Source: Erysipelothrix amsterdamensis
Lineage (GTDB): Bacteria > Bacillota_I > Bacilli_A > Erysipelotrichales > Erysipelotrichaceae
Direction of reading: 5' to 3'
NCBI RefSeq assembly: GCF_940143175.1
Contig: NZ_OW659496.1
Location: 124,001 to 188,000, forward strand
Length of the DNA: 64,000 nucleotides
Part shown: positions 1 to 64,000 of the stretch, one piece after another
Layout: each line of letters opens with the position of its first letter
How positions within the stretch are numbered: the first letter of the stretch is position 1
Made by a program: the position numbers and the translations under genes
Notes under the pieces: model-generated
The model's database searches: none
What the model was told of the DNA's origin: nothing
Seen by the model: the letters and a program-made list of their open reading frames with translations, nothing else

Positions 1-2
1 AG

Positions 3-479
3 ATGGAAGTTGGAATGATTGGTCGGACTTTAAATCGAATTGAAGGTCAAGAAATTGTGCCGGAGAACTTAATTCCCGTTGAATTAGAAAATCGCGTTGA
101 TTGGGAATTTGCGCCAAGTGCTGAACTTGCTCAAGATCAATTTGATCCAATGAAGTGGGGTTATCACGATTTATTGATTGACGAATTAATGCATGGTCGT
201 TTGGGAATTGTTCTCAATTCATACCTTGATGGATCTATTTATGAATCCAATCTAGGGAAATACCTAGCCTCTTATGGTTTAGATAAAGGGGAAGCGTTTG
301 TCGAAGATATTCAGTGGGTACTTAAGACGATGAATACTGCGGTTTATAAACGCGTGCAAATGCCACCCATTGTTATGGTATCCAATTGCGCATTTGGTAC
401 CGTTTATCGCGAGAGTCAACTGAGATTGCACCTTACGCAAACTGAGCAAAATTTAATGAATCAAATTAAAAATCTATAA
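3..479 (+). CDS. Uncharacterised protein, C-terminal part (probably cut by window edge)
   Basis: An open frame of 158 codons runs from the first bases of the window to a stop just before a hairpin terminator. The first ATG lies at base 3, so no ribosome site can be seen and the true start is probably outside the window. The protein is acidic and soluble-looking, with no membrane segment or signal peptide. I recognise no catalytic motif; the segment around residues 50-60 (FDPMKWGYHDLLIDEL) and the C-terminal MVSNCAFGTVYRESQ do not match a family I can name. It appears to be the last gene of its transcription unit, because a terminator follows immediately and spaA has its own promoter-like sequence. 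The coding call is good; the function is unknown. Confidence 0.7.
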   Translation: MEVGMIGRTLNRIEGQEIVPENLIPVELENRVDWEFAPSAELAQDQFDPMKWGYHDLLIDELMHGRLGIVLNSYLDGSIYESNLGKYLASYGLDKGEAFVEDIQWVLKTMNTAVYKRVQMPPIVMVSNCAFGTVYRESQLRLHLTQTEQNLMNQIKNL

Positions 480-483
480 CTCT

Positions 484-514
484 AAAACCATCTTACTAAG
501 GTGGTTTTTCTTTT
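484..514 (+). terminator. Rho-independent terminator
   Basis: An 11-bp inverted repeat (484-494 with 498-508, loop ACT) is followed by a T-rich tract and ends the unknown gene upstream of spaA. Confidence 0.85.
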
Positions 515-568
515 AAAAGTAATGTATACATTTCTTTCTTTACTACTAAAAAGAGTATATTAAATAAA

Positions 569-596
569 TTGTTTACAAATTATGTCAACATATATT
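569..596 (+). promoter_or_regulatory. Possible spaA promoter
   Basis: TTGTTT at 569-574 and TATATT at 591-596 are separated by 16 bp in AT-rich DNA between the upstream terminator and spaA. The -35 element is weak, so this is inference. The spaA ribosome site AGAGGGGG lies at 616-623. Confidence 0.45.
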
Positions 597-630
597 ATTC
601 TTCAAGTGGAAATCAAGAGGGGGATAAATT

Positions 631-2451
631 ATGAAAAAGAAAAAACACCTATTTCCGAAAGTAAGTCTTATGTCGTGCTTACTTTTAACAGCAATGCCAC
701 TACAAACAGCTTTTGCTGATTCGACAGATATTTCTGTGATTCCACTAATCGGTGAACAAGTTGGATTGCTCCCAGTTTTACCTGGGACAGGGGTACATGC
801 TCAGGAATACAACAAAATGACTGATGCTTATATTGAAAAATTGGTATCTCTAATTAATCAAAAAGTGAAGCCGTTTCTTATAAATGAACCAAAGGGGTAC
901 CAAAGTTTCGAAGCAGTGAATGAAGAGATTAACTCGATTGTAAGTGAACTTAAAAATGAAGGAATGAGTCTTCAAAACATTCACCATATGTTTAAACAAA
1001 GCATCCAAAACCTAGCAACTAGAATCGGCTACAGAAGTTTTATGCAGGATGCTATGTATCTTGAAAATTTTGAAAGATTAACGATTCCTGAACTTGATGA
1101 AGCATACGTTGATTTACTCGTGAATTACGAGGTGAAACACCGTATTTTAGTAAAATATGAAGGTAAAGTTAAAGGTAGAGCTCCCTTAGAAGCATTTATA
1201 GTTCCTCTAAGAGATAGAATTCGTAGTATGAATGAAATTGCTGCAGAAGTAAATTATTTACCTGAAGCGCATGAGGATTTCTTAGTTTCAGATTCAAGCG
1301 AGTATAATGACAAACTAAATAATATCAACTTTGCTTTGGGTCTAGGGGTCAGCGAGTTTATTGACTATAACCGGCTCGAAAATATGATGGAAAAAGAAAT
1401 TCATCCACTGTATCTTGAACTTTATGCTATGCGGAGAAATCGCCAAATTCAAGTTGTAAGAGATGTATATCCAAACTTGGAACGTGCGAACTCGGTTGTT
1501 GAATCCTTAAAGACAATTAAAGATATAAAACAAAGAGGGAAGAAACTACAGGAACTTCTTGAAATTTATATCCAAAGAAGTGGAGATGTTCGAAAACCAG
1601 ATGTACTCCAACGATTTATTGGAAAATATCAATCAGTAGTTGATGAAGAAAAAAATAAACTTCAAGATTATTTAGAATCAGATATTTTTGATTCATATAG
1701 TGTGGATGGCGAGAAAATAAGAAATAAAGAAATTACACTCATCAATAGAGATGCATACTTATCTATGATTTACAGAGCTCAATCGATTTCGGAAATTAAG
1801 ACGATTCGTGCAGATTTAGAATCACTTGTCAAATCATTCCAAAATGAAGAAAGTGACTCTAAAGTAGAGCCTGAAAGTCCCGTTAAAGTAGAAAAACCAG
1901 TTGATAAAGAAAAACCTAAAGATCAAAAGAAGCCAGTTGATCAATCAAAACCCGAATCGAATTCAAAAGAAGGGTGGATTAAGAAAGATAATAAGTGGTT
2001 CTATATTGAGAAATCAGGTGGAATGGCAACAGGTTGGAAGAAGGTAGCAGACAAATGGTACTACCTCGATAATACGGGTGCTATAGTTACGGGTTGGAAG
2101 AAGGTAGCAAACAAATGGTACTATCTTGAAAAATCAGGTGCGATGGCAACAGGATGGAAGAAAGTATCAAACAAGTGGTACTACCTTGAAAACTCAGGCG
2201 CAATGGCAACAGGATGGAAGAAAGTATCAAACAAGTGGTACTACCTTGAAAACTCAGGCGCAATGGCAACAGGATGGAAGAAAGTATCAAACAAGTGGTA
2301 CTACCTTGAAAATTCAGGCGCAATGGCTACAGGATGGAAAAAGGTAGCAAACAAATGGTACTACCTTGATAAATCAGGAATGATGGTTACAGGTTCAAAA
2401 TCTATTGATGGTAAAAAGTATGCATTTAAGAACGATGGAAGTTTAAAATAG
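631..2451 (+). CDS. spaA: Surface protective antigen SpaA (choline-binding adhesin/virulence factor)
   Basis: This is the 606-residue major surface antigen typical of Erysipelothrix rhusiopathiae. Residues 1-29 form a signal peptide with Lys at the N-terminus and AFA before the cut. Residues 30 to about 410 are a charged, mostly helical region that in SpaA carries the protective epitopes. A Pro/Lys/Glu linker (about 412-447) follows, then tandem 20-residue GW repeats from residue 448 that bind phosphorylcholine on the cell surface, a non-covalent anchor like that of pneumococcal choline-binding proteins. I count seven good repeats plus a degenerate eighth. From memory, described SpaA proteins are about 606-626 residues and differ by repeat number; this copy is at the short end. 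It is a single gene with its own promoter-like sequence and a perfect terminator that overlaps the stop codon. The ATG at 631 has a strong ribosome site 7 bases upstream. Confidence 0.95.
   Translation: MKKKKHLFPKVSLMSCLLLTAMPLQTAFADSTDISVIPLIGEQVGLLPVLPGTGVHAQEYNKMTDAYIEKLVSLINQKVKPFLINEPKGYQSFEAVNEEINSIVSELKNEGMSLQNIHHMFKQSIQNLATRIGYRSFMQDAMYLENFERLTIPELDEAYVDLLVNYEVKHRILVKYEGKVKGRAPLEAFIVPLRDRIRSMNEIAAEVNYLPEAHEDFLVSDSSEYNDKLNNINFALGLGVSEFIDYNRLENMMEKEIHPLYLELYAMRRNRQIQVVRDVYPNLERANSVVESLKTIKDIKQRGKKLQELLEIYIQRSGDVRKPDVLQRFIGKYQSVVDEEKNKLQDYLESDIFDSYSVDGEKIRNKEITLINRDAYLSMIYRAQSISEIKTIRADLESLVKSFQNEESDSKVEPESPVKVEKPVDKEKPKDQKKPVDQSKPESNSKEGWIKKDNKWFYIEKSGGMATGWKKVADKWYYLDNTGAIVTGWKKVANKWYYLEKSGAMATGWKKVSNKWYYLENSGAMATGWKKVSNKWYYLENSGAMATGWKKVSNKWYYLENSGAMATGWKKVANKWYYLDKSGMMVTGSKSIDGKKYAFKNDGSLK
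1972..2448 (+). repeat. Tandem 60-bp repeats encoding SpaA GW modules
   Basis: Eight units begin with Gly-Trp or Gly-Ser codons at 1972, 2032, 2092, 2152, 2212, 2272, 2332 and 2392. Units 4 and 5 (2152-2211 and 2212-2271) are identical over 60 bp. Unit 6 differs from them by two silent changes. The outer units are more diverged, and the last lacks the Trp and Tyr pattern. The pattern fits recent slippage or unequal crossing-over in the middle of the array. Confidence 0.95.
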
Positions 2452-2474
2452 ACGGGATATCCCGTCTATTTTTT
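2449..2474 (+). terminator. spaA terminator
   Basis: A perfect 20-bp palindrome (2449-2468) that includes the spaA stop codon is followed by six T. Confidence 0.9.
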
Positions 2475-2699
2475 ATGAATTTATGAAATTATCATTTGTA
2501 TATATATTTATACATTTTTTAAGTAAATGTATTGCACATTAAAATAAATAGGAATATACTAATAAATGAACGTTGTTCATTATATCGATAATGTACAATT
2601 ATATGTAATATTTTTGAAACATCTTTAATGCGAGGGTTAAAAAAAATAACCTAAACTTTGATGTGCTAAGATATGCATAGATAAGAAAGAGGTTAGTAT

Positions 2700-4865
2700 A
2701 TGAAACGAGTCCTAAAAAATTTAAAACCATTCTTAGGTGCAATACTCATTTCAATTGCGTTCTTGTTTGTCCAAGCTTTCGCGGATTTGAAGTTACCCAA
2801 CTACATGTCTCATATTGTTAATGTTGGTATTCAACAAAACGGTGTTGAACATGCAAGTCCCGATGAAATAAGCAAAGATGGTCATGACTTAATTGTAGCG
2901 ATATTGCCACAAGAACAAGGTCAAGCATTCTCATCATCGTATGAGATGAGCGGAGATCGATATGTTATTAAACAAAATATTGATCGCGAAGCAACAGATA
3001 TTCTCGTAGGAGAAAGTGTTTGGACCTTAATGAATCTTGGTGAAGGTTCCGAATCAGAAATGCCGGCATTAAGTGGCAAAATCACCGATGATTTTGATAT
3101 CAAACAAATGTATGCTCTAACGCCTATGTTTAAATACATGGATCCATCGGTTAAAGAAGCAGCATACACAAAAGCAGCAGGCATGGAAGATAGTTTGAAA
3201 CAACAAACAGGTGTCGTTTTCGCAAAAATGTTCTATGAAGAACTCGGAAAAGATATTCCAACAATGCAAAATCAGTATATTCTAAAAAAAGGTGGCGGAA
3301 TGATCGGAATTACGATTGTTGGAATGATCGCTACGATTGCAGTTGCATTTGTATCCGCTAAAATTGGATCTGGTTTTTCAAAGAATCTTCGTAAAGAAAT
3401 CTTCGAAAAAGTTCAAAGTTTTTCAGCTGAAGAATTTGATAAATTTTCATCTTCGTCAATGGTAGTTCGAACCGTTAACGATGTAAACCAAGTTCAACAA
3501 ATGATTACTATGGGAATTCGCATGTTCTTCTATGCGCCAATCATGGCAATTGGGGGAATTATTATGATTTCTCAACGTGATACATCGATGACATGGATTA
3601 TTGTCGTAACATGTGCAGCATTACTCTCATTTTTAGTTGTTATTTACTTTGTTGCGGTACCTAAGTTTAAGGTTATGCAAAAATTCGTTGACCGATTAAA
3701 TTTAGTATTTAGAGAAAATCTAAGCGGTGTTATGGTTATTCGTGCATTTGGTAATAAAGATTTTGAGAATAAACGTTTTGATAAAGCAAACTCAGAGCGT
3801 GCTGATCTCGCACTCTTTATTAACCGTGTGATGTCATTAATGATGCCACTGATGAACTTCCTCATGAATGCGACAATGCTTGCGATTATCTGGTTTGGTT
3901 CGCATCAAATCGCAGAAGGAATTCTTCAAATTGGTGATATGATGGCGTTTATGCAATATTCAATGCAAATTATTATGTCATTCTTAATGATCGCGATGAT
4001 GTTTATTTTCGTACCACGTGCAGTAGTATCATTGAATCGAATTAATGAATTACTCGATACTCAAAATACAATTCATGAACCAAATGAAGCAAAAGCATTT
4101 AATGCTTCAGACCGTGGTCTCGTCGAATTTGAAAATGTAGACTTTAAATATGGTGACGCAGACGAATATGTTCTTCACGATATTAACTTTGTCGCAAAAC
4201 CTGGGGAGACGACCGCATTTATCGGATCTACTGGTTCTGGAAAATCCACCCTAATTAACTTAGTGCCACGCTTCTATGATGTTACTTCAGGTACCGTTAA
4301 GGTAAATGGCGTTGACGTTAAAGATTTATCAACCCATGATTTACGCGAAGAAATCGGTTATGTACCACAAAAAGGTGTACTCCTTACTGGAACAGCAAAA
4401 TCAAATCTTGTCTACGGTAAAGAAGATGCAACGGACGAAGAAGTCACAAAAGCGCTTCAAATTGCGCAAGCAAATTTCATCCTTGATAAAAAAGATGGTC
4501 TTGATTATGAGATTGCCCAAGGTGGTACAAACGTATCAGGTGGACAAAAACAACGTCTAAGCATCGCAAGAGCACTTGTCAAAGATGCTTCAATCTTTAT
4601 TTTTGATGATAGTTTTTCTGCTTTAGACTTTAAAACAGATCAACTCTTACGTAAATCAATTCATGAGAACTTAAACCATGCAACACTGTTAATCGTTGCG
4701 CAACGTGTAAACACAATTATGGATGCAGACCAAATTATCGTTTTAGATGAAGGACGAATCGTAGGTAAAGGGACTCATAATGAGTTATTGAAATCTTGTC
4801 CTACATACTATGAAATCGCATCATCACAATTATCGGAGGAGGAATTAAATTATGAATCAAAATAA
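2700..4865 (+). CDS. ABC exporter half-transporter with degenerate catalytic site and large outer loop
   Basis: First subunit of a heterodimeric ABC exporter (membrane domain then ATPase, 721 residues). TM1 spans about residues 10-30, but TM2 does not begin until about 200. About 150 residues of the TM1-TM2 loop are therefore predicted to lie outside the cell, where most exporters have a short loop. The ATPase domain has Walker A GSTGSGKST near 509 and a canonical VSGGQ signature. Walker B ends Asp636-Asp637 where the catalytic Glu is expected, and the switch His is Gln668. Such sites bind but hardly hydrolyse ATP. The stop overlaps the next gene by 14 bp, so the two are co-translated and surely form one transporter. 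The start has AAAGAGG seven bases upstream. The substrate (drug, peptide or lipid) cannot be told from sequence. Confidence 0.93.
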   Translation: MKRVLKNLKPFLGAILISIAFLFVQAFADLKLPNYMSHIVNVGIQQNGVEHASPDEISKDGHDLIVAILPQEQGQAFSSSYEMSGDRYVIKQNIDREATDILVGESVWTLMNLGEGSESEMPALSGKITDDFDIKQMYALTPMFKYMDPSVKEAAYTKAAGMEDSLKQQTGVVFAKMFYEELGKDIPTMQNQYILKKGGGMIGITIVGMIATIAVAFVSAKIGSGFSKNLRKEIFEKVQSFSAEEFDKFSSSSMVVRTVNDVNQVQQMITMGIRMFFYAPIMAIGGIIMISQRDTSMTWIIVVTCAALLSFLVVIYFVAVPKFKVMQKFVDRLNLVFRENLSGVMVIRAFGNKDFENKRFDKANSERADLALFINRVMSLMMPLMNFLMNATMLAIIWFGSHQIAEGILQIGDMMAFMQYSMQIIMSFLMIAMMFIFVPRAVVSLNRINELLDTQNTIHEPNEAKAFNASDRGLVEFENVDFKYGDADEYVLHDINFVAKPGETTAFIGSTGSGKSTLINLVPRFYDVTSGTVKVNGVDVKDLSTHDLREEIGYVPQKGVLLTGTAKSNLVYGKEDATDEEVTKALQIAQANFILDKKDGLDYEIAQGGTNVSGGQKQRLSIARALVKDASIFIFDDSFSALDFKTDQLLRKSIHENLNHATLLIVAQRVNTIMDADQIIVLDEGRIVGKGTHNELLKSCPTYYEIASSQLSEEELNYESK

Positions 4866-6657
4866 CGCTTCAGTAAAACCTTCGAAACCAGAAAATTCTA
4901 AAGCAGTTCTTAAAAAAATGATTGCACTGATTAAACCCTTTAAAGTAAAAATGGTTGTTGTCATAATATTTGCGTTGTTATCAACCATCTTCACAATCGT
5001 TGGTCCGAAAGTCATGGGACAAGCAACGACCGTTTTATTTGACGGATTAATGGCTAAAGTACAAGGCGTTGGTTCGGTTGATTTTGAAAAAATCAAAGGG
5101 ATCGTATTATGGCTTCTTGGAATTTATCTTGCTAGTTTACTCTTTAGCTATATTCAAGGATGGATTATGGCACGTATTTCACGTGACTTAACATACGATC
5201 TTCGTAAACGTATGCATGAAAAAATCGAAAAATTGCCCTTGAAGTATTTTGATGGAACGACAACAGGAGAAGTTCTGTCACTTGTTACAAATGACATCGA
5301 TGTAATCGATCAAAACTTAACAAGTAGTATTACTCAAGTTATTACCTCCATCACGACCATCGTAGGGATTCTCTACATGATGTTCTCGATTAACTGGCAA
5401 ATGACCTTAGCAGCATTATTGGTCTTACCATTATCCTTTGGACTCATTTTCTTTATTATGTCGAAATCACAAGTATTCTTTAGAAATCAACAAAAATATC
5501 TAGGATCACTCAATGGACATATTGAAGAGATGTATGGTAGCCATGTTGTTGTGAAAGCATACAATGGTGAAGCACGATCGATTGCGGAATTTGATGATCA
5601 TAACAACAATTTATATGATGCAGCTTGGAAGAGTAGTTTCTTTTCCGGGATGATTCACCCAATTATGAACTTTGTGGGTAACTTCGGTTACGTGGTAGTA
5701 AGTATTCTTGGAGGATATTTTGCATCAGGAGGAATTATTAGTGTTGGGGATATTCAGTCTTTCATTCAATATATGAGAAGTTTTATGAACCCGATTGCGC
5801 AATTGGGTAACTTATCCTCTACGTTCCAACAGTCTCTTGCTGCTGCGGAACGTGTCTTTAACTATTTAGGAGAACCGGAAGAAGTTGAAGATGCAGAAAC
5901 AGTTATTGATGTAAGTCAGGTTGAAGGTCACGTTTCTTTTGAGAATGTGAATTTTGGATACGATCCAGATGTTACAATTATCAATGATTTCAGCGCTGAT
6001 GTTAAGCCGGGTCAAAAAATTGCGATTGTAGGTCCTACCGGAGCTGGTAAGACAACGATCGTGAAACTCTTAATGCGATTCTATGATGTAACTTCGGGAT
6101 CCATTAAGGTTGATGATTATGATATTCGAGACATTAAGCGTGAAGATCTTCGTAATCTAATCGGTATGGTTCTTCAAGATACTTGGTTGTATAGCGATAC
6201 AATTAATGAAAATATTCGTTATGGTAAACTGGATGCTACGGATGAAGAAGTCCATGAGGCTGCAATGAAAGCTCAAGTCGATTACTTTGTTCGAACACTC
6301 CCAGAAGGCTATCAAACAGTACTTAATGAAGAAACAACTAATATTTCTCAAGGACAAAAACAATTATTAACGATCGCTCGAGCAATTCTTGCTGATCCGA
6401 AAATTTTAATTCTTGATGAAGCGACAAGTTCCGTCGATACACGGACAGAAGTTCTAATCCAAAAAGCATTAGATGTCTTAATGGAAGGACGCACAAGTTT
6501 TATTATTGCACACCGTCTATCAACAATTAAAAATGCTGATTTAATCCTTGTTATGGATAAAGGTGATATTGTTGAAAAGGGAAGTCATGATGAGCTCCTT
6601 GCTCAAAATGGTTTCTATGCAACACTTTATAACAGTCAATTTTCAGAAGAAGACTAG
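4852..6657 (+). CDS. ABC exporter half-transporter, catalytically competent partner
   Basis: Second subunit of the exporter, 601 residues: six TM helices (to about residue 330) and a C-terminal ATPase. Walker A is GPTGAGKTT. Walker B carries the catalytic Glu523 (LDEATSS) and the switch His554 is present. The signature is altered to ISQGQ instead of LSGGQ. Combined with the partner at 2700, only one composite site is complete: this subunit's Walker A/B with the partner's SGGQ. That is the asymmetric arrangement known from TM287/288 and BmrCD. The ATG lies inside the end of the upstream gene (14-bp overlap) with GGAGGAGG just ahead. A perfect hairpin terminator begins at the stop codon. Confidence 0.94.
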   Translation: MNQNNASVKPSKPENSKAVLKKMIALIKPFKVKMVVVIIFALLSTIFTIVGPKVMGQATTVLFDGLMAKVQGVGSVDFEKIKGIVLWLLGIYLASLLFSYIQGWIMARISRDLTYDLRKRMHEKIEKLPLKYFDGTTTGEVLSLVTNDIDVIDQNLTSSITQVITSITTIVGILYMMFSINWQMTLAALLVLPLSFGLIFFIMSKSQVFFRNQQKYLGSLNGHIEEMYGSHVVVKAYNGEARSIAEFDDHNNNLYDAAWKSSFFSGMIHPIMNFVGNFGYVVVSILGGYFASGGIISVGDIQSFIQYMRSFMNPIAQLGNLSSTFQQSLAAAERVFNYLGEPEEVEDAETVIDVSQVEGHVSFENVNFGYDPDVTIINDFSADVKPGQKIAIVGPTGAGKTTIVKLLMRFYDVTSGSIKVDDYDIRDIKREDLRNLIGMVLQDTWLYSDTINENIRYGKLDATDEEVHEAAMKAQVDYFVRTLPEGYQTVLNEETTNISQGQKQLLTIARAILADPKILILDEATSSVDTRTEVLIQKALDVLMEGRTSFIIAHRLSTIKNADLILVMDKGDIVEKGSHDELLAQNGFYATLYNSQFSEED

Positions 6658-6679
6658 GGATTTCCCTAGTCTTTTTTTT
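6651..6679 (+). terminator. Terminator of the ABC exporter operon
   Basis: A 10-bp perfect stem (6651-6660 with 6663-6672) overlaps the stop codon and is followed by seven T. Confidence 0.92.
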
Positions 6680-6694
6680 ATGATTAGGAGAATC

Positions 6695-6724
6695 CAAAAA
6701 AAAATGAGAACCGGAGTTCTCATT
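6695..6724 (-). terminator. Terminator of the minus-strand nfu operon
   Basis: A 9-bp stem (6703-6711 with 6716-6724) overlaps the end of the Nfu gene. A run of A on the plus strand at 6695-6702 is the U tract on the minus strand. It sits close to the exporter terminator, so the convergent units are separated by back-to-back terminators. Confidence 0.88.
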
Positions 6725-6959
6725 CAAAGTAATCTTGGGCAATAACACCTGTTACTTCTGGAATTTCATCCATTAGTAAAGCCTCTACGCCACCTTTTAA
6801 AGTATAGTCGATTAATCCACAACCAATGCAAGCTCCAAGGAGTTTAACGGTAACAACACCGTTTTCATCAACACTGACAAACTCCATGTCACCGCCATCG
6901 CGTTGGATGTAGGGACGTATTTTATCGAGAGATTCAATAATGCGTTCTTCTAGGGTCAT
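6720..6959 (-). CDS. NifU C-terminal domain (Nfu-type) iron-sulfur scaffold/carrier
   Basis: A 79-residue protein consisting of a single NifU C-terminal domain. The N-terminal half holds the family pattern IRPYIQRDGGDMEFV, and the cluster-binding CxxC is present as ACIGCG near residues 43-48. Nfu proteins carry or assemble Fe-S clusters for apo-enzymes. The start overlaps the stop of the upstream membrane protein gene by 4 bp (ATGA), giving a two-gene operon. Length and motif fit stand-alone Nfu proteins of Firmicutes. Confidence 0.9.
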   Translation of the reverse strand: MTLEERIIESLDKIRPYIQRDGGDMEFVSVDENGVVTVKLLGACIGCGLIDYTLKGGVEALLMDEIPEVTGVIAQDYFE

Positions 6960-7420
6960 GATGGTATCCTCATAAAGTATAGTAATGATGCAGTTATAAA
7001 TCCGAGTAAAAATCCCCCAACGACCTCAACCCACTTATGGCCGAGGACTTCTTTTATCTTTTGTCTATAAATTGGATTCTCTAATGTTGTTTGAGTTAAG
7101 ACTTCAATATCTTGAATTAATTGTTTTGTTATTTTAATATTCTGTCCGGCATAGTAACGTACATTCGCAGCATCATAGATCACCGTTAATGAAAAGACAA
7201 GTGAAATGAAGAAATATTGCGAAGAAAATCCAGACTGGTAGCCAAGTGCAAGTGTTAAACCAATAACAAGAGCAGTATGGGAACTTGGAAAGCCACCACT
7301 TTCAAAAATCATACTTAAGTTCTTTTCGCCAGTTTTTAAATAGTGGAAAAACGGTTTTAGAACTTGAGCTAAAATATTTGCAACAAGTGCAGAAATAATG
7401 GGGTAAAAATTATCGCTCAT
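6956..7420 (-). CDS. Divergent PAP2 family (YuiD/DUF212) membrane protein
   Basis: A 154-residue hydrophobic protein with about four membrane segments. It carries the family signature SGGFPSSHTALV (near residues 41-52), which resembles the phosphatase motif of PAP2 lipid phosphatases, followed by YDAANVRYYAGQN. The family is usually annotated as divergent PAP2 or DUF212 (B. subtilis YuiD). A role in lipid phosphate metabolism is only inferred. An AGAGGTGACC ribosome site precedes the ATG, and the gene overlaps nfu by 4 bp. It is divergent from the S1-Pgi gene, with about 80 bp of shared promoter region. Confidence 0.85.
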   Translation of the reverse strand: MSDNFYPIISALVANILAQVLKPFFHYLKTGEKNLSMIFESGGFPSSHTALVIGLTLALGYQSGFSSQYFFISLVFSLTVIYDAANVRYYAGQNIKITKQLIQDIEVLTQTTLENPIYRQKIKEVLGHKWVEVVGGFLLGFITASLLYFMRIPS

Positions 7421-7464
7421 GTGGTCACCTCTTCGGAAGTTATTATATCATACATTAGATACTG

Positions 7465-7473
7465 TGTTATAAT
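7465..7473 (+). promoter_or_regulatory. Extended -10 promoter of the S1-Pgi gene
   Basis: TGTTATAAT fits an extended -10 element (TGn plus TATAAT at 7468-7473), 25 bp before the start codon. I see no good -35. Confidence 0.6.
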
Positions 7474-7498
7474 AACAATGTTATTGAGGTAGAGATTT

Positions 7499-9130
7499 AT
7501 GAAAAGAATGTATATGAACGGACAGATTGTTGAGGGGACCATTACAGGAATTCAACCTTATGGAGCCTTTGTCTCAATCGATGAAAATACAACTGGATTA
7601 ATTCACATATCTGAGATTTCAGATGATTTTGTGCGTGATATTCGCCAATTTGTGAGCCAAGGTGAACGTATCATTGCGAAAATTATTGATGTGAGCGAAG
7701 GACCACATCAATTACGACTCTCGTTGAAAGCATTGAATTACTCTTCACGTAAAGATCGTCAGTCAAAAGATCACAAGAGACCTTTAGTTCCAAGTGATAC
7801 CATTGGCTTTGAAACGCTTGCGGATATGATGCCTCAGTGGTTATCGGAAAAGGAGAATCCAATGATTAGAGTAGATTTAAAACATGCTTTATTAGAAGAA
7901 GATGTATTAAGTTATCAAGACGAAGTGAGTCGTATTCATGATATGATTCATTCACGAAGCGGTAAAGGTAATGATTACCTGGGTTGGCTTGATTGGGCAG
8001 AACGCTATGATGTTGAAGAATTTGCACGTATTAAAGAATGTGCAAAACGAATTCAAGATCAAGCTGAAGTTTTACTTGTTTGCGGAATTGGCGGTTCTTA
8101 TTTGGGAAGTCGTGCTGCGATTGAAATGATTCAAGGCCCTTTCCCAAAAAATGATTTAGAGATTATTTATGTTGGGAATACATTCTCATCAACTTCTGTA
8201 GTTCGTATTCTAGACTATATTAAAGATAAAGAAGTTGCATGTAATGTAATTTCCAAATCCGGTACTACAACCGAAACAGCATTAGCATTCAGAATGATTC
8301 GTCAATTTATGGAAGAAAAATATGGCGATGACGCTTCGAAACGTATTTATGCTACGACGGATAAAGAACGAGGATTATTAAAACCGCAGGCAGATGCCAA
8401 GGGATATGAATCGTTTGTAATTCCAGATGATATTGGTGGTCGTTTCTCAGTGATTACTCCTGTGGGATTGTTACCAATGGCAGCAGCAGGCTTAGATATT
8501 GATAAGTTTATGGCTGGTGTCAAGAAAGCGACATTTGAATTGAATAATTCTGATTTATCTTCTAACCCTGCATACGTATACGCAGTCGTACGTCGTATGC
8601 TTGAGAAGCAAGGTAAATCAGTGGAAATGTTTGTGAGTTATGAATCACATCTTGTGTTTCTCGCGGAATGGTGGAAACAACTCTTTGGAGAATCTGAAGG
8701 GAAAGATGGAAAAGGATTGTTACCTGCAAGTGTAAACTTCTCAACAGACCTTCATTCAATGGGACAGTTTGTACAAGATGGAAATAAAGTTTTATTTGAA
8801 ACAGTTGTACTTGTTGATAAACCTATTGCAGATATGGTTGTTCCAACGGAAGCGGATGACTTAGACCAAATGAATTATTTGGCTGGTAAGAGTTTGCACT
8901 GGATTAATGAGAAAGCATTTGAAGGAACTTTAGAAGCACATGAAGTAACTGGTGGTGTACCCAATGTTCTTATTCATATTGATGAAGCAAATGAAGAGAA
9001 CTTAGGTTATGCGATGTACTTCTTCTTTAAAGCACTCGCAATGTCGGTATATATGTTAGATGTGAATCCATTTGATCAACCCGGTGTTGAAGTTTATAAG
9101 AAAAATATGTTTAAGCTTTTAGGTAAATAA
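7499..9130 (+). CDS. pgi: S1 RNA-binding domain (YugI/GSP13-like) fused to glucose-6-phosphate isomerase
   Basis: A single 543-codon frame encodes two proteins normally made separately. Residues 1-78 are an S1 domain (GTITGIQPYGAFVSI, GLIHISEIS). Residues 79-120 are a basic linker ending in FETLADMMPQWLSE, which resembles the end of stand-alone YugI/CvfD-type S1 proteins. From Met122 the sequence is a complete glucose-6-phosphate isomerase of about 422 residues with SKSGTTTETALAF and DDIGGRFSVITPVGLLP, the family signatures. Pgi interconverts glucose-6-phosphate and fructose-6-phosphate in glycolysis. Met122 (base 7862) is preceded by a near-ideal ribosome site, so free Pgi may also be made. 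I see no frameshift. The S1 part might allow RNA binding or ribosome association of the enzyme, which is inference. Confidence 0.92.
   Translation: MKRMYMNGQIVEGTITGIQPYGAFVSIDENTTGLIHISEISDDFVRDIRQFVSQGERIIAKIIDVSEGPHQLRLSLKALNYSSRKDRQSKDHKRPLVPSDTIGFETLADMMPQWLSEKENPMIRVDLKHALLEEDVLSYQDEVSRIHDMIHSRSGKGNDYLGWLDWAERYDVEEFARIKECAKRIQDQAEVLLVCGIGGSYLGSRAAIEMIQGPFPKNDLEIIYVGNTFSSTSVVRILDYIKDKEVACNVISKSGTTTETALAFRMIRQFMEEKYGDDASKRIYATTDKERGLLKPQADAKGYESFVIPDDIGGRFSVITPVGLLPMAAAGLDIDKFMAGVKKATFELNNSDLSSNPAYVYAVVRRMLEKQGKSVEMFVSYESHLVFLAEWWKQLFGESEGKDGKGLLPASVNFSTDLHSMGQFVQDGNKVLFETVVLVDKPIADMVVPTEADDLDQMNYLAGKSLHWINEKAFEGTLEAHEVTGGVPNVLIHIDEANEENLGYAMYFFFKALAMSVYMLDVNPFDQPGVEVYKKNMFKLLGK
7847..7864 (+). 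promoter_or_regulatory. Internal ribosome binding site before the Pgi part
   Basis: GAAAAGGAG (7847-7855) lies 6 bases before ATG 7862, which is where ordinary Pgi proteins begin. It may give independent translation of Pgi from within the fused frame. Confidence 0.65.
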
Positions 9131-9131
9131 T

Positions 9132-9165
9132 AAAAAACCACCAAATCTGGTGGTTTTTTATTATT
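9132..9165 (+). terminator. pgi terminator
   Basis: A 12-bp stem (9132-9143 with 9148-9159, loop AATC) ends in a T run. Confidence 0.92.
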
Positions 9166-9524
9166 TGTGATTCCATTCGAACTACATCTGAAGGGAATAT
9201 TTTAATTAAGGACAGGCACAATTGCCTTAATTAAACCTTTTGTTGAAAAAGGAAGTTGTGTTTAATCGATAACTTAGATGAGATTAAACGATTTGAGTAT
9301 TAGAATCAATCATCCTACCAAAGATGATATCATACTGAATTAAATCAAAATCTAATTCACATAAATATTATATAGTAGGATTTATTATGTGAATCAACAA
9401 AAGTTTGATTTCACACACAATCGACTTCTATTTGTATCGTGTTATACACTTATAGAGTAAATATGTGAAATTATTATTAAACTTCCACAAATTTGTATGC
9501 AGTAGCACATCCTTAGGTTCATTG
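9166..9524. other. Non-coding AT-rich stretch with two long palindromes
   Basis: I find no gene in this 360-bp stretch. It contains TTTAATTAAGG (9201-9211) inverted at 9225-9235, and ATTCACATAA (9355-9364) inverted at 9385-9394. Neither is followed by a clear T tract in either direction. It may be a gene remnant, a regulatory zone for msrA or an unrecognised RNA. Confidence 0.5.
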
Positions 9525-10049
9525 TTATTGCTTCAACTCAGAACTTTTTGCGAGTGAAAAATCGATATGGCAGTATCCCCCAGGATGAACTTCAAGATAA
9601 TCTTGGTGTTCTTCTTCAGCTCTCGTAAAGTTTAAGAGTGGTAACACTTCAACTGCTAGGGGTTTTGAATAGTGTTCTTGATATGTTTTTAACAGTGATT
9701 CAAGATGTTCTTGATCACTTTCGTGTTCATAATAGATCCCTGTACGGTACTGTGTCCCAATATCATTACCTTGTTTGTTGAAACTTGTGGGGTCTATAAT
9801 TCGAAATAAGTGATCAACGATTTCATCAAGGGAGATGACTGCATGATTATATTGAATCATTGCAGCTTCTACAGCACCTGTCTTTCCCGAACAAACTTCT
9901 TGATATGAAATGTTCTCTTGATTACTGTTTGCATAACCAACTGCCGTATTCTCGATACCTTTTAATCGCTTATAGTATTCCTGGACACCCCAGAAACACC
10001 CGCCAGCAACAAATATTGTACGTAGTTCTCGTGTGTATGGATTTCTCAT
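9525..10049 (-). CDS. msrA: Peptide methionine-(S)-S-oxide reductase MsrA
   Basis: A 174-residue cytosolic enzyme that repairs oxidised methionine (S-sulfoxides) in proteins. The active-site motif GGCFWG with the catalytic Cys is at residues 16-21. It is followed by the family blocks VGYANS, YEVCSG-like SYQEVCSGKTGAVEA, DPTSFNKQGNDIGTQYRTGIYY and HQDYLEVHPGGYCHID. Length is normal for a single-domain MsrA without fused MsrB. The ATG has a strong AGGAGG upstream. It is a monocistronic minus-strand gene, divergent from the tyrosine phosphatase. Confidence 0.95.
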   Translation of the reverse strand: MRNPYTRELRTIFVAGGCFWGVQEYYKRLKGIENTAVGYANSNQENISYQEVCSGKTGAVEAAMIQYNHAVISLDEIVDHLFRIIDPTSFNKQGNDIGTQYRTGIYYEHESDQEHLESLLKTYQEHYSKPLAVEVLPLLNFTRAEEEHQDYLEVHPGGYCHIDFSLAKSSELKQ

Positions 10050-10105
10050 TGTAGTACCTCCTATGTTTAAAAGATACCATAATTGATGTGTATATCTAAA
10101 GTAAA

Positions 10106-10190
10106 AGGCACTTATCGTGCCTAAACCCAGTGGTCTAAGCTGGGATAGAGTATTATCATGGAGTCGATAATATCCTATGAGCGTGTGCTC
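10106..10190. other. Cluster of small hairpins between msrA and the phosphatase gene
   Basis: Three inverted repeats occur in a row: AGGCAC/GTGCCT (10106-10122), CCCAG/CTGGG (10126-10144) and GAGC/GCTC (about 10179-10190). They are more GC-rich than the surrounding DNA and lie in the divergent promoter region. TATAAT at 10208-10213 follows and could serve the phosphatase gene. Confidence 0.45.
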
Positions 10191-10292
10191 TAATCAATAA
10201 TATAGTGTATAATCGTTATAATATGATGAAGACATTGTTAATTTTACGTTAAAACGTGATTTATGATACAATGCTTAAATGGAGGAATTGCT

Positions 10293-11024
10293 ATGAGTGA
10301 ATTAATAAACTTTAGAGATTTTGGTGGATATCCCACTAAAGATGGCCGAAAAATTAAAACAGGTATTTTTTATCGTTCCGGTTCTTACCGTGATCTGACT
10401 GAGGAAGACCGAGCTTACGTTAAAACATTAAACATTCAAAATTTACATGATTTTAGAGAACCAACTGAGTTGGATAAGGATGAACGCAAGGAAGGCCTTG
10501 CAAAGAATGTTCATGATATATCCGCATCGTTACATCTCGGAGGGTTTGAAGAAGACCCAAGTGTTCCTTATACAGTGTTATCTTCTGAGAGTATGATTGA
10601 GTTTTACGAAAAATTACCGTTTTCGAACCCAGCTTATCAAAATGTGTTTAAAGTATTACAAGAAGATGATGCAGTACCATATTTACATAATTGTACTGCA
10701 GGTAAAGATAGAACAGGCGTTGCGACAGCGTTGATCCAATTAGCTCTAGGTATGCATGAAGATGCGATTGTTTATGATTACATGCTTTCTATGGAAGCGT
10801 ATGACGCAATATTCGAGAATGAGGTACGCCGTCTTAAAGAAGGACGTACAGTAGAAACATTACTTTATAAAGTTCCGGGACTCATTATTAAACCAGGATA
10901 TCTGAAGAGTGCCCTATCAGCAATCATTGAAAAATACGGAACGTATGAATCTTATTTTGAAGAAGAGTATGGCTTGGATTCAGAAAAACTTGAAGCGTTG
11001 CGTAATCGTTATACCGAACGATAA
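10293..11024 (+). CDS. Tyrosine-protein phosphatase (Y_phosphatase3 family)
   Basis: A 243-residue protein with the CX5R phosphatase loop HNCTAGKDRTG near residue 134, the signature of bacterial LipA/IphP-like tyrosine or dual-specificity and phosphoinositide phosphatases. The N-terminal NFRDFGGYPTKDGRKIKTGIFYRSG is the usual entry block of this family, and a conserved Arg/Glu block (FREPTE) follows. I chose ATG 10293 because TGGAGG lies 8 bases before it; the frame opens 10 codons earlier without a ribosome site. No signal peptide is present, so the product is cytosolic. Such enzymes in pathogens can act on host or self phosphoproteins, but the substrate is not known here. Confidence 0.88.
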   Translation: MSELINFRDFGGYPTKDGRKIKTGIFYRSGSYRDLTEEDRAYVKTLNIQNLHDFREPTELDKDERKEGLAKNVHDISASLHLGGFEEDPSVPYTVLSSESMIEFYEKLPFSNPAYQNVFKVLQEDDAVPYLHNCTAGKDRTGVATALIQLALGMHEDAIVYDYMLSMEAYDAIFENEVRRLKEGRTVETLLYKVPGLIIKPGYLKSALSAIIEKYGTYESYFEEEYGLDSEKLEALRNRYTER

Positions 11025-11186
11025 CATAATCTAACATAGTTTTGGAGTATCCATAACACAATTATTTTGTATACTCTAGGTGTAAGAAGAAATCTTACCT
11101 GTATGAACCTCTTCTCCAAAATATTCATATCCCCTTATGAATAACAACAACAATAATATTCATACAGAATTCTTTCCCCTTAATAT

Positions 11187-11222
11187 AAAAAAAGCACCCT
11201 AGTTCGCTAAGGTGTTTTTTTT
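11187..11222 (-). terminator. Bidirectional terminator with UUCG loop
   Basis: An 8-bp stem with one mismatch (11195-11202 with 11207-11214) closes a TTCG loop and is flanked by A and T runs on both sides. It serves the minus-strand orphan gene and could also stop plus-strand reads from the phosphatase gene. Confidence 0.8.
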
Positions 11223-12122
11223 GTTTTTCTCATACATGTATGCAATTATTTCAAGAATCTCGTATTTAGATGTTGTCGAGGATCTCAAATAATTATTATT
11301 TCCTTTGCGAATTCTGCCTAGAATATAATCTCGTGCGTCTGCTTTTGATACTCTGTTGATTTCGTCGACACTTACAATATTGTTTTTCAACATCTCTTTC
11401 TTGATAAGAGGAAAAAGTTCTTTATCATGGTATTTTCGTAATTCGGTATTGAATTCATGTTCATCTATACAAAATGACATAGGCGTTAGCAAATAGTTCC
11501 TAGATTCAAAGTTCATAACTTCTAGATTGAAGTCTTCCCATAGTTTAGTATTGATATTAAATGATTTAATACGAATTGTACTAATTGTGGATGTTGAATA
11601 TAAGGAGATACCATTTGAGTCAACTTCTTTCAACACATCCATTGTAAATTTAGACAGTTCTGGGTAAATTAAATTAGCGATCAAATCGGAAACTACATCT
11701 ATACCAATTCCGGGGATAAAAAGATAAGTATCGGAAATATCATTAATACGGCCACTCTTAAATGCAGGGGAAGATTTAATTGAATTTGCTAATTGCATAA
11801 AGGTTTGTTTACCCATGCCCTTTCCGTAAGATTTCAATTTTTTTTTGTAACCAAGATTTATGTACGAACCTTCTTTGGCATTTTCTGCAAAGTGTGCGAT
11901 TAGTTCTTGATTGTCTTGTCTTATTGCGTCTAATAGTGTGTTAAAATAGACAGCTATTGTCTCAACACAATTTATAGAGTATTTACTCAAAGAATCAGAT
12001 TCTTTTATGAATGCAATTTTATTTGATGACAAAAAATTTCTGACATCAGGACGATGCTTGTCTAGAGAAATATTAACTGCCACTTTTTCTCCCATATAGC
12101 TGGGCATTTCATTAATATACAT
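11199..12122 (-). CDS. Orphan uncharacterised protein, 307 residues
   Basis: A complete frame with an AGGAGG-type ribosome site (reverse of cctcct at about 12129-12134) and a terminator overlapping its stop. It has no signal peptide or membrane segment. The protein is rich in Lys, Ile, Asn and Ser, and its DNA looks more AT-rich than its neighbours. A central segment LFIPGIGIDVVSDLIANLIY (about residues 128-147) and a basic C-terminal part (RIRKGNNNYLRS) stand out, but I cannot assign a family. It stands alone between the phosphatase gene and nrdDG, behind a 250-bp leader with repeated TTCAGAA motifs. Isolation and composition suggest an acquired accessory gene, possibly defence-related; that is inference only. 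Confidence 0.75.
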   Translation of the reverse strand: MYINEMPSYMGEKVAVNISLDKHRPDVRNFLSSNKIAFIKESDSLSKYSINCVETIAVYFNTLLDAIRQDNQELIAHFAENAKEGSYINLGYKKKLKSYGKGMGKQTFMQLANSIKSSPAFKSGRINDISDTYLFIPGIGIDVVSDLIANLIYPELSKFTMDVLKEVDSNGISLYSTSTISTIRIKSFNINTKLWEDFNLEVMNFESRNYLLTPMSFCIDEHEFNTELRKYHDKELFPLIKKEMLKNNIVSVDEINRVSKADARDYILGRIRKGNNNYLRSSTTSKYEILEIIAYMYEKNKKNTLAN

Positions 12123-12239
12123 TTAGTATACCTCCTATTTTTATAATAGAAGAAATAAATATTAGTAAGAAAAAAATATACTTATATTGTAATATCAATT
12201 TAGTAATGTTAAAATATATTTGCGTATAATATGATAACA

Positions 12240-12360
12240 TTTCAGAATAATATTAGACTTTCTTCTAATATATGTTCTGAAATTTTATTTTTTCAGAGCA
12301 TATATCAGAAGAAAATTCATTTTAAATAGACACACTTCAGAATTAAAATTTACCTGAAGT
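12240..12360. promoter_or_regulatory. Leader with repeated TTCAGAA motifs and hairpins
   Basis: TTCAGAA or close variants occur at 12241, 12275 (inverted, TTCTGAA), 12292 (TTCAGAG), 12304 (ATCAGAA) and 12336, with CTGAAG at 12354. The first two form the ends of a long hairpin (12240-12282) with an inner TATTAGA/TCTAATA stem. The block lies between nrdG and the start of the orphan gene and may hold operator sites. Confidence 0.5.
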
Positions 12361-12368
12361 GTGTTTTT
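12331..12368 (-). terminator. Hairpin after nrdG
   Basis: A 10-bp perfect stem (12331-12340 with 12354-12363) lies just downstream of nrdG. The T run is on the plus-strand side; on the minus strand the tail is only U-rich (TCTATTT). It is the likely end of the nrdDG transcript, with a weak tail. Confidence 0.6.
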
Positions 12369-12374
12369 TATTAA

Positions 12375-12920
12375 TTATATAAAGATGTCATTGATTCTTT
12401 CAGTTTCTTCTGAAAATTCATCACGATATTTTTCGGCAATAATCGCTTCGCCTTTTTGAATCGATGCTTGGACATCGATTATACGTTGGTTTGTTGAACC
12501 TCTAAACAGAGCAGCAAGATTTTTTTTCTTGATTAGAAAACGACCATCAATGAGGATATCAAGTTGTGATAGATATTTTTGAACAAAAGGATCACGATGT
12601 CGTAAGAGTGCCTCAAAGGTATAACCACTATAAGACCATAAATTATATCCTTCTTTTTTTAACCTTTTCGCAATCAAATAGAGTTGCTCAGCCTGTACAA
12701 AAGGTTCACCACCAGAAAATGTAACTCGTTTTAAATCAGCTTCTAGAATTTGATTAATAACTTCATCAACCTCAATAAGCTCTCCACCGTCAAAAGGAAT
12801 TGAGCGTTGATTATGACATCCAGGACAGTTGTGAGGACAGCCCTGTGTAAAAACCACAGAGCGTATCCCCTCACCATCAACTATGGAGTCAGAAATAAAG
12901 GAAGCGAGTCTAATCTTCAT
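12375..12920 (-). CDS. nrdG: Anaerobic ribonucleotide reductase activating protein NrdG
   Basis: A 181-residue radical-SAM enzyme. It uses a 4Fe-4S cluster and S-adenosylmethionine to generate the glycyl radical on NrdD under anaerobic conditions. The cluster ligands are the three Cys of QGCPHNCPGCHNQ (near residues 27-39), and TFSGGEPF follows as the SAM-binding GGE motif. The start overlaps the end of nrdD by 11 bp, so the two are co-translated. Length is normal for the family. Confidence 0.96.
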   Translation of the reverse strand: MKIRLASFISDSIVDGEGIRSVVFTQGCPHNCPGCHNQRSIPFDGGELIEVDEVINQILEADLKRVTFSGGEPFVQAEQLYLIAKRLKKEGYNLWSYSGYTFEALLRHRDPFVQKYLSQLDILIDGRFLIKKKNLAALFRGSTNQRIIDVQASIQKGEAIIAEKYRDEFSEETERINDIFI

Positions 12921-15261
12921 AACGATGTTTTACACGATCATGTTCTTCAGATCGTTTCGCATCATTAAATCGATCCAAGGTTCCAACAAGGTACCCAGTA
13001 ATACGTCGAATACGTTCGAACCCATAATCACCATCGGTTTCTAAACGCCCGCAACTAGGGCATTCTTCATTGATAATTCCGGTGAAACCACAAAGCGGAT
13101 CACGATCGACAGGGTGGTTAATTGCACCATAACCAATTTCGTTATCGTGCATCATACGTACAACTTCCTCAAAGGCTTCAAGGTTTTGAGTAGTATCGCC
13201 ATCAAGTTCTACGTAGGTGATATGACCACCGTTTGTAAGGGCATGGTACGGTGCTTCAATAGCCAATTTATCTTTGATTGAAATATCATAATAAACAGGA
13301 ACATGGAATGAATTAGTATAGTATGTTCGGTCGGTAACTTCAGGAATTGATCCGAATATGGATCGGTCAATGCCAACAAAACGACCTGATAAACCTTCAG
13401 CAGGAGTTGCGATTAGCGAGAAGTTTAACTGTTCTTCTTCAGTATACTTATCGGCTAGATCTCGCATAAATCCAACAATTTCTAGTCCAATACGTTGTGA
13501 TTCTTTACTCTCACCATGGTGTGAACCTGTGAGTGCTTTTAGACACTCTGCAAGACCAATAAATCCGAAAGCAAGTGAACCGTGTTTCAATACTTTGCGT
13601 AAGTTGTCTTTTGGTTTAAGATCCTTTGAATTTTTCCAAACACCCTGACCGAGTAGAAATTTGAAATTCGATACCGACTTATTGCATTGAATTTCGAATC
13701 GTTCAAGCAATTGATCTTTAACAAGATCCATGAGATGCTCAAGTTCTTTATAGAACCCATCAAAGTCTGGTTCTTCATGATTAAGAATACCGTGCTTGAT
13801 TCCGAGTCTTACAAGGTTTATAGAAGTAAAACTTAGGTTACCACGTCCAGTAACTTCTTCATGTTCTGGGTCTGTAACATCGCCCATGACACGTGTACGA
13901 CATCCCATGTATGTAATCTCTGTTTCATATCGACCATCTTTGTAATATTGTTTATTGAAGGGTGAATCGATAAATGAGAAGTTCGGGAAGAGTCGTTTAG
14001 CGGATGTCTTGATCGCTAGTTTAAAAAGGTCGTAGTTAGGATCTTCGGGGTAATAATTAACGCCTTCTTTAATTTTAAAAATTGAAATAGGGAAAATAGG
14101 GGTTTCGCCTTTACCCAGCCCTTTATCAAGTGCTTTAAGGTAGTTTTCCATTACCATTCTTCCTTCTGGACTTATATCGGTTCCGAAGTTAATTGAACTA
14201 AAAGGTACTTGCGCACCAGCACGAGAATGCATTGTGTTTAGATTGTGGATAAATGCTTCCATAGCCTGAAATGTAATACGATCGGTTGTTCGTAGTGCTT
14301 TATCATAAGCTTTATCAAGCAAGCCCATTAATGTAGCGTCTTTCTTCATCAAAGGTTCAAATGATTGAATATCAACGGTAATTGATGGGAGTTGATCAAT
14401 ATGTTTAATAATTTTAGTAAAGTCTACTTCCTCGAGGTGCTCAGTAACTTCTAAAAAATCATATAATTTTTGTTTAAATTGTTTCTTAAATGTTGCAAGT
14501 ACACCGGGAGCCATATAATAATCAAATGCAGGGATACTTTGTCCTCCGTGTTGATCATTTTGGTTCGACTGAATTGCGATTGCTGCAAGTGCAGCGTAAG
14601 AAATGATATCTTTCGGCTTACGTAAATGACCGTGTCCTGTAGAAAATCCATTCTCAAATAATTGTTCGAGATTAATTTGATTACATGTTGTAGTTCCCAT
14701 TGGTAAAAAATCCATATCATGTATATGAATTTGTCCTGCATCATGTGCTTCGTAATAGTCCTCGCTCATTTGATATGCTTTTGCGAATTCTTTAGAGACG
14801 GTTGATCCAAACTGCAGCATCATACCCATCGGACTGTTACCATCAACGTTCGCATTCTCACGTTTTGAATCTTCTTCAACAGCTTCTTTTTGATTTAACT
14901 TCTCAATCGCTTTAAGAAATTTATGTTGTTTTGAGATGAAAATTTTTCGTGACTCATTGCGTCGATTACGGTACTGAGAAAAAGATTCATATACATCGGT
15001 ATAATTTTGACGGAGAAGTTCACGTTCAATTAAATCCTGAATATGTTCAATGGAAATATAGTCTTCATGTGTCGCGATTTCTTCAATTTGCTTCAAAACC
15101 TCCATGTAGACGTGATTTGCATCATCATTGGAATATTTATTTGATTCAAGGGAATCAAATCCTTTTTTGATTGCGATTGCAATTTTTTCACCATTAAATT
15201 TCATTTTCTGGTTATCACGCTTTAGTATCGTGATTTTTTCTAAGTGTTCTAATCCTTCCAT
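12910..15261 (-). CDS. nrdD: Anaerobic ribonucleoside-triphosphate reductase NrdD
   Basis: A 783-residue class III ribonucleotide reductase that makes deoxynucleoside triphosphates without oxygen. The N-terminal 95 residues form an ATP-cone (regulatory) domain. The middle contains the catalytic barrel with NTMHSRAGAQVPFSSINFGT. Near the C-terminus are the zinc Cys of CGFTG and CPSCGR, then RITGYLVGTLDRFNDAK, which holds the radical Gly. I chose ATG 15261 because AGGAGG lies about 7 bases upstream; an in-frame start 8 codons earlier has no such site. It is the first gene of the nrdDG operon. I did not find a convincing NrdR box. Confidence 0.96.
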   Translation of the reverse strand: MEGLEHLEKITILKRDNQKMKFNGEKIAIAIKKGFDSLESNKYSNDDANHVYMEVLKQIEEIATHEDYISIEHIQDLIERELLRQNYTDVYESFSQYRNRRNESRKIFISKQHKFLKAIEKLNQKEAVEEDSKRENANVDGNSPMGMMLQFGSTVSKEFAKAYQMSEDYYEAHDAGQIHIHDMDFLPMGTTTCNQINLEQLFENGFSTGHGHLRKPKDIISYAALAAIAIQSNQNDQHGGQSIPAFDYYMAPGVLATFKKQFKQKLYDFLEVTEHLEEVDFTKIIKHIDQLPSITVDIQSFEPLMKKDATLMGLLDKAYDKALRTTDRITFQAMEAFIHNLNTMHSRAGAQVPFSSINFGTDISPEGRMVMENYLKALDKGLGKGETPIFPISIFKIKEGVNYYPEDPNYDLFKLAIKTSAKRLFPNFSFIDSPFNKQYYKDGRYETEITYMGCRTRVMGDVTDPEHEEVTGRGNLSFTSINLVRLGIKHGILNHEEPDFDGFYKELEHLMDLVKDQLLERFEIQCNKSVSNFKFLLGQGVWKNSKDLKPKDNLRKVLKHGSLAFGFIGLAECLKALTGSHHGESKESQRIGLEIVGFMRDLADKYTEEEQLNFSLIATPAEGLSGRFVGIDRSIFGSIPEVTDRTYYTNSFHVPVYYDISIKDKLAIEAPYHALTNGGHITYVELDGDTTQNLEAFEEVVRMMHDNEIGYGAINHPVDRDPLCGFTGIINEECPSCGRLETDGDYGFERIRRITGYLVGTLDRFNDAKRSEEHDRVKHRYED

Positions 15262-15526
15262 TTTTTTCCTCCTGCAGTGTATCAATCACGGACTTTTATC
15301 CATGATTATCTTGTATATCTATCATACATTTAGATGGAAATCTTGCCAAGATGAAATAGGCCTACAAATGATTAGTACACTACTTCACAAGTAAAAACGT
15401 ATATTATTTAACGCTTATCGTTAGTAATTCAAGAAACATTCATGTTTTTTTAGTTTTTTTTAGGTTATAATGCGTTATGCAGCTTAAAAATGGAGATTAT
15501 GCAAATATATGATGATTATCATTGTG

Positions 15527-15535
15527 TGATATAAT
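15527..15535 (+). promoter_or_regulatory. Extended -10 promoter TGATATAAT
   Basis: TG-A-TATAAT, with TATAAT at 15530-15535, lies 27 bp before the small regulator gene. The same nonamer precedes cdaA and the MFS gene. The rest of the 300-bp space between nrdD and this gene shows only another possible -10 (TTATAATG near 15465) and no gene. Confidence 0.65.
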
Positions 15536-15561
15536 CAAATTAGAAAGATAGGGGTGACGAA

Positions 15562-15768
15562 GTGATAATTGTAAGACTAGATCGGGTCATGGCAGATCGT
15601 AAAATGACGCTCAAAGAATTGTCTGAACGAACAGGACTATCTGAAGTGAACCTTTCGAAATTAAAAAACTCTCGTGTTAAGGCGATTCGATTTTCAACAT
15701 TGAACGCAATTTGCACAGAGTTGAAGTGTCAACCACGCGATATCTTGGAGTTTGTATATGATATCTAG
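15562..15768 (+). CDS. Small Xre/Cro-type helix-turn-helix regulator
   Basis: A 68-residue protein that is almost entirely one HTH_3/HTH_26 domain: LDRVMADRKMTLKELSERTGLSEVNLSKLKNSR with the recognition helix near residues 28-38, then FSTLNAICTELKCQPRDILEF. It resembles the YozG-type mini-repressors of Firmicutes. Translation begins with GTG behind AGGGGTGA. No toxin or partner gene is adjacent, so its targets are not evident. Confidence 0.85.
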   Translation: MIIVRLDRVMADRKMTLKELSERTGLSEVNLSKLKNSRVKAIRFSTLNAICTELKCQPRDILEFVYDI

Positions 15769-15809
15769 TGGTGAATGGGTGAGGGGTTATCGATTCGTGA
15801 TACTTATTT

Positions 15810-15842
15810 AAAACCAAGAGAAGGATCTCTTGGTTTTATTAT
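15810..15842 (+). terminator. Terminator of the small regulator gene
   Basis: A 12-bp stem (15810-15821 with 15826-15837, loop AGGA) is followed by a T-rich tail. Confidence 0.9.
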
Positions 15843-16011
15843 ATATAAGGATAGTTTAGTTTATTTGATAATATTATTTGTGTGAGGGTTTGATTCGTGG
15901 ACATAAAAGTTGGTATATCATGCGTTGTTTTTGGTATATATAAGAATAAATTGTATTTTGAATGAATATTTGTTAAAATTAGACTAGAAAAGATAGAAAA
16001 GGTTGGATATT

Positions 16012-16239
16012 ATGGCAAAAGTATTATTACTAATCATATCTGCGGTTATAATTGTTTTATCTCTATTACAAAGTGGAAAATCAGAAGGATTTACAGGAGC
16101 CTTTTCAGGCGGAAAAGGATTAGACTTATTCTCGAACACAAAAGAACGTGGGGCAGAAAAGGTTATATCTAATTTAACGATGGGTGCAGGAATTGTATTC
16201 TTCGCTCTTGTTTTGTTTATCCTTAAAACACAAGTATAG
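16012..16239 (+). CDS. secG: Preprotein translocase subunit SecG
   Basis: A 75-residue membrane protein with two hydrophobic helices (about 4-19 and 56-73) joined by a Gly-rich segment (SGKSEGFTGAFSGGKGLDLF). This is the standard SecG layout; SecG assists SecYE during protein export. The ATG at 16012 is chosen over an in-frame TTG three codons earlier; AAAAGG lies about 9 bases upstream. secG followed by rnr and smpB is a conserved Firmicutes order. Confidence 0.93.
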   Translation: MAKVLLLIISAVIIVLSLLQSGKSEGFTGAFSGGKGLDLFSNTKERGAEKVISNLTMGAGIVFFALVLFILKTQV

Positions 16240-16242
16240 GAG

Positions 16243-16268
16243 AAACCGCTAAAAAGCGGTTTTTATTT
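16243..16268 (+). terminator. Hairpin terminator between secG and rnr
   Basis: AAACCGCT (16243-16250) pairs with AGCGGTTT (16255-16262), followed by a T-rich tail that runs into the rnr start codon. It may act as an attenuator because rnr has no other visible promoter. Confidence 0.8.
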
Positions 16269-16269
16269 T

Positions 16270-18459
16270 ATGAATAAATATAAAAATTATGAAGCAGTGA
16301 AGACTCAATTAGAGTCATTAAAAGAAAAAGTGTTATTAAGTGCGTTTATAGAGAGCGTAGTTGAAAGCAAAAAAATAAATGTTGGTGAAATTGATGAAGT
16401 GCTTGAAGAAATGTCTTTAAGTAAAGAGATTGTCATCGATGGGGAAGATCTTTACTATATCGATAATGTGAAGTATGGTATTGGTTCTTTTCGTGTTGTC
16501 CGAGAAACGTTCGCTTTTGCGGAAACGATAAGTGATTCGTTTTATATTGGTAAAGACGATTTTAACGGTGCACTCGATATGGATGATGTGCTTTTTGAAA
16601 TCAAGAGTAATGAAAAACGATTTGGTGTTGTGATTAAATCAGTAAAACGTAATCGCGATGTTATTTTAGGAACGATGAAGAAAGACGGGAAGAAACTATT
16701 CTTCATTCCTTATGATAATAAGATTACATTTAAAGTTGAATATGATGCGTCAAATCTTGATTTAAAAGAAAATGATCGTTGTATTGGTCGAATAACTTCA
16801 GTTGGAGAACGCATTCATGTAGACATTATTTCAGTATTAGGGCAAGCTGATGAACCGGGGATGGATGTTTTAAGTGTTCTCTTTGTTTACGGTATTGATA
16901 ACGATTTTAAACAAGAAGTTTTAGATGAGATTAAAAATGTACCTACCGAAATTGATCAAAATGAGACAAAGCACCGTATGGACCACCGCGATCAGTACGT
17001 TATTACGATTGATGGTGAGGATGCAAAAGACTTAGATGACGCAATTTACATGGAAGCTTTAAATGGGGGATACCGTCTGTATGTTCATATTGCGGATGTA
17101 GGACATTATGTTCAACCGCAAACCGCTTTAGATCAAAGTGCATACGAACGAAGTTCTTCAGTTTATATGGTTGACCGCGTGGTACCAATGCTACCGAAAG
17201 AACTCTCAAACGGTATTTGTTCATTACATCCAAATGTAGATCGATTAACAATGACATGCCAAATAGATATTAGCTATGCGGGGGAAGTTATTGACTATAA
17301 CATCTATGAATCCGTTATTTGTTCTAAACGTCGTATGAGCTATAAGGAAGTTAATACGTCACCGGATCTTGGTGAAGTTCAAGAAATGGTCAGTATGATG
17401 CTCGATTGCGCACGACGTCTTCAGTATAAGCGAAACCAAGCAGGTCAAATAGGTTTTGATAGTGCCGAAAGTCAATTTGTAATCGATCATGAAGGAAATG
17501 TATTAGATATTTTCTTAAGAGAACGTGGCGAAGCTGAGGAAATGATTGAATCCTTTATGGTTATTGCGAATGAGGTTGTGGCACAACACTGTCGTTACCA
17601 ATCAATACCCGTACTCTATCGAGTTCACGAAGCACCAGACCGTGAAAAGATGCAGGAATTAAGTCATACACTTCGTATTTTAGGGTACCGACTGAAAGGA
17701 AATCTTGAAGAAATTCGACCAAAAGAAATTCAAAAAGCATTAAAATTCTTTGAAGGGAAGCCAGAATATCCTGTTGTATCCCGTTTAATGTTGCGATCAA
17801 TGACAAAAGCTAAGTACAGTCAAGAACCGCTCGGTCATTTTGGACTTGCATTAGAAGACTATACACACTTTACGTCACCGATTCGTCGTTACCCGGATCT
17901 ATTACTCCACCAACGCATTAAACAATATGCAGTGAAACATGATTTTTCAAAATTAGAAAAAGATGAGCAATTTACGATTGAAGCAGGATTGCATGTATCT
18001 AAAAAAGAACGTTCGATTTTAGATGCTGAGCGTCAAGTTGAAAAAATTAAGAAAGCTCAATTTATGTCTAACAAAATTGGTGAAGAATATGTTGGTTTTA
18101 TTAGTGGAATTAGTAATTTTGGAATTTTTGTGGAATTACCAAATACTGTCGAAGGACTTATTCATGTACGAAATCTAAATGATGATTTCTATACATTTGA
18201 TGGACCTTCACAAAAAATGATTGGCGAACGTACGGGTAGAACGTATTCGATTGGTCAAAAACTTAAAGTTAAACTTGTTTCGGTCGATGATCTTGAGCAT
18301 GTTGTGAATTTTGAGATTATTGGTCAGAAGAAAATGAGTCGTCGAAAACCAGATTCAAGGAAGGATGGGTTCAAATCAAAAGACCGTCCGAGTGAGTCAA
18401 GAAATACCGATAAGCGAAAGGGGCGAAGAATTAATGACCGTCGTCGCAAAAAATCGTAA
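16270..18459 (+). CDS. rnr: Ribonuclease R (3'-5' exoribonuclease)
   Basis: A 729-residue processive exoribonuclease that degrades structured RNA and, with SmpB-tmRNA, messages of stalled ribosomes. The N-terminal part holds a helix-turn-helix-like and cold-shock region. The RNB catalytic domain carries TIDGEDAKDLDDAIY with the metal-binding Asp residues near 250. An S1 domain (YVGFISGISNFGIFVELP) starts near 600, and the tail is strongly basic (RRKPDSRKDG, KGRRINDRRRKKS). The ATG follows the secG terminator directly and lacks a good ribosome site. Its end overlaps smpB by 26 bp. Confidence 0.95.
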   Translation: MNKYKNYEAVKTQLESLKEKVLLSAFIESVVESKKINVGEIDEVLEEMSLSKEIVIDGEDLYYIDNVKYGIGSFRVVRETFAFAETISDSFYIGKDDFNGALDMDDVLFEIKSNEKRFGVVIKSVKRNRDVILGTMKKDGKKLFFIPYDNKITFKVEYDASNLDLKENDRCIGRITSVGERIHVDIISVLGQADEPGMDVLSVLFVYGIDNDFKQEVLDEIKNVPTEIDQNETKHRMDHRDQYVITIDGEDAKDLDDAIYMEALNGGYRLYVHIADVGHYVQPQTALDQSAYERSSSVYMVDRVVPMLPKELSNGICSLHPNVDRLTMTCQIDISYAGEVIDYNIYESVICSKRRMSYKEVNTSPDLGEVQEMVSMMLDCARRLQYKRNQAGQIGFDSAESQFVIDHEGNVLDIFLRERGEAEEMIESFMVIANEVVAQHCRYQSIPVLYRVHEAPDREKMQELSHTLRILGYRLKGNLEEIRPKEIQKALKFFEGKPEYPVVSRLMLRSMTKAKYSQEPLGHFGLALEDYTHFTSPIRRYPDLLLHQRIKQYAVKHDFSKLEKDEQFTIEAGLHVSKKERSILDAERQVEKIKKAQFMSNKIGEEYVGFISGISNFGIFVELPNTVEGLIHVRNLNDDFYTFDGPSQKMIGERTGRTYSIGQKLKVKLVSVDDLEHVVNFEIIGQKKMSRRKPDSRKDGFKSKDRPSESRNTDKRKGRRINDRRRKKS

Positions 18460-18874
18460 AGCATTTCATGAATACTTTATTGAAGATCGTTATGAGGCTG
18501 GAATTGTTTTGACGGGTACAGAAATAAAATCCGTTCGTCAGGGCAAAGTCCAGTTAAAAGATGCCTTTATTTCGATCGTGAACGGTGAGGCATTTATTAA
18601 AGGAATGCACATCGCGCAGTTTGAACAAGGAAATCGGTTCAATCATGATGAAACGCGCGAACGTAAGTTACTTTTGCATCAGCATGAAATAGAGAAACTT
18701 GTTAAAGCGCAACAACTTCAAGGATATACAATCATACCTCTAGATCTTCACTTATCACGTGGTCGTGCAAAACTTGAAATTGCAACTGCTAAAGGAAAGC
18801 ACCTCTTCGACAAACGTCAAGTTGAAAAGGAACGAAGTATTAAAAGAGATATCGAAAAAGCTATGAAACGATAA
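18434..18874 (+). CDS. smpB: SsrA-binding protein SmpB
   Basis: A 146-residue RNA-binding protein that brings tmRNA to stalled ribosomes for trans-translation. The family blocks are present: KAFHEYFIEDRYEAGIVLTGTEIKS, then LHLSRGRAKLEIATAKGK and the basic C-terminal tail KRQVEKERSIKRDIEKA that enters the mRNA channel. I chose ATG 18434; it lies inside rnr with AAGGGG ahead. No tmRNA gene is visible directly downstream. Confidence 0.96.
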   Translation: MTVVAKNRKAFHEYFIEDRYEAGIVLTGTEIKSVRQGKVQLKDAFISIVNGEAFIKGMHIAQFEQGNRFNHDETRERKLLLHQHEIEKLVKAQQLQGYTIIPLDLHLSRGRAKLEIATAKGKHLFDKRQVEKERSIKRDIEKAMKR

Positions 18875-18898
18875 GAAGCATTTATGCTTCTTTTTTTA
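18873..18898 (+). terminator. smpB terminator
   Basis: A 9-bp stem (18873-18881 with 18884-18892) with T run closes the secG-rnr-smpB unit. Confidence 0.9.
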
Positions 18899-18953
18899 GG
18901 TGAAGTATCTTTCTCAACAGACTTATAAATGCAATAACGAAAAGTGTGAATAA

Positions 18954-18982
18954 TTGACTTATTTAGTATTAAGTTGTACTAT
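18954..18982 (+). promoter_or_regulatory. SigA-type promoter of lemA
   Basis: TTGACT (18954-18959) and TACTAT (18977-18982) with 17-bp spacing lie 27 bp upstream of the lemA start codon. Confidence 0.75.
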
Positions 18983-19008
18983 CTAGATAACACATGGAGG
19001 TGTTGATT

Positions 19009-19563
19009 ATGAAACTTTGGATGATAATCTTAGCAATTGTGGTTGTAATTGCATTGTTTGCAATTTCAGCTTACAACGGATTAGTAAAACTTCGTAATAT
19101 GGTTGAGGAAGCTTTCTCAACAATGGATGTATATTTGAAAAAACGTTACGATTTAATTCCGAACCTTGTAGAAACGGTAAAGGGTTATGCAGGACATGAG
19201 AAAGATACACTCGAAAATGTTATTGCGGCTCGTAATAAGGCTGTAAATGCTCAAGGCATGGAAGAACAATTAGCTGCAGAAGGTGATTTAAGTAAGACAA
19301 TGGGACGCTTGTTTGCACTTACCGAAAGTTACCCTGATCTTAAAGCAAATACAAACTTTATGGATTTGCAAGGTCAACTTAAAACAATTGAGACAGAAAT
19401 TGCGCAATCCCGTAAATACTATAACGGTGTAACACGTCAGTATAATACAAAGCGTGAAACATTCCCTACAAATATTTTTGCGAATATGTTTGGATTTGGA
19501 CGCAAACCTCTTTATGAAGTTGATAATGAGTCAGAACGTCAAAACGTTAAAGTTCAGTTTTAA
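19009..19563 (+). CDS. lemA: LemA family protein
   Basis: A 184-residue protein with one N-terminal membrane helix (residues 2-20) followed by the coiled-coil LemA domain: YNGLVKLRNMVEEAFSTMDVYLKKRYDLIPNLVETVKGYAGHE and later YNTKRETFPTNIFANMFGF. The family is widespread and membrane-linked, but its biochemical role is unclear. ATG 19009 is chosen because TGGAGGTG is its ribosome site; the frame's earlier ATG is part of that site. It is co-transcribed with a DUF2207 protein, a common pairing. Confidence 0.93.
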   Translation: MKLWMIILAIVVVIALFAISAYNGLVKLRNMVEEAFSTMDVYLKKRYDLIPNLVETVKGYAGHEKDTLENVIAARNKAVNAQGMEEQLAAEGDLSKTMGRLFALTESYPDLKANTNFMDLQGQLKTIETEIAQSRKYYNGVTRQYNTKRETFPTNIFANMFGFGRKPLYEVDNESERQNVKVQF

Positions 19564-19566
19564 TTG

Positions 19567-19588
19567 AGGGAGGTTACTCCCTTTTTTT
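19567..19588 (+). terminator. Weak intercistronic hairpin (possible attenuator)
   Basis: GGGAG (19568-19572) pairs with CTCCC (19577-19581) and is followed by seven T, just before the AAGGAGG site of the next gene. The 5-bp stem suggests partial termination. Confidence 0.5.
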
Positions 19589-19605
19589 ATAAGGAGGATT
19601 ATTTT

Positions 19606-21552
19606 ATGAAACGCATAAAACAGTTGTTATTTATTATGGTGTTATCTTTAACACTTTTCATAACTCCTTTATCGGCAAATGAGACAAAGAGCAATGCAGT
19701 GAGTTTACCCGACCCTACTTCTTCAGATATTCAGAATCATTATAAGGATTATGGATTTCCAGTAGTTGGGGAATCATTTGATATTACTTTGGATGTTAAA
19801 GAAGATGGTCGCATAAATATCAATATTGTCTTGGATGCATATTTCCACGAGCCAAGACAAGGGATTTTTGTAACAATTTCCGACCGCTATAATGATTATG
19901 ACTTTGGCGAAGGGAAAAAAGATTATGTTTTCCCAACATCAGATATCCGAGTGAAGAATCGTGAGGTTGATATTGATCATAATAGTGATGGAGCTGTATT
20001 AAAAATTGGGACACCTGGGAAATATCTACAAGGCTCCCAACAATATGAATTTTCATATGTCGTTAATACGAGAGACTTGGAATTATCTCGAGGCGATCTG
20101 TTATATCAGAATTTAATTACAAAAAATTGGGATTTCCCAATGATGAAAACATCATTCAAAATCCAAATGCCGAAGGAATTTGAATCGAACCCAAAATTTT
20201 ACGCAACAAGTGATAATTTGCCTGTGAACTATAGAGTAGATGGAACGACAATTACTGGATCATTTGACCAACCTCTTTATAAGCAGGCTTTAACGGTTTG
20301 GTTAGATTTACCGCACAATTATTTTGAATTTCCTGTTTTTGATAAAACACCCATCACGGTGACAATTTCAGGAATTCTCGCTCTCATTATTTCTGTTCTT
20401 TTCCTAAAATATGGACGTGAGTATCCTGTTGTGGAGACGGTAGAATTCAGTGCACCTTATGGTTTATCAAGTGCTGAAATAGGGTATGTTTATCGTGGCT
20501 ATTCAAAATCTAACGATATTGTTTCTTTAATTATTTATTGGGCTTCAAAAGGTTACCTAACGATTGAAGAGTTGGATGAAAAAGGAACTAACATTAAGTT
20601 AACTAAGATTGCTGAGTTATCAGATGTACGAAATCGCGAAGAGTTGCGTGTATTTAATGCACTCTTTAAAAATAGAGAAGAAGTAACTACAAAAGAACTC
20701 AATACGAAATTTGGTAATGTGATTAGCAATGCCACAGCGTCTTTATCTTTAAGATTTAGACAAAACAAAGAGGAACGTGTTTTTTCAAGAAAATCTACAG
20801 TCTTGAAGTCTATTGGAATGTTTTTAGCGCCAATTGGTATTTCAATTGTATTAGCATCTGTCGGATATGCACGTATGGGAATTGAAGATGATGCTTATAT
20901 CTTTGGAATTATGGGCTACGGTCTTTTTATGGTTTTAGGTATTTTCGGATATTATGCTACATCTTTTGACGGTGTAGCAGGTACTCGTAAACCCAAAAGC
21001 ATGTCGATCTTGTTTATTGTTATTAGTGCAATCGCGACAGTTGCTTTAACCTTTGCGACTGGATGGGGTTTTAAAAATCCGATTCCAATGCTCTTAGCTT
21101 ACATATTTTATTTAGTAAGTGTTGTGAGTGTTGCTAATATGGGGCGTAGAACACAGATTGGTTCGGAGTGGTACGGACAAATATTAGGACTCAAGCGATT
21201 CATTGAAGTTGCTGAGCAAAGTAGAATTGAAGCTTTAGTTGAAGAGACACCGGAGATATTTTATAATATTCTTCCTTATGCATACGTTCTTGGTGTCACA
21301 GATATCTGGTCGAAGAAATTTGAATCAATTGCAATCCAACAACCTGACTGGTATATTTCCTCTCAACCTAATTTTACATCTTACTATATGTGGCATTCGT
21401 TGAGTCGTTCGATGAATACCTTACAATCATCAATGGTTTCAATTCCAGCTCCTACAGCCTCATCGGGTGGCGGCGGTTCATTTGGTTCCGGCGGCGGTGG
21501 CGGCGGATTCTCTGGTGGAGGATTTGGTGGAACTGGTGGCGGAAGCTGGTAA
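19606..21552 (+). CDS. DUF2207 domain membrane protein with Gly-rich tail
   Basis: A 648-residue exported protein. Residues 1-26 look like a signal peptide. An extracellular DUF2207 domain (to about 240) follows, then a membrane helix near 250, a cytoplasmic region, and a cluster of helices about 405-515. The C-terminus (from about residue 620) is almost all Gly, Ser and Phe (SSGGGGSFGSGGGG then GGGFGGTGGGSW), typical of this family. The ATG at 19606 has AAGGAGG eight bases upstream. The function is unknown; the LemA partnership suggests an envelope role. Confidence 0.88.
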   Translation: MKRIKQLLFIMVLSLTLFITPLSANETKSNAVSLPDPTSSDIQNHYKDYGFPVVGESFDITLDVKEDGRININIVLDAYFHEPRQGIFVTISDRYNDYDFGEGKKDYVFPTSDIRVKNREVDIDHNSDGAVLKIGTPGKYLQGSQQYEFSYVVNTRDLELSRGDLLYQNLITKNWDFPMMKTSFKIQMPKEFESNPKFYATSDNLPVNYRVDGTTITGSFDQPLYKQALTVWLDLPHNYFEFPVFDKTPITVTISGILALIISVLFLKYGREYPVVETVEFSAPYGLSSAEIGYVYRGYSKSNDIVSLIIYWASKGYLTIEELDEKGTNIKLTKIAELSDVRNREELRVFNALFKNREEVTTKELNTKFGNVISNATASLSLRFRQNKEERVFSRKSTVLKSIGMFLAPIGISIVLASVGYARMGIEDDAYIFGIMGYGLFMVLGIFGYYATSFDGVAGTRKPKSMSILFIVISAIATVALTFATGWGFKNPIPMLLAYIFYLVSVVSVANMGRRTQIGSEWYGQILGLKRFIEVAEQSRIEALVEETPEIFYNILPYAYVLGVTDIWSKKFESIAIQQPDWYISSQPNFTSYYMWHSLSRSMNTLQSSMVSIPAPTASSGGGGSFGSGGGGGGFSGGGFGGTGGGSW

Positions 21553-21579
21553 AGGCATCTCAAAAGAGATGCTTTTTTC
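21552..21579 (+). terminator. Terminator of lemA operon
   Basis: GCATCTC (21555-21561) pairs with GAGATGC (21566-21572), followed by six T. Confidence 0.88.
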
Positions 21580-21639
21580 TTTATATTCAGGAAATTGAAA
21601 TATAAGGTATAATATTAGTATTGAACATAGGGGGTTATG

Positions 21640-23334
21640 ATGGATTTTTTTAAAGGTTACAAATTCAAAACGATAATTGCAATTGTTTTTAAATTTATTG
21701 AAGCCGTTTTTGAATTGTTTTTACCATTACTAATGGTGAAATTAATTGATGTCGGTATCGCAGGAAATGACTTGAAATACATTTATAAAATAAGCGGATA
21801 CATGTTTCTATTCACGATATTAGGTTATATGTCTTCAATTGTCTGTCAATATTTGGCATCTCAAATTTCACAGCAAGTTGGGGGTCGTATTCGTCTTTCG
21901 TTGTTTGAAAAAATTAACACTCTGTCTCTTGGAGACACAAATTTATTTTCAAGTTCAATGTTGACAACTCGTGTTACAACTGATGTTAATCAAATTCAGG
22001 AAATGATTGCTAAGACAATTCGTCTAGCGGTTCGAGCTCCGATGATCATGTTAGGGAGCTTGTACGCGCTCTACCAACTTAGCCCAATGTTAGGCAAACA
22101 GTTAATGATTGCTCTTCCCCTTTTCCTTCTTGTTGTAGGCCTATTTATGAGGTTCTCAATGGTTTATCATCTCGATGCACAGACAACACTTGATCAAGTT
22201 GGTCATAAGGTTAAAGAATACTTAAGTGGTGTTAGAATTGTTCGTGCGTTTTCCCAAACTGATCGTGAAATTGAAAATTATAAAAACCTTAATAATCTGT
22301 TAGAACAGAAGCAATTAAAGGTAGGATTTGTATCAACACTTTCGAGTCCCTTGACTTCTTTTATGATGAATTTGGTACTTGTAGTTCTCGTCTATTCGGG
22401 CGCCCTACAAATCAATGAGGGAATGATGACGCAAGGGCAAATGGTGGCAGTTATAAACTATTGTACCCAACTTGTCATGACCCTTATCGTTTTTATGAAT
22501 TTAGTTATGATTTTTGCGAGAGGGTATACTTCAAAGAAAAGAGTTAATGAGATTCTTCATCTAGAGCCAACAATGGATGTATCTGGAGAAGCGATTCTTT
22601 CGGAGGGACCGATAAAAATTGAATTTCAAAATGTTTCGTTTGCGTATCCCCATACAAATCGCAAAATATTAAAGAATATCAATTTGAAAATCAATCCAAA
22701 TGAGACTTTAGGAATAATTGGTCTTACTGGGAGTGGAAAAAGTAGTTTGGTAAAATTATTACCTCGATTATACGATGTAAGTGAAGGAACCCTTAAAATT
22801 AATGATAAAGATATAACAACCTATTCTGTTGCCTCACTACGTAATCGTATAGGGTATGTATCCCAAAGTGCTTCATTTTTGAGTGTGACGATGGAAGATA
22901 ATATCCAAATGGGTCAAGAGAGTGATGCTGCGAAGGCATTAGAACATGCCGAGGGGAAAGAGTTAGTGGAAAAGGGATTAGATGTAAAGGTTCAAGAGGG
23001 AGGGACAAACTTCTCGGGTGGTCAACGTCAACGATTGAGTATTGCGCGAGCACTTGCCAAAGAACCGAGTCTGTTGATTTTTGATGACTCATTCAGTGCT
23101 CTCGATTATCTCACGGATAAACGACTTCGTGAGAATTTAGAACGTTATTATGCACAAAGCACTAAAATCATTATCAGCCAGAGAACAAGTTCGGTTATGA
23201 ACGCAGAAAGTATTATTGTTATTGATAATGGAACTATTATTGCGCAAGGAACCCATGAATCGCTTCTGGAAAGTTGCGATTTATATCAACGCATCTACGC
23301 ATTGCAAGAGGAGGATACACATGAAGAAAAATAG
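21640..23334 (+). CDS. ABC exporter half-transporter (second pair), degenerate catalytic site
   Basis: A 564-residue membrane-ATPase half transporter. Six TM helices occupy about residues 10-310, without the large outer loop seen in the gene at 2700. Walker A is GLTGSGKSS and the signature is the canonical FSGGQ. Walker B ends in Asp-Asp (Asp483 in place of the catalytic Glu), and the switch residue is Gln514 instead of His. It is the non-catalytic partner of a heterodimer. ATG 21640 (or 21637) follows AGGGGG, and TATAAT at 21608-21613 is a possible -10. Its end overlaps the next gene by 14 bp. The substrate is unknown. Confidence 0.92.
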   Translation: MDFFKGYKFKTIIAIVFKFIEAVFELFLPLLMVKLIDVGIAGNDLKYIYKISGYMFLFTILGYMSSIVCQYLASQISQQVGGRIRLSLFEKINTLSLGDTNLFSSSMLTTRVTTDVNQIQEMIAKTIRLAVRAPMIMLGSLYALYQLSPMLGKQLMIALPLFLLVVGLFMRFSMVYHLDAQTTLDQVGHKVKEYLSGVRIVRAFSQTDREIENYKNLNNLLEQKQLKVGFVSTLSSPLTSFMMNLVLVVLVYSGALQINEGMMTQGQMVAVINYCTQLVMTLIVFMNLVMIFARGYTSKKRVNEILHLEPTMDVSGEAILSEGPIKIEFQNVSFAYPHTNRKILKNINLKINPNETLGIIGLTGSGKSSLVKLLPRLYDVSEGTLKINDKDITTYSVASLRNRIGYVSQSASFLSVTMEDNIQMGQESDAAKALEHAEGKELVEKGLDVKVQEGGTNFSGGQRQRLSIARALAKEPSLLIFDDSFSALDYLTDKRLRENLERYYAQSTKIIISQRTSSVMNAESIIVIDNGTIIAQGTHESLLESCDLYQRIYALQEEDTHEEK

Positions 23335-25003
23335 AAAACTACTCCTATTTTGCATTCTAACAAGTATCATCTCAAGTATTGCTTTAGTGATCACACCCTA
23401 TTTTCTTGGTAAAGCAATTGATGGCATGGTGGGATACCAAAATGTTGATCTAAAATATGCGATTGAAATGTTAAGTTATACAGCGATTGCGTATATGATT
23501 CATTTCATACTAAGTTGGGCAACCAATCGCATGGCAAATCGTTTTTCTGTTCGATTTGTCTCAGATTTAAGGTCAAAACTCATGCACAAAATCACGCGCT
23601 TACCAATTTCTTTTATCGATCAGCACGCACAGGGTGATATTCAAAATTTGTTTGTAATGGACAGCGAACTTATTATTGATGGACTTTATCTCTTGTTAAC
23701 TCAGTTTCTAGGAGGGGTTTTTGTTGTTTTAGTAGCGGCGTTTTATATGATTCGCATAAATATTGTGATGAGTCTCGTCGTGTTTGTGATGGTTCCGATT
23801 GTCTACTTTACTTCTAAAGTGATTTCGCGAAAATCGTATGGATACTTTCAACAACAACAGGAACTTTCGGGTAAACTTAGTGGTAGAACATCTGAATTTG
23901 TTGACAATTACCAGTTAATTCTTACAAGTAATTATCAAGACCAGGCAATCCGAGAATTTTCGCTCATCAATGAATCACTAAATAAAGTAGGTGAAAAAGC
24001 ACAGTTTATGTCGGCCCTCACAAATCCTACAACACGATTAATGAATAATTTATCTTATGTATTATTAGGATTAACAGGTGCTTTTGGTGTATTGAATAAT
24101 ACATTAACAATTGGACTTATGACAAGTTTCCTAAGTTATTCAATGATGTTCTCTAAACCATTCAATGAGTTTAGTGCGATTATTTCCCAAATAATTGCTG
24201 CTAAGGCGAGTTATGAGCGTATAGAAAAAATTCTTGATGAAGAAAATCAAATTGATTGTGAACATGAAGAAAAATTAGAAGGAAAAACTGTTGCTTTTGA
24301 AAATGTAAACTTCTCGTATGATGGAAATAATACAATTATTGAAAACTTAAATTTGAGTATCAAGCCTTTAAGTAAGGTTGCAATTGTCGGTCCTACAGGA
24401 GCTGGTAAATCTACGATGTTAAATCTATTGATGCGTTATTACGATGTGGATTCAGGATCAATCTTAATTGACAACTTAAAAGTGGATGAAGTTTCTCGTG
24501 CAAGCATTCGTCATACAATGTCAATCGTTTTACAGGATCCATGGTTATTTGAGGGAACCATTCGTGACAACATTTCCTATGGAAATGCAATGGCGACAGA
24601 AGAAGAAATTGTGCGTGCTGCAAAACAAGCAGGTTGTCATGAATATATTATTTCACTTGATGATGGATATGACACTCGCGTCACCTCTGGATCCAAAAAT
24701 ATGTCATTGGGTCAAAAGCAACTCATCACGATTGCTCGAGCTCTCTTGGTCGATGTTCCGATAATTATCCTGGATGAAGCGACCAGTAGTGTCGATGTCG
24801 TTACAGAACGACATATTCAAAACGTGTTCACTCAAATTATGAAATCGCACACGACGTTTTTTGTAGCGCATAGACTCTCAACTGTTACGGATTCGGATAT
24901 GATTCTAGTAATGAAATCTGGAAGACTCGTAGAACAAGGTACCCATCAGGAACTTATGGAACTTAAAGGCTTTTACCAAGAACTTTACATGAGTCAATAC
25001 TGA
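23321..25003 (+). CDS. ABC exporter half-transporter (second pair), catalytic partner
   Basis: A 560-residue half transporter with six TM helices and a C-terminal ATPase. Walker A is GPTGAGKST, the signature is altered (MSLGQ), and the catalytic Glu486 (LDEATSS) and His517 are present. It therefore complements the upstream subunit. I chose ATG 23321 because AGAGGAGG (23308-23314) is its ribosome site; the frame is open about 35 codons earlier inside the upstream gene. Gene order, residue swaps and the 14-bp overlap copy those of the exporter at 2700-6657. Confidence 0.93.
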   Translation: MKKNRKLLLFCILTSIISSIALVITPYFLGKAIDGMVGYQNVDLKYAIEMLSYTAIAYMIHFILSWATNRMANRFSVRFVSDLRSKLMHKITRLPISFIDQHAQGDIQNLFVMDSELIIDGLYLLLTQFLGGVFVVLVAAFYMIRINIVMSLVVFVMVPIVYFTSKVISRKSYGYFQQQQELSGKLSGRTSEFVDNYQLILTSNYQDQAIREFSLINESLNKVGEKAQFMSALTNPTTRLMNNLSYVLLGLTGAFGVLNNTLTIGLMTSFLSYSMMFSKPFNEFSAIISQIIAAKASYERIEKILDEENQIDCEHEEKLEGKTVAFENVNFSYDGNNTIIENLNLSIKPLSKVAIVGPTGAGKSTMLNLLMRYYDVDSGSILIDNLKVDEVSRASIRHTMSIVLQDPWLFEGTIRDNISYGNAMATEEEIVRAAKQAGCHEYIISLDDGYDTRVTSGSKNMSLGQKQLITIARALLVDVPIIILDEATSSVDVVTERHIQNVFTQIMKSHTTFFVAHRLSTVTDSDMILVMKSGRLVEQGTHQELMELKGFYQELYMSQY

Positions 25004-25094
25004 TGTGAAGTTATGTGACAATCTAATGAATATATTTAATAAAAACACAAAATATGATATTCTTATAGACAGTCATGAATATTCACCGATAGCG

Positions 25095-25103
25095 TGATAT
25101 AAT
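25095..25103 (+). promoter_or_regulatory. Extended -10 promoter of the cdaA operon
   Basis: TGATATAAT, with TATAAT at 25098-25103, precedes the AAGGAGG site of cdaA by 10 bp. Confidence 0.65.
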
Positions 25104-25125
25104 TAGTGAGAATAAGGAGGTTCTT

Positions 25126-26286
25126 ATGCCATTTGCCTTAATAACATTTCAATCAATCATCAATAGTTTAAAGGCTATCGTAGACTTTTCAATTATTTGG
25201 GTTTTGGTTTATTACATTTTGAGAATTGTTAGAAATAATTCTCGAACTGTTCAGATTTTCAAAGGAATCGTATTAATCATTGCGATGCGCTTTGTTGCTC
25301 ATAAACTAAGCCTCACTACATTAAAAGCTCTACTCGATCTATTGATTCAATATGGATTCTTAGTCGTAGTCATTATATTTGTGCCGGAAATCCGAGCTAT
25401 GTTGGAAAGACTCGGAAAAACATCCGTTTTTTCAGCACTCCATTCTTTATCCGGTAATGAGAAAGAAAAACTTGTGGATGAACTCGTTGATGCAGCAACC
25501 GTGCTTGCAGAACGAAAAACAGGTGCACTTATTACACTTGAACAAGGTCACTCTTTAGCAGATTATATTAAAACGGGTACACCAATTAATTCATCCGTTA
25601 CCTCGGAACTTTTATGTTCTATTTTTGTTACGTCGACACCACTTCATGATGGTGCAGTAATAATCCAAGGGGATCGCATCGCATGTGCGTCGGCCTATTT
25701 CCCACCGACTGCTCAAGATTTACCAACTCGCTATGGTGCGCGTCACCGTGCTGCGATTGGATTAAGTGAAGTTACAGACTCAGTAACAATTATTGTATCC
25801 GAAGAAACGGGAACAATTTCGATTGCTGAAGGTGGAAAACTTCGAGAAATGGATGCTGCGAGCTTACGAGAGTATCTCAATCTTCTTATCCAAAATAGTG
25901 AAAAAGAAGTAAGTCAAAGTCTAGGCGCTCATCGTAAACAACGTAAATTTAATTTATCAAAATTAAACGTTGATCCAATTAAAATTGAGAAGGTTGATAG
26001 TTCAGATTTAAACCTTAAATCGACGGAACCTACAGAAACAAATGTGGAAAAGCGGGACTTTTCAAAATTAATGGGTATCTTCAAGAAAAAACCTAAGGAT
26101 GCCGATACAAAAGATAAGTCAACAGAGAACGTACAAGACTTAACAAGTAATCAAGATCATTCGTCACAGGATGAAGATTCAAAAACAACCGATGTTGAGG
26201 AACCAGTAACGATCGTAGATGATACGAATTCATCAGAGAAACTAAACGATGAAGGAGGTGAGCCAAATGAGTCCGAAGAAAGATAA
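25126..26286 (+). CDS. cdaA: Diadenylate cyclase CdaA (c-di-AMP synthase)
   Basis: A 386-residue membrane enzyme that joins two ATP into the second messenger c-di-AMP, which controls potassium, osmolyte and wall balance. Three N-terminal membrane helices (to about residue 85) precede the DAC domain. Its catalytic motifs are DGA (LHDGAVIIQGDR, near 184) and RHR (YGARHRAAIG, near 207). The C-terminal 110 residues form a charged, probably disordered tail (many Lys, Asp, Ser, Thr) that is longer than in the usual ~275-residue CdaA. The ribosome site is AAGGAGG. It is the first gene of cdaA-cdaR-glmM. Confidence 0.95.
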   Translation: MPFALITFQSIINSLKAIVDFSIIWVLVYYILRIVRNNSRTVQIFKGIVLIIAMRFVAHKLSLTTLKALLDLLIQYGFLVVVIIFVPEIRAMLERLGKTSVFSALHSLSGNEKEKLVDELVDAATVLAERKTGALITLEQGHSLADYIKTGTPINSSVTSELLCSIFVTSTPLHDGAVIIQGDRIACASAYFPPTAQDLPTRYGARHRAAIGLSEVTDSVTIIVSEETGTISIAEGGKLREMDAASLREYLNLLIQNSEKEVSQSLGAHRKQRKFNLSKLNVDPIKIEKVDSSDLNLKSTEPTETNVEKRDFSKLMGIFKKKPKDADTKDKSTENVQDLTSNQDHSSQDEDSKTTDVEEPVTIVDDTNSSEKLNDEGGEPNESEER

Positions 26287-27658
26287 GAAAAATAAGAAAT
26301 TTGATTCTGAGGATAAACTTGAGCTTGCACAGATTATCGCAGAAAGATCTGAAAAAATTACGAATTTAACCGAATCAATTGGAGATGCATTCCTTCGAGT
26401 ACTTCGTTGGTTGAGTGCATGGTTTGACCGAATTCTCTTTAATCCACGTCACGCTAAACTCGTGGCATTCGCAGTTGCATTACTTATTTATTTTGCATTC
26501 AATGTATCTGCATCCACGCCATCTCCAGTAAATCAAGCGCGTCAAATTCCAGATGTCCCAGTTGTTGTAAAGTATAACTCTGAGATGTATGAAGTTGTAG
26601 ATTTTGATGAGAAAGTTGATGTCATTGTATTTGGGGATTATAGTGATATTTCAATGGTAAACCCTCAAAATGATCTTAAAGTTGAATTAGATTTGAGTGG
26701 CCTTGCAGAAGGAACACATCAAGTTAACTACAAAACAAATATAACGTCAGCTCGTATTCGAACAACAATTACACCGGCTTCTGCTAATGTAACGATTCGA
26801 ATCAAAGAAGCAAAACGTATGACGTTAAGTACTGAATTCGTTAACCAAAACAAACTTGGAAGCCAATATGTATTGGGTACGCCAGAGTTAGAGACACAAG
26901 ATGTAACGATTAAAGCGTCGAAAGAAACAATGTCACAAGTAGCATTCGTAAAAGCATTAATTGATGTTAGTGGCCAAACTGAACAGTTTACTACTGACGC
27001 AGAAATCGTAGCTTATAACCAACAAGGTGAACGTCTAACGACGGTGGATGTATTGCCGAAAACAGTTAAAGCGAAGGTAGATGTAACATCACCTAATAAA
27101 ACAGTTCCGATTAAGCCAGTTTTCCAAGGAGATATTCCAGAAGGTAAGGCGATTGCATCGTTATCAATGGATAACGAAGCGATGACAATTTACGCACAAC
27201 AATCGGTTCTTGATAGTATTGAAGAAATTAAAGTTCCAATTCAAGCGAGTGGTCTCACAAAAGATACAAAACTCGTTCATAACATTAGCCTTCCATCCGG
27301 AGTTCGTCATGGTACAGTTTCTAAAGTAAACTTTGATATCAAGCTCGGCGAGGGTGAAACTAAGAAATTTGACGATATTCCAATTCTATTTGTACATAAT
27401 GTTAATCAGTTGAAGATTTCACCAGGCACATCTGGCGATCAAAAAACAGCAACAACGACATCATTAGAAGTGTTTGGAACAAAAGAAAATATTGAAAAAT
27501 TCAAACCTGAAAACGTTAAAGTATATATTGATATGCGTGACATTGAACCAGGTGATAATCAAGAGGTTAAACTCTATGTAGAATACAACGATCCAACATC
27601 GTCTCTCTACACAGTAAAATCAACAAAAGAAACAGCAGTATTTAGTTTTAGAAAATAA
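26267..27658 (+). CDS. cdaR: CdaA regulator CdaR (YbbR-domain protein)
   Basis: A 463-residue protein with a basic cytoplasmic N-terminus, one membrane helix near residues 62-82 and several extracellular YbbR repeats. The repeats share blocks of the type VPVVVKYNSEMYEVVDF, VPIKPVFQGDIPEGKAI and IPILFVHNVNQL. In Firmicutes CdaR binds CdaA and modulates it. The ATG at 26267 is inside cdaA (20-bp overlap), with the very strong site GAAGGAGGTGA at 26251-26261. Confidence 0.92.
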   Translation: MSPKKDKKNKKFDSEDKLELAQIIAERSEKITNLTESIGDAFLRVLRWLSAWFDRILFNPRHAKLVAFAVALLIYFAFNVSASTPSPVNQARQIPDVPVVVKYNSEMYEVVDFDEKVDVIVFGDYSDISMVNPQNDLKVELDLSGLAEGTHQVNYKTNITSARIRTTITPASANVTIRIKEAKRMTLSTEFVNQNKLGSQYVLGTPELETQDVTIKASKETMSQVAFVKALIDVSGQTEQFTTDAEIVAYNQQGERLTTVDVLPKTVKAKVDVTSPNKTVPIKPVFQGDIPEGKAIASLSMDNEAMTIYAQQSVLDSIEEIKVPIQASGLTKDTKLVHNISLPSGVRHGTVSKVNFDIKLGEGETKKFDDIPILFVHNVNQLKISPGTSGDQKTATTTSLEVFGTKENIEKFKPENVKVYIDMRDIEPGDNQEVKLYVEYNDPTSSLYTVKSTKETAVFSFRK

Positions 27659-27671
27659 GAGGTAAGTATTT

Positions 27672-28994
27672 ATGGGTAAGTATTTTGGAACGGACGGACT
27701 TCGCGGTAAAGCGAATGATGCTCTAAGTTTGGATATTGCAATTAAAGTGGGACAATACTTAGGTTACTCGTTTAGAGGTGAGAAGATTGTAGTTGGACAA
27801 GACACACGACTTTCTTCAGGAATGTTTGCAAGTGCAATTGCTGCAGGAGCAACATCTATGGGTGCTGATGTATATCTACTTGGTGTTTGTGCTACTCCAG
27901 CACTTGCATACGCAGTTAAAAACGAAGGGTTCGCAGGTGGTGTAATGATTTCCGCGAGTCATAATCCTTACTACGATAATGGCTTAAAATGCTTTGCTTC
28001 GACAGGTATGAAAATATCTGCAGAGCTAGAAGAAAAAATTGAAGCGTACATTGATGGTGAACTATCCATCGATGTTGCGCACAGTAATGAAATTGGACGT
28101 GTTGTGGAATTTCCGGAAGGATTGGAAACATACATTCAATATCTTGAATCTCTAATCGATGTGCGTTTTGATGGTTTGAACGTCGTCCTCGATACGGCAA
28201 ATGGCTCGGCTGTTTCTTCCGCTGAACGTCTCTTTAAAGATTTAGGTGCTTGTGTGACAGTCATGAATAACAATCCTGATGGACTCAATATTAATACTGA
28301 GTGTGGTTCAACACATCCGGAGTCACTTCAAGCAAAAGTAGTTGAAATGGGTGCAGATATGGGATTTGCATTTGACGGTGACGCAGATCGCTGTCTTGCA
28401 GTAAATCATAAAGGCGAGATGGTTGATGGTGACGAAATCTTGTTTATTCTTGGTCGTTTCTTCAAATCGGAAAAGCAACTTAAAGAAGATACGATTGTAT
28501 CAACCGTCATGGCTAATTTAGGATTCTTGAAATCCTGTCAAAAATCAGGTTTGAATGTAATTACAACAGATGTTGGTGATAAACATGTTTATGCGTCAAT
28601 GAATGAGAATGATTACAAACTTGGTGGAGAACAATCTGGACATATTATACTGAAGGATTATGCGACGACAGGTGATGGCGTGTTGACTGCACTTGTTATT
28701 GCAGAAATAGCATCAAAAGCTGGAAAAACACTAGCAGAACTCGGTTCGGAATGTATTCGATTCCCGCAACTACTTCAAAATGTTCCTGTTAATGATAAAC
28801 AAGCAGTTATGAATCATGACGCTGTAAAAGAAGCTGAGAATCGCATTCATCGCGAATTGGGTGACGAAGGGCGATTACTTCTTAGACCGTCAGGTACAGA
28901 ACCGCTTGTCCGCGTCATGGTAGAAGCACAAACAGATGATTTGTGTGAACACTATGTCAATGATATGATTAATGTAATCAATAACATTGAGTAA
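27672..28994 (+). CDS. glmM: Phosphoglucosamine mutase GlmM
   Basis: A 440-residue alpha-D-phosphohexomutase that converts glucosamine-6-phosphate to glucosamine-1-phosphate for UDP-GlcNAc and wall synthesis. The phosphoserine loop is MISASHNPYYDNG (near residue 98). The metal site is FDGDADRC (near 238), the sugar loop is GGEQSGH and the phosphate site is RPSGTEPLVRVM. GlmM is known to bind CdaA, which explains the conserved cdaA-cdaR-glmM order. Confidence 0.97.
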   Translation: MGKYFGTDGLRGKANDALSLDIAIKVGQYLGYSFRGEKIVVGQDTRLSSGMFASAIAAGATSMGADVYLLGVCATPALAYAVKNEGFAGGVMISASHNPYYDNGLKCFASTGMKISAELEEKIEAYIDGELSIDVAHSNEIGRVVEFPEGLETYIQYLESLIDVRFDGLNVVLDTANGSAVSSAERLFKDLGACVTVMNNNPDGLNINTECGSTHPESLQAKVVEMGADMGFAFDGDADRCLAVNHKGEMVDGDEILFILGRFFKSEKQLKEDTIVSTVMANLGFLKSCQKSGLNVITTDVGDKHVYASMNENDYKLGGEQSGHIILKDYATTGDGVLTALVIAEIASKAGKTLAELGSECIRFPQLLQNVPVNDKQAVMNHDAVKEAENRIHRELGDEGRLLLRPSGTEPLVRVMVEAQTDDLCEHYVNDMINVINNIE

Positions 28995-29004
28995 GGGTGA
29001 TAAT

Positions 29005-29661
29005 ATGAAATATGTGATCAGTATTGTAGAAGATGAAAAAGATTTAAATGAACTTGTAAAGAGTTATTTAGAAAACGCTGGTTATGAAGTCCGCTCTTAT
29101 TACACATATGATGAAGCGAATGCCCATGTTCAGGATGACGATGTTCATCTTTGGATTTTGGATATAATGCTTGATGATAAGAGTGGTTTTGATTTGATTG
29201 AACGCATTAAAATGCATTCGCCTGCAACTCCGGTAATCTTTATGTCTGCACGAGATAAAGAATTTGATCGAATTATTGGTTTGGAAAAGGGTAGTGATGA
29301 TTATATTACGAAACCTTTCTCACCAAAAGAATTAGTGCTGCGGGTTAATAACATTATTAAGCGTTCTTATAATCAAGACCTTCAAACGGAAGTTGATGGT
29401 TATGTCATTGATGAGAAACAGCGTAAAGCGAGCAAAGATGGCTATGAACTTGAACTTACAACAAAAGAGTTTGATCTCTTAATGCTTTTCGTTAAAAATA
29501 GAGGTGTTGCCTTTACGCGTGAACAGATTTTAGTTCATGTTTGGGAAACCAATTATTTTGGGTCGGATCGAGTTGTAGATGATACCTTAAGACGTCTTCG
29601 AAAAAAAATGCCTGGTCTTAATATACAAACAATATACGGATTCGGATATCGTCTTGGATGA
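29005..29661 (+). CDS. Response regulator, OmpR/PhoB type
   Basis: A 218-residue two-component regulator. The receiver domain has the acidic pair VEDE near residue 8, the phospho-acceptor Asp in LWILDIMLDDKSGFD, and the Lys of YITKPFSPKEL. The C-terminal winged helix ends in VVDDTLRRLRKKM and the usual YGFGYRL. ATG 29005 is chosen because the TAAGGGTGA site overlaps the glmM stop. It is translationally coupled to the kinase gene (4-bp overlap). The stimulus and targets are unknown; its place behind glmM suggests an envelope-related signal. Confidence 0.92.
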   Translation: MKYVISIVEDEKDLNELVKSYLENAGYEVRSYYTYDEANAHVQDDDVHLWILDIMLDDKSGFDLIERIKMHSPATPVIFMSARDKEFDRIIGLEKGSDDYITKPFSPKELVLRVNNIIKRSYNQDLQTEVDGYVIDEKQRKASKDGYELELTTKEFDLLMLFVKNRGVAFTREQILVHVWETNYFGSDRVVDDTLRRLRKKMPGLNIQTIYGFGYRLG

Positions 29662-30992
29662 TGAGAAATATTCGTGAGTTTATAAGAAAGCTATCGTTAA
29701 CACAGCAATTAATTGCAATTGTTGTTTTTACCTTTGCTTTCTTTTTAGTATTCTTTTTTGGAGCGTTATCTTTAAATATCGATAAGTTTGTTGATAAGCA
29801 AATGTACGACTTAATCCATCGAACACAACAGAATGTTATTTATAACTATAAACGTGGGTTGGATGATGTCGATTTATATGGAGCAAATGATCCGAATATT
29901 ATCCATGTTATTCGAAATAAAGACGGTAGTATAAAATCAAATGGTTTAAGTCTCATCAATGTGGATTTATTAAAACAAGTTAAGATTCAAATGGATGCAG
30001 TGGAGCTCGAACAAAGCATTAACTACCGATTTAAAGATAGCAGTCTTTATACCATTACAAATATCCCGGATAAACAAGCAAGTATTGCAACTTTAATTTC
30101 TAGAAATTATCAGAACGAATTTAAATCGTTATTATTAAATAATGTTATTAATATGATTTTGATAATTATTGGTGTTGTTTTCTTATTATTACTTGTTTGG
30201 GTTAGTTATATTATTCATCCATTAAACCAAATCCGTGCGTATATTGAGAAAATAAAGCGAAACGAAGATGCAGAATTAAATATTGAACGTCATGATGAAA
30301 TTGGTGAGCTGGCAGATGTGTTAGTTGAGATGAACGAGGAATTGAAGCGCCAAGAGCGTGTTAAAGAAGAAATGATTCAAAACATATCACATGATCTTAA
30401 AACACCGATAGCGACGATTAAATCGTACAGTGAAGCGATCAAAGATGGTGTTTATCCTTACGAGACGCTTGAGAAGTCAGTTGATGTCATTATTCAACAT
30501 GCAGATCGTTTAGAGAAGAAAGTTTATAATCTATTGATGTTGAATCGAATGGATTACATGACTCATGAACAAATCGATCAGAATAGTAATATAGAGTTGA
30601 AAGAAACGATAGAGTCGGTAATTGTTTCTTCAAGTCAAATAAGACCAGAAATCGAACTAATTCTAAATGCCGAAGAACATAATGTATTTTTTGGTACAGA
30701 GGAGCCGTGGCGGGTTGTTGTTGAGAATCTTCTCGATAATGCTCTGCGATACGCTAAGACAAAGATTATTATCACATTAAAAGATAATTACCTATCGGTA
30801 TACAATGATGGATCGATAATCAATGAAAATAGAACAGAACAGATTTTTAATGCTTATGAAAAAGGTGAGGGTGGTCAGTTTGGGCTGGGACTCTCAATCG
30901 TTAATAAAGTCGCAACGAATTATGGTTATTCAGTAAGTGCTTCAAACGTTGACGAAGGCGTTATATTTGAAATTAGAAAGGCAGGAATTTAA
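29658..30992 (+). CDS. Sensor histidine kinase
   Basis: A 444-residue membrane kinase. Two TM helices (about 20-40 and 165-188) enclose a sensor domain of about 120 residues that I do not recognise. A HAMP region (IIHPLNQIRAYIEKI) follows, then the H-box ISHDLKTPIATIKSYSEA with the phosphorylated His, an N-box (VVENLLDNALRYA) and a G-box (GQFGLGLSIV). It partners the regulator just upstream, and the NYN gene follows with no gap. Confidence 0.93.
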   Translation: MMRNIREFIRKLSLTQQLIAIVVFTFAFFLVFFFGALSLNIDKFVDKQMYDLIHRTQQNVIYNYKRGLDDVDLYGANDPNIIHVIRNKDGSIKSNGLSLINVDLLKQVKIQMDAVELEQSINYRFKDSSLYTITNIPDKQASIATLISRNYQNEFKSLLLNNVINMILIIIGVVFLLLLVWVSYIIHPLNQIRAYIEKIKRNEDAELNIERHDEIGELADVLVEMNEELKRQERVKEEMIQNISHDLKTPIATIKSYSEAIKDGVYPYETLEKSVDVIIQHADRLEKKVYNLLMLNRMDYMTHEQIDQNSNIELKETIESVIVSSSQIRPEIELILNAEEHNVFFGTEEPWRVVVENLLDNALRYAKTKIIITLKDNYLSVYNDGSIINENRTEQIFNAYEKGEGGQFGLGLSIVNKVATNYGYSVSASNVDEGVIFEIRKAGI

Positions 30993-31718
30993 ATGAAACA
31001 AAAAATTGATTCACGAATTGCAGTATTAATTGATGCAGAAAACGTTCCATATGCTAATATTGGGGGCGTATTACGAGAAGTTGCTCGTTATGGTACACCT
31101 ACAGTAAAAAGAATCTACGGTGATTGGACAAAACAAACTGCTTCAGGATGGAAAAGTCATTTGCTGGAACATGCAATCACTCCCATCCAACAATACTCTT
31201 ATACAACTGGAAAAAACTCATCAGATTCCGCAATGATTATTGATGCGATGGATATTCTGTATGAAGGAAATGTTGAATCATTCTGTATTGTCTCTTCAGA
31301 CAGTGATTTTACGCGCCTTGCAGTGCGTTTAAGGGAAGCAGGGAAGTATGTCATTGGAATTGGCGAACAGAAGACTCCAAGCGCTTTTATCGCATCCTGT
31401 GACAAGTTCATTTATATTGAAATTATCGATCTTGTCGAAACTGAAAATGTCGACTCCAAAACAAAACTCTCTGTAGACAAAAAGAATAAGTTGCACCAAC
31501 TCATTGCATCCTCAGTTAATGACCTCGCAGATGATAATGGATATGTATTTATGGGCGATTTAGGAAATTTAATTATGAAAAAACAACCGGATTTTGATCC
31601 GCGAAACTATGGATATTATCAATTAACACCGCTCATCAAAGCACTTGGACAATTCGACATCGATGAAAGACGGATTCCAAATAGTAATGTTAAACATGTG
31701 TACATCCGAAACAAATAG
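30993..31718 (+). CDS. NYN-domain ribonuclease-like protein with OST-HTH domain
   Basis: A 241-residue protein of the LabA/DUF88 type. Residues 8-150 form a PIN-like NYN domain with the acidic metal ligands in VLIDAENV and VSSDSDFTRLA, plus the Asp of KNSSDSAMIIDAMDIL. The C-terminal part (about 165-240: KNKLHQLIASSVN, DLGNLIMKKQPDFDPRNYGY, PLIKAL) matches an OST-HTH/LOTUS domain, an RNA-binding fold. A role in RNA turnover is inferred from these folds. It starts directly after the kinase stop. Confidence 0.85.
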   Translation: MKQKIDSRIAVLIDAENVPYANIGGVLREVARYGTPTVKRIYGDWTKQTASGWKSHLLEHAITPIQQYSYTTGKNSSDSAMIIDAMDILYEGNVESFCIVSSDSDFTRLAVRLREAGKYVIGIGEQKTPSAFIASCDKFIYIEIIDLVETENVDSKTKLSVDKKNKLHQLIASSVNDLADDNGYVFMGDLGNLIMKKQPDFDPRNYGYYQLTPLIKALGQFDIDERRIPNSNVKHVYIRNK

Positions 31719-31747
31719 TTTATAATGTAAGTGAAAAGAGGATTTGT

Positions 31748-32311
31748 ATGCATAAGAAATTAGTTTTAGCGAGTCAATCACCAAGAAGACGAGAATTAGT
31801 AACGAAACTTGGGGTGGCTTTTAATGTTGTATCACCGACAAGTGATGAGACCCTTGATTCATCGCTTACTGTGGAAGAACAAATAGAAAGAATATCTGAA
31901 GAAAAAGCATTAAGTGTTTTTGAGAACTATCAAGATTGTGTTGTCCTAGGATCAGATACCGTAGTTGTGTTCAACGGAGAAGTTCTAGGGAAACCTAAAA
32001 ATGAAGAAGACGCAAAAGATACTTTAATGAAATTATCTGGATCAAAACATGACGTCATTACAGGTGTCTGTCTTGTATCATCGGAATGCAAACGTGTATT
32101 CTCAGTTAAAACTGAAGTTGAATTCTTTGAACTAACAGAAGCAGAAATCGATGCTTATGTCGCAACCAAAGAACCTTTAGATAAAGCTGGCAGTTACAGT
32201 ATACAAGGGTTTGGTTCTGTATTTGTGAAAGAAATTGTTGGTGACTTCTATTCTGTAATGGGTCTACCAATTTCTCGAGTAAATCAAGAATTAATCCACA
32301 ACGAGTGGTAA
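31748..32311 (+). CDS. maf: Maf-family nucleotide pyrophosphatase
   Basis: A 187-residue protein with the Maf signature LASQSPRRRELVTKLG near the N-terminus, ERISEEKA, LGSDTVV and DKAGSYSIQGFGSVFVKEIVGDFYSVMGLP. Maf proteins hydrolyse nucleoside triphosphates, mostly modified or pyrimidine ones, and are linked to septum formation when overproduced. An AAAAGAGG ribosome site precedes the ATG. A terminator follows the stop, ending the long cdaA-to-maf block. Confidence 0.94.
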   Translation: MHKKLVLASQSPRRRELVTKLGVAFNVVSPTSDETLDSSLTVEEQIERISEEKALSVFENYQDCVVLGSDTVVVFNGEVLGKPKNEEDAKDTLMKLSGSKHDVITGVCLVSSECKRVFSVKTEVEFFELTEAEIDAYVATKEPLDKAGSYSIQGFGSVFVKEIVGDFYSVMGLPISRVNQELIHNEW

Positions 32312-32338
32312 AAAACGAAGCAATTCGTTTTTTTTTTA
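32310..32338 (+). terminator. maf terminator
   Basis: AAAACGAA pairs with TTCGTTTT across a short loop (about 32312-32330) and nine T follow. Confidence 0.88.
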
Positions 32339-32462
32339 TGCATTTTATATCAAAAATTATAAGTTTTGTTCCATATTTAACCTAAATTTCAATAACTTAA
32401 GGTATTGTAAGGAAGTAATAACTATTGGTAGCAAAACTATCATGCCTTTCAAATGAAGGAAT

Positions 32463-32490
32463 AAAAGGTGCGTGGGGCATCTTTTATTTT
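32463..32490 (+). terminator. Orphan terminator in maf-GNAT spacer
   Basis: AAAAGGTGC (32463-32471) pairs with GCATCTTTT (32477-32485, one G-T pair), followed by ATTTT. No annotated gene ends here, so a short transcript from about 32400 may exist. Confidence 0.6.
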
Positions 32491-32588
32491 AGATAAAATA
32501 GCGTATAAAACGTTATTTTTTTTCGCATTTGCTTATTTGTCTCAATATGTCATGATATACATAGAGAATGAAAGTAGAAGGTGTTATT

Positions 32589-33164
32589 GTGGGTTACGAA
32601 ATAAAGGAATTAAATTATGAGGCGTTCATTCCCATCTACAACAATTTTATGGTCAATGATTTCCCAGATGATGAATTAAGATCATTACACAGTATAAAAA
32701 GAATGTTTAGAGATGGACGTTACTCTGTTTTAGTTATGGTTGAAGATGATGTACTTCTTGCTTACGCAAACTTTATCACTGATGAAGAAGGGCGCGTTGC
32801 GCTCCTTGATTACTATGCTGTGACGCAAGCCAGACGTGGTCAAGGGATTGGGACACTGTTCTTACAAAAAATACGAGAAACCCTTGATGTTGATGGATTA
32901 TTGATCGAGAGTGAAAGACCCGATAAAGCTGAGAGCGAAGAAGATCGCATTATTCGCACAAAACGCATTGGTTTTTACGAACAAAATGACTCCGTAGTTA
33001 CAGAATATACTTGGGAAGCCTATGGTGTTATCTATAATTTATTATATCTACCAATTGGTAAAGACGTTGAGAATGTAGATGTTGGATTCAAAATTAAAGA
33101 AATGTATGGATTTACCCTACCAAAATCATTATTAGAAAAGTACACAAAATTGTATATCGAATAA
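32589..33164 (+). CDS. GNAT family N-acetyltransferase
   Basis: An acetyltransferase of about 190 residues. The acetyl-CoA site is in TQARRGQGIGTLFLQKIRE (motif A, RxGxG type), preceded by the strand VALLDYYAV. The second half keeps a FYEQND block. The substrate cannot be told. Two starts are possible: ATG 32568 has no ribosome site and sits close to a -10-like TGATATAC, while GTG 32589 has AGAAGGTG six bases upstream. I prefer the GTG. The gene is monocistronic with its own bidirectional terminator. Confidence 0.82.
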   Translation: MGYEIKELNYEAFIPIYNNFMVNDFPDDELRSLHSIKRMFRDGRYSVLVMVEDDVLLAYANFITDEEGRVALLDYYAVTQARRGQGIGTLFLQKIRETLDVDGLLIESERPDKAESEEDRIIRTKRIGFYEQNDSVVTEYTWEAYGVIYNLLYLPIGKDVENVDVGFKIKEMYGFTLPKSLLEKYTKLYIE

Positions 33165-33197
33165 AAAAGAATCTCGAGATTATCGAGATTCTTTTTT
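33163..33197. terminator. Bidirectional terminator
   Basis: GAATCTCGA (33169-33177) pairs with TCGAGATTC (33183-33191), with A6 and T6 flanks. It serves the GNAT gene and the convergent panT-coa operon. Confidence 0.92.
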
Positions 33198-33810
33198 ATT
33201 TTCTTCGTATTTTATAAAGTGCTTTAGTAATGGGAATTGTAATCAGTGTGGATACAATAGCTTCTGGAATCCCATTAATGACTATTACGCTAAGCATTGC
33301 TTTAGTTACCGCTAAACCTTCAATACCCCGTGCCGAACCGTAGGCATCTTTAAAGAGCAAATAGATGAGTCCCATAACTAAAATAGTATTCGTCATTGAA
33401 CCGATAAAACCGGCTAAACCAAGACGAATAGAGTCCTTTTTAATAAACTCACTCTTTACAATATAGTAAGGAACAATCCCAACCAAGATTCGAGGGAGTA
33501 GTGCAATGATTAAAGCAAACGGACTTCCAGACGTCGTTCCAATAACTGGCACAAGAGGTGAAAAGGCGAAAGATAATATAGATGGGCTGATTGTATTATT
33601 TATGATGGAGTTTATTCCAAAAATTATGCCTAATCCAGCGCCTGCTGTTGGTCCTAAGATAATCGAACCGATGATAACTGGGATGTGGACAATTGTAGCT
33701 TTGATAAAGCCAAGATGTATAAAACCAAGTGGCGTTACCGAAAGTAAGATAATAATTGCGGCAAATAGGGTAAAGAGTGTATAGTTTAAAGTTTTCTTTT
33801 TAGTTTTCAT
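33196..33810 (-). CDS. panT: ECF transporter S component, probable pantothenate transporter PanT
   Basis: A 204-residue membrane protein with about six hydrophobic segments and the ECF S-component pattern. KATIVHIPVIIGSIILGPTAGAGLG in the second and third segments and FAFSPLVP match PanT-type substrate-binding subunits. It would work with the shared EcfA/A'/T energising module, which is not in this window. Specificity for pantothenate is inferred from resemblance to PanT and from its place at the end of the coaB-coaC-coaX operon. AAAGGA lies 7 bases before the ATG, and its start overlaps the coaX end by 11 bp. Confidence 0.86.
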   Translation of the reverse strand: MKTKKKTLNYTLFTLFAAIIILLSVTPLGFIHLGFIKATIVHIPVIIGSIILGPTAGAGLGIIFGINSIINNTISPSILSFAFSPLVPVIGTTSGSPFALIIALLPRILVGIVPYYIVKSEFIKKDSIRLGLAGFIGSMTNTILVMGLIYLLFKDAYGSARGIEGLAVTKAMLSVIVINGIPEAIVSTLITIPITKALYKIRRK

Positions 33811-34555
33811 AAGTAAGTCCTTTTTGTGTCCACCATGTTAGGAGGCCTTGTAGTAATAAATCAGGTTGGAAATTCCACGAGCCATTACATAACGGTAAAA
33901 TTGCTTTGGAATTACCACCCGTGACAACAAACGTTGTATTCGGATAGTCTTGAGATATGAGTTCACGATAGTTTTTTAAAACGGATGCGGTGCCAAACAG
34001 AGCACCAGATAATATATTTTGCTCTGTATCTAATCCTAAATAATGCGGTGTATCATTAAGATTAATGGTAGGTAGAAGTCCTGTTTTTTCTCCAAGGACA
34101 CTTAAGCCAAGACGAACACCAGGCATAATGGCACCCCCTTTAAATTGATTGTCTGAGAGCACATTGACCGTTGTGGCAGTCCCTAAATCAAAAACTGCAA
34201 TATTTCCTCCGTAAAGTTCTTTTGCGGCGTACAGAGCGATAATACGGTCCATTCCCAGCTTGCCGTAAGGGTAAAGAGAAAAGTCTATCTCAAAATCATC
34301 ACCGTGATCTAATACTTTCGCATTTAACTTGAAATAAGAATCCATCGAACATTTAATTAATTGTGTCTTATCAGGCCTAACGGATGCGATAACACAAGCA
34401 TCAATGTGTTCGTGTCGATTTTGAACTTCAAAATACTTTAAAAAATCATTTTGTGTTTGGTACGCATGAGTTGGGATTGTAAACTGATCAATCAATTCGT
34501 TATCCCCAAATCCAAATGCAGTATTGGTATTACCGATATTAATTACACAAATCAT
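33800..34555 (-). CDS. coaX: Type III pantothenate kinase CoaX
   Basis: A 251-residue ASKHA-fold kinase for the first step of CoA synthesis. Family blocks: INIGNTNTAFG at the N-terminus, LGMDRIIALYAA, VFDLGTATTVNVL with the catalytic-type Asp, and GGAIMPGVRLGLSVLGEKTGLLP. The N-terminal phosphate loop normally reads DxGNT; here the Asp is Asn6 (codon AAT). That may lower activity or mark a lineage variant. The start overlaps the stop of coaC (ATGA). Length is normal. Confidence 0.92.
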   Translation of the reverse strand: MICVINIGNTNTAFGFGDNELIDQFTIPTHAYQTQNDFLKYFEVQNRHEHIDACVIASVRPDKTQLIKCSMDSYFKLNAKVLDHGDDFEIDFSLYPYGKLGMDRIIALYAAKELYGGNIAVFDLGTATTVNVLSDNQFKGGAIMPGVRLGLSVLGEKTGLLPTINLNDTPHYLGLDTEQNILSGALFGTASVLKNYRELISQDYPNTTFVVTGGNSKAILPLCNGSWNFQPDLLLQGLLTWWTQKGLTYEN

Positions 34556-35100
34556 GCTGTAACTCCTTCTAAAGCCGAATCAACATACGCGAGTATTGTT
34601 TCAATTTCTGCGAGTGCGCCTTTACCATAATCTCCACATGCTAATAAGGAACTTCGTGGCTCAACCTCAATCCACCCTCGTTTCCGTAGGATGTCTAAAT
34701 TATCGGTTGTTGCTTCATTTTCATACATATAAGTATTCATTGCGGGAGCAATAAGTCTAGGAATACCATGGACCGCCAATGTAGTTGTCGACAACATATC
34801 ATCCGCAATGCCATGTGCAATTTTTGCGATGATGTTTGCAGTTGCAGGTGCTATCAGAAGCAAGTCTGCAGACTTAACTAAATCAATGTGCATGATTTTA
34901 TTTGGATCATCTTCATTTAAGACATTATAATGAACAGGATTTTTAGTCAGTGATTGCAATGTAAGTGGGGTAATAAATGCTTGTGCAGAATGGGTCATAA
35001 TCACATGAACCGTATAACCTCTTTTTGTGAGTTCATTGGCTAAATCAGCAGATTTATAAGCTGAAATACTACCACTGACACCTAATAGAATTGTTTTCAT
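34552..35100 (-). CDS. coaC: Phosphopantothenoylcysteine decarboxylase CoaC
   Basis: A 182-residue flavoprotein that decarboxylates 4'-phosphopantothenoylcysteine. N-terminal LLGVSGSISAYKSADLANELTKRG is the flavin-binding start. HIDLVKSADLLLIAPATANIIAKIAHGIADDML contains the active-site His block, and APAMNTYMYENEAT is the PxMNxxMW-type substrate motif. It is separate from CoaB, as in streptococci and enterococci, and is linked by 4-bp overlaps on both sides. Confidence 0.95.
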   Translation of the reverse strand: MKTILLGVSGSISAYKSADLANELTKRGYTVHVIMTHSAQAFITPLTLQSLTKNPVHYNVLNEDDPNKIMHIDLVKSADLLLIAPATANIIAKIAHGIADDMLSTTTLAVHGIPRLIAPAMNTYMYENEATTDNLDILRKRGWIEVEPRSSLLACGDYGKGALAEIETILAYVDSALEGVTA

Positions 35101-35855
35101 ATCGACTCCTGACTCTTTTTATAGAGTATTTGTACAAGTGAAGAAGCAATCTCTTCCTTGGTATGCGCTTGGTGAATCAAACCTGTTTGATCAATAAAGT
35201 AAGCGATGTGTTCATTGTGGTGAATATCTTCTAAACGATTCGCCACGACAAGGTCGCTGCCTGCTTGGCTAATTTGAGAAAAGGCTGCGTTCTTTAGTGA
35301 TTCTAAATTTGTATTGGATAATAATTTAAATCCGACTAGAAAGACATTTGGTTGTTTTGCTTTAAGTTGATTGATGACCTTAGGGGTTTGTTTCAAGGTT
35401 AAAACGAGATTTCTATTCGAAGAAGAAATCTTCGAACGTGTTGGTTCTTTTGAATCCAGTAACGCTTGTTTAATTTCCCCTTTAGACGGTTTAGATGTTT
35501 TCGCTAATAGCGTCTGAATGCTTGCGGTCATGGCTTCAAGTGAAGAGATTGTGTCAACCTCATAATCACTGATTGCCATTGCGTGAATCATGACATCAAA
35601 GGAAACAGAATCAAAAAGTAGTGTAAGAACTTTCGAAACGGAATCCACCGTATCGACCTCATACTGTCTACAGGCTAAACTCGGAAGAGCACTGCCTTTG
35701 GCGTAAACATAATAAACATTCGCACCGGCTTCAATAAAAGCATCTGCAATTTTACTCCCTAGACGACCTGTAGAAGTATTGGTGATGCGTCGTACTGTAT
35801 CTATGGGTTCAGAAGTTCCTCCCGACGTGATACAAACGTTATAATTTGTTTTCAT
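35097..35855 (-). CDS. coaB: Phosphopantothenate-cysteine ligase CoaB
   Basis: A 252-residue ligase joining cysteine to 4'-phosphopantothenate. The N-terminal CITSGGTSEPIDTVRRITNTSTGRLGSKIADAF is the CoaB nucleotide motif; later blocks include FDVMIHAMAISDYEV and VFLVGFKLLSNTN. I chose ATG 35855 since AAAGGA precedes it, three codons inside the longest frame. It begins within the end of the TetR gene (17-bp overlap), so regulator and enzyme are one transcript. Confidence 0.93.
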   Translation of the reverse strand: MKTNYNVCITSGGTSEPIDTVRRITNTSTGRLGSKIADAFIEAGANVYYVYAKGSALPSLACRQYEVDTVDSVSKVLTLLFDSVSFDVMIHAMAISDYEVDTISSLEAMTASIQTLLAKTSKPSKGEIKQALLDSKEPTRSKISSSNRNLVLTLKQTPKVINQLKAKQPNVFLVGFKLLSNTNLESLKNAAFSQISQAGSDLVVANRLEDIHHNEHIAYFIDQTGLIHQAHTKEEIASSLVQILYKKSQESI

Positions 35856-36459
35856 AAGAGACATCCTTTGCTAGAATCATTGCGCGCAGTTGTTTAAACT
35901 GCTCATCTACATTGGCTTCAGTAAGTCCCCCTAAAAGTGAATAGACACTTAAACCCTCGATCATAAACATCATATGATCACGGAGTGCATCAATATTAGG
36001 GTTCACGACATAGTTCTGTTTAACACCTAGAGATAACATCTCTTCAAGTGTATTTCGAATATTATCAACCTGAGCTTCTCTAAAAGCAAAATCCGCTTCC
36101 GATTTATGAGTGAAATGATATTCGTACATTGCTCGCAACAAACTCTCGCTCATATTAAGCAGTCGCTTCTTTTGTGTTAAGAAATAAGCATCCAACAATT
36201 CCAAAAAATCAACATTCTGATGGACTGAATCACGTATGCCTTCAAATTTACGACGCTCTCGTGACAAGACGACGTCTTTAAAAATTTCTTCTATGGAGCT
36301 GAAATATAGGTATATTCCCCCACGACTAATCTCACATTCCTCGATAATATCTTTCATCGTAACACCGGCATACCCCTTACGACAGAAGACAAGACGTGCT
36401 TTTTCGAGAATAAGTTCATATTTAGCTTTACGCATGGCTTCATTTGAAACACGAGTCAT
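35839..36459 (-). CDS. TetR/AcrR family repressor heading the CoA operon
   Basis: A 206-residue regulator. The N-terminal helix-turn-helix is canonical: ILEKARLVFCRKGYAGVTMKDIIEECEISRGGIYLYFSSIEEIFKDV (about residues 17-63). The C-terminal ligand domain is of unknown specificity. Two inverted repeats just upstream are obvious operator candidates. The gene overlaps coaB, so it probably represses its own operon. A CoA thioester, pantothenate or a lipid precursor could be the ligand; that is inference. Confidence 0.9.
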   Translation of the reverse strand: MTRVSNEAMRKAKYELILEKARLVFCRKGYAGVTMKDIIEECEISRGGIYLYFSSIEEIFKDVVLSRERRKFEGIRDSVHQNVDFLELLDAYFLTQKKRLLNMSESLLRAMYEYHFTHKSEADFAFREAQVDNIRNTLEEMLSLGVKQNYVVNPNIDALRDHMMFMIEGLSVYSLLGGLTEANVDEQFKQLRAMILAKDVSYENKL

Positions 36460-36470
36460 TGAAACACCTC

Positions 36471-36529
36471 ACTTAATGACACTTGTGTCATTTTTCTAAA
36501 TTTATTTTATGACACAGATGTCATTAAGT
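36471..36529 (-). promoter_or_regulatory. Twin palindromic operator for the TetR-coa operon
   Basis: AATGACAC-TT-GTGTCATT (36475-36492) is a perfect 8-bp inverted repeat. ATGACA-CAGA-TGTCAT (36509-36524) repeats the same half-site. The centres are about 33 bp apart, near three helical turns. The outer arms ACTTAATGACA and TGTCATTAAGT also mirror each other across the pair. Confidence 0.85.
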
Positions 36530-36540
36530 CAAGTGTAAAT

Positions 36541-36562
36541 AAAAAAGCCATTAAAATGGCTT
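36541..36562 (-). terminator. Terminator of the minus-strand GNAT gene
   Basis: AAGCCATT/AATGGCTT overlaps the stop codon, and on the minus strand a T-rich tail follows. It lies just ahead of the TetR operators and insulates the coa operon. Confidence 0.85.
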
Positions 36563-37039
36563 GGTATCACAACACATTGTAATGACGTGATCGGCTTCAT
36601 CAATAATCTTGAAACCAAGGTTTTGAAACAACTTTAATGAAAAGGTGTTGTGGTTTCTTACTTGCGCATAAATTTGTGGGATTCCTAATACCGTAGCGCG
36701 AAACAACAAACCTTCCACCGCGGCAGTTCCAATATGTTGGTTTTGATATCTCGGATCAACAATAATTTTAATTTGATTTCGTATCAGTGCCACACTACCA
36801 CATTGGTGAAACGTATCACCGTTAAGAATTTCTATATAGTAGAGTTCACCATTCTCAGCAAGATTCGCATAATACGACTCGACCTCTTGATCAGAAAAGA
36901 TCATCCGATCTCCGCGAAGAGCAAACATCAAATCCTCATTTTCCATCCATGATCGCGCTTCATCCGATAAGACATCAAATTTCACAAGATGTAAGGTTTC
37001 TGATAAGTGTATAAAAGCAGGTTGATTTTTTGTATTCAT
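36551..37039 (-). CDS. GNAT family N-acetyltransferase
   Basis: A 162-residue acetyltransferase. The acetyl-CoA motif is QNQHIGTAAVEGLLFRAT, preceded by IKIIVDPRY, followed by AQVRNHNTFSLKLFQNLGFKIID, the typical C-terminal block of RimI/RimJ-like enzymes. The substrate is unknown. ATG 37039 is used because AAAGGAGGGG lies just upstream; the frame extends ten codons further without support. Confidence 0.85.
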   Translation of the reverse strand: MNTKNQPAFIHLSETLHLVKFDVLSDEARSWMENEDLMFALRGDRMIFSDQEVESYYANLAENGELYYIEILNGDTFHQCGSVALIRNQIKIIVDPRYQNQHIGTAAVEGLLFRATVLGIPQIYAQVRNHNTFSLKLFQNLGFKIIDEADHVITMCCDTKPF

Positions 37040-37176
37040 ATTTACCCCTCCTTTAAAACAGTCTAACATGTGCTAGGCAGGCACTTAGTGAATGTTTATG
37101 GAAAATTCAAATGCGCGTGTGTCTTTACATAAAGGAGCAGGTATTGTATATTTGTTGTACTTTAAAGGAGGATACG

Positions 37177-37740
37177 ATGAATACAATTATAGGACTTGGT
37201 ATTGTACTTGAAGCCTCAGATAAAACAATTGGACAAATTGAAAATATCCTGGATCTCGTGGACAGTTATAAAACGAAAATGGAAATAACACACCCCAAAG
37301 ACGGTGATTATCATGATTGGATTACTGAAACTGTGGATGGAAATATCTATACAACAATCGAAAAACTTGCTTACCGAACATCTTACGCTGATATCGAATT
37401 TAAGATTGGAAACAAGGATGTGGAAACACGCATGAGTATCACCAATGAAACGGATGCATTGGTCGTAAAATTTGATATTGTGGAAGAACATCTGCTACCT
37501 GAAAAGAGTGTAGAACATTTAGAATCAGCAACTCAATTAATGACTAAAGTTTTTGAGATTATTGATCGTAATGTGGAGTACGAGTACTTATTCTGTGACA
37601 ATGAAGCAGAATATCTCTATTCAAAAGAACGCTTACTCGAAGTAGGTCATCAACCCTATGCACTTTTCAAAATGAATGACCGCAATACAGTCTATGCACA
37701 ATGGTACCTTGATGGTTTTACCTTAAGAGGCGCTCATTAA
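37177..37740 (+). CDS. Uncharacterised protein, 187 residues
   Basis: An acidic soluble protein without signal peptide or membrane segment. ATG 37177 has AAAGGAGG seven bases upstream; the longer frame from 37111 has no ribosome site. It contains LEASDKTIGQIENILDLVDSY at the N-terminus and a C-terminal DNEAEYLYSKERLLEVG. I do not recognise a family. It stands alone with a weak terminator after it. Confidence 0.75.
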   Translation: MNTIIGLGIVLEASDKTIGQIENILDLVDSYKTKMEITHPKDGDYHDWITETVDGNIYTTIEKLAYRTSYADIEFKIGNKDVETRMSITNETDALVVKFDIVEEHLLPEKSVEHLESATQLMTKVFEIIDRNVEYEYLFCDNEAEYLYSKERLLEVGHQPYALFKMNDRNTVYAQWYLDGFTLRGAH

Positions 37741-37751
37741 AAATTAAAAAC

Positions 37752-37776
37752 AGGTCTATTGACTTGTTTTTTTTAT
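37752..37776 (+). terminator. Weak terminator
   Basis: AACAGGTC and GACTTGTT can pair with a G-T pair, followed by eight T. The rest of the 285-bp space up to 38026 shows no gene. Confidence 0.65.
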
Positions 37777-38025
37777 GTTCATCTGATTAAAGTGAGCATA
37801 ATCTGTTTAAGATATTATTTTAAATCAAAAAAGACCACACCAACCCAAACATTCATAAAACGAGGATGTACCATAAACTAGTGCTCAAAACTCTTATAAA
37901 TACGCGTATGGTTTCATAACAGTTTATTGAACCCTTGAATCCTGACTCTATCAAGGTGGACAAGAAAAGGGCAGTATTTAAGGTGTAAAAGAAGTATGCT
38001 TAGTACTGTTTAGGAGGAGATGTCC

Positions 38026-38592
38026 ATGAAAGAGACTAAAAAAATTAAAAGAAGAATTTTTCTAAGTGTTTTTGTATTAATCGTTGCATGCGCATGTCTA
38101 TATTATTTAGTTACATTTGAAGCGGGTGCGAGTTCTCAAGAATTTCCATTTGAGAGTGGAAAGTATAGTGTAGGAACAGATTTAGACCCAGGAGAATACA
38201 TGCTTCTTACAGATCAAGAAGGTTATTTTGAAATAAAAAATCAAAATTCGACACAAATTAAAAGTAATGACAATTTTAGAGGGAACTCAATTATCACTTT
38301 AAATGAGAATGAAATGATTGAGGTATCAAGAGCACTTATTTATCCTTACGAAGCATCGCCAGAACTTAAGCCTCAAGCAGATGGCATGTATAAGATTGGG
38401 GAGCACTTAGAAGCGGGAACGTATAAATTGAAAACAGAGTTAAGTGGTTATTATGAAATCACAACATCATCCAACCACAATGTCGATGATATTCTCGAGA
38501 ATAATAACTTTACGGATACAATTACGATTTATGTGAAGGATGGAGAGTATTTGAAGCTTAATTCAGCGTCGATTCTTGAACGACCATTTTAA
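38026..38592 (+). CDS. Membrane-anchored protein with two tandem extracellular repeats
   Basis: A 188-residue protein with a basic N-terminus and one membrane helix (residues 11-32) that serves as anchor or signal sequence. Outside lie two copies of a ~65-residue module. The first contains SGKYSVGTDLDPGEYMLLTD and GYFEI; the second contains DGMYKIGEHLEAGTYKLKTE and GYYEI. Each ends with a strand rich in Ile and Glu. Similar modules occur in surface proteins of lactobacilli and relatives, without known function. The ATG at 38026 has AGGAGG eight bases upstream; an ATG six bases earlier is too close to that site. Confidence 0.8.
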   Translation: MKETKKIKRRIFLSVFVLIVACACLYYLVTFEAGASSQEFPFESGKYSVGTDLDPGEYMLLTDQEGYFEIKNQNSTQIKSNDNFRGNSIITLNENEMIEVSRALIYPYEASPELKPQADGMYKIGEHLEAGTYKLKTELSGYYEITTSSNHNVDDILENNNFTDTITIYVKDGEYLKLNSASILERPF

Positions 38593-38610
38593 TAAAGGGA
38601 TATAAAAATA

Positions 38611-38656
38611 AAAAGCACGAATTGGTCAATGAATAACCAATACGTGCTTTCTTTTT
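38611..38656. terminator. Long bidirectional hairpin terminator
   Basis: AAAGCACG-ATTGGT pairs with ACCAAT-ACGTGCTTT (38612-38650, minor bulge) with A and T flanks. It terminates the plus-strand gene and, on the minus strand, the tRNA transcript. Confidence 0.85.
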
Positions 38657-38664
38657 AATATTAA

Positions 38665-38738
38665 TGGTGCCGCCACCGAGAATCGAACTCGGAACTGAGC
38701 ATTACCATTGCTCTATTTTACCATTGAACTATGGCGGC
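38665..38738 (-). tRNA. tRNA-Thr (anticodon GGU)
   Basis: On the minus strand the cloverleaf reads: acceptor GCCGCCA with TGGCGGC, D arm GTTCAATGGTAAAAT, anticodon stem GAGCA/TGCTC with loop ATGGTAA (anticodon GGT), T arm CCGAG-TTCGATT-CTCGG, discriminator A and encoded CCA (38665-38667). G1-C72 and C2-G71 agree with threonine identity. The D stem is weak (three pairs). Confidence 0.88.
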
Positions 38739-38891
38739 ATTGCATTACTATAATACTCAATGTTATTCAAAAAATCAAATACTATTTCAAATAAACAGCA
38801 AGTAAAAATAATTTAGTTAAGAATAACCATTATTTAGTAATGCTTTACTAATTTTTAGAAGTAACTTTTACTGATGAAAGCGGTATAACTG

Positions 38892-38900
38892 TGGTACAAT
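38892..38900 (+). promoter_or_regulatory. Extended -10 promoter
   Basis: TGGTACAAT fits TGn plus TACAAT, 22 bp before the nucleotidyltransferase start. Confidence 0.6.
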
Positions 38901-38921
38901 GTTAAAAAATAGGAGGCAAGT

Positions 38922-39827
38922 ATGAAGGATTTAACTTTAGTAATATTAGCTGCCGGAATGGGAAGCCGTTACGGTGGATTAAAACAAATTGACAAATTCG
39001 GAAAAAATGGCGAGGCAATCATCGACTTTTCAATCTATGATGCAATTCAAGCAGGATTTAATAAACTTGTATTAATTATTCGTGAGGAACATGAAGCAAT
39101 TTTTGAAGCAGAACTTGTTGGTAAGATTAGACCATTTATTAATGTGGAATATGCTTTCCAAAGTACAAGTGATGTTCCAGCGTGGTTTGAAGGGGTTGAA
39201 GGCCGTGAAAAACCTTGGGGAACAACACATGCGCTGCTTGCTGCACGTAACCATGTATCGGGACCTTTTATGATTATCAATGCAGATGACTATTACGGAA
39301 AAGCTGCTTTTGTAGAAATGGCACGTTTCTTAAATGAAGATGTTACAGATCAACAGGCTGCAATGATGGGATACATTGTGGACAATACAATCACAGACAA
39401 CGGTACAGTAACACGTGGTGTATGTAAGAATGTTGATGGTTTCTTAACAGATATTGTGGAAACAGATGGTATTAAGCGTACAGATAAAGGTGTTGTCGGA
39501 GGACCTGATGAAACTTTGATTGCTGATGGAACACAAGTTTCAATGAACTTCTGGGGCTTTACACCTGCAATCTTTGATTTAATGGAATCAAAATTCGAAA
39601 CATTCTTAAAAGAAGATGTTGCGAAGAACCCTATGAAATCAGAAGCACTTCTACCGAATGATGTGGGATCTTTAATCAATGACGGTAAATTATCCGTTAA
39701 AATCTTAGATACTCCAGATCGCTGGTTTGGTGTTACATATCAAGAAGATAAACCAATGGTTCTTGCACAGTTTGCGAAGTTCCAAGAAGATGGTACATAC
39801 CCAGAAAAACTTTGGGATAAAGCGTAA
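38922..39827 (+). CDS. Sugar/alcohol-phosphate nucleotidyltransferase family protein
   Basis: A 301-residue enzyme with the NTP-binding start VILAAGMGSRYGGLKQIDKFG and metal-binding NADDYYG (near 122). It belongs to the GT-A nucleotidyltransferase group that also includes GalU, LicC and RfbA-like proteins. The activated substrate cannot be fixed from sequence. AGGAGG precedes the ATG, and the gene is monocistronic with a strong terminator. Because this organism decorates its surface with phosphorylcholine, a LicC-like or capsule role is conceivable but not shown. Confidence 0.82.
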   Translation: MKDLTLVILAAGMGSRYGGLKQIDKFGKNGEAIIDFSIYDAIQAGFNKLVLIIREEHEAIFEAELVGKIRPFINVEYAFQSTSDVPAWFEGVEGREKPWGTTHALLAARNHVSGPFMIINADDYYGKAAFVEMARFLNEDVTDQQAAMMGYIVDNTITDNGTVTRGVCKNVDGFLTDIVETDGIKRTDKGVVGGPDETLIADGTQVSMNFWGFTPAIFDLMESKFETFLKEDVAKNPMKSEALLPNDVGSLINDGKLSVKILDTPDRWFGVTYQEDKPMVLAQFAKFQEDGTYPEKLWDKA

Positions 39828-39885
39828 AATTAAGCTTTAGTTTAAAATTTATCATCTTGTGTGAATTGCGAAATAAAAAAAGAGT

Positions 39886-39933
39886 GAAGCATTATCGTCT
39901 GAAGATTATTCAGATGGTAATGCTTTTTTTTAT
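39886..39933 (+). terminator. Strong terminator
   Basis: AAGCATTA and CGTCTGAA pair with TTCAGATG and TAATGCTT (39887-39924), followed by eight T. Confidence 0.9.
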
Positions 39934-40149
39934 TCTAATGGTGTTGGTGTTTAAAGCCATGAGGTAGGCGTATTACTTTAGAGCGTATAATCTGGTCCGA
40001 ATACTATGTCTACAACCACAAATAGAAAACCTCCTGTTCGATAAGTATTGATAAATACTCCGTTTCAAGAGGTTGTTTCATATAGTTTAAAAAATCTAAC
40101 GTTCATTGTAAATAACATCCATAAAGAAAAGATTCAATAAAATCAAAAT
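39934..40149. other. Spacer with a nested hairpin, no gene seen
   Basis: AACCTC (about 40029) is inverted at about 40066, enclosing AGTATT/AATACT. Read on the minus strand the structure ends in TTTTC and may terminate the wall-protein gene. Nothing else is evident. Confidence 0.5.
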
Positions 40150-41379
40150 CTATTTAGTATTCTTGTTTCGTTTTATTCTCTTCGTATTGTATAAGAGAAC
40201 ACCGGCACTTAAAAGGAGTAGTCCCAAAAATTTTTGTTTATTTGTGACTCCTGCATTTGGTAATGTGTCAACAGGTGTTTTTTTCACATCCGATTCAGTG
40301 TTTGTTTTTGAAACTATTTCGACACTATTTACAATTGTTTCAACTGGATTAAGTGTAGGTTTTACAAGCTTTTCAATATGAGGTGGTTTCGTAACTCCAC
40401 TTTCGGGAGTCGGACGAATGTTGATTACCTCAGGTGTGATTGCGATATCATCATTAACAGGTGTGTTTGAAACTGTAATCTCTTTAATGTTTTTCGAATA
40501 GACATATGTGATTTCCTGTTGGATGTCACTAAAGACGCCATCCGGTTCTCCATGTATGTGTTTGAAGGTGTACTCGGGGATCTCTTCTTTTTCGGTTGTA
40601 AAGGATTCTCCAATGTTACCAGAGAGTGTTTTCTGCGGATGAAGATGGTTGTTGTCTTCGTCAATATAGTTTACATAAATATCTGCGCCTTTCGAAGGTT
40701 CGATTTCTTTTTCGTAGGTTGCTCTAAATACAGTGGACATGTAAAAATCACTAAATGTCCAACTTCCACTCCGTGTTAACCCCATAAAGCTAGCCATATG
40801 GAAATGTGTATCTGAGTTACTTAATAAATCCCCTAATGTGATTTCTAGAACAGTGTCACCTACATTTACTTTATAATGAATATTTGTTAATGCTTGTGCC
40901 TCTTCCTCTGTCTTAACAATTATTTGTTTGTAATTATCATTGTTAGGAGGGAAATTAATGGCTTCGATTGCTCCCTTATTGTTTTGGGGATAGTCACGAG
41001 GCACGATATAATACTCGTTATTATTTTTTTTATCAAGCCATCTTACACCGTTATCATATTCATATTCTCGGGTTTTTTTGTTATCTGAAAAGCTAGTGAT
41101 ATAAACTTTAAAGTCCATCAAGTCATAATCTGCTGTTGTGAAAAGTAGTTGATAGTTGAGAAATGAAAGACCTGAATATCCACCAGTGTAATCTAACACA
41201 TCTCCGATTCTATTTTCAGCCCTTCCCATTTTTCCACTTAAAAGGTTATTCCATTCTTCAGTTTCTGTAGAATAAACGGTAATTGTCTCTTTCTCAGGTT
41301 CTTGAGCAGCTATAGTTTTATTTGTGCCCACAAACACTAAAATAAACATCAAACTTATTGATATTATTTTTTTAAACAT
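40150..41379 (-). CDS. LPXTG-type wall-anchored protein with MucBP domain
   Basis: A 409-residue surface protein. It has a signal peptide (MFKKIISISLMFILVFVG) and an N-terminal region of about 220 residues without a known fold. A MucBP-like domain (GADIYVNYIDEDNNHLHPQ to EITYVYSKN, about 233-300) follows, then a Pro/Thr/Val-rich spacer. The C-terminal sortase signal is LPNAG, a hydrophobic helix and a basic tail (KRIKRNKN). The fourth sorting residue is Ala instead of Thr. MucBP domains bind mucins, so an adhesin role is likely. ATG 41379 has AGGAGGAA upstream. Confidence 0.87.
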   Translation of the reverse strand: MFKKIISISLMFILVFVGTNKTIAAQEPEKETITVYSTETEEWNNLLSGKMGRAENRIGDVLDYTGGYSGLSFLNYQLLFTTADYDLMDFKVYITSFSDNKKTREYEYDNGVRWLDKKNNNEYYIVPRDYPQNNKGAIEAINFPPNNDNYKQIIVKTEEEAQALTNIHYKVNVGDTVLEITLGDLLSNSDTHFHMASFMGLTRSGSWTFSDFYMSTVFRATYEKEIEPSKGADIYVNYIDEDNNHLHPQKTLSGNIGESFTTEKEEIPEYTFKHIHGEPDGVFSDIQQEITYVYSKNIKEITVSNTPVNDDIAITPEVINIRPTPESGVTKPPHIEKLVKPTLNPVETIVNSVEIVSKTNTESDVKKTPVDTLPNAGVTNKQKFLGLLLLSAGVLLYNTKRIKRNKNTK

Positions 41380-41659
41380 ATAATTCCTCCTCTTTCTTAG
41401 ACTTAAGGTATAAAAATTGTATCGGCTCAATGTGAACTTAGGATGTTTGCAGGCTATTGTTATAGGTACAACTATTAATTACTCGAATAAATAATATTCT
41501 ATTTCTATGAATGATCTAAGTGATAATGCCTAAATTAGGAAAAAACAACCTTAAATCAGGGAATTAGTTAATGAGGCAATTTCTAATCGTTTATAGTAAT
41601 AGAGAAAAATAATGAAATACCGTATCATGATGATATCTTAATGAAAGTAGGTTAATGTT

Positions 41660-42379
41660 ATGTATGAATCAAATTTTCAATTTTATCCACTAATAATGGA
41701 TGAAAAACCACACAGTGTTCGTGTGGATCTTAATGCACTTGTTTTCGAGGAAGGGTATCCCCACCTCTATGTCGTTAGAAAGCCGTATAAGGGGCGAGAC
41801 AATGGATTTCCGACGGAACTAGCTTTTGATGCCTTGAATACGTTTGAGGTCGCTATAACCGATCTCTTAAGTCCTATGGATGTTCAGCTTATCGGTGCTA
41901 TAACTGGAAATGATGTTTGTGACTATTTCTTTGTCTCTAAAGATTGTATTGCGCTTGAGTCTATCCTCAAAGAACACTTCCCCGAAGAAGTCATCGGGGT
42001 CATTGTTCGCGAACACGATGATTTTGAAATCTACAAAAGTTTACTTTACCCAAATGAATTTCAAATCGCAATCATCTACAATCAAAATCTTTGTATGAAC
42101 CTAGAGAACGAGGGTGAACGCTTTGAAGTAGAACGTGATGTAGAGGTATTAACAGTTTTTGAACGTCTTGAAGATGCCCAACAATTTGGTCAACACTTTG
42201 AACAATTTGCGGATAGCTTTACCCTTGAACCACGGGAAGATGGCATGATTCAAACACGTATGATCGCTTCGATTGTACCAACATTACCCACAATGAATGG
42301 CATCTCACAACACATCGTAACCCTGACCAATCAATATAACGGATATTACGAAGGTTGGAAGTGTAGCGTCCATAAATAA
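41660..42379 (+). CDS. DUF695/RraB-like protein
   Basis: A 239-residue acidic protein in two parts. The N-terminal ~130 residues (FQFYPLIMDEKPHSVRVDL, YVVRKPYKGRDNGFPTELAFDALN) fit DUF695. The C-terminal ~100 residues (FERLEDAQQFGQHFE, TLPTMNGISQHIVTLTNQYNGYYEGW) resemble the RraB/DUF1260 fold. RraB inhibits RNase E in proteobacteria; a function in a Firmicute without classical RNase E is unknown. It is a single gene, and its terminator is the left copy of the repeat flanking the IS. Confidence 0.75.
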   Translation: MYESNFQFYPLIMDEKPHSVRVDLNALVFEEGYPHLYVVRKPYKGRDNGFPTELAFDALNTFEVAITDLLSPMDVQLIGAITGNDVCDYFFVSKDCIALESILKEHFPEEVIGVIVREHDDFEIYKSLLYPNEFQIAIIYNQNLCMNLENEGERFEVERDVEVLTVFERLEDAQQFGQHFEQFADSFTLEPREDGMIQTRMIASIVPTLPTMNGISQHIVTLTNQYNGYYEGWKCSVHK

Positions 42380-42421
42380 AAAAGGATTGAGTCGGCACAA
42401 TACCGATTTCAATCCTTTTTT
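42378..42421. repeat. Left 44-bp copy of duplicated terminator flanking the IS
   Basis: This hairpin terminator (stem AAAAAAGGATTGA...TCAATCCTTTTTT) overlaps the stop of the upstream gene. It is identical over 44 bp to 43454-43497 on the other side of the IS. Confidence 0.95.
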
Positions 42422-42429
42422 CCTAAATT

Positions 42430-42448
42430 CAAATCTCAACCGCACCAC
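42430..42448 (+). repeat. IS left inverted repeat (IRL)
   Basis: Perfect 19-bp inverse of 43428-43446. Confidence 0.92.
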
Positions 42449-42467
42449 CCAAGGTGCGGTTGTTTTT
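42438..42467 (+). terminator. Hairpin at the left IS end
   Basis: AACCGCACC (42438-42446, inside IRL) pairs with GGTGCGGTT (42453-42461), followed by GTTTTT. It would stop outside transcription entering the transposase gene. TATAAT at 42469-42474 follows as a possible transposase -10. Confidence 0.8.
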
Positions 42468-42508
42468 GTATAATAAAAGGAGCCCACCCGACTAAAAGGA
42501 GCTCCCAT

Positions 42509-43447
42509 ATGAAGTATAAACAATTAGATAAAAAAATGAAAGACCAAATTGATATTCTATTAAGCATCGGCTACTCTATGCGCAAGGCAGCACGTAAACT
42601 CAATATATCTCATTCTACGATTTCTAGATATAAAAATAATGTCTATAAGAAACGAACGATTGATATTCGAGAAAAATATTCCCACCTAATCGAATATCTG
42701 CATTCTCACTATGATCCTAAAGTTCATTCGGTAGAAGTATGCTTGAGTAACTATAAACGATATCATCCATATAAACCGTGTGTTTCATCGCAGCAAGTCT
42801 ATAACTGGATTAATCAAGGTAAACTTGATATAAAACCAAATAGAATGTGCTATAAACGTCGAAAACGTAAAAAGAGAATTAGTGGAATGATGAATCACTT
42901 GAGATGGAACTTGGAAGAGAAAACAGTACTTCCAATTAGCCTTAGACCTAAATACATTGAGAAACGTAACGAGATTGGCCATCTCGAAATCGACTCTATA
43001 ATCGGTAAGAAACATGAATCTGCAGCGATTATATCCATTGTAGACCGCTGCTCAAGAATGACCTGGCTTATTAAAGCAGAATATCGATATGACTATTACA
43101 CATCAAACTTAATTCGAAAATTTATTGAAGAGAATAATATAACCACGAAATCGATAACAGTAGATAATGGACTTGAATTTAAAACATTAGGAATTACAGC
43201 CAAGCGGTTGGGTGTGAAACTATATAAGTGTGATCCATACTGTTCTTTTCAACGTGGAACCAATGAACGAGCGAATGCAATAGTAAGAAGGTTTATACCA
43301 AAAGGTAAATCAATGTATGATATAGCGCAACAATATCTTGATGATATTTGCTTCAAAATTAACTCAATGCCGCGAAAAATATTTGACTTCAAAACGGCCT
43401 ATGAGATAGACTTTAATAAAAGTAAAAGTGGTGCGGTTGAGATTTGA
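42509..43447 (+). CDS. IS30-family transposase
   Basis: A 312-residue DDE transposase. The N-terminal helix-turn-helix (SMRKAARKLNISHSTISRYKNN) recognises DNA. The catalytic acids are in GHLEIDSIIGKK, TVDNGLEF and CDPYCSFQRGTNERANAIVRRF. The last block (DPY-S-QRGTNE) is typical of the IS30 family. AAAAGGAG lies 5 bases before the ATG. The frame is intact, so the element may be active. Confidence 0.95.
   Translation: MKYKQLDKKMKDQIDILLSIGYSMRKAARKLNISHSTISRYKNNVYKKRTIDIREKYSHLIEYLHSHYDPKVHSVEVCLSNYKRYHPYKPCVSSQQVYNWINQGKLDIKPNRMCYKRRKRKKRISGMMNHLRWNLEEKTVLPISLRPKYIEKRNEIGHLEIDSIIGKKHESAAIISIVDRCSRMTWLIKAEYRYDYYTSNLIRKFIEENNITTKSITVDNGLEFKTLGITAKRLGVKLYKCDPYCSFQRGTNERANAIVRRFIPKGKSMYDIAQQYLDDICFKINSMPRKIFDFKTAYEIDFNKSKSGAVEI
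43428..43446 (+). repeat. IS right inverted repeat (IRR)
   Basis: Perfect 19-bp inverse of 42430-42448. It includes the transposase stop codon. Confidence 0.92.
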
Positions 43448-43453
43448 TAAAAG

Positions 43454-43497
43454 AAAAAAGGATTGAGTCGGCACAATACCGATTTCAATCCTTTTTT
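43454..43497. repeat. Right 44-bp copy of duplicated terminator
   Basis: Identical to 42378-42421. On the minus strand it is the terminator of the PTS operon, whose last stop is at 43512. Confidence 0.95.
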
Positions 43498-43511
43498 ATA
43501 TATTTTAAAGA

Positions 43512-44858
43512 CTAAGCTTGATCTTTGATTGCTTGTTCTTTAAGAATTAACTTACGGTTCCAAACCATAAGAACCGCTGAGATAGCACCGGCAATAGCAA
43601 CACCGACCCATTTATATTCAACAAGTTTTACCATCATAAATGGTAACCATGAACTACCGTAATCAATACTTGAAATCAATGCAGAACCACCTGGGATTGC
43701 AAAGTTGGCTGCTTTCGCAGCTTCAGTAAAGATTGGCGCAATGTTTGTACCGATTAAAAGACCGATGGATACGGTAAAGATTCCAACGATTAGAGTACGG
43801 AAGAAGTCTCCACCACAAAGCGGTGCAATTAAAACAAACATAAATGGTAAACCTGCAAGACTTGCGAAAGGTAAGAATTGATTACCTGGAATAATAAAGG
43901 CAAGAATAATTGTAATAGGAACCATTACAAGTGAAATTGTAAGGGTAACAGGGTTACCAACACCAACTGCTGAATCAAGTCCAATAAGAAGATTTGAGTT
44001 TTCGCCATATTTCTTTTGAATTTTAGCTTGAACTGCTTCACTGATAGGCATTAAACCTTCCATAAGAATTGCAGACATTTTTGGTGTTAAGACAAGAACT
44101 GCGGCCATAACGATTGCAAGGTTTGTAATGCCTTTGAAATCATAACCAGCAACAAGACCTAATAAAATCCCAACAAATGTACCAAGAATTGCTGGATCAC
44201 CAAACATACCAAATTTTTTCTGGAATGCTTTTTCATCAAGCTTAATTTTATTAATACCAGGAATCTTATCGATAATTGCATTTAAAACATAAGCGATTGG
44301 TGCAAAAGATGCGGTAAATGCATGCGGAATTGAAATACCAGGTAAACCAAGTTGTTTTTCAACAAGCGGAGCGGTACGGTCTCCAATAACCATAATTATC
44401 ACCATATTAAATGCTGCCATTAAAAGACTAACAATTAAATCATTGGTAATCATAAATACAAGAGAACCTGTAAAGGCAAAATGCCAGAAGTTCCAAATAT
44501 CAACGTTAACCGTTTTTGTTGTTTTGGTAGATAACATAATAATGTTAACCAGAATTCCAACAGGAATAATTAATACCCCAACAGCTGAACCAAATGCGAT
44601 AGCACTTGCAGCCGGCCAACCAACATCAAGAACTGTTAAGTTAAGACCGAAATTCGCAACCATTTGCTTTGCAGCTGGTTCCAAGTTTTTTGTTAGTAAT
44701 TCAATAACGATATTCAATCCAATAAAACCAATACCGACCATTAATCCTGATTTGAATGCTTTACTAAATTTAACTCCAAGCGCTAAGGCAAAGAGGGTAA
44801 AGATGATTGGCATCATTACGGCAGGACCAAGATCAACAATAAAATTTAAAATTGACAT
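43512..44858 (-). CDS. PTS system galactitol-type EIIC permease
   Basis: A 448-residue integral membrane protein with 10-12 hydrophobic segments. It matches GatC-type EIIC proteins (start ILNFIVDLGPAVMMPIIFTLFALALG, and LPGISIPHAFTASFAPIAY). It moves the sugar or polyol across the membrane as it is phosphorylated. Galactitol itself is only the family label; the actual substrate is uncertain because no catabolic dehydrogenase or kinase is adjacent. It is the last gene of regulator-EIIB-EIIA-EIIC, separated from EIIA by 2 bp. Confidence 0.9.
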   Translation of the reverse strand: MSILNFIVDLGPAVMMPIIFTLFALALGVKFSKAFKSGLMVGIGFIGLNIVIELLTKNLEPAAKQMVANFGLNLTVLDVGWPAASAIAFGSAVGVLIIPVGILVNIIMLSTKTTKTVNVDIWNFWHFAFTGSLVFMITNDLIVSLLMAAFNMVIIMVIGDRTAPLVEKQLGLPGISIPHAFTASFAPIAYVLNAIIDKIPGINKIKLDEKAFQKKFGMFGDPAILGTFVGILLGLVAGYDFKGITNLAIVMAAVLVLTPKMSAILMEGLMPISEAVQAKIQKKYGENSNLLIGLDSAVGVGNPVTLTISLVMVPITIILAFIIPGNQFLPFASLAGLPFMFVLIAPLCGGDFFRTLIVGIFTVSIGLLIGTNIAPIFTEAAKAANFAIPGGSALISSIDYGSSWLPFMMVKLVEYKWVGVAIAGAISAVLMVWNRKLILKEQAIKDQA

Positions 44859-44860
44859 GA

Positions 44861-45319
44861 CTATGCTACTCCTTTAGTTAAAATATCTAAAATTTCTGTG
44901 TTCGTTTTTCCTTGTAATAATTGATTTAAGAAATCATCATCCGAGAATGTACCCATAAGTTTACTTAAAATTTGAACTTGTTCCTCTTTGTTTTTCACAA
45001 GTAAGAAAAAGAATAGTTTTACTTCAAGATCATTATCGGTGACCATTTCTTTATATGAAATCGGTTGTGATACACGTACAAATGCAATACCTGGTTTATG
45101 AATGTAACTTGAATCTACATGAGGAATTGCGACGCTGCATACAGGTGCTGCGAGTCCAGTAGGATAAGTTGCTTCACGTTCCTTAAGAGCATTTAAATAC
45201 GCTTCATTAACATATCCAAGATCTAAGAGATGTTGATTCATGACATCAAACAACTCATCTTGAGATGATACTTCTAAATCTAAAAATACTAAATCTTCAT
45301 TAAACACTGTAATCACCAC
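44861..45319 (-). CDS. PTS EIIA component (fructose/mannitol/galactitol type)
   Basis: A 152-residue phosphocarrier of the PTS_EIIA_2 family. The phosphorylated His is in VCSVAIPHVDSSYIHKPG (near residue 66), and FFFLLVKNKEEQVQILSKLM is the usual following block. It passes phosphate from HPr to the EIIB at 45325. It is cytosolic and tightly packed in the operon. Confidence 0.92.
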   Translation of the reverse strand: MVITVFNEDLVFLDLEVSSQDELFDVMNQHLLDLGYVNEAYLNALKEREATYPTGLAAPVCSVAIPHVDSSYIHKPGIAFVRVSQPISYKEMVTDNDLEVKLFFFLLVKNKEEQVQILSKLMGTFSDDDFLNQLLQGKTNTEILDILTKGVA

Positions 45320-45324
45320 GTTTT

Positions 45325-45609
45325 CTATAAGCCAAGGATTTCAATTACGTTATCGATTGTTGCTTGAGCGCCCATGCCTGTTAAGAGGGATAGACCTGAT
45401 ACAACGGGAATACCATAACCTTCTCCACCTTGAGCTGTAGTTACAATCACATCTTGATCGGATGCGATGGATGGTAATTCAGCAAGAGAAGTTTGAATAA
45501 ATTTAACTTGATCAAGGAGGCCTTTTGCTTCAAGTCCTGCTTTAAGTTTTGATGTGGCAACAGTGCTTGTTGCGATCCCTGATCCACATGCTACAATAAT
45601 AGTTTTCAT
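45325..45609 (-). CDS. PTS galactitol-type EIIB component
   Basis: A 94-residue protein with the phosphorylated Cys in the P-loop IIVACGSGIATSTVATSKL (Cys8). Later VTTAQGGEGYGIPVVSG is the GatB-type middle block. It receives phosphate from the EIIA next door and gives it to the sugar in EIIC. Length is normal for GatB. Confidence 0.92.
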   Translation of the reverse strand: MKTIIVACGSGIATSTVATSKLKAGLEAKGLLDQVKFIQTSLAELPSIASDQDVIVTTAQGGEGYGIPVVSGLSLLTGMGAQATIDNVIEILGL

Positions 45610-45621
45610 AAAATACCTTTC

Positions 45622-47547
45622 CTACTCAATAAAGAGCGATTTCATATAAGCAATATTCTTATTTTTAATAATGTTTGACACTTTATATTGATGGTCAATT
45701 TCTGCATAAAGTTCCGCGAATAAATCGGAATAATGTGTGCGATGGTCTTGATCAATGAGAATCATGAGAATGAGTTGAACGTGATCATATTTCCACGGGA
45801 TGGGTTTATCGAGAACACATACCACGATGGAGGGTCGATATACAGAACCTTCGATATTGTGAGGGATACAAACGAGGTTACCGACTTCAGTAGAACCAAG
45901 CACTTCGCGTTCTATAATTGATTCTTGACACGCTTTATCGATATAGCCAAGATTGAGGGCTTTCTGGCTCATCAATTCAAGAAGTTCTTGAGGTGTTTGC
46001 GTATCAGGATTTGCGATAAAAAGTTTTTCGTCGAATAAATCAGCGACCGAATGCGAATTTGAAGGATTGCCTTTAATATATCGCTTAATATGCGCGATAT
46101 CTCGATCTGTAACAATTGCGGAAACGACAACTGTAGGAACCCCTAAATTACGATCGATGTGAACTGTGGAGATGAGTAAATCCACATCGTCCATATCGTT
46201 CTTATCAAGTTGATAAAGAGCACTGACTTTTTTAATTTCAAGTGCATCGCTAAACTGTGACTCCAATTTTGCTTTAAGCAACATAGCGGTACCGACTCCC
46301 GTAGTGCACACAACAATTGCGCGTGTTGTCTCACTCTTTTCGTCTTGTCGGGCTCGCTCGCGAGCACCGCAGAAATGAAGTGCGAGGAAACCAACTTCAT
46401 CTAAATTGAATGCTATAGCGTTTGTTTTTAAAAAGTGAAACGCAAGAACCTTCGCAATTTGTATTTCGAATGGATAATTCTTCTCGATCTCATCCAACAA
46501 TTCATTGCGAATTGAAAGTCCGAGTTCAATACGTTTTAGAGCGCTTTCTAAATGGGTCATCAATCCTTGTTTAAGAATTTCATCATGACGGAAATCACTA
46601 CCGTAAATTCTATAAATGTCATCGAGGGCTTCATTGAGGATTTGTAAATTGCGATGAGACTCAGAGTTAATGTTATCAACATCTGTATGGAGTTTTTTCT
46701 GAGAACTTAAATGGATATAAATATTTATGATTTCACTTTTTGGAATTTTAAGGGTTAATGCCTCTTCCAGCATTCCCGCTAGGGCTTCAGCACATAAATA
46801 AGCATTTGAATCGGTATTAATTGATGTGGTTGTGTTACTTAGACCGAGCTTACCTTGTTCAATACGTGTTAAAGCAATTTCAATGTGAATCGAAAGATTC
46901 TTAAACCCAATGTCTGTAAGATGCAGTTGATACTTTTGAATGCATGTCACAATAATGCGTTCAATAATATCCATACGCGGTGTGTTTTGACCGATGATAC
47001 GGTTGATATCAATGGTCGATTTTTCCAACACAAGGTAATCGTTAATGAGGCGACGAATGCTGTTTTCATCACCTGTTAGGACTAAACCACGTTTATAATC
47101 GTTTTCAAGGAAGATATGATATTCCCTTAGAATTCGTCTTACGCTGACCAGATCTCTTTTAAGTGTTGATAAACTTATAAATAAATTGTCGGCAAGGGCC
47201 TCTAATGTAAAATAAGTGCCATTCAAAGTTCCATTCGCAATTTTACGAATAATCCATTCAACCCGAGATTGTCTTACATTCGGTAATACGCTATTATCAA
47301 ACTCATCGTTATAGAAATACGTTTTCCACATTTCGTTTTTGTATGAGTCGTCAATAAGATAGCCTTTACCGCGTAAGGAGGTGATTGCCATGCTGTGTTT
47401 TTTTAGGATGCTATCGATTGCTTGAACTTCCCGTTGAACCGTTTTGCTCGATATATTCAGTTCAGTTGCAATATCATCGCTGGTAATCGCATCATGTGCA
47501 TTGATTATCAACAAAAGAATACTATTTTGTCTTTGTGTTAATTCCAT
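45622..47547 (-). CDS. PRD-containing transcriptional regulator with EIIB- and EIIA-like domains
   Basis: A 641-residue MtlR/BglG-type activator. It has two N-terminal helix-turn-helix parts (DDIATELNISSKTVQREV and LEALADNLFISLSTLKRDLV), then two PRD domains whose His residues are phosphorylated (SIHIEIAL, ALHFCGA). An EIIB-like P-loop (VCTTGVGTAMLLKAKLE) and an EIIA-like end (NLVCIPHNIEGS) follow. It senses PTS activity and should control the downstream EIIB-EIIA-EIIC genes, with which it is co-oriented. I favour ATG 47547 since AGAGGTGA is just upstream; GTG and ATG codons occur up to 47556. Confidence 0.92.
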   Translation of the reverse strand: MELTQRQNSILLLIINAHDAITSDDIATELNISSKTVQREVQAIDSILKKHSMAITSLRGKGYLIDDSYKNEMWKTYFYNDEFDNSVLPNVRQSRVEWIIRKIANGTLNGTYFTLEALADNLFISLSTLKRDLVSVRRILREYHIFLENDYKRGLVLTGDENSIRRLINDYLVLEKSTIDINRIIGQNTPRMDIIERIIVTCIQKYQLHLTDIGFKNLSIHIEIALTRIEQGKLGLSNTTTSINTDSNAYLCAEALAGMLEEALTLKIPKSEIINIYIHLSSQKKLHTDVDNINSESHRNLQILNEALDDIYRIYGSDFRHDEILKQGLMTHLESALKRIELGLSIRNELLDEIEKNYPFEIQIAKVLAFHFLKTNAIAFNLDEVGFLALHFCGARERARQDEKSETTRAIVVCTTGVGTAMLLKAKLESQFSDALEIKKVSALYQLDKNDMDDVDLLISTVHIDRNLGVPTVVVSAIVTDRDIAHIKRYIKGNPSNSHSVADLFDEKLFIANPDTQTPQELLELMSQKALNLGYIDKACQESIIEREVLGSTEVGNLVCIPHNIEGSVYRPSIVVCVLDKPIPWKYDHVQLILMILIDQDHRTHYSDLFAELYAEIDHQYKVSNIIKNKNIAYMKSLFIE

Positions 47548-47693
47548 CAACATCACCTCTCATTCATAGTTTACTTTATTCTATATAGTGTGCAGTTCGT
47601 GTTTGTCCTTTGTCAACAGACATGCATAATGGTGTAAGTCGGTTAGGTAACGACATAGCGAAAGGCGAGTTGGTAAGAATTCGAGAGGCCTTA

Positions 47694-47702
47694 TGATATA
47701 AT
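47694..47702 (+). promoter_or_regulatory. Extended -10 promoter of the MFS gene
   Basis: TGATATAAT, with TATAAT at 47697-47702, lies 30 bp before the start codon. It is the same nonamer as before cdaA and the small Xre gene. Confidence 0.65.
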
Positions 47703-47731
47703 GACCAAAGAAGATTTAGTGGAGGAATGTT

Positions 47732-48928
47732 GTGAAGTTATTGATTGAAAAAAATAAGATGAGTATATTTGTGGTGTTGAATTTACTCTTAACGATAGGG
47801 ATGAATTTAGGGCACCCTGTAACACCAACCCTTTTAAAGTCATTGGAGTTACCACCGCATGTTTTTGGCTTATCTTTTGCGGCAATGTGTCTTACCAACT
47901 TCATATTTGCGCTTGTTTGGTCAAATGTCGCAAATGGGATGAAGAAAACGCGTATTTTGATGATTTCATCAATTGGATACGCCATTGCTCAACTGCTATT
48001 TGGTTATGCATTAAATCGATACAGTATTTATTTTGCGAGATTACTCAGTGGTATTTTTGCAGGGGGATTCCAAGTTGGACTGATGAGTTATGTTGTGAAT
48101 GAAGCACCTGAGGATCGTCAATCTCATTACATTACGATATCTTCGATTATTGTGAGTGTTGGTGCTGCCCTTGGTTTCTTTATTGGCGGTTATCTGGGTG
48201 ATGTATCCGTACGCTTAACATTTGTAATTCAAGCGGTATTCCAAATTGTTTTAGGAATTATGTTTTATTTAATCTTAGGAAGTCATGAGAAAATTGAAGA
48301 AAAAATGGAATGGTCCATGATTCGCAACTCGAATCCGTTAAAAGTGCTTCAGTCTTCCCGTCATCTTATGAAGGATGTCGTCTTAATCTTATTGATTGTG
48401 ACTTTCACATCTTCAGTTGGTACAACATTGTTTGATCAAAGTTTTAATTATTATATTAAAGATATTTTCAACTTCGTACCCAGCCAAAACGGGATTATTA
48501 AAGCAATTACGGGATTATTTGCGGTTGTATTGAATGTCGTTCTTATTCGACGTCGTAATCGTAAAAAACAAGGGGTGGAGCTTGGTCTTTTAAAAACAGT
48601 ATTTATTGCGATGGGATCACTTGCAATCATTGTAAGTTTTAGCCAGACATCAAAACCTTTTGTTGGTTTTGCACTTGCGTGGTTTGGAATGTATACAGTA
48701 ATGATTCCAATTCTTCAAAACTCAGTTATTTCGAATAAGCACAGTGTTGAGGAAGGAAATCAACTTGCCGGTCTTTATAACTCACTTTTAATGCTTGGGA
48801 AAATTTTCGGTGCATTACTAACAAGTTTAATTTATACGATTTCACCCTCATCAACCTTTATGTTTGCAGGCGTTATCTTTATCCTGTCATTTATAATTCT
48901 ATTAAAACCAGAAAAAAGAATGAAATAA
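47732..48928 (+). CDS. Major facilitator superfamily transporter
   Basis: A 398-residue protein with 12 predicted membrane helices. The loop between helices 2 and 3 (NVANGMKKTRILM) and the helix 4 Arg block (YFARLLSGIFAGG) fit drug/proton antiporters of the DHA1 type. The substrate is unknown. Translation starts with GTG, seven bases after GGAGG. It stands alone with its own promoter-like element and terminator, so its link to the neighbouring dehydrogenase is only positional. Confidence 0.88.
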   Translation: MKLLIEKNKMSIFVVLNLLLTIGMNLGHPVTPTLLKSLELPPHVFGLSFAAMCLTNFIFALVWSNVANGMKKTRILMISSIGYAIAQLLFGYALNRYSIYFARLLSGIFAGGFQVGLMSYVVNEAPEDRQSHYITISSIIVSVGAALGFFIGGYLGDVSVRLTFVIQAVFQIVLGIMFYLILGSHEKIEEKMEWSMIRNSNPLKVLQSSRHLMKDVVLILLIVTFTSSVGTTLFDQSFNYYIKDIFNFVPSQNGIIKAITGLFAVVLNVVLIRRRNRKKQGVELGLLKTVFIAMGSLAIIVSFSQTSKPFVGFALAWFGMYTVMIPILQNSVISNKHSVEEGNQLAGLYNSLLMLGKIFGALLTSLIYTISPSSTFMFAGVIFILSFIILLKPEKRMK

Positions 48929-48929
48929 T

Positions 48930-48962
48930 AAGAGGCATCGTTACACATACGATGCCTCTTAT
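48930..48962 (+). terminator. MFS gene terminator
   Basis: A perfect 11-bp stem (48930-48940 with 48950-48960); the T tail is short. Confidence 0.8.
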
Positions 48963-49023
48963 TACATTTTAAGAACACATTGATGCGTGGGTTCTATAAT
49001 TATAGGTAATAGGAGGAATGAGT

Positions 49024-50094
49024 ATGAAAAATATTGCGATCATTGGTGGCGGAAACGGCGCTCATGCTGCAGCCGCAGATTTAACGCTTAAAGGATTTTC
49101 GGTGAACTTAATTGAAGATGCACGATTTAAACATCATATGCAAACGGTTTTTGATTCGTTTCAAATTCACGTAACAGGGGTTTTGGATGGTATTGCGAAT
49201 CTTAAATCTGTAACAACAGATTTACAAAAAGGTATCGAAGATGCGGAGATTATAATTGTTGCGGTACCAGCCTTTGCTCACAAAGATTACGCTTATCGCC
49301 TAGCACCATGCTTGAAGGAAGGTCAAACAGTCTTCATTGTTCCTGGTACATTTGGAAGTTTAATCTTTAAGAAAGCCATGGAAGATGTTGGTAATCAGGC
49401 GAATGTTGCCTTTGCAGAAGCTCATACGCTTCCTTATGCGACCCGAATTATCAAACCGGGACATGTCATGATTATGAGTCGCTTTAACCCACTTAAAGTA
49501 GGTGTATTACCGGCAAAAGAAACAATGCGAGTATGTCATTTATTGTCCGACCTTTATGATGGCATTCAACCTGTGGAAAGTGTTGTTGCCTGTGGATTAA
49601 ACAGTTTGAATCCAGTTATTCATGTTCCAGGATGTATACTAAACGCTGGACGCATTGAAAAGGCACAAGGTGAATTCTACTTTTATACAGAAGGATTTAC
49701 TTCGTGTGTTGTGCGTACAACAGAAACTTTGGATCAAGAACGCATCCATCTTCTAGAAGCTTTCGGATATGATTCTGAAACGGTTAATAAAGGAGTTGGA
49801 GGTCCAAATGCATCGGATGATCTTCATAAAGTAATTTCAGAAAATGAGAGTTTTGCATCGATTAAAGGACCTGCCGATGTGAAGGGAAGATATTATTCTG
49901 AAGATATTCCTTTTGGGTTAGCTACTTGGGCTAAATTAGCATCACATCTTCATATAGGAACACCAATTATGGATAGTTTAGTGACTTTGGGTTCTTCTAT
50001 TTTGGAGAAGGATTGCTGGGCAATGGGACCAAGCATGGAAGATTTAGGTCTTAAGGATATGAATATCCAGCAAATTAAAGACGTTATACAGTAA
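49024..50094 (+). CDS. NAD(P)-dependent octopine/opine dehydrogenase family protein
   Basis: A 356-residue oxidoreductase. The Rossmann nucleotide site is IAIIGGGNGAHAAAADLTLKG at the N-terminus. VVACGLNSLNPVIHVPGCILNAG near residue 195 carries the NPxxH-type block typical of the octopine/nopaline dehydrogenase C-terminal domain. These enzymes reductively join an amino acid to a keto acid. Here the substrates are unknown, and no nicotianamine-like synthase for metallophore production is adjacent. ATG 49024 has AGGAGG seven bases upstream. Confidence 0.85.
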   Translation: MKNIAIIGGGNGAHAAAADLTLKGFSVNLIEDARFKHHMQTVFDSFQIHVTGVLDGIANLKSVTTDLQKGIEDAEIIIVAVPAFAHKDYAYRLAPCLKEGQTVFIVPGTFGSLIFKKAMEDVGNQANVAFAEAHTLPYATRIIKPGHVMIMSRFNPLKVGVLPAKETMRVCHLLSDLYDGIQPVESVVACGLNSLNPVIHVPGCILNAGRIEKAQGEFYFYTEGFTSCVVRTTETLDQERIHLLEAFGYDSETVNKGVGGPNASDDLHKVISENESFASIKGPADVKGRYYSEDIPFGLATWAKLASHLHIGTPIMDSLVTLGSSILEKDCWAMGPSMEDLGLKDMNIQQIKDVIQ

Positions 50095-50130
50095 AAGAGT
50101 CCAGTGTGAATGCACTGAACTCTTTTTATT
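50093..50130. terminator. Bidirectional terminator
   Basis: AAAAGAGT-CAGTG pairs with CACTG-ACTCTTTTT. It separates the convergent opine dehydrogenase and TraB-family genes and overlaps the latter's stop. Confidence 0.88.
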
Positions 50131-51268
50131 TGAATAATGAACCGATTATATTTCCACCGGCGATAAATGTACCGATAGAACTAAACAGGGATGTGATTAC
50201 AAAAATTAGTAAAATTCGTAAAACTTTATTTTTATACCACATTTTTGCATGTGTTGCGTGTTCGGATAAGGAATCAAAGTCTTCAAAGGTTGGTGGTCTT
50301 TGATACGCTTCCATGAGACCTGCAAACATGCCAACACCTAAAACAGGTGAAAGGGTTCCAATCCAAGCGGTAAGTGCGGTCGTGAGGATTGTAAGGGGGT
50401 GTGCTAGGCACAAGAGGGCACCTAAGACTGCAAGGCCACCACTTAGTGCAAACCAAACGATAAGGTCATTAAGCGCCATGTGTGGATTTTTAAGCGTGAG
50501 GGCAAAAAGTAAGGCGATGATAACGCCGGGCACAATCCATCCGGAAATATTAAACCGTTTTTTAGCGGGGATTTGATTCAAATCGTATAGTGAATGTTCG
50601 TGATTAAGAGACTCAATAAGACCTTCGGTATGTGCAGCACCCACCACGATTACGATTTCTTGCTCGGGAAGGGCCTTAATTTTTTCGGCCATATAGGCAT
50701 TACGTTCATGTAAAAGGCTTTTGGAGATTGCAGGGAGTTTTTCATCCATCTCCCGAACTGCTTCAAACAACAAATCACTCTCTTTTAAATTTTCCACATC
50801 AGCCTCGGAAACATTATCATCTTCAAAGACACTAAAAAGAAGTGTGGAAAGAAGTGAGATTTTCTTAAAAAATGTGAGATTACCCCAAATACGCTTAAAC
50901 GTTACTTGAACATCTCGATCAATATAATGGACTGAAGCATCAACATCTTTAGCACTCTCAATCGCCTGTCTCATCTCTTGTCCAACGGATGTATTGAGAT
51001 CGTCAGCAAGTTTTTTCTGATAAGAAGAAAGAACCAAGGTGGCGATAAAGGCACCAACCCGTTTGGTTTTTATAATTTGTTTAATATCGATTTCTTTATA
51101 CTTGTCAGATTCCATGAGATTTCGAGCACGATTATCATCCAATTCAATGCAAACGGCCTGTGGTTGTATTGTTTCAATTGCCTGTTGAACATCAAGAACA
51201 GATTGTTTAGATACGTGAGCAGTGGATACAAAATGCAGTGTTTTATCTTTAAATTTAATTGTCTTCAT
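50126..51268 (-). CDS. TraB/PrgY family membrane protein
   Basis: A 380-residue protein. The N-terminal domain has the TraB pattern: FVSTAHVSKQSV, VCIELDDNRARNLM and VVGAAHTEGL with conserved His and Glu that suggest a metallopeptidase-like site. Four or so C-terminal membrane helices follow (from about 245). Enterococcal TraB and PrgY reduce peptide pheromone activity; chromosomal members have no proven role. ATG 51268 follows CGAGGT; the longest frame extends 18 codons further without support. It is divergent from the Xre gene. Confidence 0.88.
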   Translation of the reverse strand: MKTIKFKDKTLHFVSTAHVSKQSVLDVQQAIETIQPQAVCIELDDNRARNLMESDKYKEIDIKQIIKTKRVGAFIATLVLSSYQKKLADDLNTSVGQEMRQAIESAKDVDASVHYIDRDVQVTFKRIWGNLTFFKKISLLSTLLFSVFEDDNVSEADVENLKESDLLFEAVREMDEKLPAISKSLLHERNAYMAEKIKALPEQEIVIVVGAAHTEGLIESLNHEHSLYDLNQIPAKKRFNISGWIVPGVIIALLFALTLKNPHMALNDLIVWFALSGGLAVLGALLCLAHPLTILTTALTAWIGTLSPVLGVGMFAGLMEAYQRPPTFEDFDSLSEHATHAKMWYKNKVLRILLIFVITSLFSSIGTFIAGGNIIGSLFK

Positions 51269-51427
51269 AGTATACCTCGTGTCATCATCATAACAAATTA
51301 TAAATGCCACCCATAGTACCAAATCTAAATTTACGGTTAAACATTAAGATTACTTAAGAATATAATAAAAAAATGATATATTTTTTTCATTTCTTGTCGA
51401 TTATAATCAATTCGAGGGGTGAGCACG

Positions 51428-51814
51428 ATGTTAGACGCTAATCTAAAGAAAATACGATTAAAAAGAAAATTAACGCAGCGTGAGCTCGCGAAACGTGTAA
51501 ATTACTCCCAACAAGCAGTCGCAAAGTGGGAAGTAGGTATTTCAAATCCCGATATTTCAAATCTCGTAAAGATATGTGAGGAATTGAATATTTCTGTTGA
51601 GTGCCTATTGTGTCAAAAACCAAAGCATATGCAAGAGTTTGATGAGTGGAGCTTACATTTAGCGTTTTATCATGTATTAAACTTATGCGCAACACATCAC
51701 GAAATAGGTTTTAATATTCGCGAACTTGATGAGGAAAATAAAATTAGACTTATTAATGACCTGGTGATGTTCTTACGAAAAAAAGCACATTTAATCACAG
51801 ACGAATGTAAATAA
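51428..51814 (+). CDS. Xre-type helix-turn-helix regulator
   Basis: A 128-residue protein. Residues 3-60 form an HTH_3 domain (IRLKRKLTQRELAKRVNYSQQAVAKWEVGISNPDISNLVKIC). The C-terminal 65 residues are helical with no known ligand fold. ATG 51428 is preferred over GTG 51419, because GAGGGG lies 9 bases before the ATG. Its targets are unknown; the divergent TraB gene is the nearest candidate. Confidence 0.87.
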   Translation: MLDANLKKIRLKRKLTQRELAKRVNYSQQAVAKWEVGISNPDISNLVKICEELNISVECLLCQKPKHMQEFDEWSLHLAFYHVLNLCATHHEIGFNIRELDEENKIRLINDLVMFLRKKAHLITDECK

Positions 51815-51846
51815 GCGGATGGATCGGACATTCGCTTATTTTATAT
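51810..51846 (+). terminator. Terminator of the Xre gene
   Basis: AAATAAGCG-ATG pairs with CAT-CGCTTATTT with one mismatch, followed by a T-rich tail. Confidence 0.75.
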
Positions 51847-51912
51847 AACAATGAAGATTATACATATTATTTCGATTTGTTTGAAATAATAGACACTCAT
51901 ATCATAAAAATC

Positions 51913-51940
51913 TTGACTTTTCGATTAAAGTTGGTAGAAT
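51913..51940 (+). promoter_or_regulatory. rplJL promoter
   Basis: TTGACT (51913-51918) and TAGAAT (51935-51940) with 16-bp spacing lie just before the L10 leader. Confidence 0.75.
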
Positions 51941-51956
51941 AACTATGTTATCAATT

Positions 51957-52049
51957 AACCAAAGACAGTAACGGGGCAACCTTAATAACGTTACCGAGGT
52001 GAAAGTATAAAACTTTTGAACCTGTCTTTTGGATAGGTTTATTTTTTTT
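51957..52049 (+). ncRNA. Ribosomal protein L10 leader (autoregulatory)
   Basis: AACC-AAAGACAG (51957-51968) pairs with CTGTCTTT and GGTT (52022-52038). Inside are GTAACG/CGTTAC (51968-51973 with 51989-51994) and the ACGGGGCAACC loop typical of L10 leaders. An eight-T run follows at about 52042-52049, so the outer helix could also act as a terminator. L10(L12)4 binding should repress rplJL. Confidence 0.87.
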
Positions 52050-52089
52050 GGTTTAATTTGATTTCCGAGATCGAATGGAGGTGAATCAT

Positions 52090-52662
52090 TTGCGTACAGA
52101 AATTTTAGAAAATAAAAAAGCTGTTGTTGCAGAGATTCAAGATAAAGTAATGAATGCCGGATCAACAGTTATTGTTGAGTACCGTGGACTAACCGTAGAT
52201 CAAATGACTGAACTACGTCGTCAACTTCGTGCAGAAAACGTGGAATTTAAAGTTTATAAAAACTCAATGTTCCAACGCGCTGTCGAAGGCACAGACTTTG
52301 AAGGTTTAAAATCCGAATTAACAGGACCTAACGGTGTTGCGTTTGGAGAAGATGCTGTTGCGCCTGCTCGAGTATTAGCTAACTTCGCTAAGAAGAACAA
52401 AAAGTTAATCCTTAAAGCTGGTATCGTTGACGGTAACTTAGTAGACCAAGAAGAAATCAAAGAACTCTCAGCATTACCAAACCACGATGGCATGGTTGCT
52501 ATGTTGGCTGGAATGCTCCAATCACCAATCCGAAGCTTTGCTTACGCTGTATCACAAGTTGCTGAACAACGTGCAGAAGGCGGAGAAGTTGTTGAAGAGG
52601 CAGCAGTTGCTGAAGAAGCACCTGTTGTAGAAGAAGTAAAAGAAGAAGCTACAGAAGCTTAA
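52090..52662 (+). CDS. rplJ: 50S ribosomal protein L10
   Basis: A 190-residue stalk protein that anchors L7/L12 dimers on the ribosome. Typical blocks: VVAEIQDKVMNAGSTVIVEYRGLTVDQMTELRRQLR at the N-terminus and PIRSFAYAVSQVAEQR before an acidic extension (EEAAVAEEAPVVEEVKEE). That acidic tail of about 25 residues is longer than in B. subtilis L10. The start is TTG 52090, six bases after GGAGGTGA; the ATG at 52075 is part of that ribosome site and is not the start. The L1/L11 genes are not upstream, so rplJL has its own promoter and leader. Confidence 0.95.
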   Translation: MRTEILENKKAVVAEIQDKVMNAGSTVIVEYRGLTVDQMTELRRQLRAENVEFKVYKNSMFQRAVEGTDFEGLKSELTGPNGVAFGEDAVAPARVLANFAKKNKKLILKAGIVDGNLVDQEEIKELSALPNHDGMVAMLAGMLQSPIRSFAYAVSQVAEQRAEGGEVVEEAAVAEEAPVVEEVKEEATEA

Positions 52663-52684
52663 TTAAATAGGAGGAAATATTAAG

Positions 52685-53056
52685 ATGGCAAAATTAACAT
52701 CAGAAGAACTAATCGCTTCCCTAAAGGAAATGACAATCTTAGAATTAAATGAATTAGTAAAAGCAATCGAAGAAGAATTCGGAGTTTCAGCAGCAGCACC
52801 AGTTGCAGTTGCAGCAGCAGCAGACGCTGGCGAAGAAGAAGGACCAAGTGAAGTTTCAGTAATCTTGAAAGAAATCTCAGGTTCAAAAGTTGGAGTTATC
52901 AAAGCATTACGCGACATCACAGGTTTAGGTATGATGGAAGCTAAAGCATTAGTTGACGGAGCACCAACAGCAATTAAAGAAAACATCAAACCAGCAGAAG
53001 CAGAAGAAATCAAAGCTAAACTTGTTGAAGCTGGCGCAGTTGTAGAAGTTAAATAA
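52685..53056 (+). CDS. rplL: 50S ribosomal protein L7/L12
   Basis: A 123-residue stalk protein that recruits translation GTPases. The N-terminal dimer domain ([31 protein letters not shown]) is followed by an Ala-rich hinge and the conserved C-terminal domain ([27 protein letters not shown]). TAGGAGG precedes the ATG. It is 22 bp downstream of rplJ in the usual order. Confidence 0.98.
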
Positions 53057-53080
53057 TTAACACGTTAAGAAGGATATTCT

Positions 53081-53665
53081 GTGAGTCATTACTTTACAGA
53101 CAATTCTAATTTGAATAAAAACCGGAGAGATATCCCTTTCCGGTTTTTAGACATTAGTTTTTCAGTTATCTCGGATGATGGGGTTTTCTCGAAAGATGGT
53201 CTCGATCGCGGTACCGAAGCACTACTCAAGGTTTGTGTGGATCAGCCCTTAAAAGGGAAGGTTGCTGACCTTGGATGTGGTATCGGGGTTGTTGGCGTTA
53301 TACTTTCGCATTTCTTTAGTGATATTGAATTGACGGGCGTAGATGTTAATCCGCGTTCGGTTGAACTCGCCAATATAAACTATGAAAAATATAATGTGAA
53401 TGGAATTAATAAAATTCAAGATGGATTGGATGGCTTGTATGACTTTGTAATCAGCAATCCACCGATTCGTGTTGGAAAAGAAAAAATGTATTCTTTATTT
53501 GATAATGCTTACGATGTTTTGAACAAAGATGGGATGTTTATCTTTGTGATTCGTAAGTCACATGGAGCAAAGTCTGCGCAAGCGAAATGTGAAGCATTAT
53601 TTGGTAATTGCGAGTTATTGAAAAAAGAAAAGGGATATTACATCTATTGTGCCTCAAAGCGTTGA
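53081..53665 (+). CDS. Class I SAM-dependent methyltransferase (YbxB/RsmC-like)
   Basis: A 194-residue methyltransferase. The SAM site is VADLGCGIGVVGVILSHFF (near residue 61), the acidic loop is TGVDVNPRSVELA, and the catalytic motif FVISNPPIRVGK is the NPPI type found in RNA guanine-N2 methyltransferases such as RsmC. The place between rplL and rpoB is the same as ybxB in Bacillus. It starts with GTG after AAGAAGGA. The exact RNA target is unproven. Confidence 0.92.
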   Translation: MSHYFTDNSNLNKNRRDIPFRFLDISFSVISDDGVFSKDGLDRGTEALLKVCVDQPLKGKVADLGCGIGVVGVILSHFFSDIELTGVDVNPRSVELANINYEKYNVNGINKIQDGLDGLYDFVISNPPIRVGKEKMYSLFDNAYDVLNKDGMFIFVIRKSHGAKSAQAKCEALFGNCELLKKEKGYYIYCASKR

Positions 53666-53690
53666 CTGTAACCCACATTAGTGATAATAT
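53662..53690 (+). promoter_or_regulatory. rpoBC promoter candidate
   Basis: TTGACT (53662-53667) overlaps the methyltransferase stop and is 17 bp from TAATAT (53685-53690). Confidence 0.6.
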
Positions 53691-53763
53691 ATATAATTGC
53701 ATAATAGTGGATTTATGCGCGTTTTTTTGGTTGTTATAAAAAGTACAGGAAAGGATGGCATAA

Positions 53764-56700
53764 ATGGAGAAAAACCAAGTATATAGTGTAAAGAAATTTG
53801 GTAATAAGGCTACCCGTCGTGATTATTCTCAAGTTAGTGGAACCTTAGAATTGCCTAATTTGGTAGAAATTCAAACGGATGCGTATGAATGGTTTAAAAA
53901 CGAGGGACTCTTTGAAGTTTTTAACGAAATCTATCCTATTCAAAGCTATAATGAAAATGTAAAACTAAAGTTCATTGATTATTCTTTTGGTGAACCTAAA
54001 TATAACGTAGACGAATGCCGATCACGCGAAGCAAACTATGCTGCGCCACTTCGAGCTACAATGCGTCTAGAAGTAATTAATAAACAAACTGGTGAAGTTA
54101 TTGAAAAAGAAGAAGAGGTGTTCCTCGGTGATCTTCCTTTAATGACAGAAACAGGAACCTTTATTATTAATGGAGCGGAACGAGTTATTGTTTCGCAAAT
54201 TGTGCGTTCTCCTGGAGCGTATTTTAAGTCTGAAAATGATGATAAAACAGGTCGTGACACGTTCATGTCCGAATTAATTCCAAGTCGTGGTACTTGGTTA
54301 GAATTTATGAGTGATGATCGTAAAGCGGCTAATGGTCGAGTTATTAACATGAAAGTTGACCGTAAGCGTACAATCGTTTCCACAATTCTTTTCAAGTCTT
54401 TTGGTTTAAGTCTTGATTTACAAGAAGGTGAAGATGCGTTTGATACACACTCATTTAAAACGTTCTTAAACGCTATGAATTTACCTGTTTATGATGAATG
54501 GGAAGAAATTGATAGCGAAAAACGTGAATTCTTAACTTTATATGCGTTACTCTATACAGCATTCTTTGGAAACTATCCTGAGATTGTTAACTCATTAGTA
54601 TTAGATAAAACTGTTACGTTCGAAGATTCATTACGTGTAATGTATGAAAACCAACGTGCTGATGAAATTCCTACAACTGACGGTGCTATCAACTTGATGA
54701 ACGCGAAGTTCTTAGATCCACGCCGTTATGACCTTAATAAAGCAGGTCGTTATAAAATTCATAAAAAACTCGAAGTTTACAACCGTGTAAATGGAACAGT
54801 TCTTACAAGTGATATTAAAGATATTAACGGTAATGTTGTTTTTGAAAAAGGAACTCACATTACACGCCGTGATGATGTCTTAAAATTACGTGAAGTATTA
54901 CGCGAAGGCGGACATATGAACGTATTCCCACTTAAGAATATCTTCTCAGCACCTGATGTTCGTGATATTACAGTTGATGGTACGCTTCATTTAGTTGGAC
55001 GTATTTTATCAAAAGATGTCGATGGTGATGATTTTGAGTTTGAACGCGGAACTGTTCTTACAGCAAGCGACATTGAAACCTTAAAAGGCGAAGATATTCA
55101 AATTTATACAGGTATTATGGCTAAAGAAGTCGTGATAACTAAAGATAACGTATGGGCAGTTCTTAACTACTCACAACGCTTATATACTGTTGGACGTATT
55201 CTTAATGCTTCTGGCGCAGATATGATGTCTGCAAAAGGTAATTTAGTTGCGGATCGTTTCACACCAAATTACAATGTACCGAAGATTAATAAAACAAATG
55301 AAAAATTGATTGTTGATTCATTAGAAGACGGACCTGTAACAATGTGGTTAGTTGGAGCAGCAATGCAAGAATTATTTGTTGCACAAGAAGATGATGAAAC
55401 AGAAATTGTTAAGATTGTTGGTATTGATCCATTACTTGAAAAAACAACAATCGTAGCTTCAGATATCTATGCTACATATTCATATTTCTTAAACTTCATT
55501 GATGGTGTTGGTAATGAAGACGATATTGACCAATTAGGTAACCGTCGTATTCGTACTGTTGGAGAATTAATCCAAAATCAATTCCGTATTGGTTTAAGCC
55601 GTATGGAACGTGTTGTTAAGGAACGTATGTCAATCTCTTCAGATTCATCAAACTTAACACCGAAAAATCTTACAAACGTTCGTCCATTAACGGCAATGGT
55701 TAAAGAGTTCTTCTCTTCATCTCAATTGTCACAATTTATGGACCAATTGAACCCACTTGCAGAACTTACAAACAAACGTCGTATTTCAGCTTTAGGACCG
55801 GGTGGACTTACCCGTGACCGTGCTGGTTTCGAAGTTCGAGATGTTCATACATCACACTACGGTCGTATTTGTCCAATCGAAACACCTGAAGGACCGAATA
55901 TCGGGTTGATTTCGAACTTAACTTCATATGGAAAAATTGACAAGTATGGATTTATTCAAACACCATACCGAATCGTTACTCCAGATGGAAAAGTTACTGA
56001 AGATATTATCTACTTATCTGCAGATGATGAATTTGAATATGTTATTGCGCAAGCGAACGAAGTTCAAGATCACAAACTTGTGAATGAAGAAGTTGTTGTT
56101 CGTTACCGTGGTGAAAATATTCTTGCACACCGCGATACGGTAGAACTTATTGACGTGAGTCCAAAACAAATCGTTTCTGTTGCGACCGCAGCGATTCCAT
56201 TCTTGGAAAATGATGATGCTTCTCGTGCCCTCATGGGTGCCAACATGCAACGTCAAGCTGTTCCGCTTTTAAAACCGAATTCACCATTTGTTGGTACGGG
56301 TATTGAACACCGTATTGCGAAGGATTCAGGGAGTGCGGTAATTTGTCATGAAGACGGAATCGTTTCTTATGTTGATGCAAACCGCGTTATTGTAAACGGA
56401 GTATCAGGAAAAGAACGTACTTATTTACTACAAAAATTTAGACGATCAAACCAAGGAACATGTATTAACCAAAAACCTTTAGTGGCTCTTGGTGAAAAAG
56501 TTTCAAATGGTGACATCCTTGCGGATGGTCCATCCATGCAAAATGGTGAGCTTGCTCTTGGTCAAAACGTTACAGTCGCATTTATGACTTGGAACGGTTA
56601 TAACTATGAAGATGCGATCATCATGAGTGAACGTCTTGTAAAAGAAGATGTTTATACATCAATTCATATTGAAGAATACACACTTGAAGTTCGTGAGACA

Positions 56701-57882
56701 AAACTTGGACCTGAAGAAATTACACGTGATATACCAAACGTGAGTGAAGTCGCATGTCGTCATCTTGACGCGCGCGGAATCGTTATGATTGGTGCCGAAG
56801 TAAAAGAAGGCGATATCCTTGTTGGTAAAGTTACACCTAAAGGACAAAGCGAAATTTCTCCGGAAGAAAAATTATTACTTGCAATCTTCGGTGAAAAATC
56901 ACGTGAAGTACGTGATAACTCACTCAAAGTTCCACATGGTGGATCAGGTATCGTTCAAGATATCAAAATCTTTAGCCGCGCAGAAGGGCATGACTTGCCA
57001 CCTGGAGTAAGTGAATCTGTTAAGGTTTACATCGTTCAAAAACGTAAAATCCATGAAGGTGACAAGATGGCTGGACGTCACGGTAATAAAGGGGTTATCT
57101 CTAAGATTCTTCCTGTAGAAGATATGCCATACATGGAAGATGGTACACCTGTTGATATTATGCTTAACCCTCTTGGGGTTCCAAGTCGTATGAACATTGG
57201 ACAAATCTTAGAATTACACCTTGGTATTGCAGCGAAGAACTTAAATATTAAATTTGCTACAAGTGTTTTCGATGGTATTGAAACAGATGAACTATTCAAT
57301 ATCATGAAAGAAGGTAACGTTTCACCGGATGGTAAGATGGTACTTTATGATGGACAAACTGGTGAACGTTATGATGAACGTATTTCAGTAGGTGTTATGT
57401 ACATGCTTAAGTTATCACATATGATTGATGATAAACTTCATGCGCGTGCAACAGGACCTTACTCACTTGTTACTCAACAACCACTTGGTGGTAAAGCACA
57501 AAATGGTGGACAAAGATTTGGAGAGATGGAAGTTTGGGCGCTCTATGCTTATGGAGCTGCAAACACACTTCAAGAAATCCTTACAATTAAGTCTGATGAC
57601 GTTAATGGACGTACGAAAACTTATGCCGCTATTCAAAATGGTGAGGATATTCCAGAACCTGGAATTCCAGAATCATTCCGAGTACTTAAACATGAACTCC
57701 AAGCACTTGCACTTGATGTGAAATTCTTGGACGAAAACAAAGAAGAAATTAAAGAAAGTCTTGTAGATGGTGATGAAGAAGTTGCTTCAGCACCATCGCA
57801 AGATGTTCCGCAACCAGAAATTGTTGTGGAAATTGAAGAAACTAATGAGGTTGAATCACTAAACCTTGATGAGCAAGCGTAG
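53764..57882 (+). CDS. rpoB: DNA-directed RNA polymerase subunit beta
   Basis: A 1372-residue beta subunit, about 180 residues longer than that of B. subtilis (1193, from memory). Core blocks are intact: [58 protein letters not shown] and [25 protein letters not shown]. In the rifampicin pocket the residue matching E. coli His526 is Asn670 (codon 55771-55773); the positions matching Asp516, Arg529 and Ser531 are unchanged. Residues about 340-580 are enlarged by roughly 130 residues compared with B. subtilis, with two VGRIL-type repeats. The C-terminus has an acidic tail of about 45 residues. AGGAAAGGA precedes the ATG. Confidence 0.97.
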
Positions 57883-57899
57883 AAGGAGGCGGTAATCTC

Positions 57900-60800
57900 A
57901 TGAGTATTAATAATTTTGACTCGATACAACTCGCTTTAGCGTCCCCTGAGCGCATTCTAGAATGGTCTCATGGAGAAGTTAAAAAACCAGAAACAATTAA
58001 CTATCGTTCACAAAAACCTGAACGAGATGGATTGTTCTGTGAAAAGATTTTTGGTCCTACAAAGGATTGGGAATGTTACTGTGGTAAGTACAAGAAAGTA
58101 CGCTACCGTGGTGTTATTTGTGACCGTTGTGGTGTTGAAGTAACGAAATCAGCTGTACGTCGTGAACGTATGGGACATATTACTTTAGCTGCACCTGTTG
58201 CACACATTTGGTATCTACGTGGTATTCCATCACGAATGAGTTTATTACTAAACATTACCCCTAAAATTTTAGAAGAAGTTGTTTACTTCGTAAAATGGGT
58301 AATTGTCGATCCTAAGAAATCAGGATTACAATACAAACAAATTATTGATGACCGCGAATATCGTGAATACATCAATCAATACGGACCAAATGGTTTCGTA
58401 GCTCAAGCAGGTGGAGAAGGTATCAAATCCTTGCTTGAAAATATGGATTTAGAAAAAGAACGTAATGAAATTCTTGATTTATTGGAAAATGCTAAAGGGG
58501 ATAAACGTAAGAAGTTAATTCGTCGTCTTGAAACTGTTGAAGCATTCATTAATTCTGATAACATGCCAGAATGGATGGTACTGACTGAACTTCCAGTTAT
58601 TCCACCAGATTTACGTCCGATGTTACAACTTGATGGTGGACGTTTTGCTGCTTCAGATGCAAACGATTTATACCGTCGTGTAATTACACGTAATAACCGT
58701 CTAAAACGTTTACTTGAAATGGGAACACCACAAGTTATCGTTCAAAACGAAAAGCGTATGCTTCAAGAAGCTGTTGATGCATTAATCGACAATGGCCGTC
58801 GTTCAAAACCTGTTACAGGTGCTGGTGGACGTCCTCTAAAATCACTTTCACACAGTCTTAAAGGGAAACAAGGTCGTTTCCGTGCCAACTTGCTTGGTAA
58901 ACGTGTAGACTTCTCAGGTCGTTCAGTTATCGCTGTTGGACCGGATCTTAAGATGTATGAATGTGGTATTCCTAAAGAAATGGCAATTCAACTCTTTAAA
59001 CCATTTGTTGTTAATGAGATGAAAGTTCGTGGAATTAGTAATAATGCTAAAGCTGCTGAAAAACTTATTGAACGTCAAGATCCACGTGTTTGGGATATAG
59101 TTGAAGAAGTAATTCAAGATCACCCAGTGCTCTTAAACCGTGCCCCTACACTTCACCGTCTTGGTATTCAAGCCTTTAAACCTAAAATGATTGAAGGTCG
59201 TGCAATTCGTCTTCACCCTCTTGTAACACCTGCGTTTAACGCGGACTTTGATGGTGACCAAATGGCGGTTCACGTTCCATTATCAGAAATGGCTCAAGCA
59301 GAAGCAGAATTGCTCATGCTTGGTTCACGTAATATTCTTGGACCTAAAGATGGTAAACCTATTGTTACACCATCCCAAGATATGGTTCTTGGAAACTTCT
59401 ACTTAAACATGGAAGAATCCCCAGAAGAATTTGAAGAAAAAGCATTACAATGTGAAGCTCGTGGTGATATGGAAGAAGGCGCAAAATGGCGTCGTTTTGG
59501 TGAGAACCAAGGTAAAGCATTCCGTGACATCAATGAGGCACAACTTGCTTATGAACATGAGTTGATTCACTTACATACTCGTATTTGTGTTCGTGCATCA
59601 TCACTTAAAAAATCAACATTAAGTGCAAAACAAAATGAGATGTATCTTGTTACTACACTTGGTAAATTAATCTTTAACGATATGTTCCCAAGTGACTTCC
59701 CATACTTGAACGAAGTGTCACCTGATAACTTCAAAGCAATACCCGATAAATTCTTTGTTGCGATGGGACAAGATGTTCGTGAAATTATCAGTGCAATGCC
59801 ACTGAATAATGATTTCAAGAAAAAAGATCTCGAAAAAATTATCAAAGAAATCTTTGATCGTTACTCAATTGATAAAACAGCTGAAATCTTAGATAACATT
59901 AAAGACTTAGGTTTCCGTTATTCAACTGTTGCGGGTATGACTGTTGCGTTAAGTGATATCAATGTTGCCCCTAACAAAGAAAAATATGTTGAAGAGGGGA
60001 AAGAACAAGCTGCTAAATTAATGAAACAATATAAACGCGGACGATTAACAGCTCAAGAGTGGGAAGGTAAACTGATGACTCTATGGGATGGTATTAAAGG
60101 ACGCGTCGGTGCGGAATTAATGGACGAACTTGCTCGTAAAAACCCTATCAATATGATGGCGACATCCGGTGCTCGTGGTAACGTTTCTAACTTTACTCAG
60201 TTATCCGGTATGCGTGGTTTAATGGGTAAACCTACTCAATCAAAATCAAAATCAGGCTATCAATCATCAATTATTGAAGTTCCAATCTACTCATCATTCC
60301 GTGAAGGTCTAAACGTTAGTGAATTCTTCGTTTCTACTCACGGTGTGCGTAAGGGACTAACGGATACTGCTCTTAAAACTGCGGAATCTGGATATCTTAC
60401 ACGTCGTCTTGTTGACGTTGCGCAAGATGTTACAATCGTTGAAGATGATTGCTATAGCGATAACGGTTTCCTTGTAGAGGAAATTCTAGATCGTAAATCA
60501 AATACAGTTGTTGAATCATTACATGACCGTCTTGTTGGACGATACATTAAAGAAACAATTGTCGATCCAAAAACTAAAGAAGTTATTATCGAAGAAGACG
60601 AATATATCGATGAATTTGCTGCGAAACGTATTGTGAATTCAGGAATTAAACAAGTTCGAATTCGTTCTGTATTCTCATGTGAATCAAAACATGGTATCTG
60701 TAAAAAATGTTACGGACGTAACATGGCTACAGGTGAAATTGTTGAGGTTGGAGAAGCAGTCGGTATCGTAGCGGCTCAATCAATCGGGGAACCAGGTACA

Positions 60801-61676
60801 CAGCTAACCATGCGTACTTTCCATACTGGTGGGGTTGCGGTTGCTGGTGGAGAAGATATCACTCAAGGTCTTCCACGTGTTGAGGAACTCTTTGAAGCAC
60901 GTTCACCAAAACTAGGTGCTGCGATTTCTGAAATTTCCGGACGTATTACGGACATCCGTAATGCTGAAGATGGTTTCGGTTATATCATTACCGTCGCAAA
61001 CGATAAAACATCTGTTGAACACCATACATTACCACATCAACCTGCTCGTGGCTGGTTAAAAGTTGGTTCTGAGGTTTCAGCCGGTGAAAAACTAACAGAA
61101 GGTTCTGTAGATCCTAAGAAACTTATGGAATATGCAGGCCGTCTCGATGTACAAAAATACATTCTAAAAGAAGTTAAAAAAGTTTACCAAAGTGGTGGTA
61201 TCGAAATCTCTGATAAGCACATTGAAGTTATGATTAATCAAATGATGCGTAAAGTTATCGTTATTGACGGACAAGACACAGGAATTTCTCCTGGAGTTCA
61301 AATGCACGTTGATAATATGACTCAAATCAATGAAGATATCCTCATGGAAGGTAAGAACCCTGCACGTTATCGTCCAGTGTTACTTGGTATTTCTAAAGCT
61401 TCTGTTGAAACTGAATCATTCTTATCTGCTGCTTCATTCCAAGAAACTACAAAAGTTCTTACGGATGCTGCAATCAAGTCTAAGATTGATCCACTCATGG
61501 GTCTTAAAGAAAATGTTATCATTGGTAAGAAAATTCCAGCGGGAACAGGTTCTGAATTATACCGTGAATCAACCGAAATGGTTAAAGAATTGGCAGAAAT
61601 TAAGCGCCAAGAACGTATTGAACGAAATACAATTGAAGAAGAAGATTCAGTTATCAGCGAAATTATTCGCGGATAA
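57900..61676 (+). CDS. rpoC: DNA-directed RNA polymerase subunit beta'
   Basis: A 1258-residue beta' subunit. The N-terminal zinc finger is [20 protein letters not shown] (near 61-80). The catalytic Mg-binding loop is [12 protein letters not shown] (near 447-458), and the trigger-loop region contains [32 protein letters not shown] second zinc site has [13 protein letters not shown]. It lies 17 bp after rpoB with AAGGAGG as ribosome site, and the operon ends with a strong terminator. Confidence 0.98.
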
Positions 61677-61710
61677 TAGGACTTTAAAATCAATGCATTT
61701 CGAGAATTAA

Positions 61711-61750
61711 GCTCCTCCATTCAATAATACGAATGGAGGAGCTTTTTTTT
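61711..61750 (+). terminator. rpoBC terminator
   Basis: A perfect 12-bp stem (61711-61722 with 61731-61742) is followed by eight T. Confidence 0.95.
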
Positions 61751-61775
61751 ATATAGATATTTCATAAGAAAGGTT

Positions 61776-61781
61776 TATAAT
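61776..61781 (+). promoter_or_regulatory. -10 element before the phosphatase pair
   Basis: TATAAT lies 20 bp upstream of the first inositol-monophosphatase gene, after the rpoBC terminator. A matching -35 is not clear. Confidence 0.5.
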
Positions 61782-61801
61782 GATAAGATGGAGGCGTTAC
61801 T

Positions 61802-62569
61802 ATGAATAAAAAAGCAGAATTTACGATTAATCTTGTACGCGAAGCCGGCGAACGGATTAAAGACATGATGAAAGAAGACATTAATATTAGTTTAAAATCT
61901 TCAAGATCTGATTTTGTAACTAATGTCGACAAACAAACTGAGGTGTTTCTAGTCTCAGGTATTAAGGAAGCATATTCAAATCAAAATTTCTTAACTGAAG
62001 AAAAAACCGTAGAAACGATGGGACAAGATCATCTCTGGATTATTGATCCCATAGATGGAACCACAAACTTTATTTACCAAAAACAGAATTTCAGTATTTC
62101 TGTTGGTTACTACCACAAAGGGGAACCGGTTTTTGGAATTGTTTACGATGTGATGGCAGATGAAATGTTTGTAGGTATTGTTGGAGAGGGAGCATATCTA
62201 AATAACATAAAACTACCCATGCTTGATCAATCGATACTATTAAAAGATTCTATTGTTTCTGGTGATGTATACCGTCCTGGTTTATTTAGCTTAACACCTG
62301 AAGAGCTAAAACCCTTATTTATTACCCATCGATTTTTAGGGTCTGGAGCTTTGGAGGTTTGTCATATTGCGGCAGGAAGATGGCAGTCTTATGTCTTTCC
62401 AAGTCTAAAGGTTTGGGATTTTGCTGCGGCTGTTATTATCTTACAGTGTGTGGGTGGAACGTATCATTTTGGGGATTTGGAAGATGCCCTTTATTTTGAT
62501 AATGAAGCACGCGTCTTTATTGCGGCATCCAATCAAAATATAAAAGATAGTTTAAAAGTATTATTATAA
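61802..62569 (+). CDS. Inositol monophosphatase family protein (copy 1)
   Basis: A 255-residue metal-dependent phosphatase of the SuhB/IMPase family. Metal-binding motifs: TEEKT near residue 61, WIIDPIDGTTNF near 79 and WDFAAAVIILQCVGGT near 209. Possible substrates are inositol phosphates, NADP(H), fructose-1,6-bisphosphate or nucleotides; sequence does not decide. The following gene, 10 bp downstream, is a clear paralogue of identical length. Confidence 0.92.
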   Translation: MNKKAEFTINLVREAGERIKDMMKEDINISLKSSRSDFVTNVDKQTEVFLVSGIKEAYSNQNFLTEEKTVETMGQDHLWIIDPIDGTTNFIYQKQNFSISVGYYHKGEPVFGIVYDVMADEMFVGIVGEGAYLNNIKLPMLDQSILLKDSIVSGDVYRPGLFSLTPEELKPLFITHRFLGSGALEVCHIAAGRWQSYVFPSLKVWDFAAAVIILQCVGGTYHFGDLEDALYFDNEARVFIAASNQNIKDSLKVLL

Positions 62570-62579
62570 GGAGAATCGT

Positions 62580-63347
62580 ATGCAATCAAAATTAGTATTT
62601 GCGAAGCAGTTAGTTTATGAAGCAGGAGACTATGTTCGCGAACATATGAAAGAAGAATTAAATATTGATACAAAATCAGCTCGAAATGATTTTGTCACAA
62701 ATGTGGATAAAGGCACAGAAAAGTTTCTAGCGGATCGTATTAATGCGAAGTATCCCAATCAAAATTTTATAACAGAAGAAAAAATGGTTGCATCTACAGG
62801 TCTAGATAATTTATGGATTATTGATCCTATAGATGGTACTTCAAACTTTATATTTGAAAAACGTAATTTCGCGATATCTGTTGGATATTATGAAGATCAA
62901 AAACCTGTATTTGGGATTATTTATGACGTAAGTCGTGATGAGATGTATGTAGGCGTAAACGGGGATGGTGCTTATCTTAATGATCGAAAACTGCCAATGC
63001 TATCGCAAACAATTACGTTAATGGATTCTGTTGTTTATTCAGATACGAAGACTTTAGACCTTATGTTTGGTGATGCAGTAAAAGCCCATGATGAGTTTAT
63101 GTCGGTACGTTATATGGGTGCTGCTTCACTGGAAATTTGTGGTGTTGCTGCTGGACGTCATCAAGTGTATCTTTCACGTCGTTTGAAGGTGTGGGATATT
63201 GCCGCCGCAACAATCATTCTTGAGGCAGTTGGTGGTGCATTCACTTACGATACATGCGATAATAAGATTATATTTGAAGATAAGAATTTTGAATTTATGT
63301 GTGCTTCAAATCCCACTGTGATTCAGGAATTAAAAGATAGGAGATAA
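62580..63347 (+). CDS. Inositol monophosphatase family protein (copy 2)
   Basis: A 255-residue paralogue of the upstream gene. Motifs: TEEKM, WIIDPIDGTSNF and WDIAAATIILEAVGGA. The two copies share large blocks (for example the SxRxDFVTNVDKxTE start, QNFxTEEK, and NFxISVGYY) but differ through the C-terminal half that shapes the substrate pocket. The metal ligands are kept, so both should be active. AAGGAGAA precedes the ATG. The pair and the next hydrolase look like one operon. Confidence 0.92.
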   Translation: MQSKLVFAKQLVYEAGDYVREHMKEELNIDTKSARNDFVTNVDKGTEKFLADRINAKYPNQNFITEEKMVASTGLDNLWIIDPIDGTSNFIFEKRNFAISVGYYEDQKPVFGIIYDVSRDEMYVGVNGDGAYLNDRKLPMLSQTITLMDSVVYSDTKTLDLMFGDAVKAHDEFMSVRYMGAASLEICGVAAGRHQVYLSRRLKVWDIAAATIILEAVGGAFTYDTCDNKIIFEDKNFEFMCASNPTVIQELKDRR

Positions 63348-63351
63348 GAAT

Positions 63352-64000
63352 ATGGAATCTTATTTAAAAATTAATGATGAGGTTTCGCTGCGTTATGCAG
63401 CTGATTGTGTTGATAATCCGAAAGCAATTGTTTTAATTAACCATGGTTTTGCGGAGCATATTGGTCGATATGATCACGTTACGGAGCATTTTAATAAGGC
63501 AGGACTTAGTGTATATCGTTATGATTTAAGAGGTCATGGTCGTACAGACTCACCGAAAGGTCATATCGATTCATATTTATCATTTATCTCAGATTGTAAT
63601 GAGATGGTTAAGTTTGTAAAAGATGAGAATATTGGTGTACCTGTTTTTATGTTAGGTCATAGTATGGGTGGTCTTGTTACTACAATGTACGGGATTGCAC
63701 ATCCTTACGAACTAAAAGGGCAAATTTTATCCGGACCTGCAGTAGCACCACTTCCACCCGTGGAAGGAAATATGGGTAAAGTTTTAAATGTTGTTGGTAA
63801 GTCCTTTAAGAAGATTAATATTCGAAATGTCGTTGAAGATGATATTTGCTCTGTTCCCGAAGTTGTGAGTGCTTATAAAAATGACCCGGATGTCCTACGT
63901 AAAGCTACCGCTGGGTTTATGCGTGAATTTTTAATTAAGGCTCCTGAATTTGTTGCGAAGAATGTATCACGTTATCGTTATCCAGTTTTAATATGTCATG
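63352..64000 (+). CDS. Alpha/beta hydrolase, monoacylglycerol lipase/lysophospholipase-like (cut by window end)
   Basis: An open frame of 216 codons starts at ATG 63352 behind AGGAG and runs off the window without a stop. It begins MESYLKINDEVSLRYAAD and has INHGFAEHIGRYDHV (oxyanion region), YDLRGHGRTDSPKGH and the nucleophile elbow MLGHSMGGLVTTM (Ser near 105). These are the hallmarks of Hydrolase_4/monoacylglycerol lipases. The catalytic Asp and His should lie beyond the window. The gene starts 4 bp after the second phosphatase. A role in lipid breakdown is inferred; in an organism dependent on host fatty acids it could matter for nutrition. Confidence 0.88.
   Translation, partial: MESYLKINDEVSLRYAADCVDNPKAIVLINHGFAEHIGRYDHVTEHFNKAGLSVYRYDLRGHGRTDSPKGHIDSYLSFISDCNEMVKFVKDENIGVPVFMLGHSMGGLVTTMYGIAHPYELKGQILSGPAVAPLPPVEGNMGKVLNVVGKSFKKINIRNVVEDDICSVPEVVSAYKNDPDVLRKATAGFMREFLIKAPEFVAKNVSRYRYPVLICH

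Follow-up and report, generated by a model that had tools for sequence, protein, structure and literature searches.

A candidate TetR-family repressor with twin operators heads a pantothenate and CoA operon in Erysipelothrix and relatives across Bacillota

Results

A TetR regulator predicted to govern pantothenate supply and CoA synthesis

In the window (a 64,000-nt stretch of Erysipelothrix amsterdamensis DNA), a tetR gene heads an operon for CoA synthesis and predicted pantothenate import. We consider it highly probable that its product represses its own operon via twin operators and serves specifically to control pantothenate supply and CoA synthesis; that a CoA-type co-repressor takes part is about as likely as not. 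This proposal builds on what can be read from the DNA: the operon, two predicted operators, the overlap of one of them with the promoter, and the conservation of regulator, sites and targets across Bacillota.

Five open reading frames (ORFs) on the minus strand, in the order tetR-coaB-coaC-coaX-panT, overlap throughout (tetR/coaB, 26 nt; coaB/coaC, 4 nt; coaC/coaX, 4 nt; coaX/panT, 11 nt), with the first overlap reduced to 17 nt if coaB starts at a better placed ATG at position 35855. Gene families were assigned by Pfam and NCBIfam domain searches. PanT passed the family of ECF S-components (PF12822; 66.8 bits, cut-off 30.7), and its operon context suggests pantothenate as the substrate. CoaB matched PRK06732 (NCBIfam) with an E-value of 1.1e-62, which is under the curated cut-off of that model. 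An Rfam scan near the operon returned no riboswitch or other known element, the sole match nearby being a tRNA. A gene for an Imm64-family immunity protein (37180-37740; Pfam 3.3e-12) adjoins the operon, a neighbourhood kept in other Erysipelothrix.

Table 1 Features of the tetR-coaB-coaC-coaX-panT locus (positions refer to the window)
Feature	Position	Strand	Description
tetR	35839..36459	-	206-aa TetR-family repressor, pantothenate/CoA clade; Pfam TetR_N 1.4e-13
coaB	35097..35864	-	phosphopantothenate-cysteine ligase, likely start 35855; DFP domain 5.4e-32
coaC	34552..35100	-	phosphopantothenoylcysteine decarboxylase; coaC_strep 6e-77
coaX-like	33800..34555	-	type III pantothenate kinase paralogue, motif-1 Asp replaced by Asn; Pan_kinase 3.4e-39
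panT	33196..33810	-	ECF S-component, predicted pantothenate importer; ECF_trnsprt 3.1e-18
Distal predicted operator	36509..36524	-	ATGACATCTGTGTCAT (ATGACACAGATGTCAT); exact palindrome, in -35/-10 spacer, kept upstream of orthologues
Proximal predicted operator	36476..36491	-	ATGACACAAGTGTCAT (ATGACACTTGTGTCAT); exact palindrome, kept upstream of orthologues
Promoter, sigma-A type	36504..36532	-	TTGACT-17-TAAAAT overlapping distal operator; top promoter-like match of region, 10/12
Terminator	33159..33201	.	19-pair stem and T-run at operon end; inverted repeat shared with convergent GNAT gene
Terminator-like hairpin and T-run	36545..36562	-	ends upstream GNAT gene, parts GNAT from tetR promoter

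The regulator carries the TetR_N DNA-binding domain (50.8 bits, Pfam cut-off 24) and is the most constrained gene product of the operon (pN/pS 0.08). It fell short of the named NCBIfam TetR equivalogs, with best scores of 39.7 bits against 150 (ScbR) and 29.9 against 200 (FadR). A structure model (pLDDT 89.7) was all-helical, with nine helices, as in the TetR/AcrR family. Searching with this model returned Bacillus subtilis YfiR as the top structural match (TM 0.74), and among generic TetR folds only, with no hint of a ligand.

Twin palindromes flank and fill the tetR promoter

Upstream of tetR lie two exact copies of ATGACA-N4-TGTCAT, 33 bp apart from centre to centre, or ~3.1 helical turns. 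The distal copy fills the 17-bp spacer between the promoter hexamers, while the proximal copy follows the promoter and precedes the ribosome-binding site, such that the locus displays the TetR-family trait of a palindromic operator overlapping the promoter of the regulated genes. The window holds these two exact copies as compared to a mean of 0.017 per shuffle in 60 dinucleotide shuffles, and they are the only exact copies in the whole 1.9 Mb genome. Allowing one mismatch returned 17 sites, of which two are intergenic, beside apparent transporter genes, and 15 lie within ORFs; considered as further regulon members, these sites were rejected as chance occurrences. A possible third operator overlapping the start of tetR (36444-36459) is degenerate, with three mismatches at ~32-33 bp spacing, and was discarded as well, since E. 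tonsillarum has not kept it.

Much of this had been anticipated in an earlier note on the same DNA. The end-to-end overlap of the five genes that it described is borne out by the ORF calls, although its span of 35097-36529, which covers coaB, tetR and the operators, leaves out coaC, coaX and panT. Its twin palindromes with ATGACA half-sites directly upstream of tetR proved exact, and the genome-wide motif search that it called for found them at tetR and nowhere else. The distance of about three helical turns holds here but is not a conserved property (see below).

The regulator and its sites are conserved across orders

The gene order is the same in E. tonsillarum, whose TetR is 90% identical. 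More distant relatives (40-54% identity), picked by protein similarity alone and blind to neighbours and motif, turned out to adjoin coaB, coaC, coaX or panT in Enterococcus, Caproiciproducens, C. sporosphaeroides, Anaerocolumna and others. In Clostridia, the orthologue heads coaB-coaC-coaX-panT or subsets thereof; in Enterococcus, tetR is divergent from panT. When 246 Lactobacillales genomes were searched with a profile, all ten matches above 195 bits (a count that includes the centre genome) lay beside panT, three of them also with coaB. In the corresponding search of 391 Clostridia genomes, coa genes accompany the match of the centre genome and one further match above 200 bits; the clostridial match at 231 bits adjoins coaB and coaX. 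None of the matches below 170 bits in either search had a pantothenate/CoA pathway neighbour. In a maximum-likelihood tree, all CoA-linked TetRs formed one clade (support 97/87), comprising proteins from Erysipelothrix, Enterococcus, other Lactobacillales and Clostridia, and panT or coaB/coaC/coaX adjoins tetR in every clade member examined.

The predicted operators follow the same distribution. TGACA-N4-TGTCA occurs within 150 bp upstream of tetR in 21 of 23 loci (expected 0.01) and twice in 17 of the 23 (expected 0.00), although not all of these loci are independent. The 38 sites yield AATGACAYNNRTGTCATT, with a C or T following ATGACA in every one of them, a position that the operator search did not impose. 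Two loci deviate: G845 is without the standard site within 150 bp and carries a variant, AGACA-N4-TGTCT, and at L105 the site lies farther upstream, nearer panT. Within 13 carrier genomes the Y-NN-R form of the operator is confined to the tetR locus, with one exception (G558). The overlap with the promoter is likewise conserved: the distal site sits in a 17-18 bp -35/-10 spacer in Erysipelothrix and most Clostridia, and in Lactobacillales a site forms the -35 element of the panT promoter. The two operators stand 33 bp apart in Erysipelothrix and anywhere from 25 to 46 bp apart elsewhere, so that conservation extends neither to a fixed helical phase nor to cooperativity.

Since one-mismatch sites are scattered through the genome, the palindromes and the TetR could in principle serve other genes and adjoin the operon by chance. 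We consider this extremely improbable, given that 15 of the 17 such sites lie inside ORFs and that the strong sites, the regulator clade and the targets are co-conserved.

A search for the twin-operator pattern across 392 genomes of the class returned seven matches, four in Erysipelothrix and three at other TetR genes upstream of ABC transporter genes. At L070, L075 and L076, a different TetR gene has twin operators of the ATGACA-N4-TGTCAT type and is followed by ABC transporter genes, and at L120 (1444-1486) the same pair of operators accompanies a less closely related TetR ahead of a gene for a CPBP-type membrane protease. The motif alone is thus not specific, being common to several TetR branches.

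Pantothenate supply and conversion as the common target

Across all loci, the shared target appears to be the supply of pantothenate, its conversion to CoA, or both. In Lactobacillales, it is mostly panT that falls under predicted TetR control. In a clostridial metagenome-assembled genome (MAG; locus L047, 804-3051), panB, panC and panD are divergent from tetR-coaB-coaC-coaX with twin operators between them (panC was identified by Pfam, panB and panD were recognised from sequence), such that genes for pantothenate synthesis seem to stand in place of panT import. With regulator clade, operators and target genes conserved together, the earlier note's proposal that pantothenate uptake and CoA synthesis have a TetR control of their own is strongly supported at the level of sequence.

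The operon coaX belongs to a separate paralogous clade

The operon CoaX is a clear member of its family (Pan_kinase, 135.3 bits, cut-off 24.7; TIGR00671, 139 against 58) and has the GxDR and DxGTA motifs (as GMDR and DLGTAT), but its motif 1 reads NIGNT instead of DxGNT. Asn or Ser replaces the motif-1 Asp in 11 of 12 operon copies, with GxDR and DxGTA retained, and the operon copies form a clade of their own (support 99/99). Most carriers with an operon coaX also encode, outside the operon, another type III pantothenate kinase with a higher Pfam score; in the present genome, it lies at C1:233871-234458. Separate copies with a readable N-terminus all retain the motif-1 Asp; the Arg of GADR is gone from those whose genome also has an operon copy. 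In the seven genomes in which both copies were read, the loss is reciprocal: the operon copy is without the motif-1 Asp and the separate copy without the GADR Arg. Both residues are present in the single-copy genomes G554 and G557, the exception being G845, whose single coaX has Ser in motif 1.

The operon coaX may therefore not be the plain working kinase. Purifying selection on it is close to that on coaC (pN/pS 0.19 versus 0.20), which, together with the separate clade and the loss in motif 1, suggests a maintained paralogue of probably altered activity. It might have been repurposed under TetR control, either to sense a metabolite or to make up half of a heteromeric pantothenate kinase, a tentative idea that we regard as rather unlikely; in the type III kinase fold, each active site draws its residues from a single subunit, which argues against simple complementation. 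At two loci from the same genus group (L138 and L066, in G178 and G185), coaB-coaC-coaX-panT occurs without a TetR gene, and motif 1 of coaX there has Ser.

A model for repression and its likely ligand

From this arrangement we infer that TetR binds DNA and represses, what kind of ligand it has and which way that ligand acts, as follows. One TetR dimer would bind each ATGACAYNNRTGTCAT operator. On the distal operator, between -35 and -10, TetR would block RNA polymerase, and on the proximal operator it would add repression downstream of the start, with tetR-coaB-coaC-coaX-panT being repressed as one unit. Abundant CoA or a late metabolite of its pathway would hold the repressor on the DNA, whereas falling CoA would lift repression and thereby raise the import and conversion of pantothenate. 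An end product of the CoA pathway acting as co-repressor is the best-fitting ligand model, to which we give roughly even chances; in most TetR proteins the ligand induces and does not co-repress, which counts against it.

The usual TetR logic of ligand-triggered release would instead suit pantothenate or phosphopantothenate as an inducer of the same regulon, such that uptake and conversion rise when the vitamin is available. In line with this, panC was absent from 17 of 18 carriers tested, making them dependent on imported pantothenate. However, we discarded missing panC as a hallmark of carriers, since it is also normal in background relatives, with full-length panC in about 20 of 148 Lactobacillales and 51 of 196 Clostridia. 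Moreover, with the MAG operators lying between tetR-coaB-coaC-coaX and panBCD, induction by pantothenate would render its synthesis self-amplifying. Placing panBCD and the coa genes under the same operators rather favours a signal downstream of pantothenate, that is, a late one such as CoA acting as co-repressor. An inducer of this kind hence appears somewhat unlikely to us.

A CoA ester or CoA itself is a possible ligand. The earlier note had favoured a CoA ester or lipid intermediate on the grounds of fatty-acid import, which would tie CoA supply to that process. TetR repressors that bind acyl-CoA do exist, FadR, AibR and KstR were among the structural matches, and no FabH match over the cut-off was obtained in this genome or in two close relatives from Erysipelothrix. 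Yet those structural matches were weak (TM about 0.6), FabH exceeded the cut-off in 15 of 20 carriers, and among the loci read no fatty-acid or lipid gene lay under these operators. That rationale is hence not supported, and a long-chain acyl-CoA or lipid intermediate as ligand is unlikely.

Many TetRs sense drugs, the nearest solved relative is B. subtilis YfiR, and the remote L120 TetR, whose operators are of this type and which precedes the CPBP-type protease gene, might likewise fit a sensor of foreign compounds, be it a pantothenate analogue or another toxin, with the CoA genes as targets of the response. Since the conserved operon is without an efflux or modification gene and the link to core vitamin genes is stable across orders, we deem such a sensor very unlikely.

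Discussion

What is known about the control of CoA supply is chiefly kinase feedback, its transcriptional side having received little description. Judging from the genomes compared here, a TetR switch appears to be widespread among the pantothenate/CoA genes of Bacillota. Its carriers include Erysipelothrix, enterococci, lactobacilli and anaerobic clostridia, most of which are unable to make vitamin B5. With a repressor devoted to these genes and a defined operator, the sensing of CoA state in such bacteria would become directly accessible, and many unnamed TetR genes would gain a function.

In the open full-text literature, we found no TetR or other named regulator (CoaR, PanR) of pantothenate/CoA genes; papers on RegPrecise, a Lactobacillales regulon paper (PMC3616900) and a B. 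subtilis CoA paper (PMC11487621) held nothing relevant on such a regulator. The RegPrecise database itself lay beyond this search, and a prior description in a database of that type is possible. As far as could be found, the regulon is new, and its kind, a one-component cofactor repressor, is familiar.

The protein shares with TetR-family repressors in general the N-terminal TetR_N helix-turn-helix, an all-helical C-terminal domain and a palindromic operator in its own promoter; what sets it apart are the targets, namely pantothenate transport or synthesis and CoA synthesis, conserved over orders. Its nearest solved relative both by sequence profile (1.9e-26) and by fold is B. subtilis YfiR (PDB 1rkt), which is about 24% identical in the structural alignment and for which we know of no CoA link. 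FadR, KstR and AibR share the TetR fold and have CoA thioesters as ligands, but their targets are lipid or acyl catabolic genes and their structural similarity to the present TetR is weak. PanT and coaB/coaC/coaX are ordinary parts of pantothenate salvage, from which the operon coaX differs in its separate clade without the motif-1 Asp. A parallel is offered by BioQ, which represses biotin genes in actinobacteria: it too is a TetR that governs a vitamin pathway including transport, as predicted for the present protein, with another vitamin, another phylum and another branch of the protein family involved.
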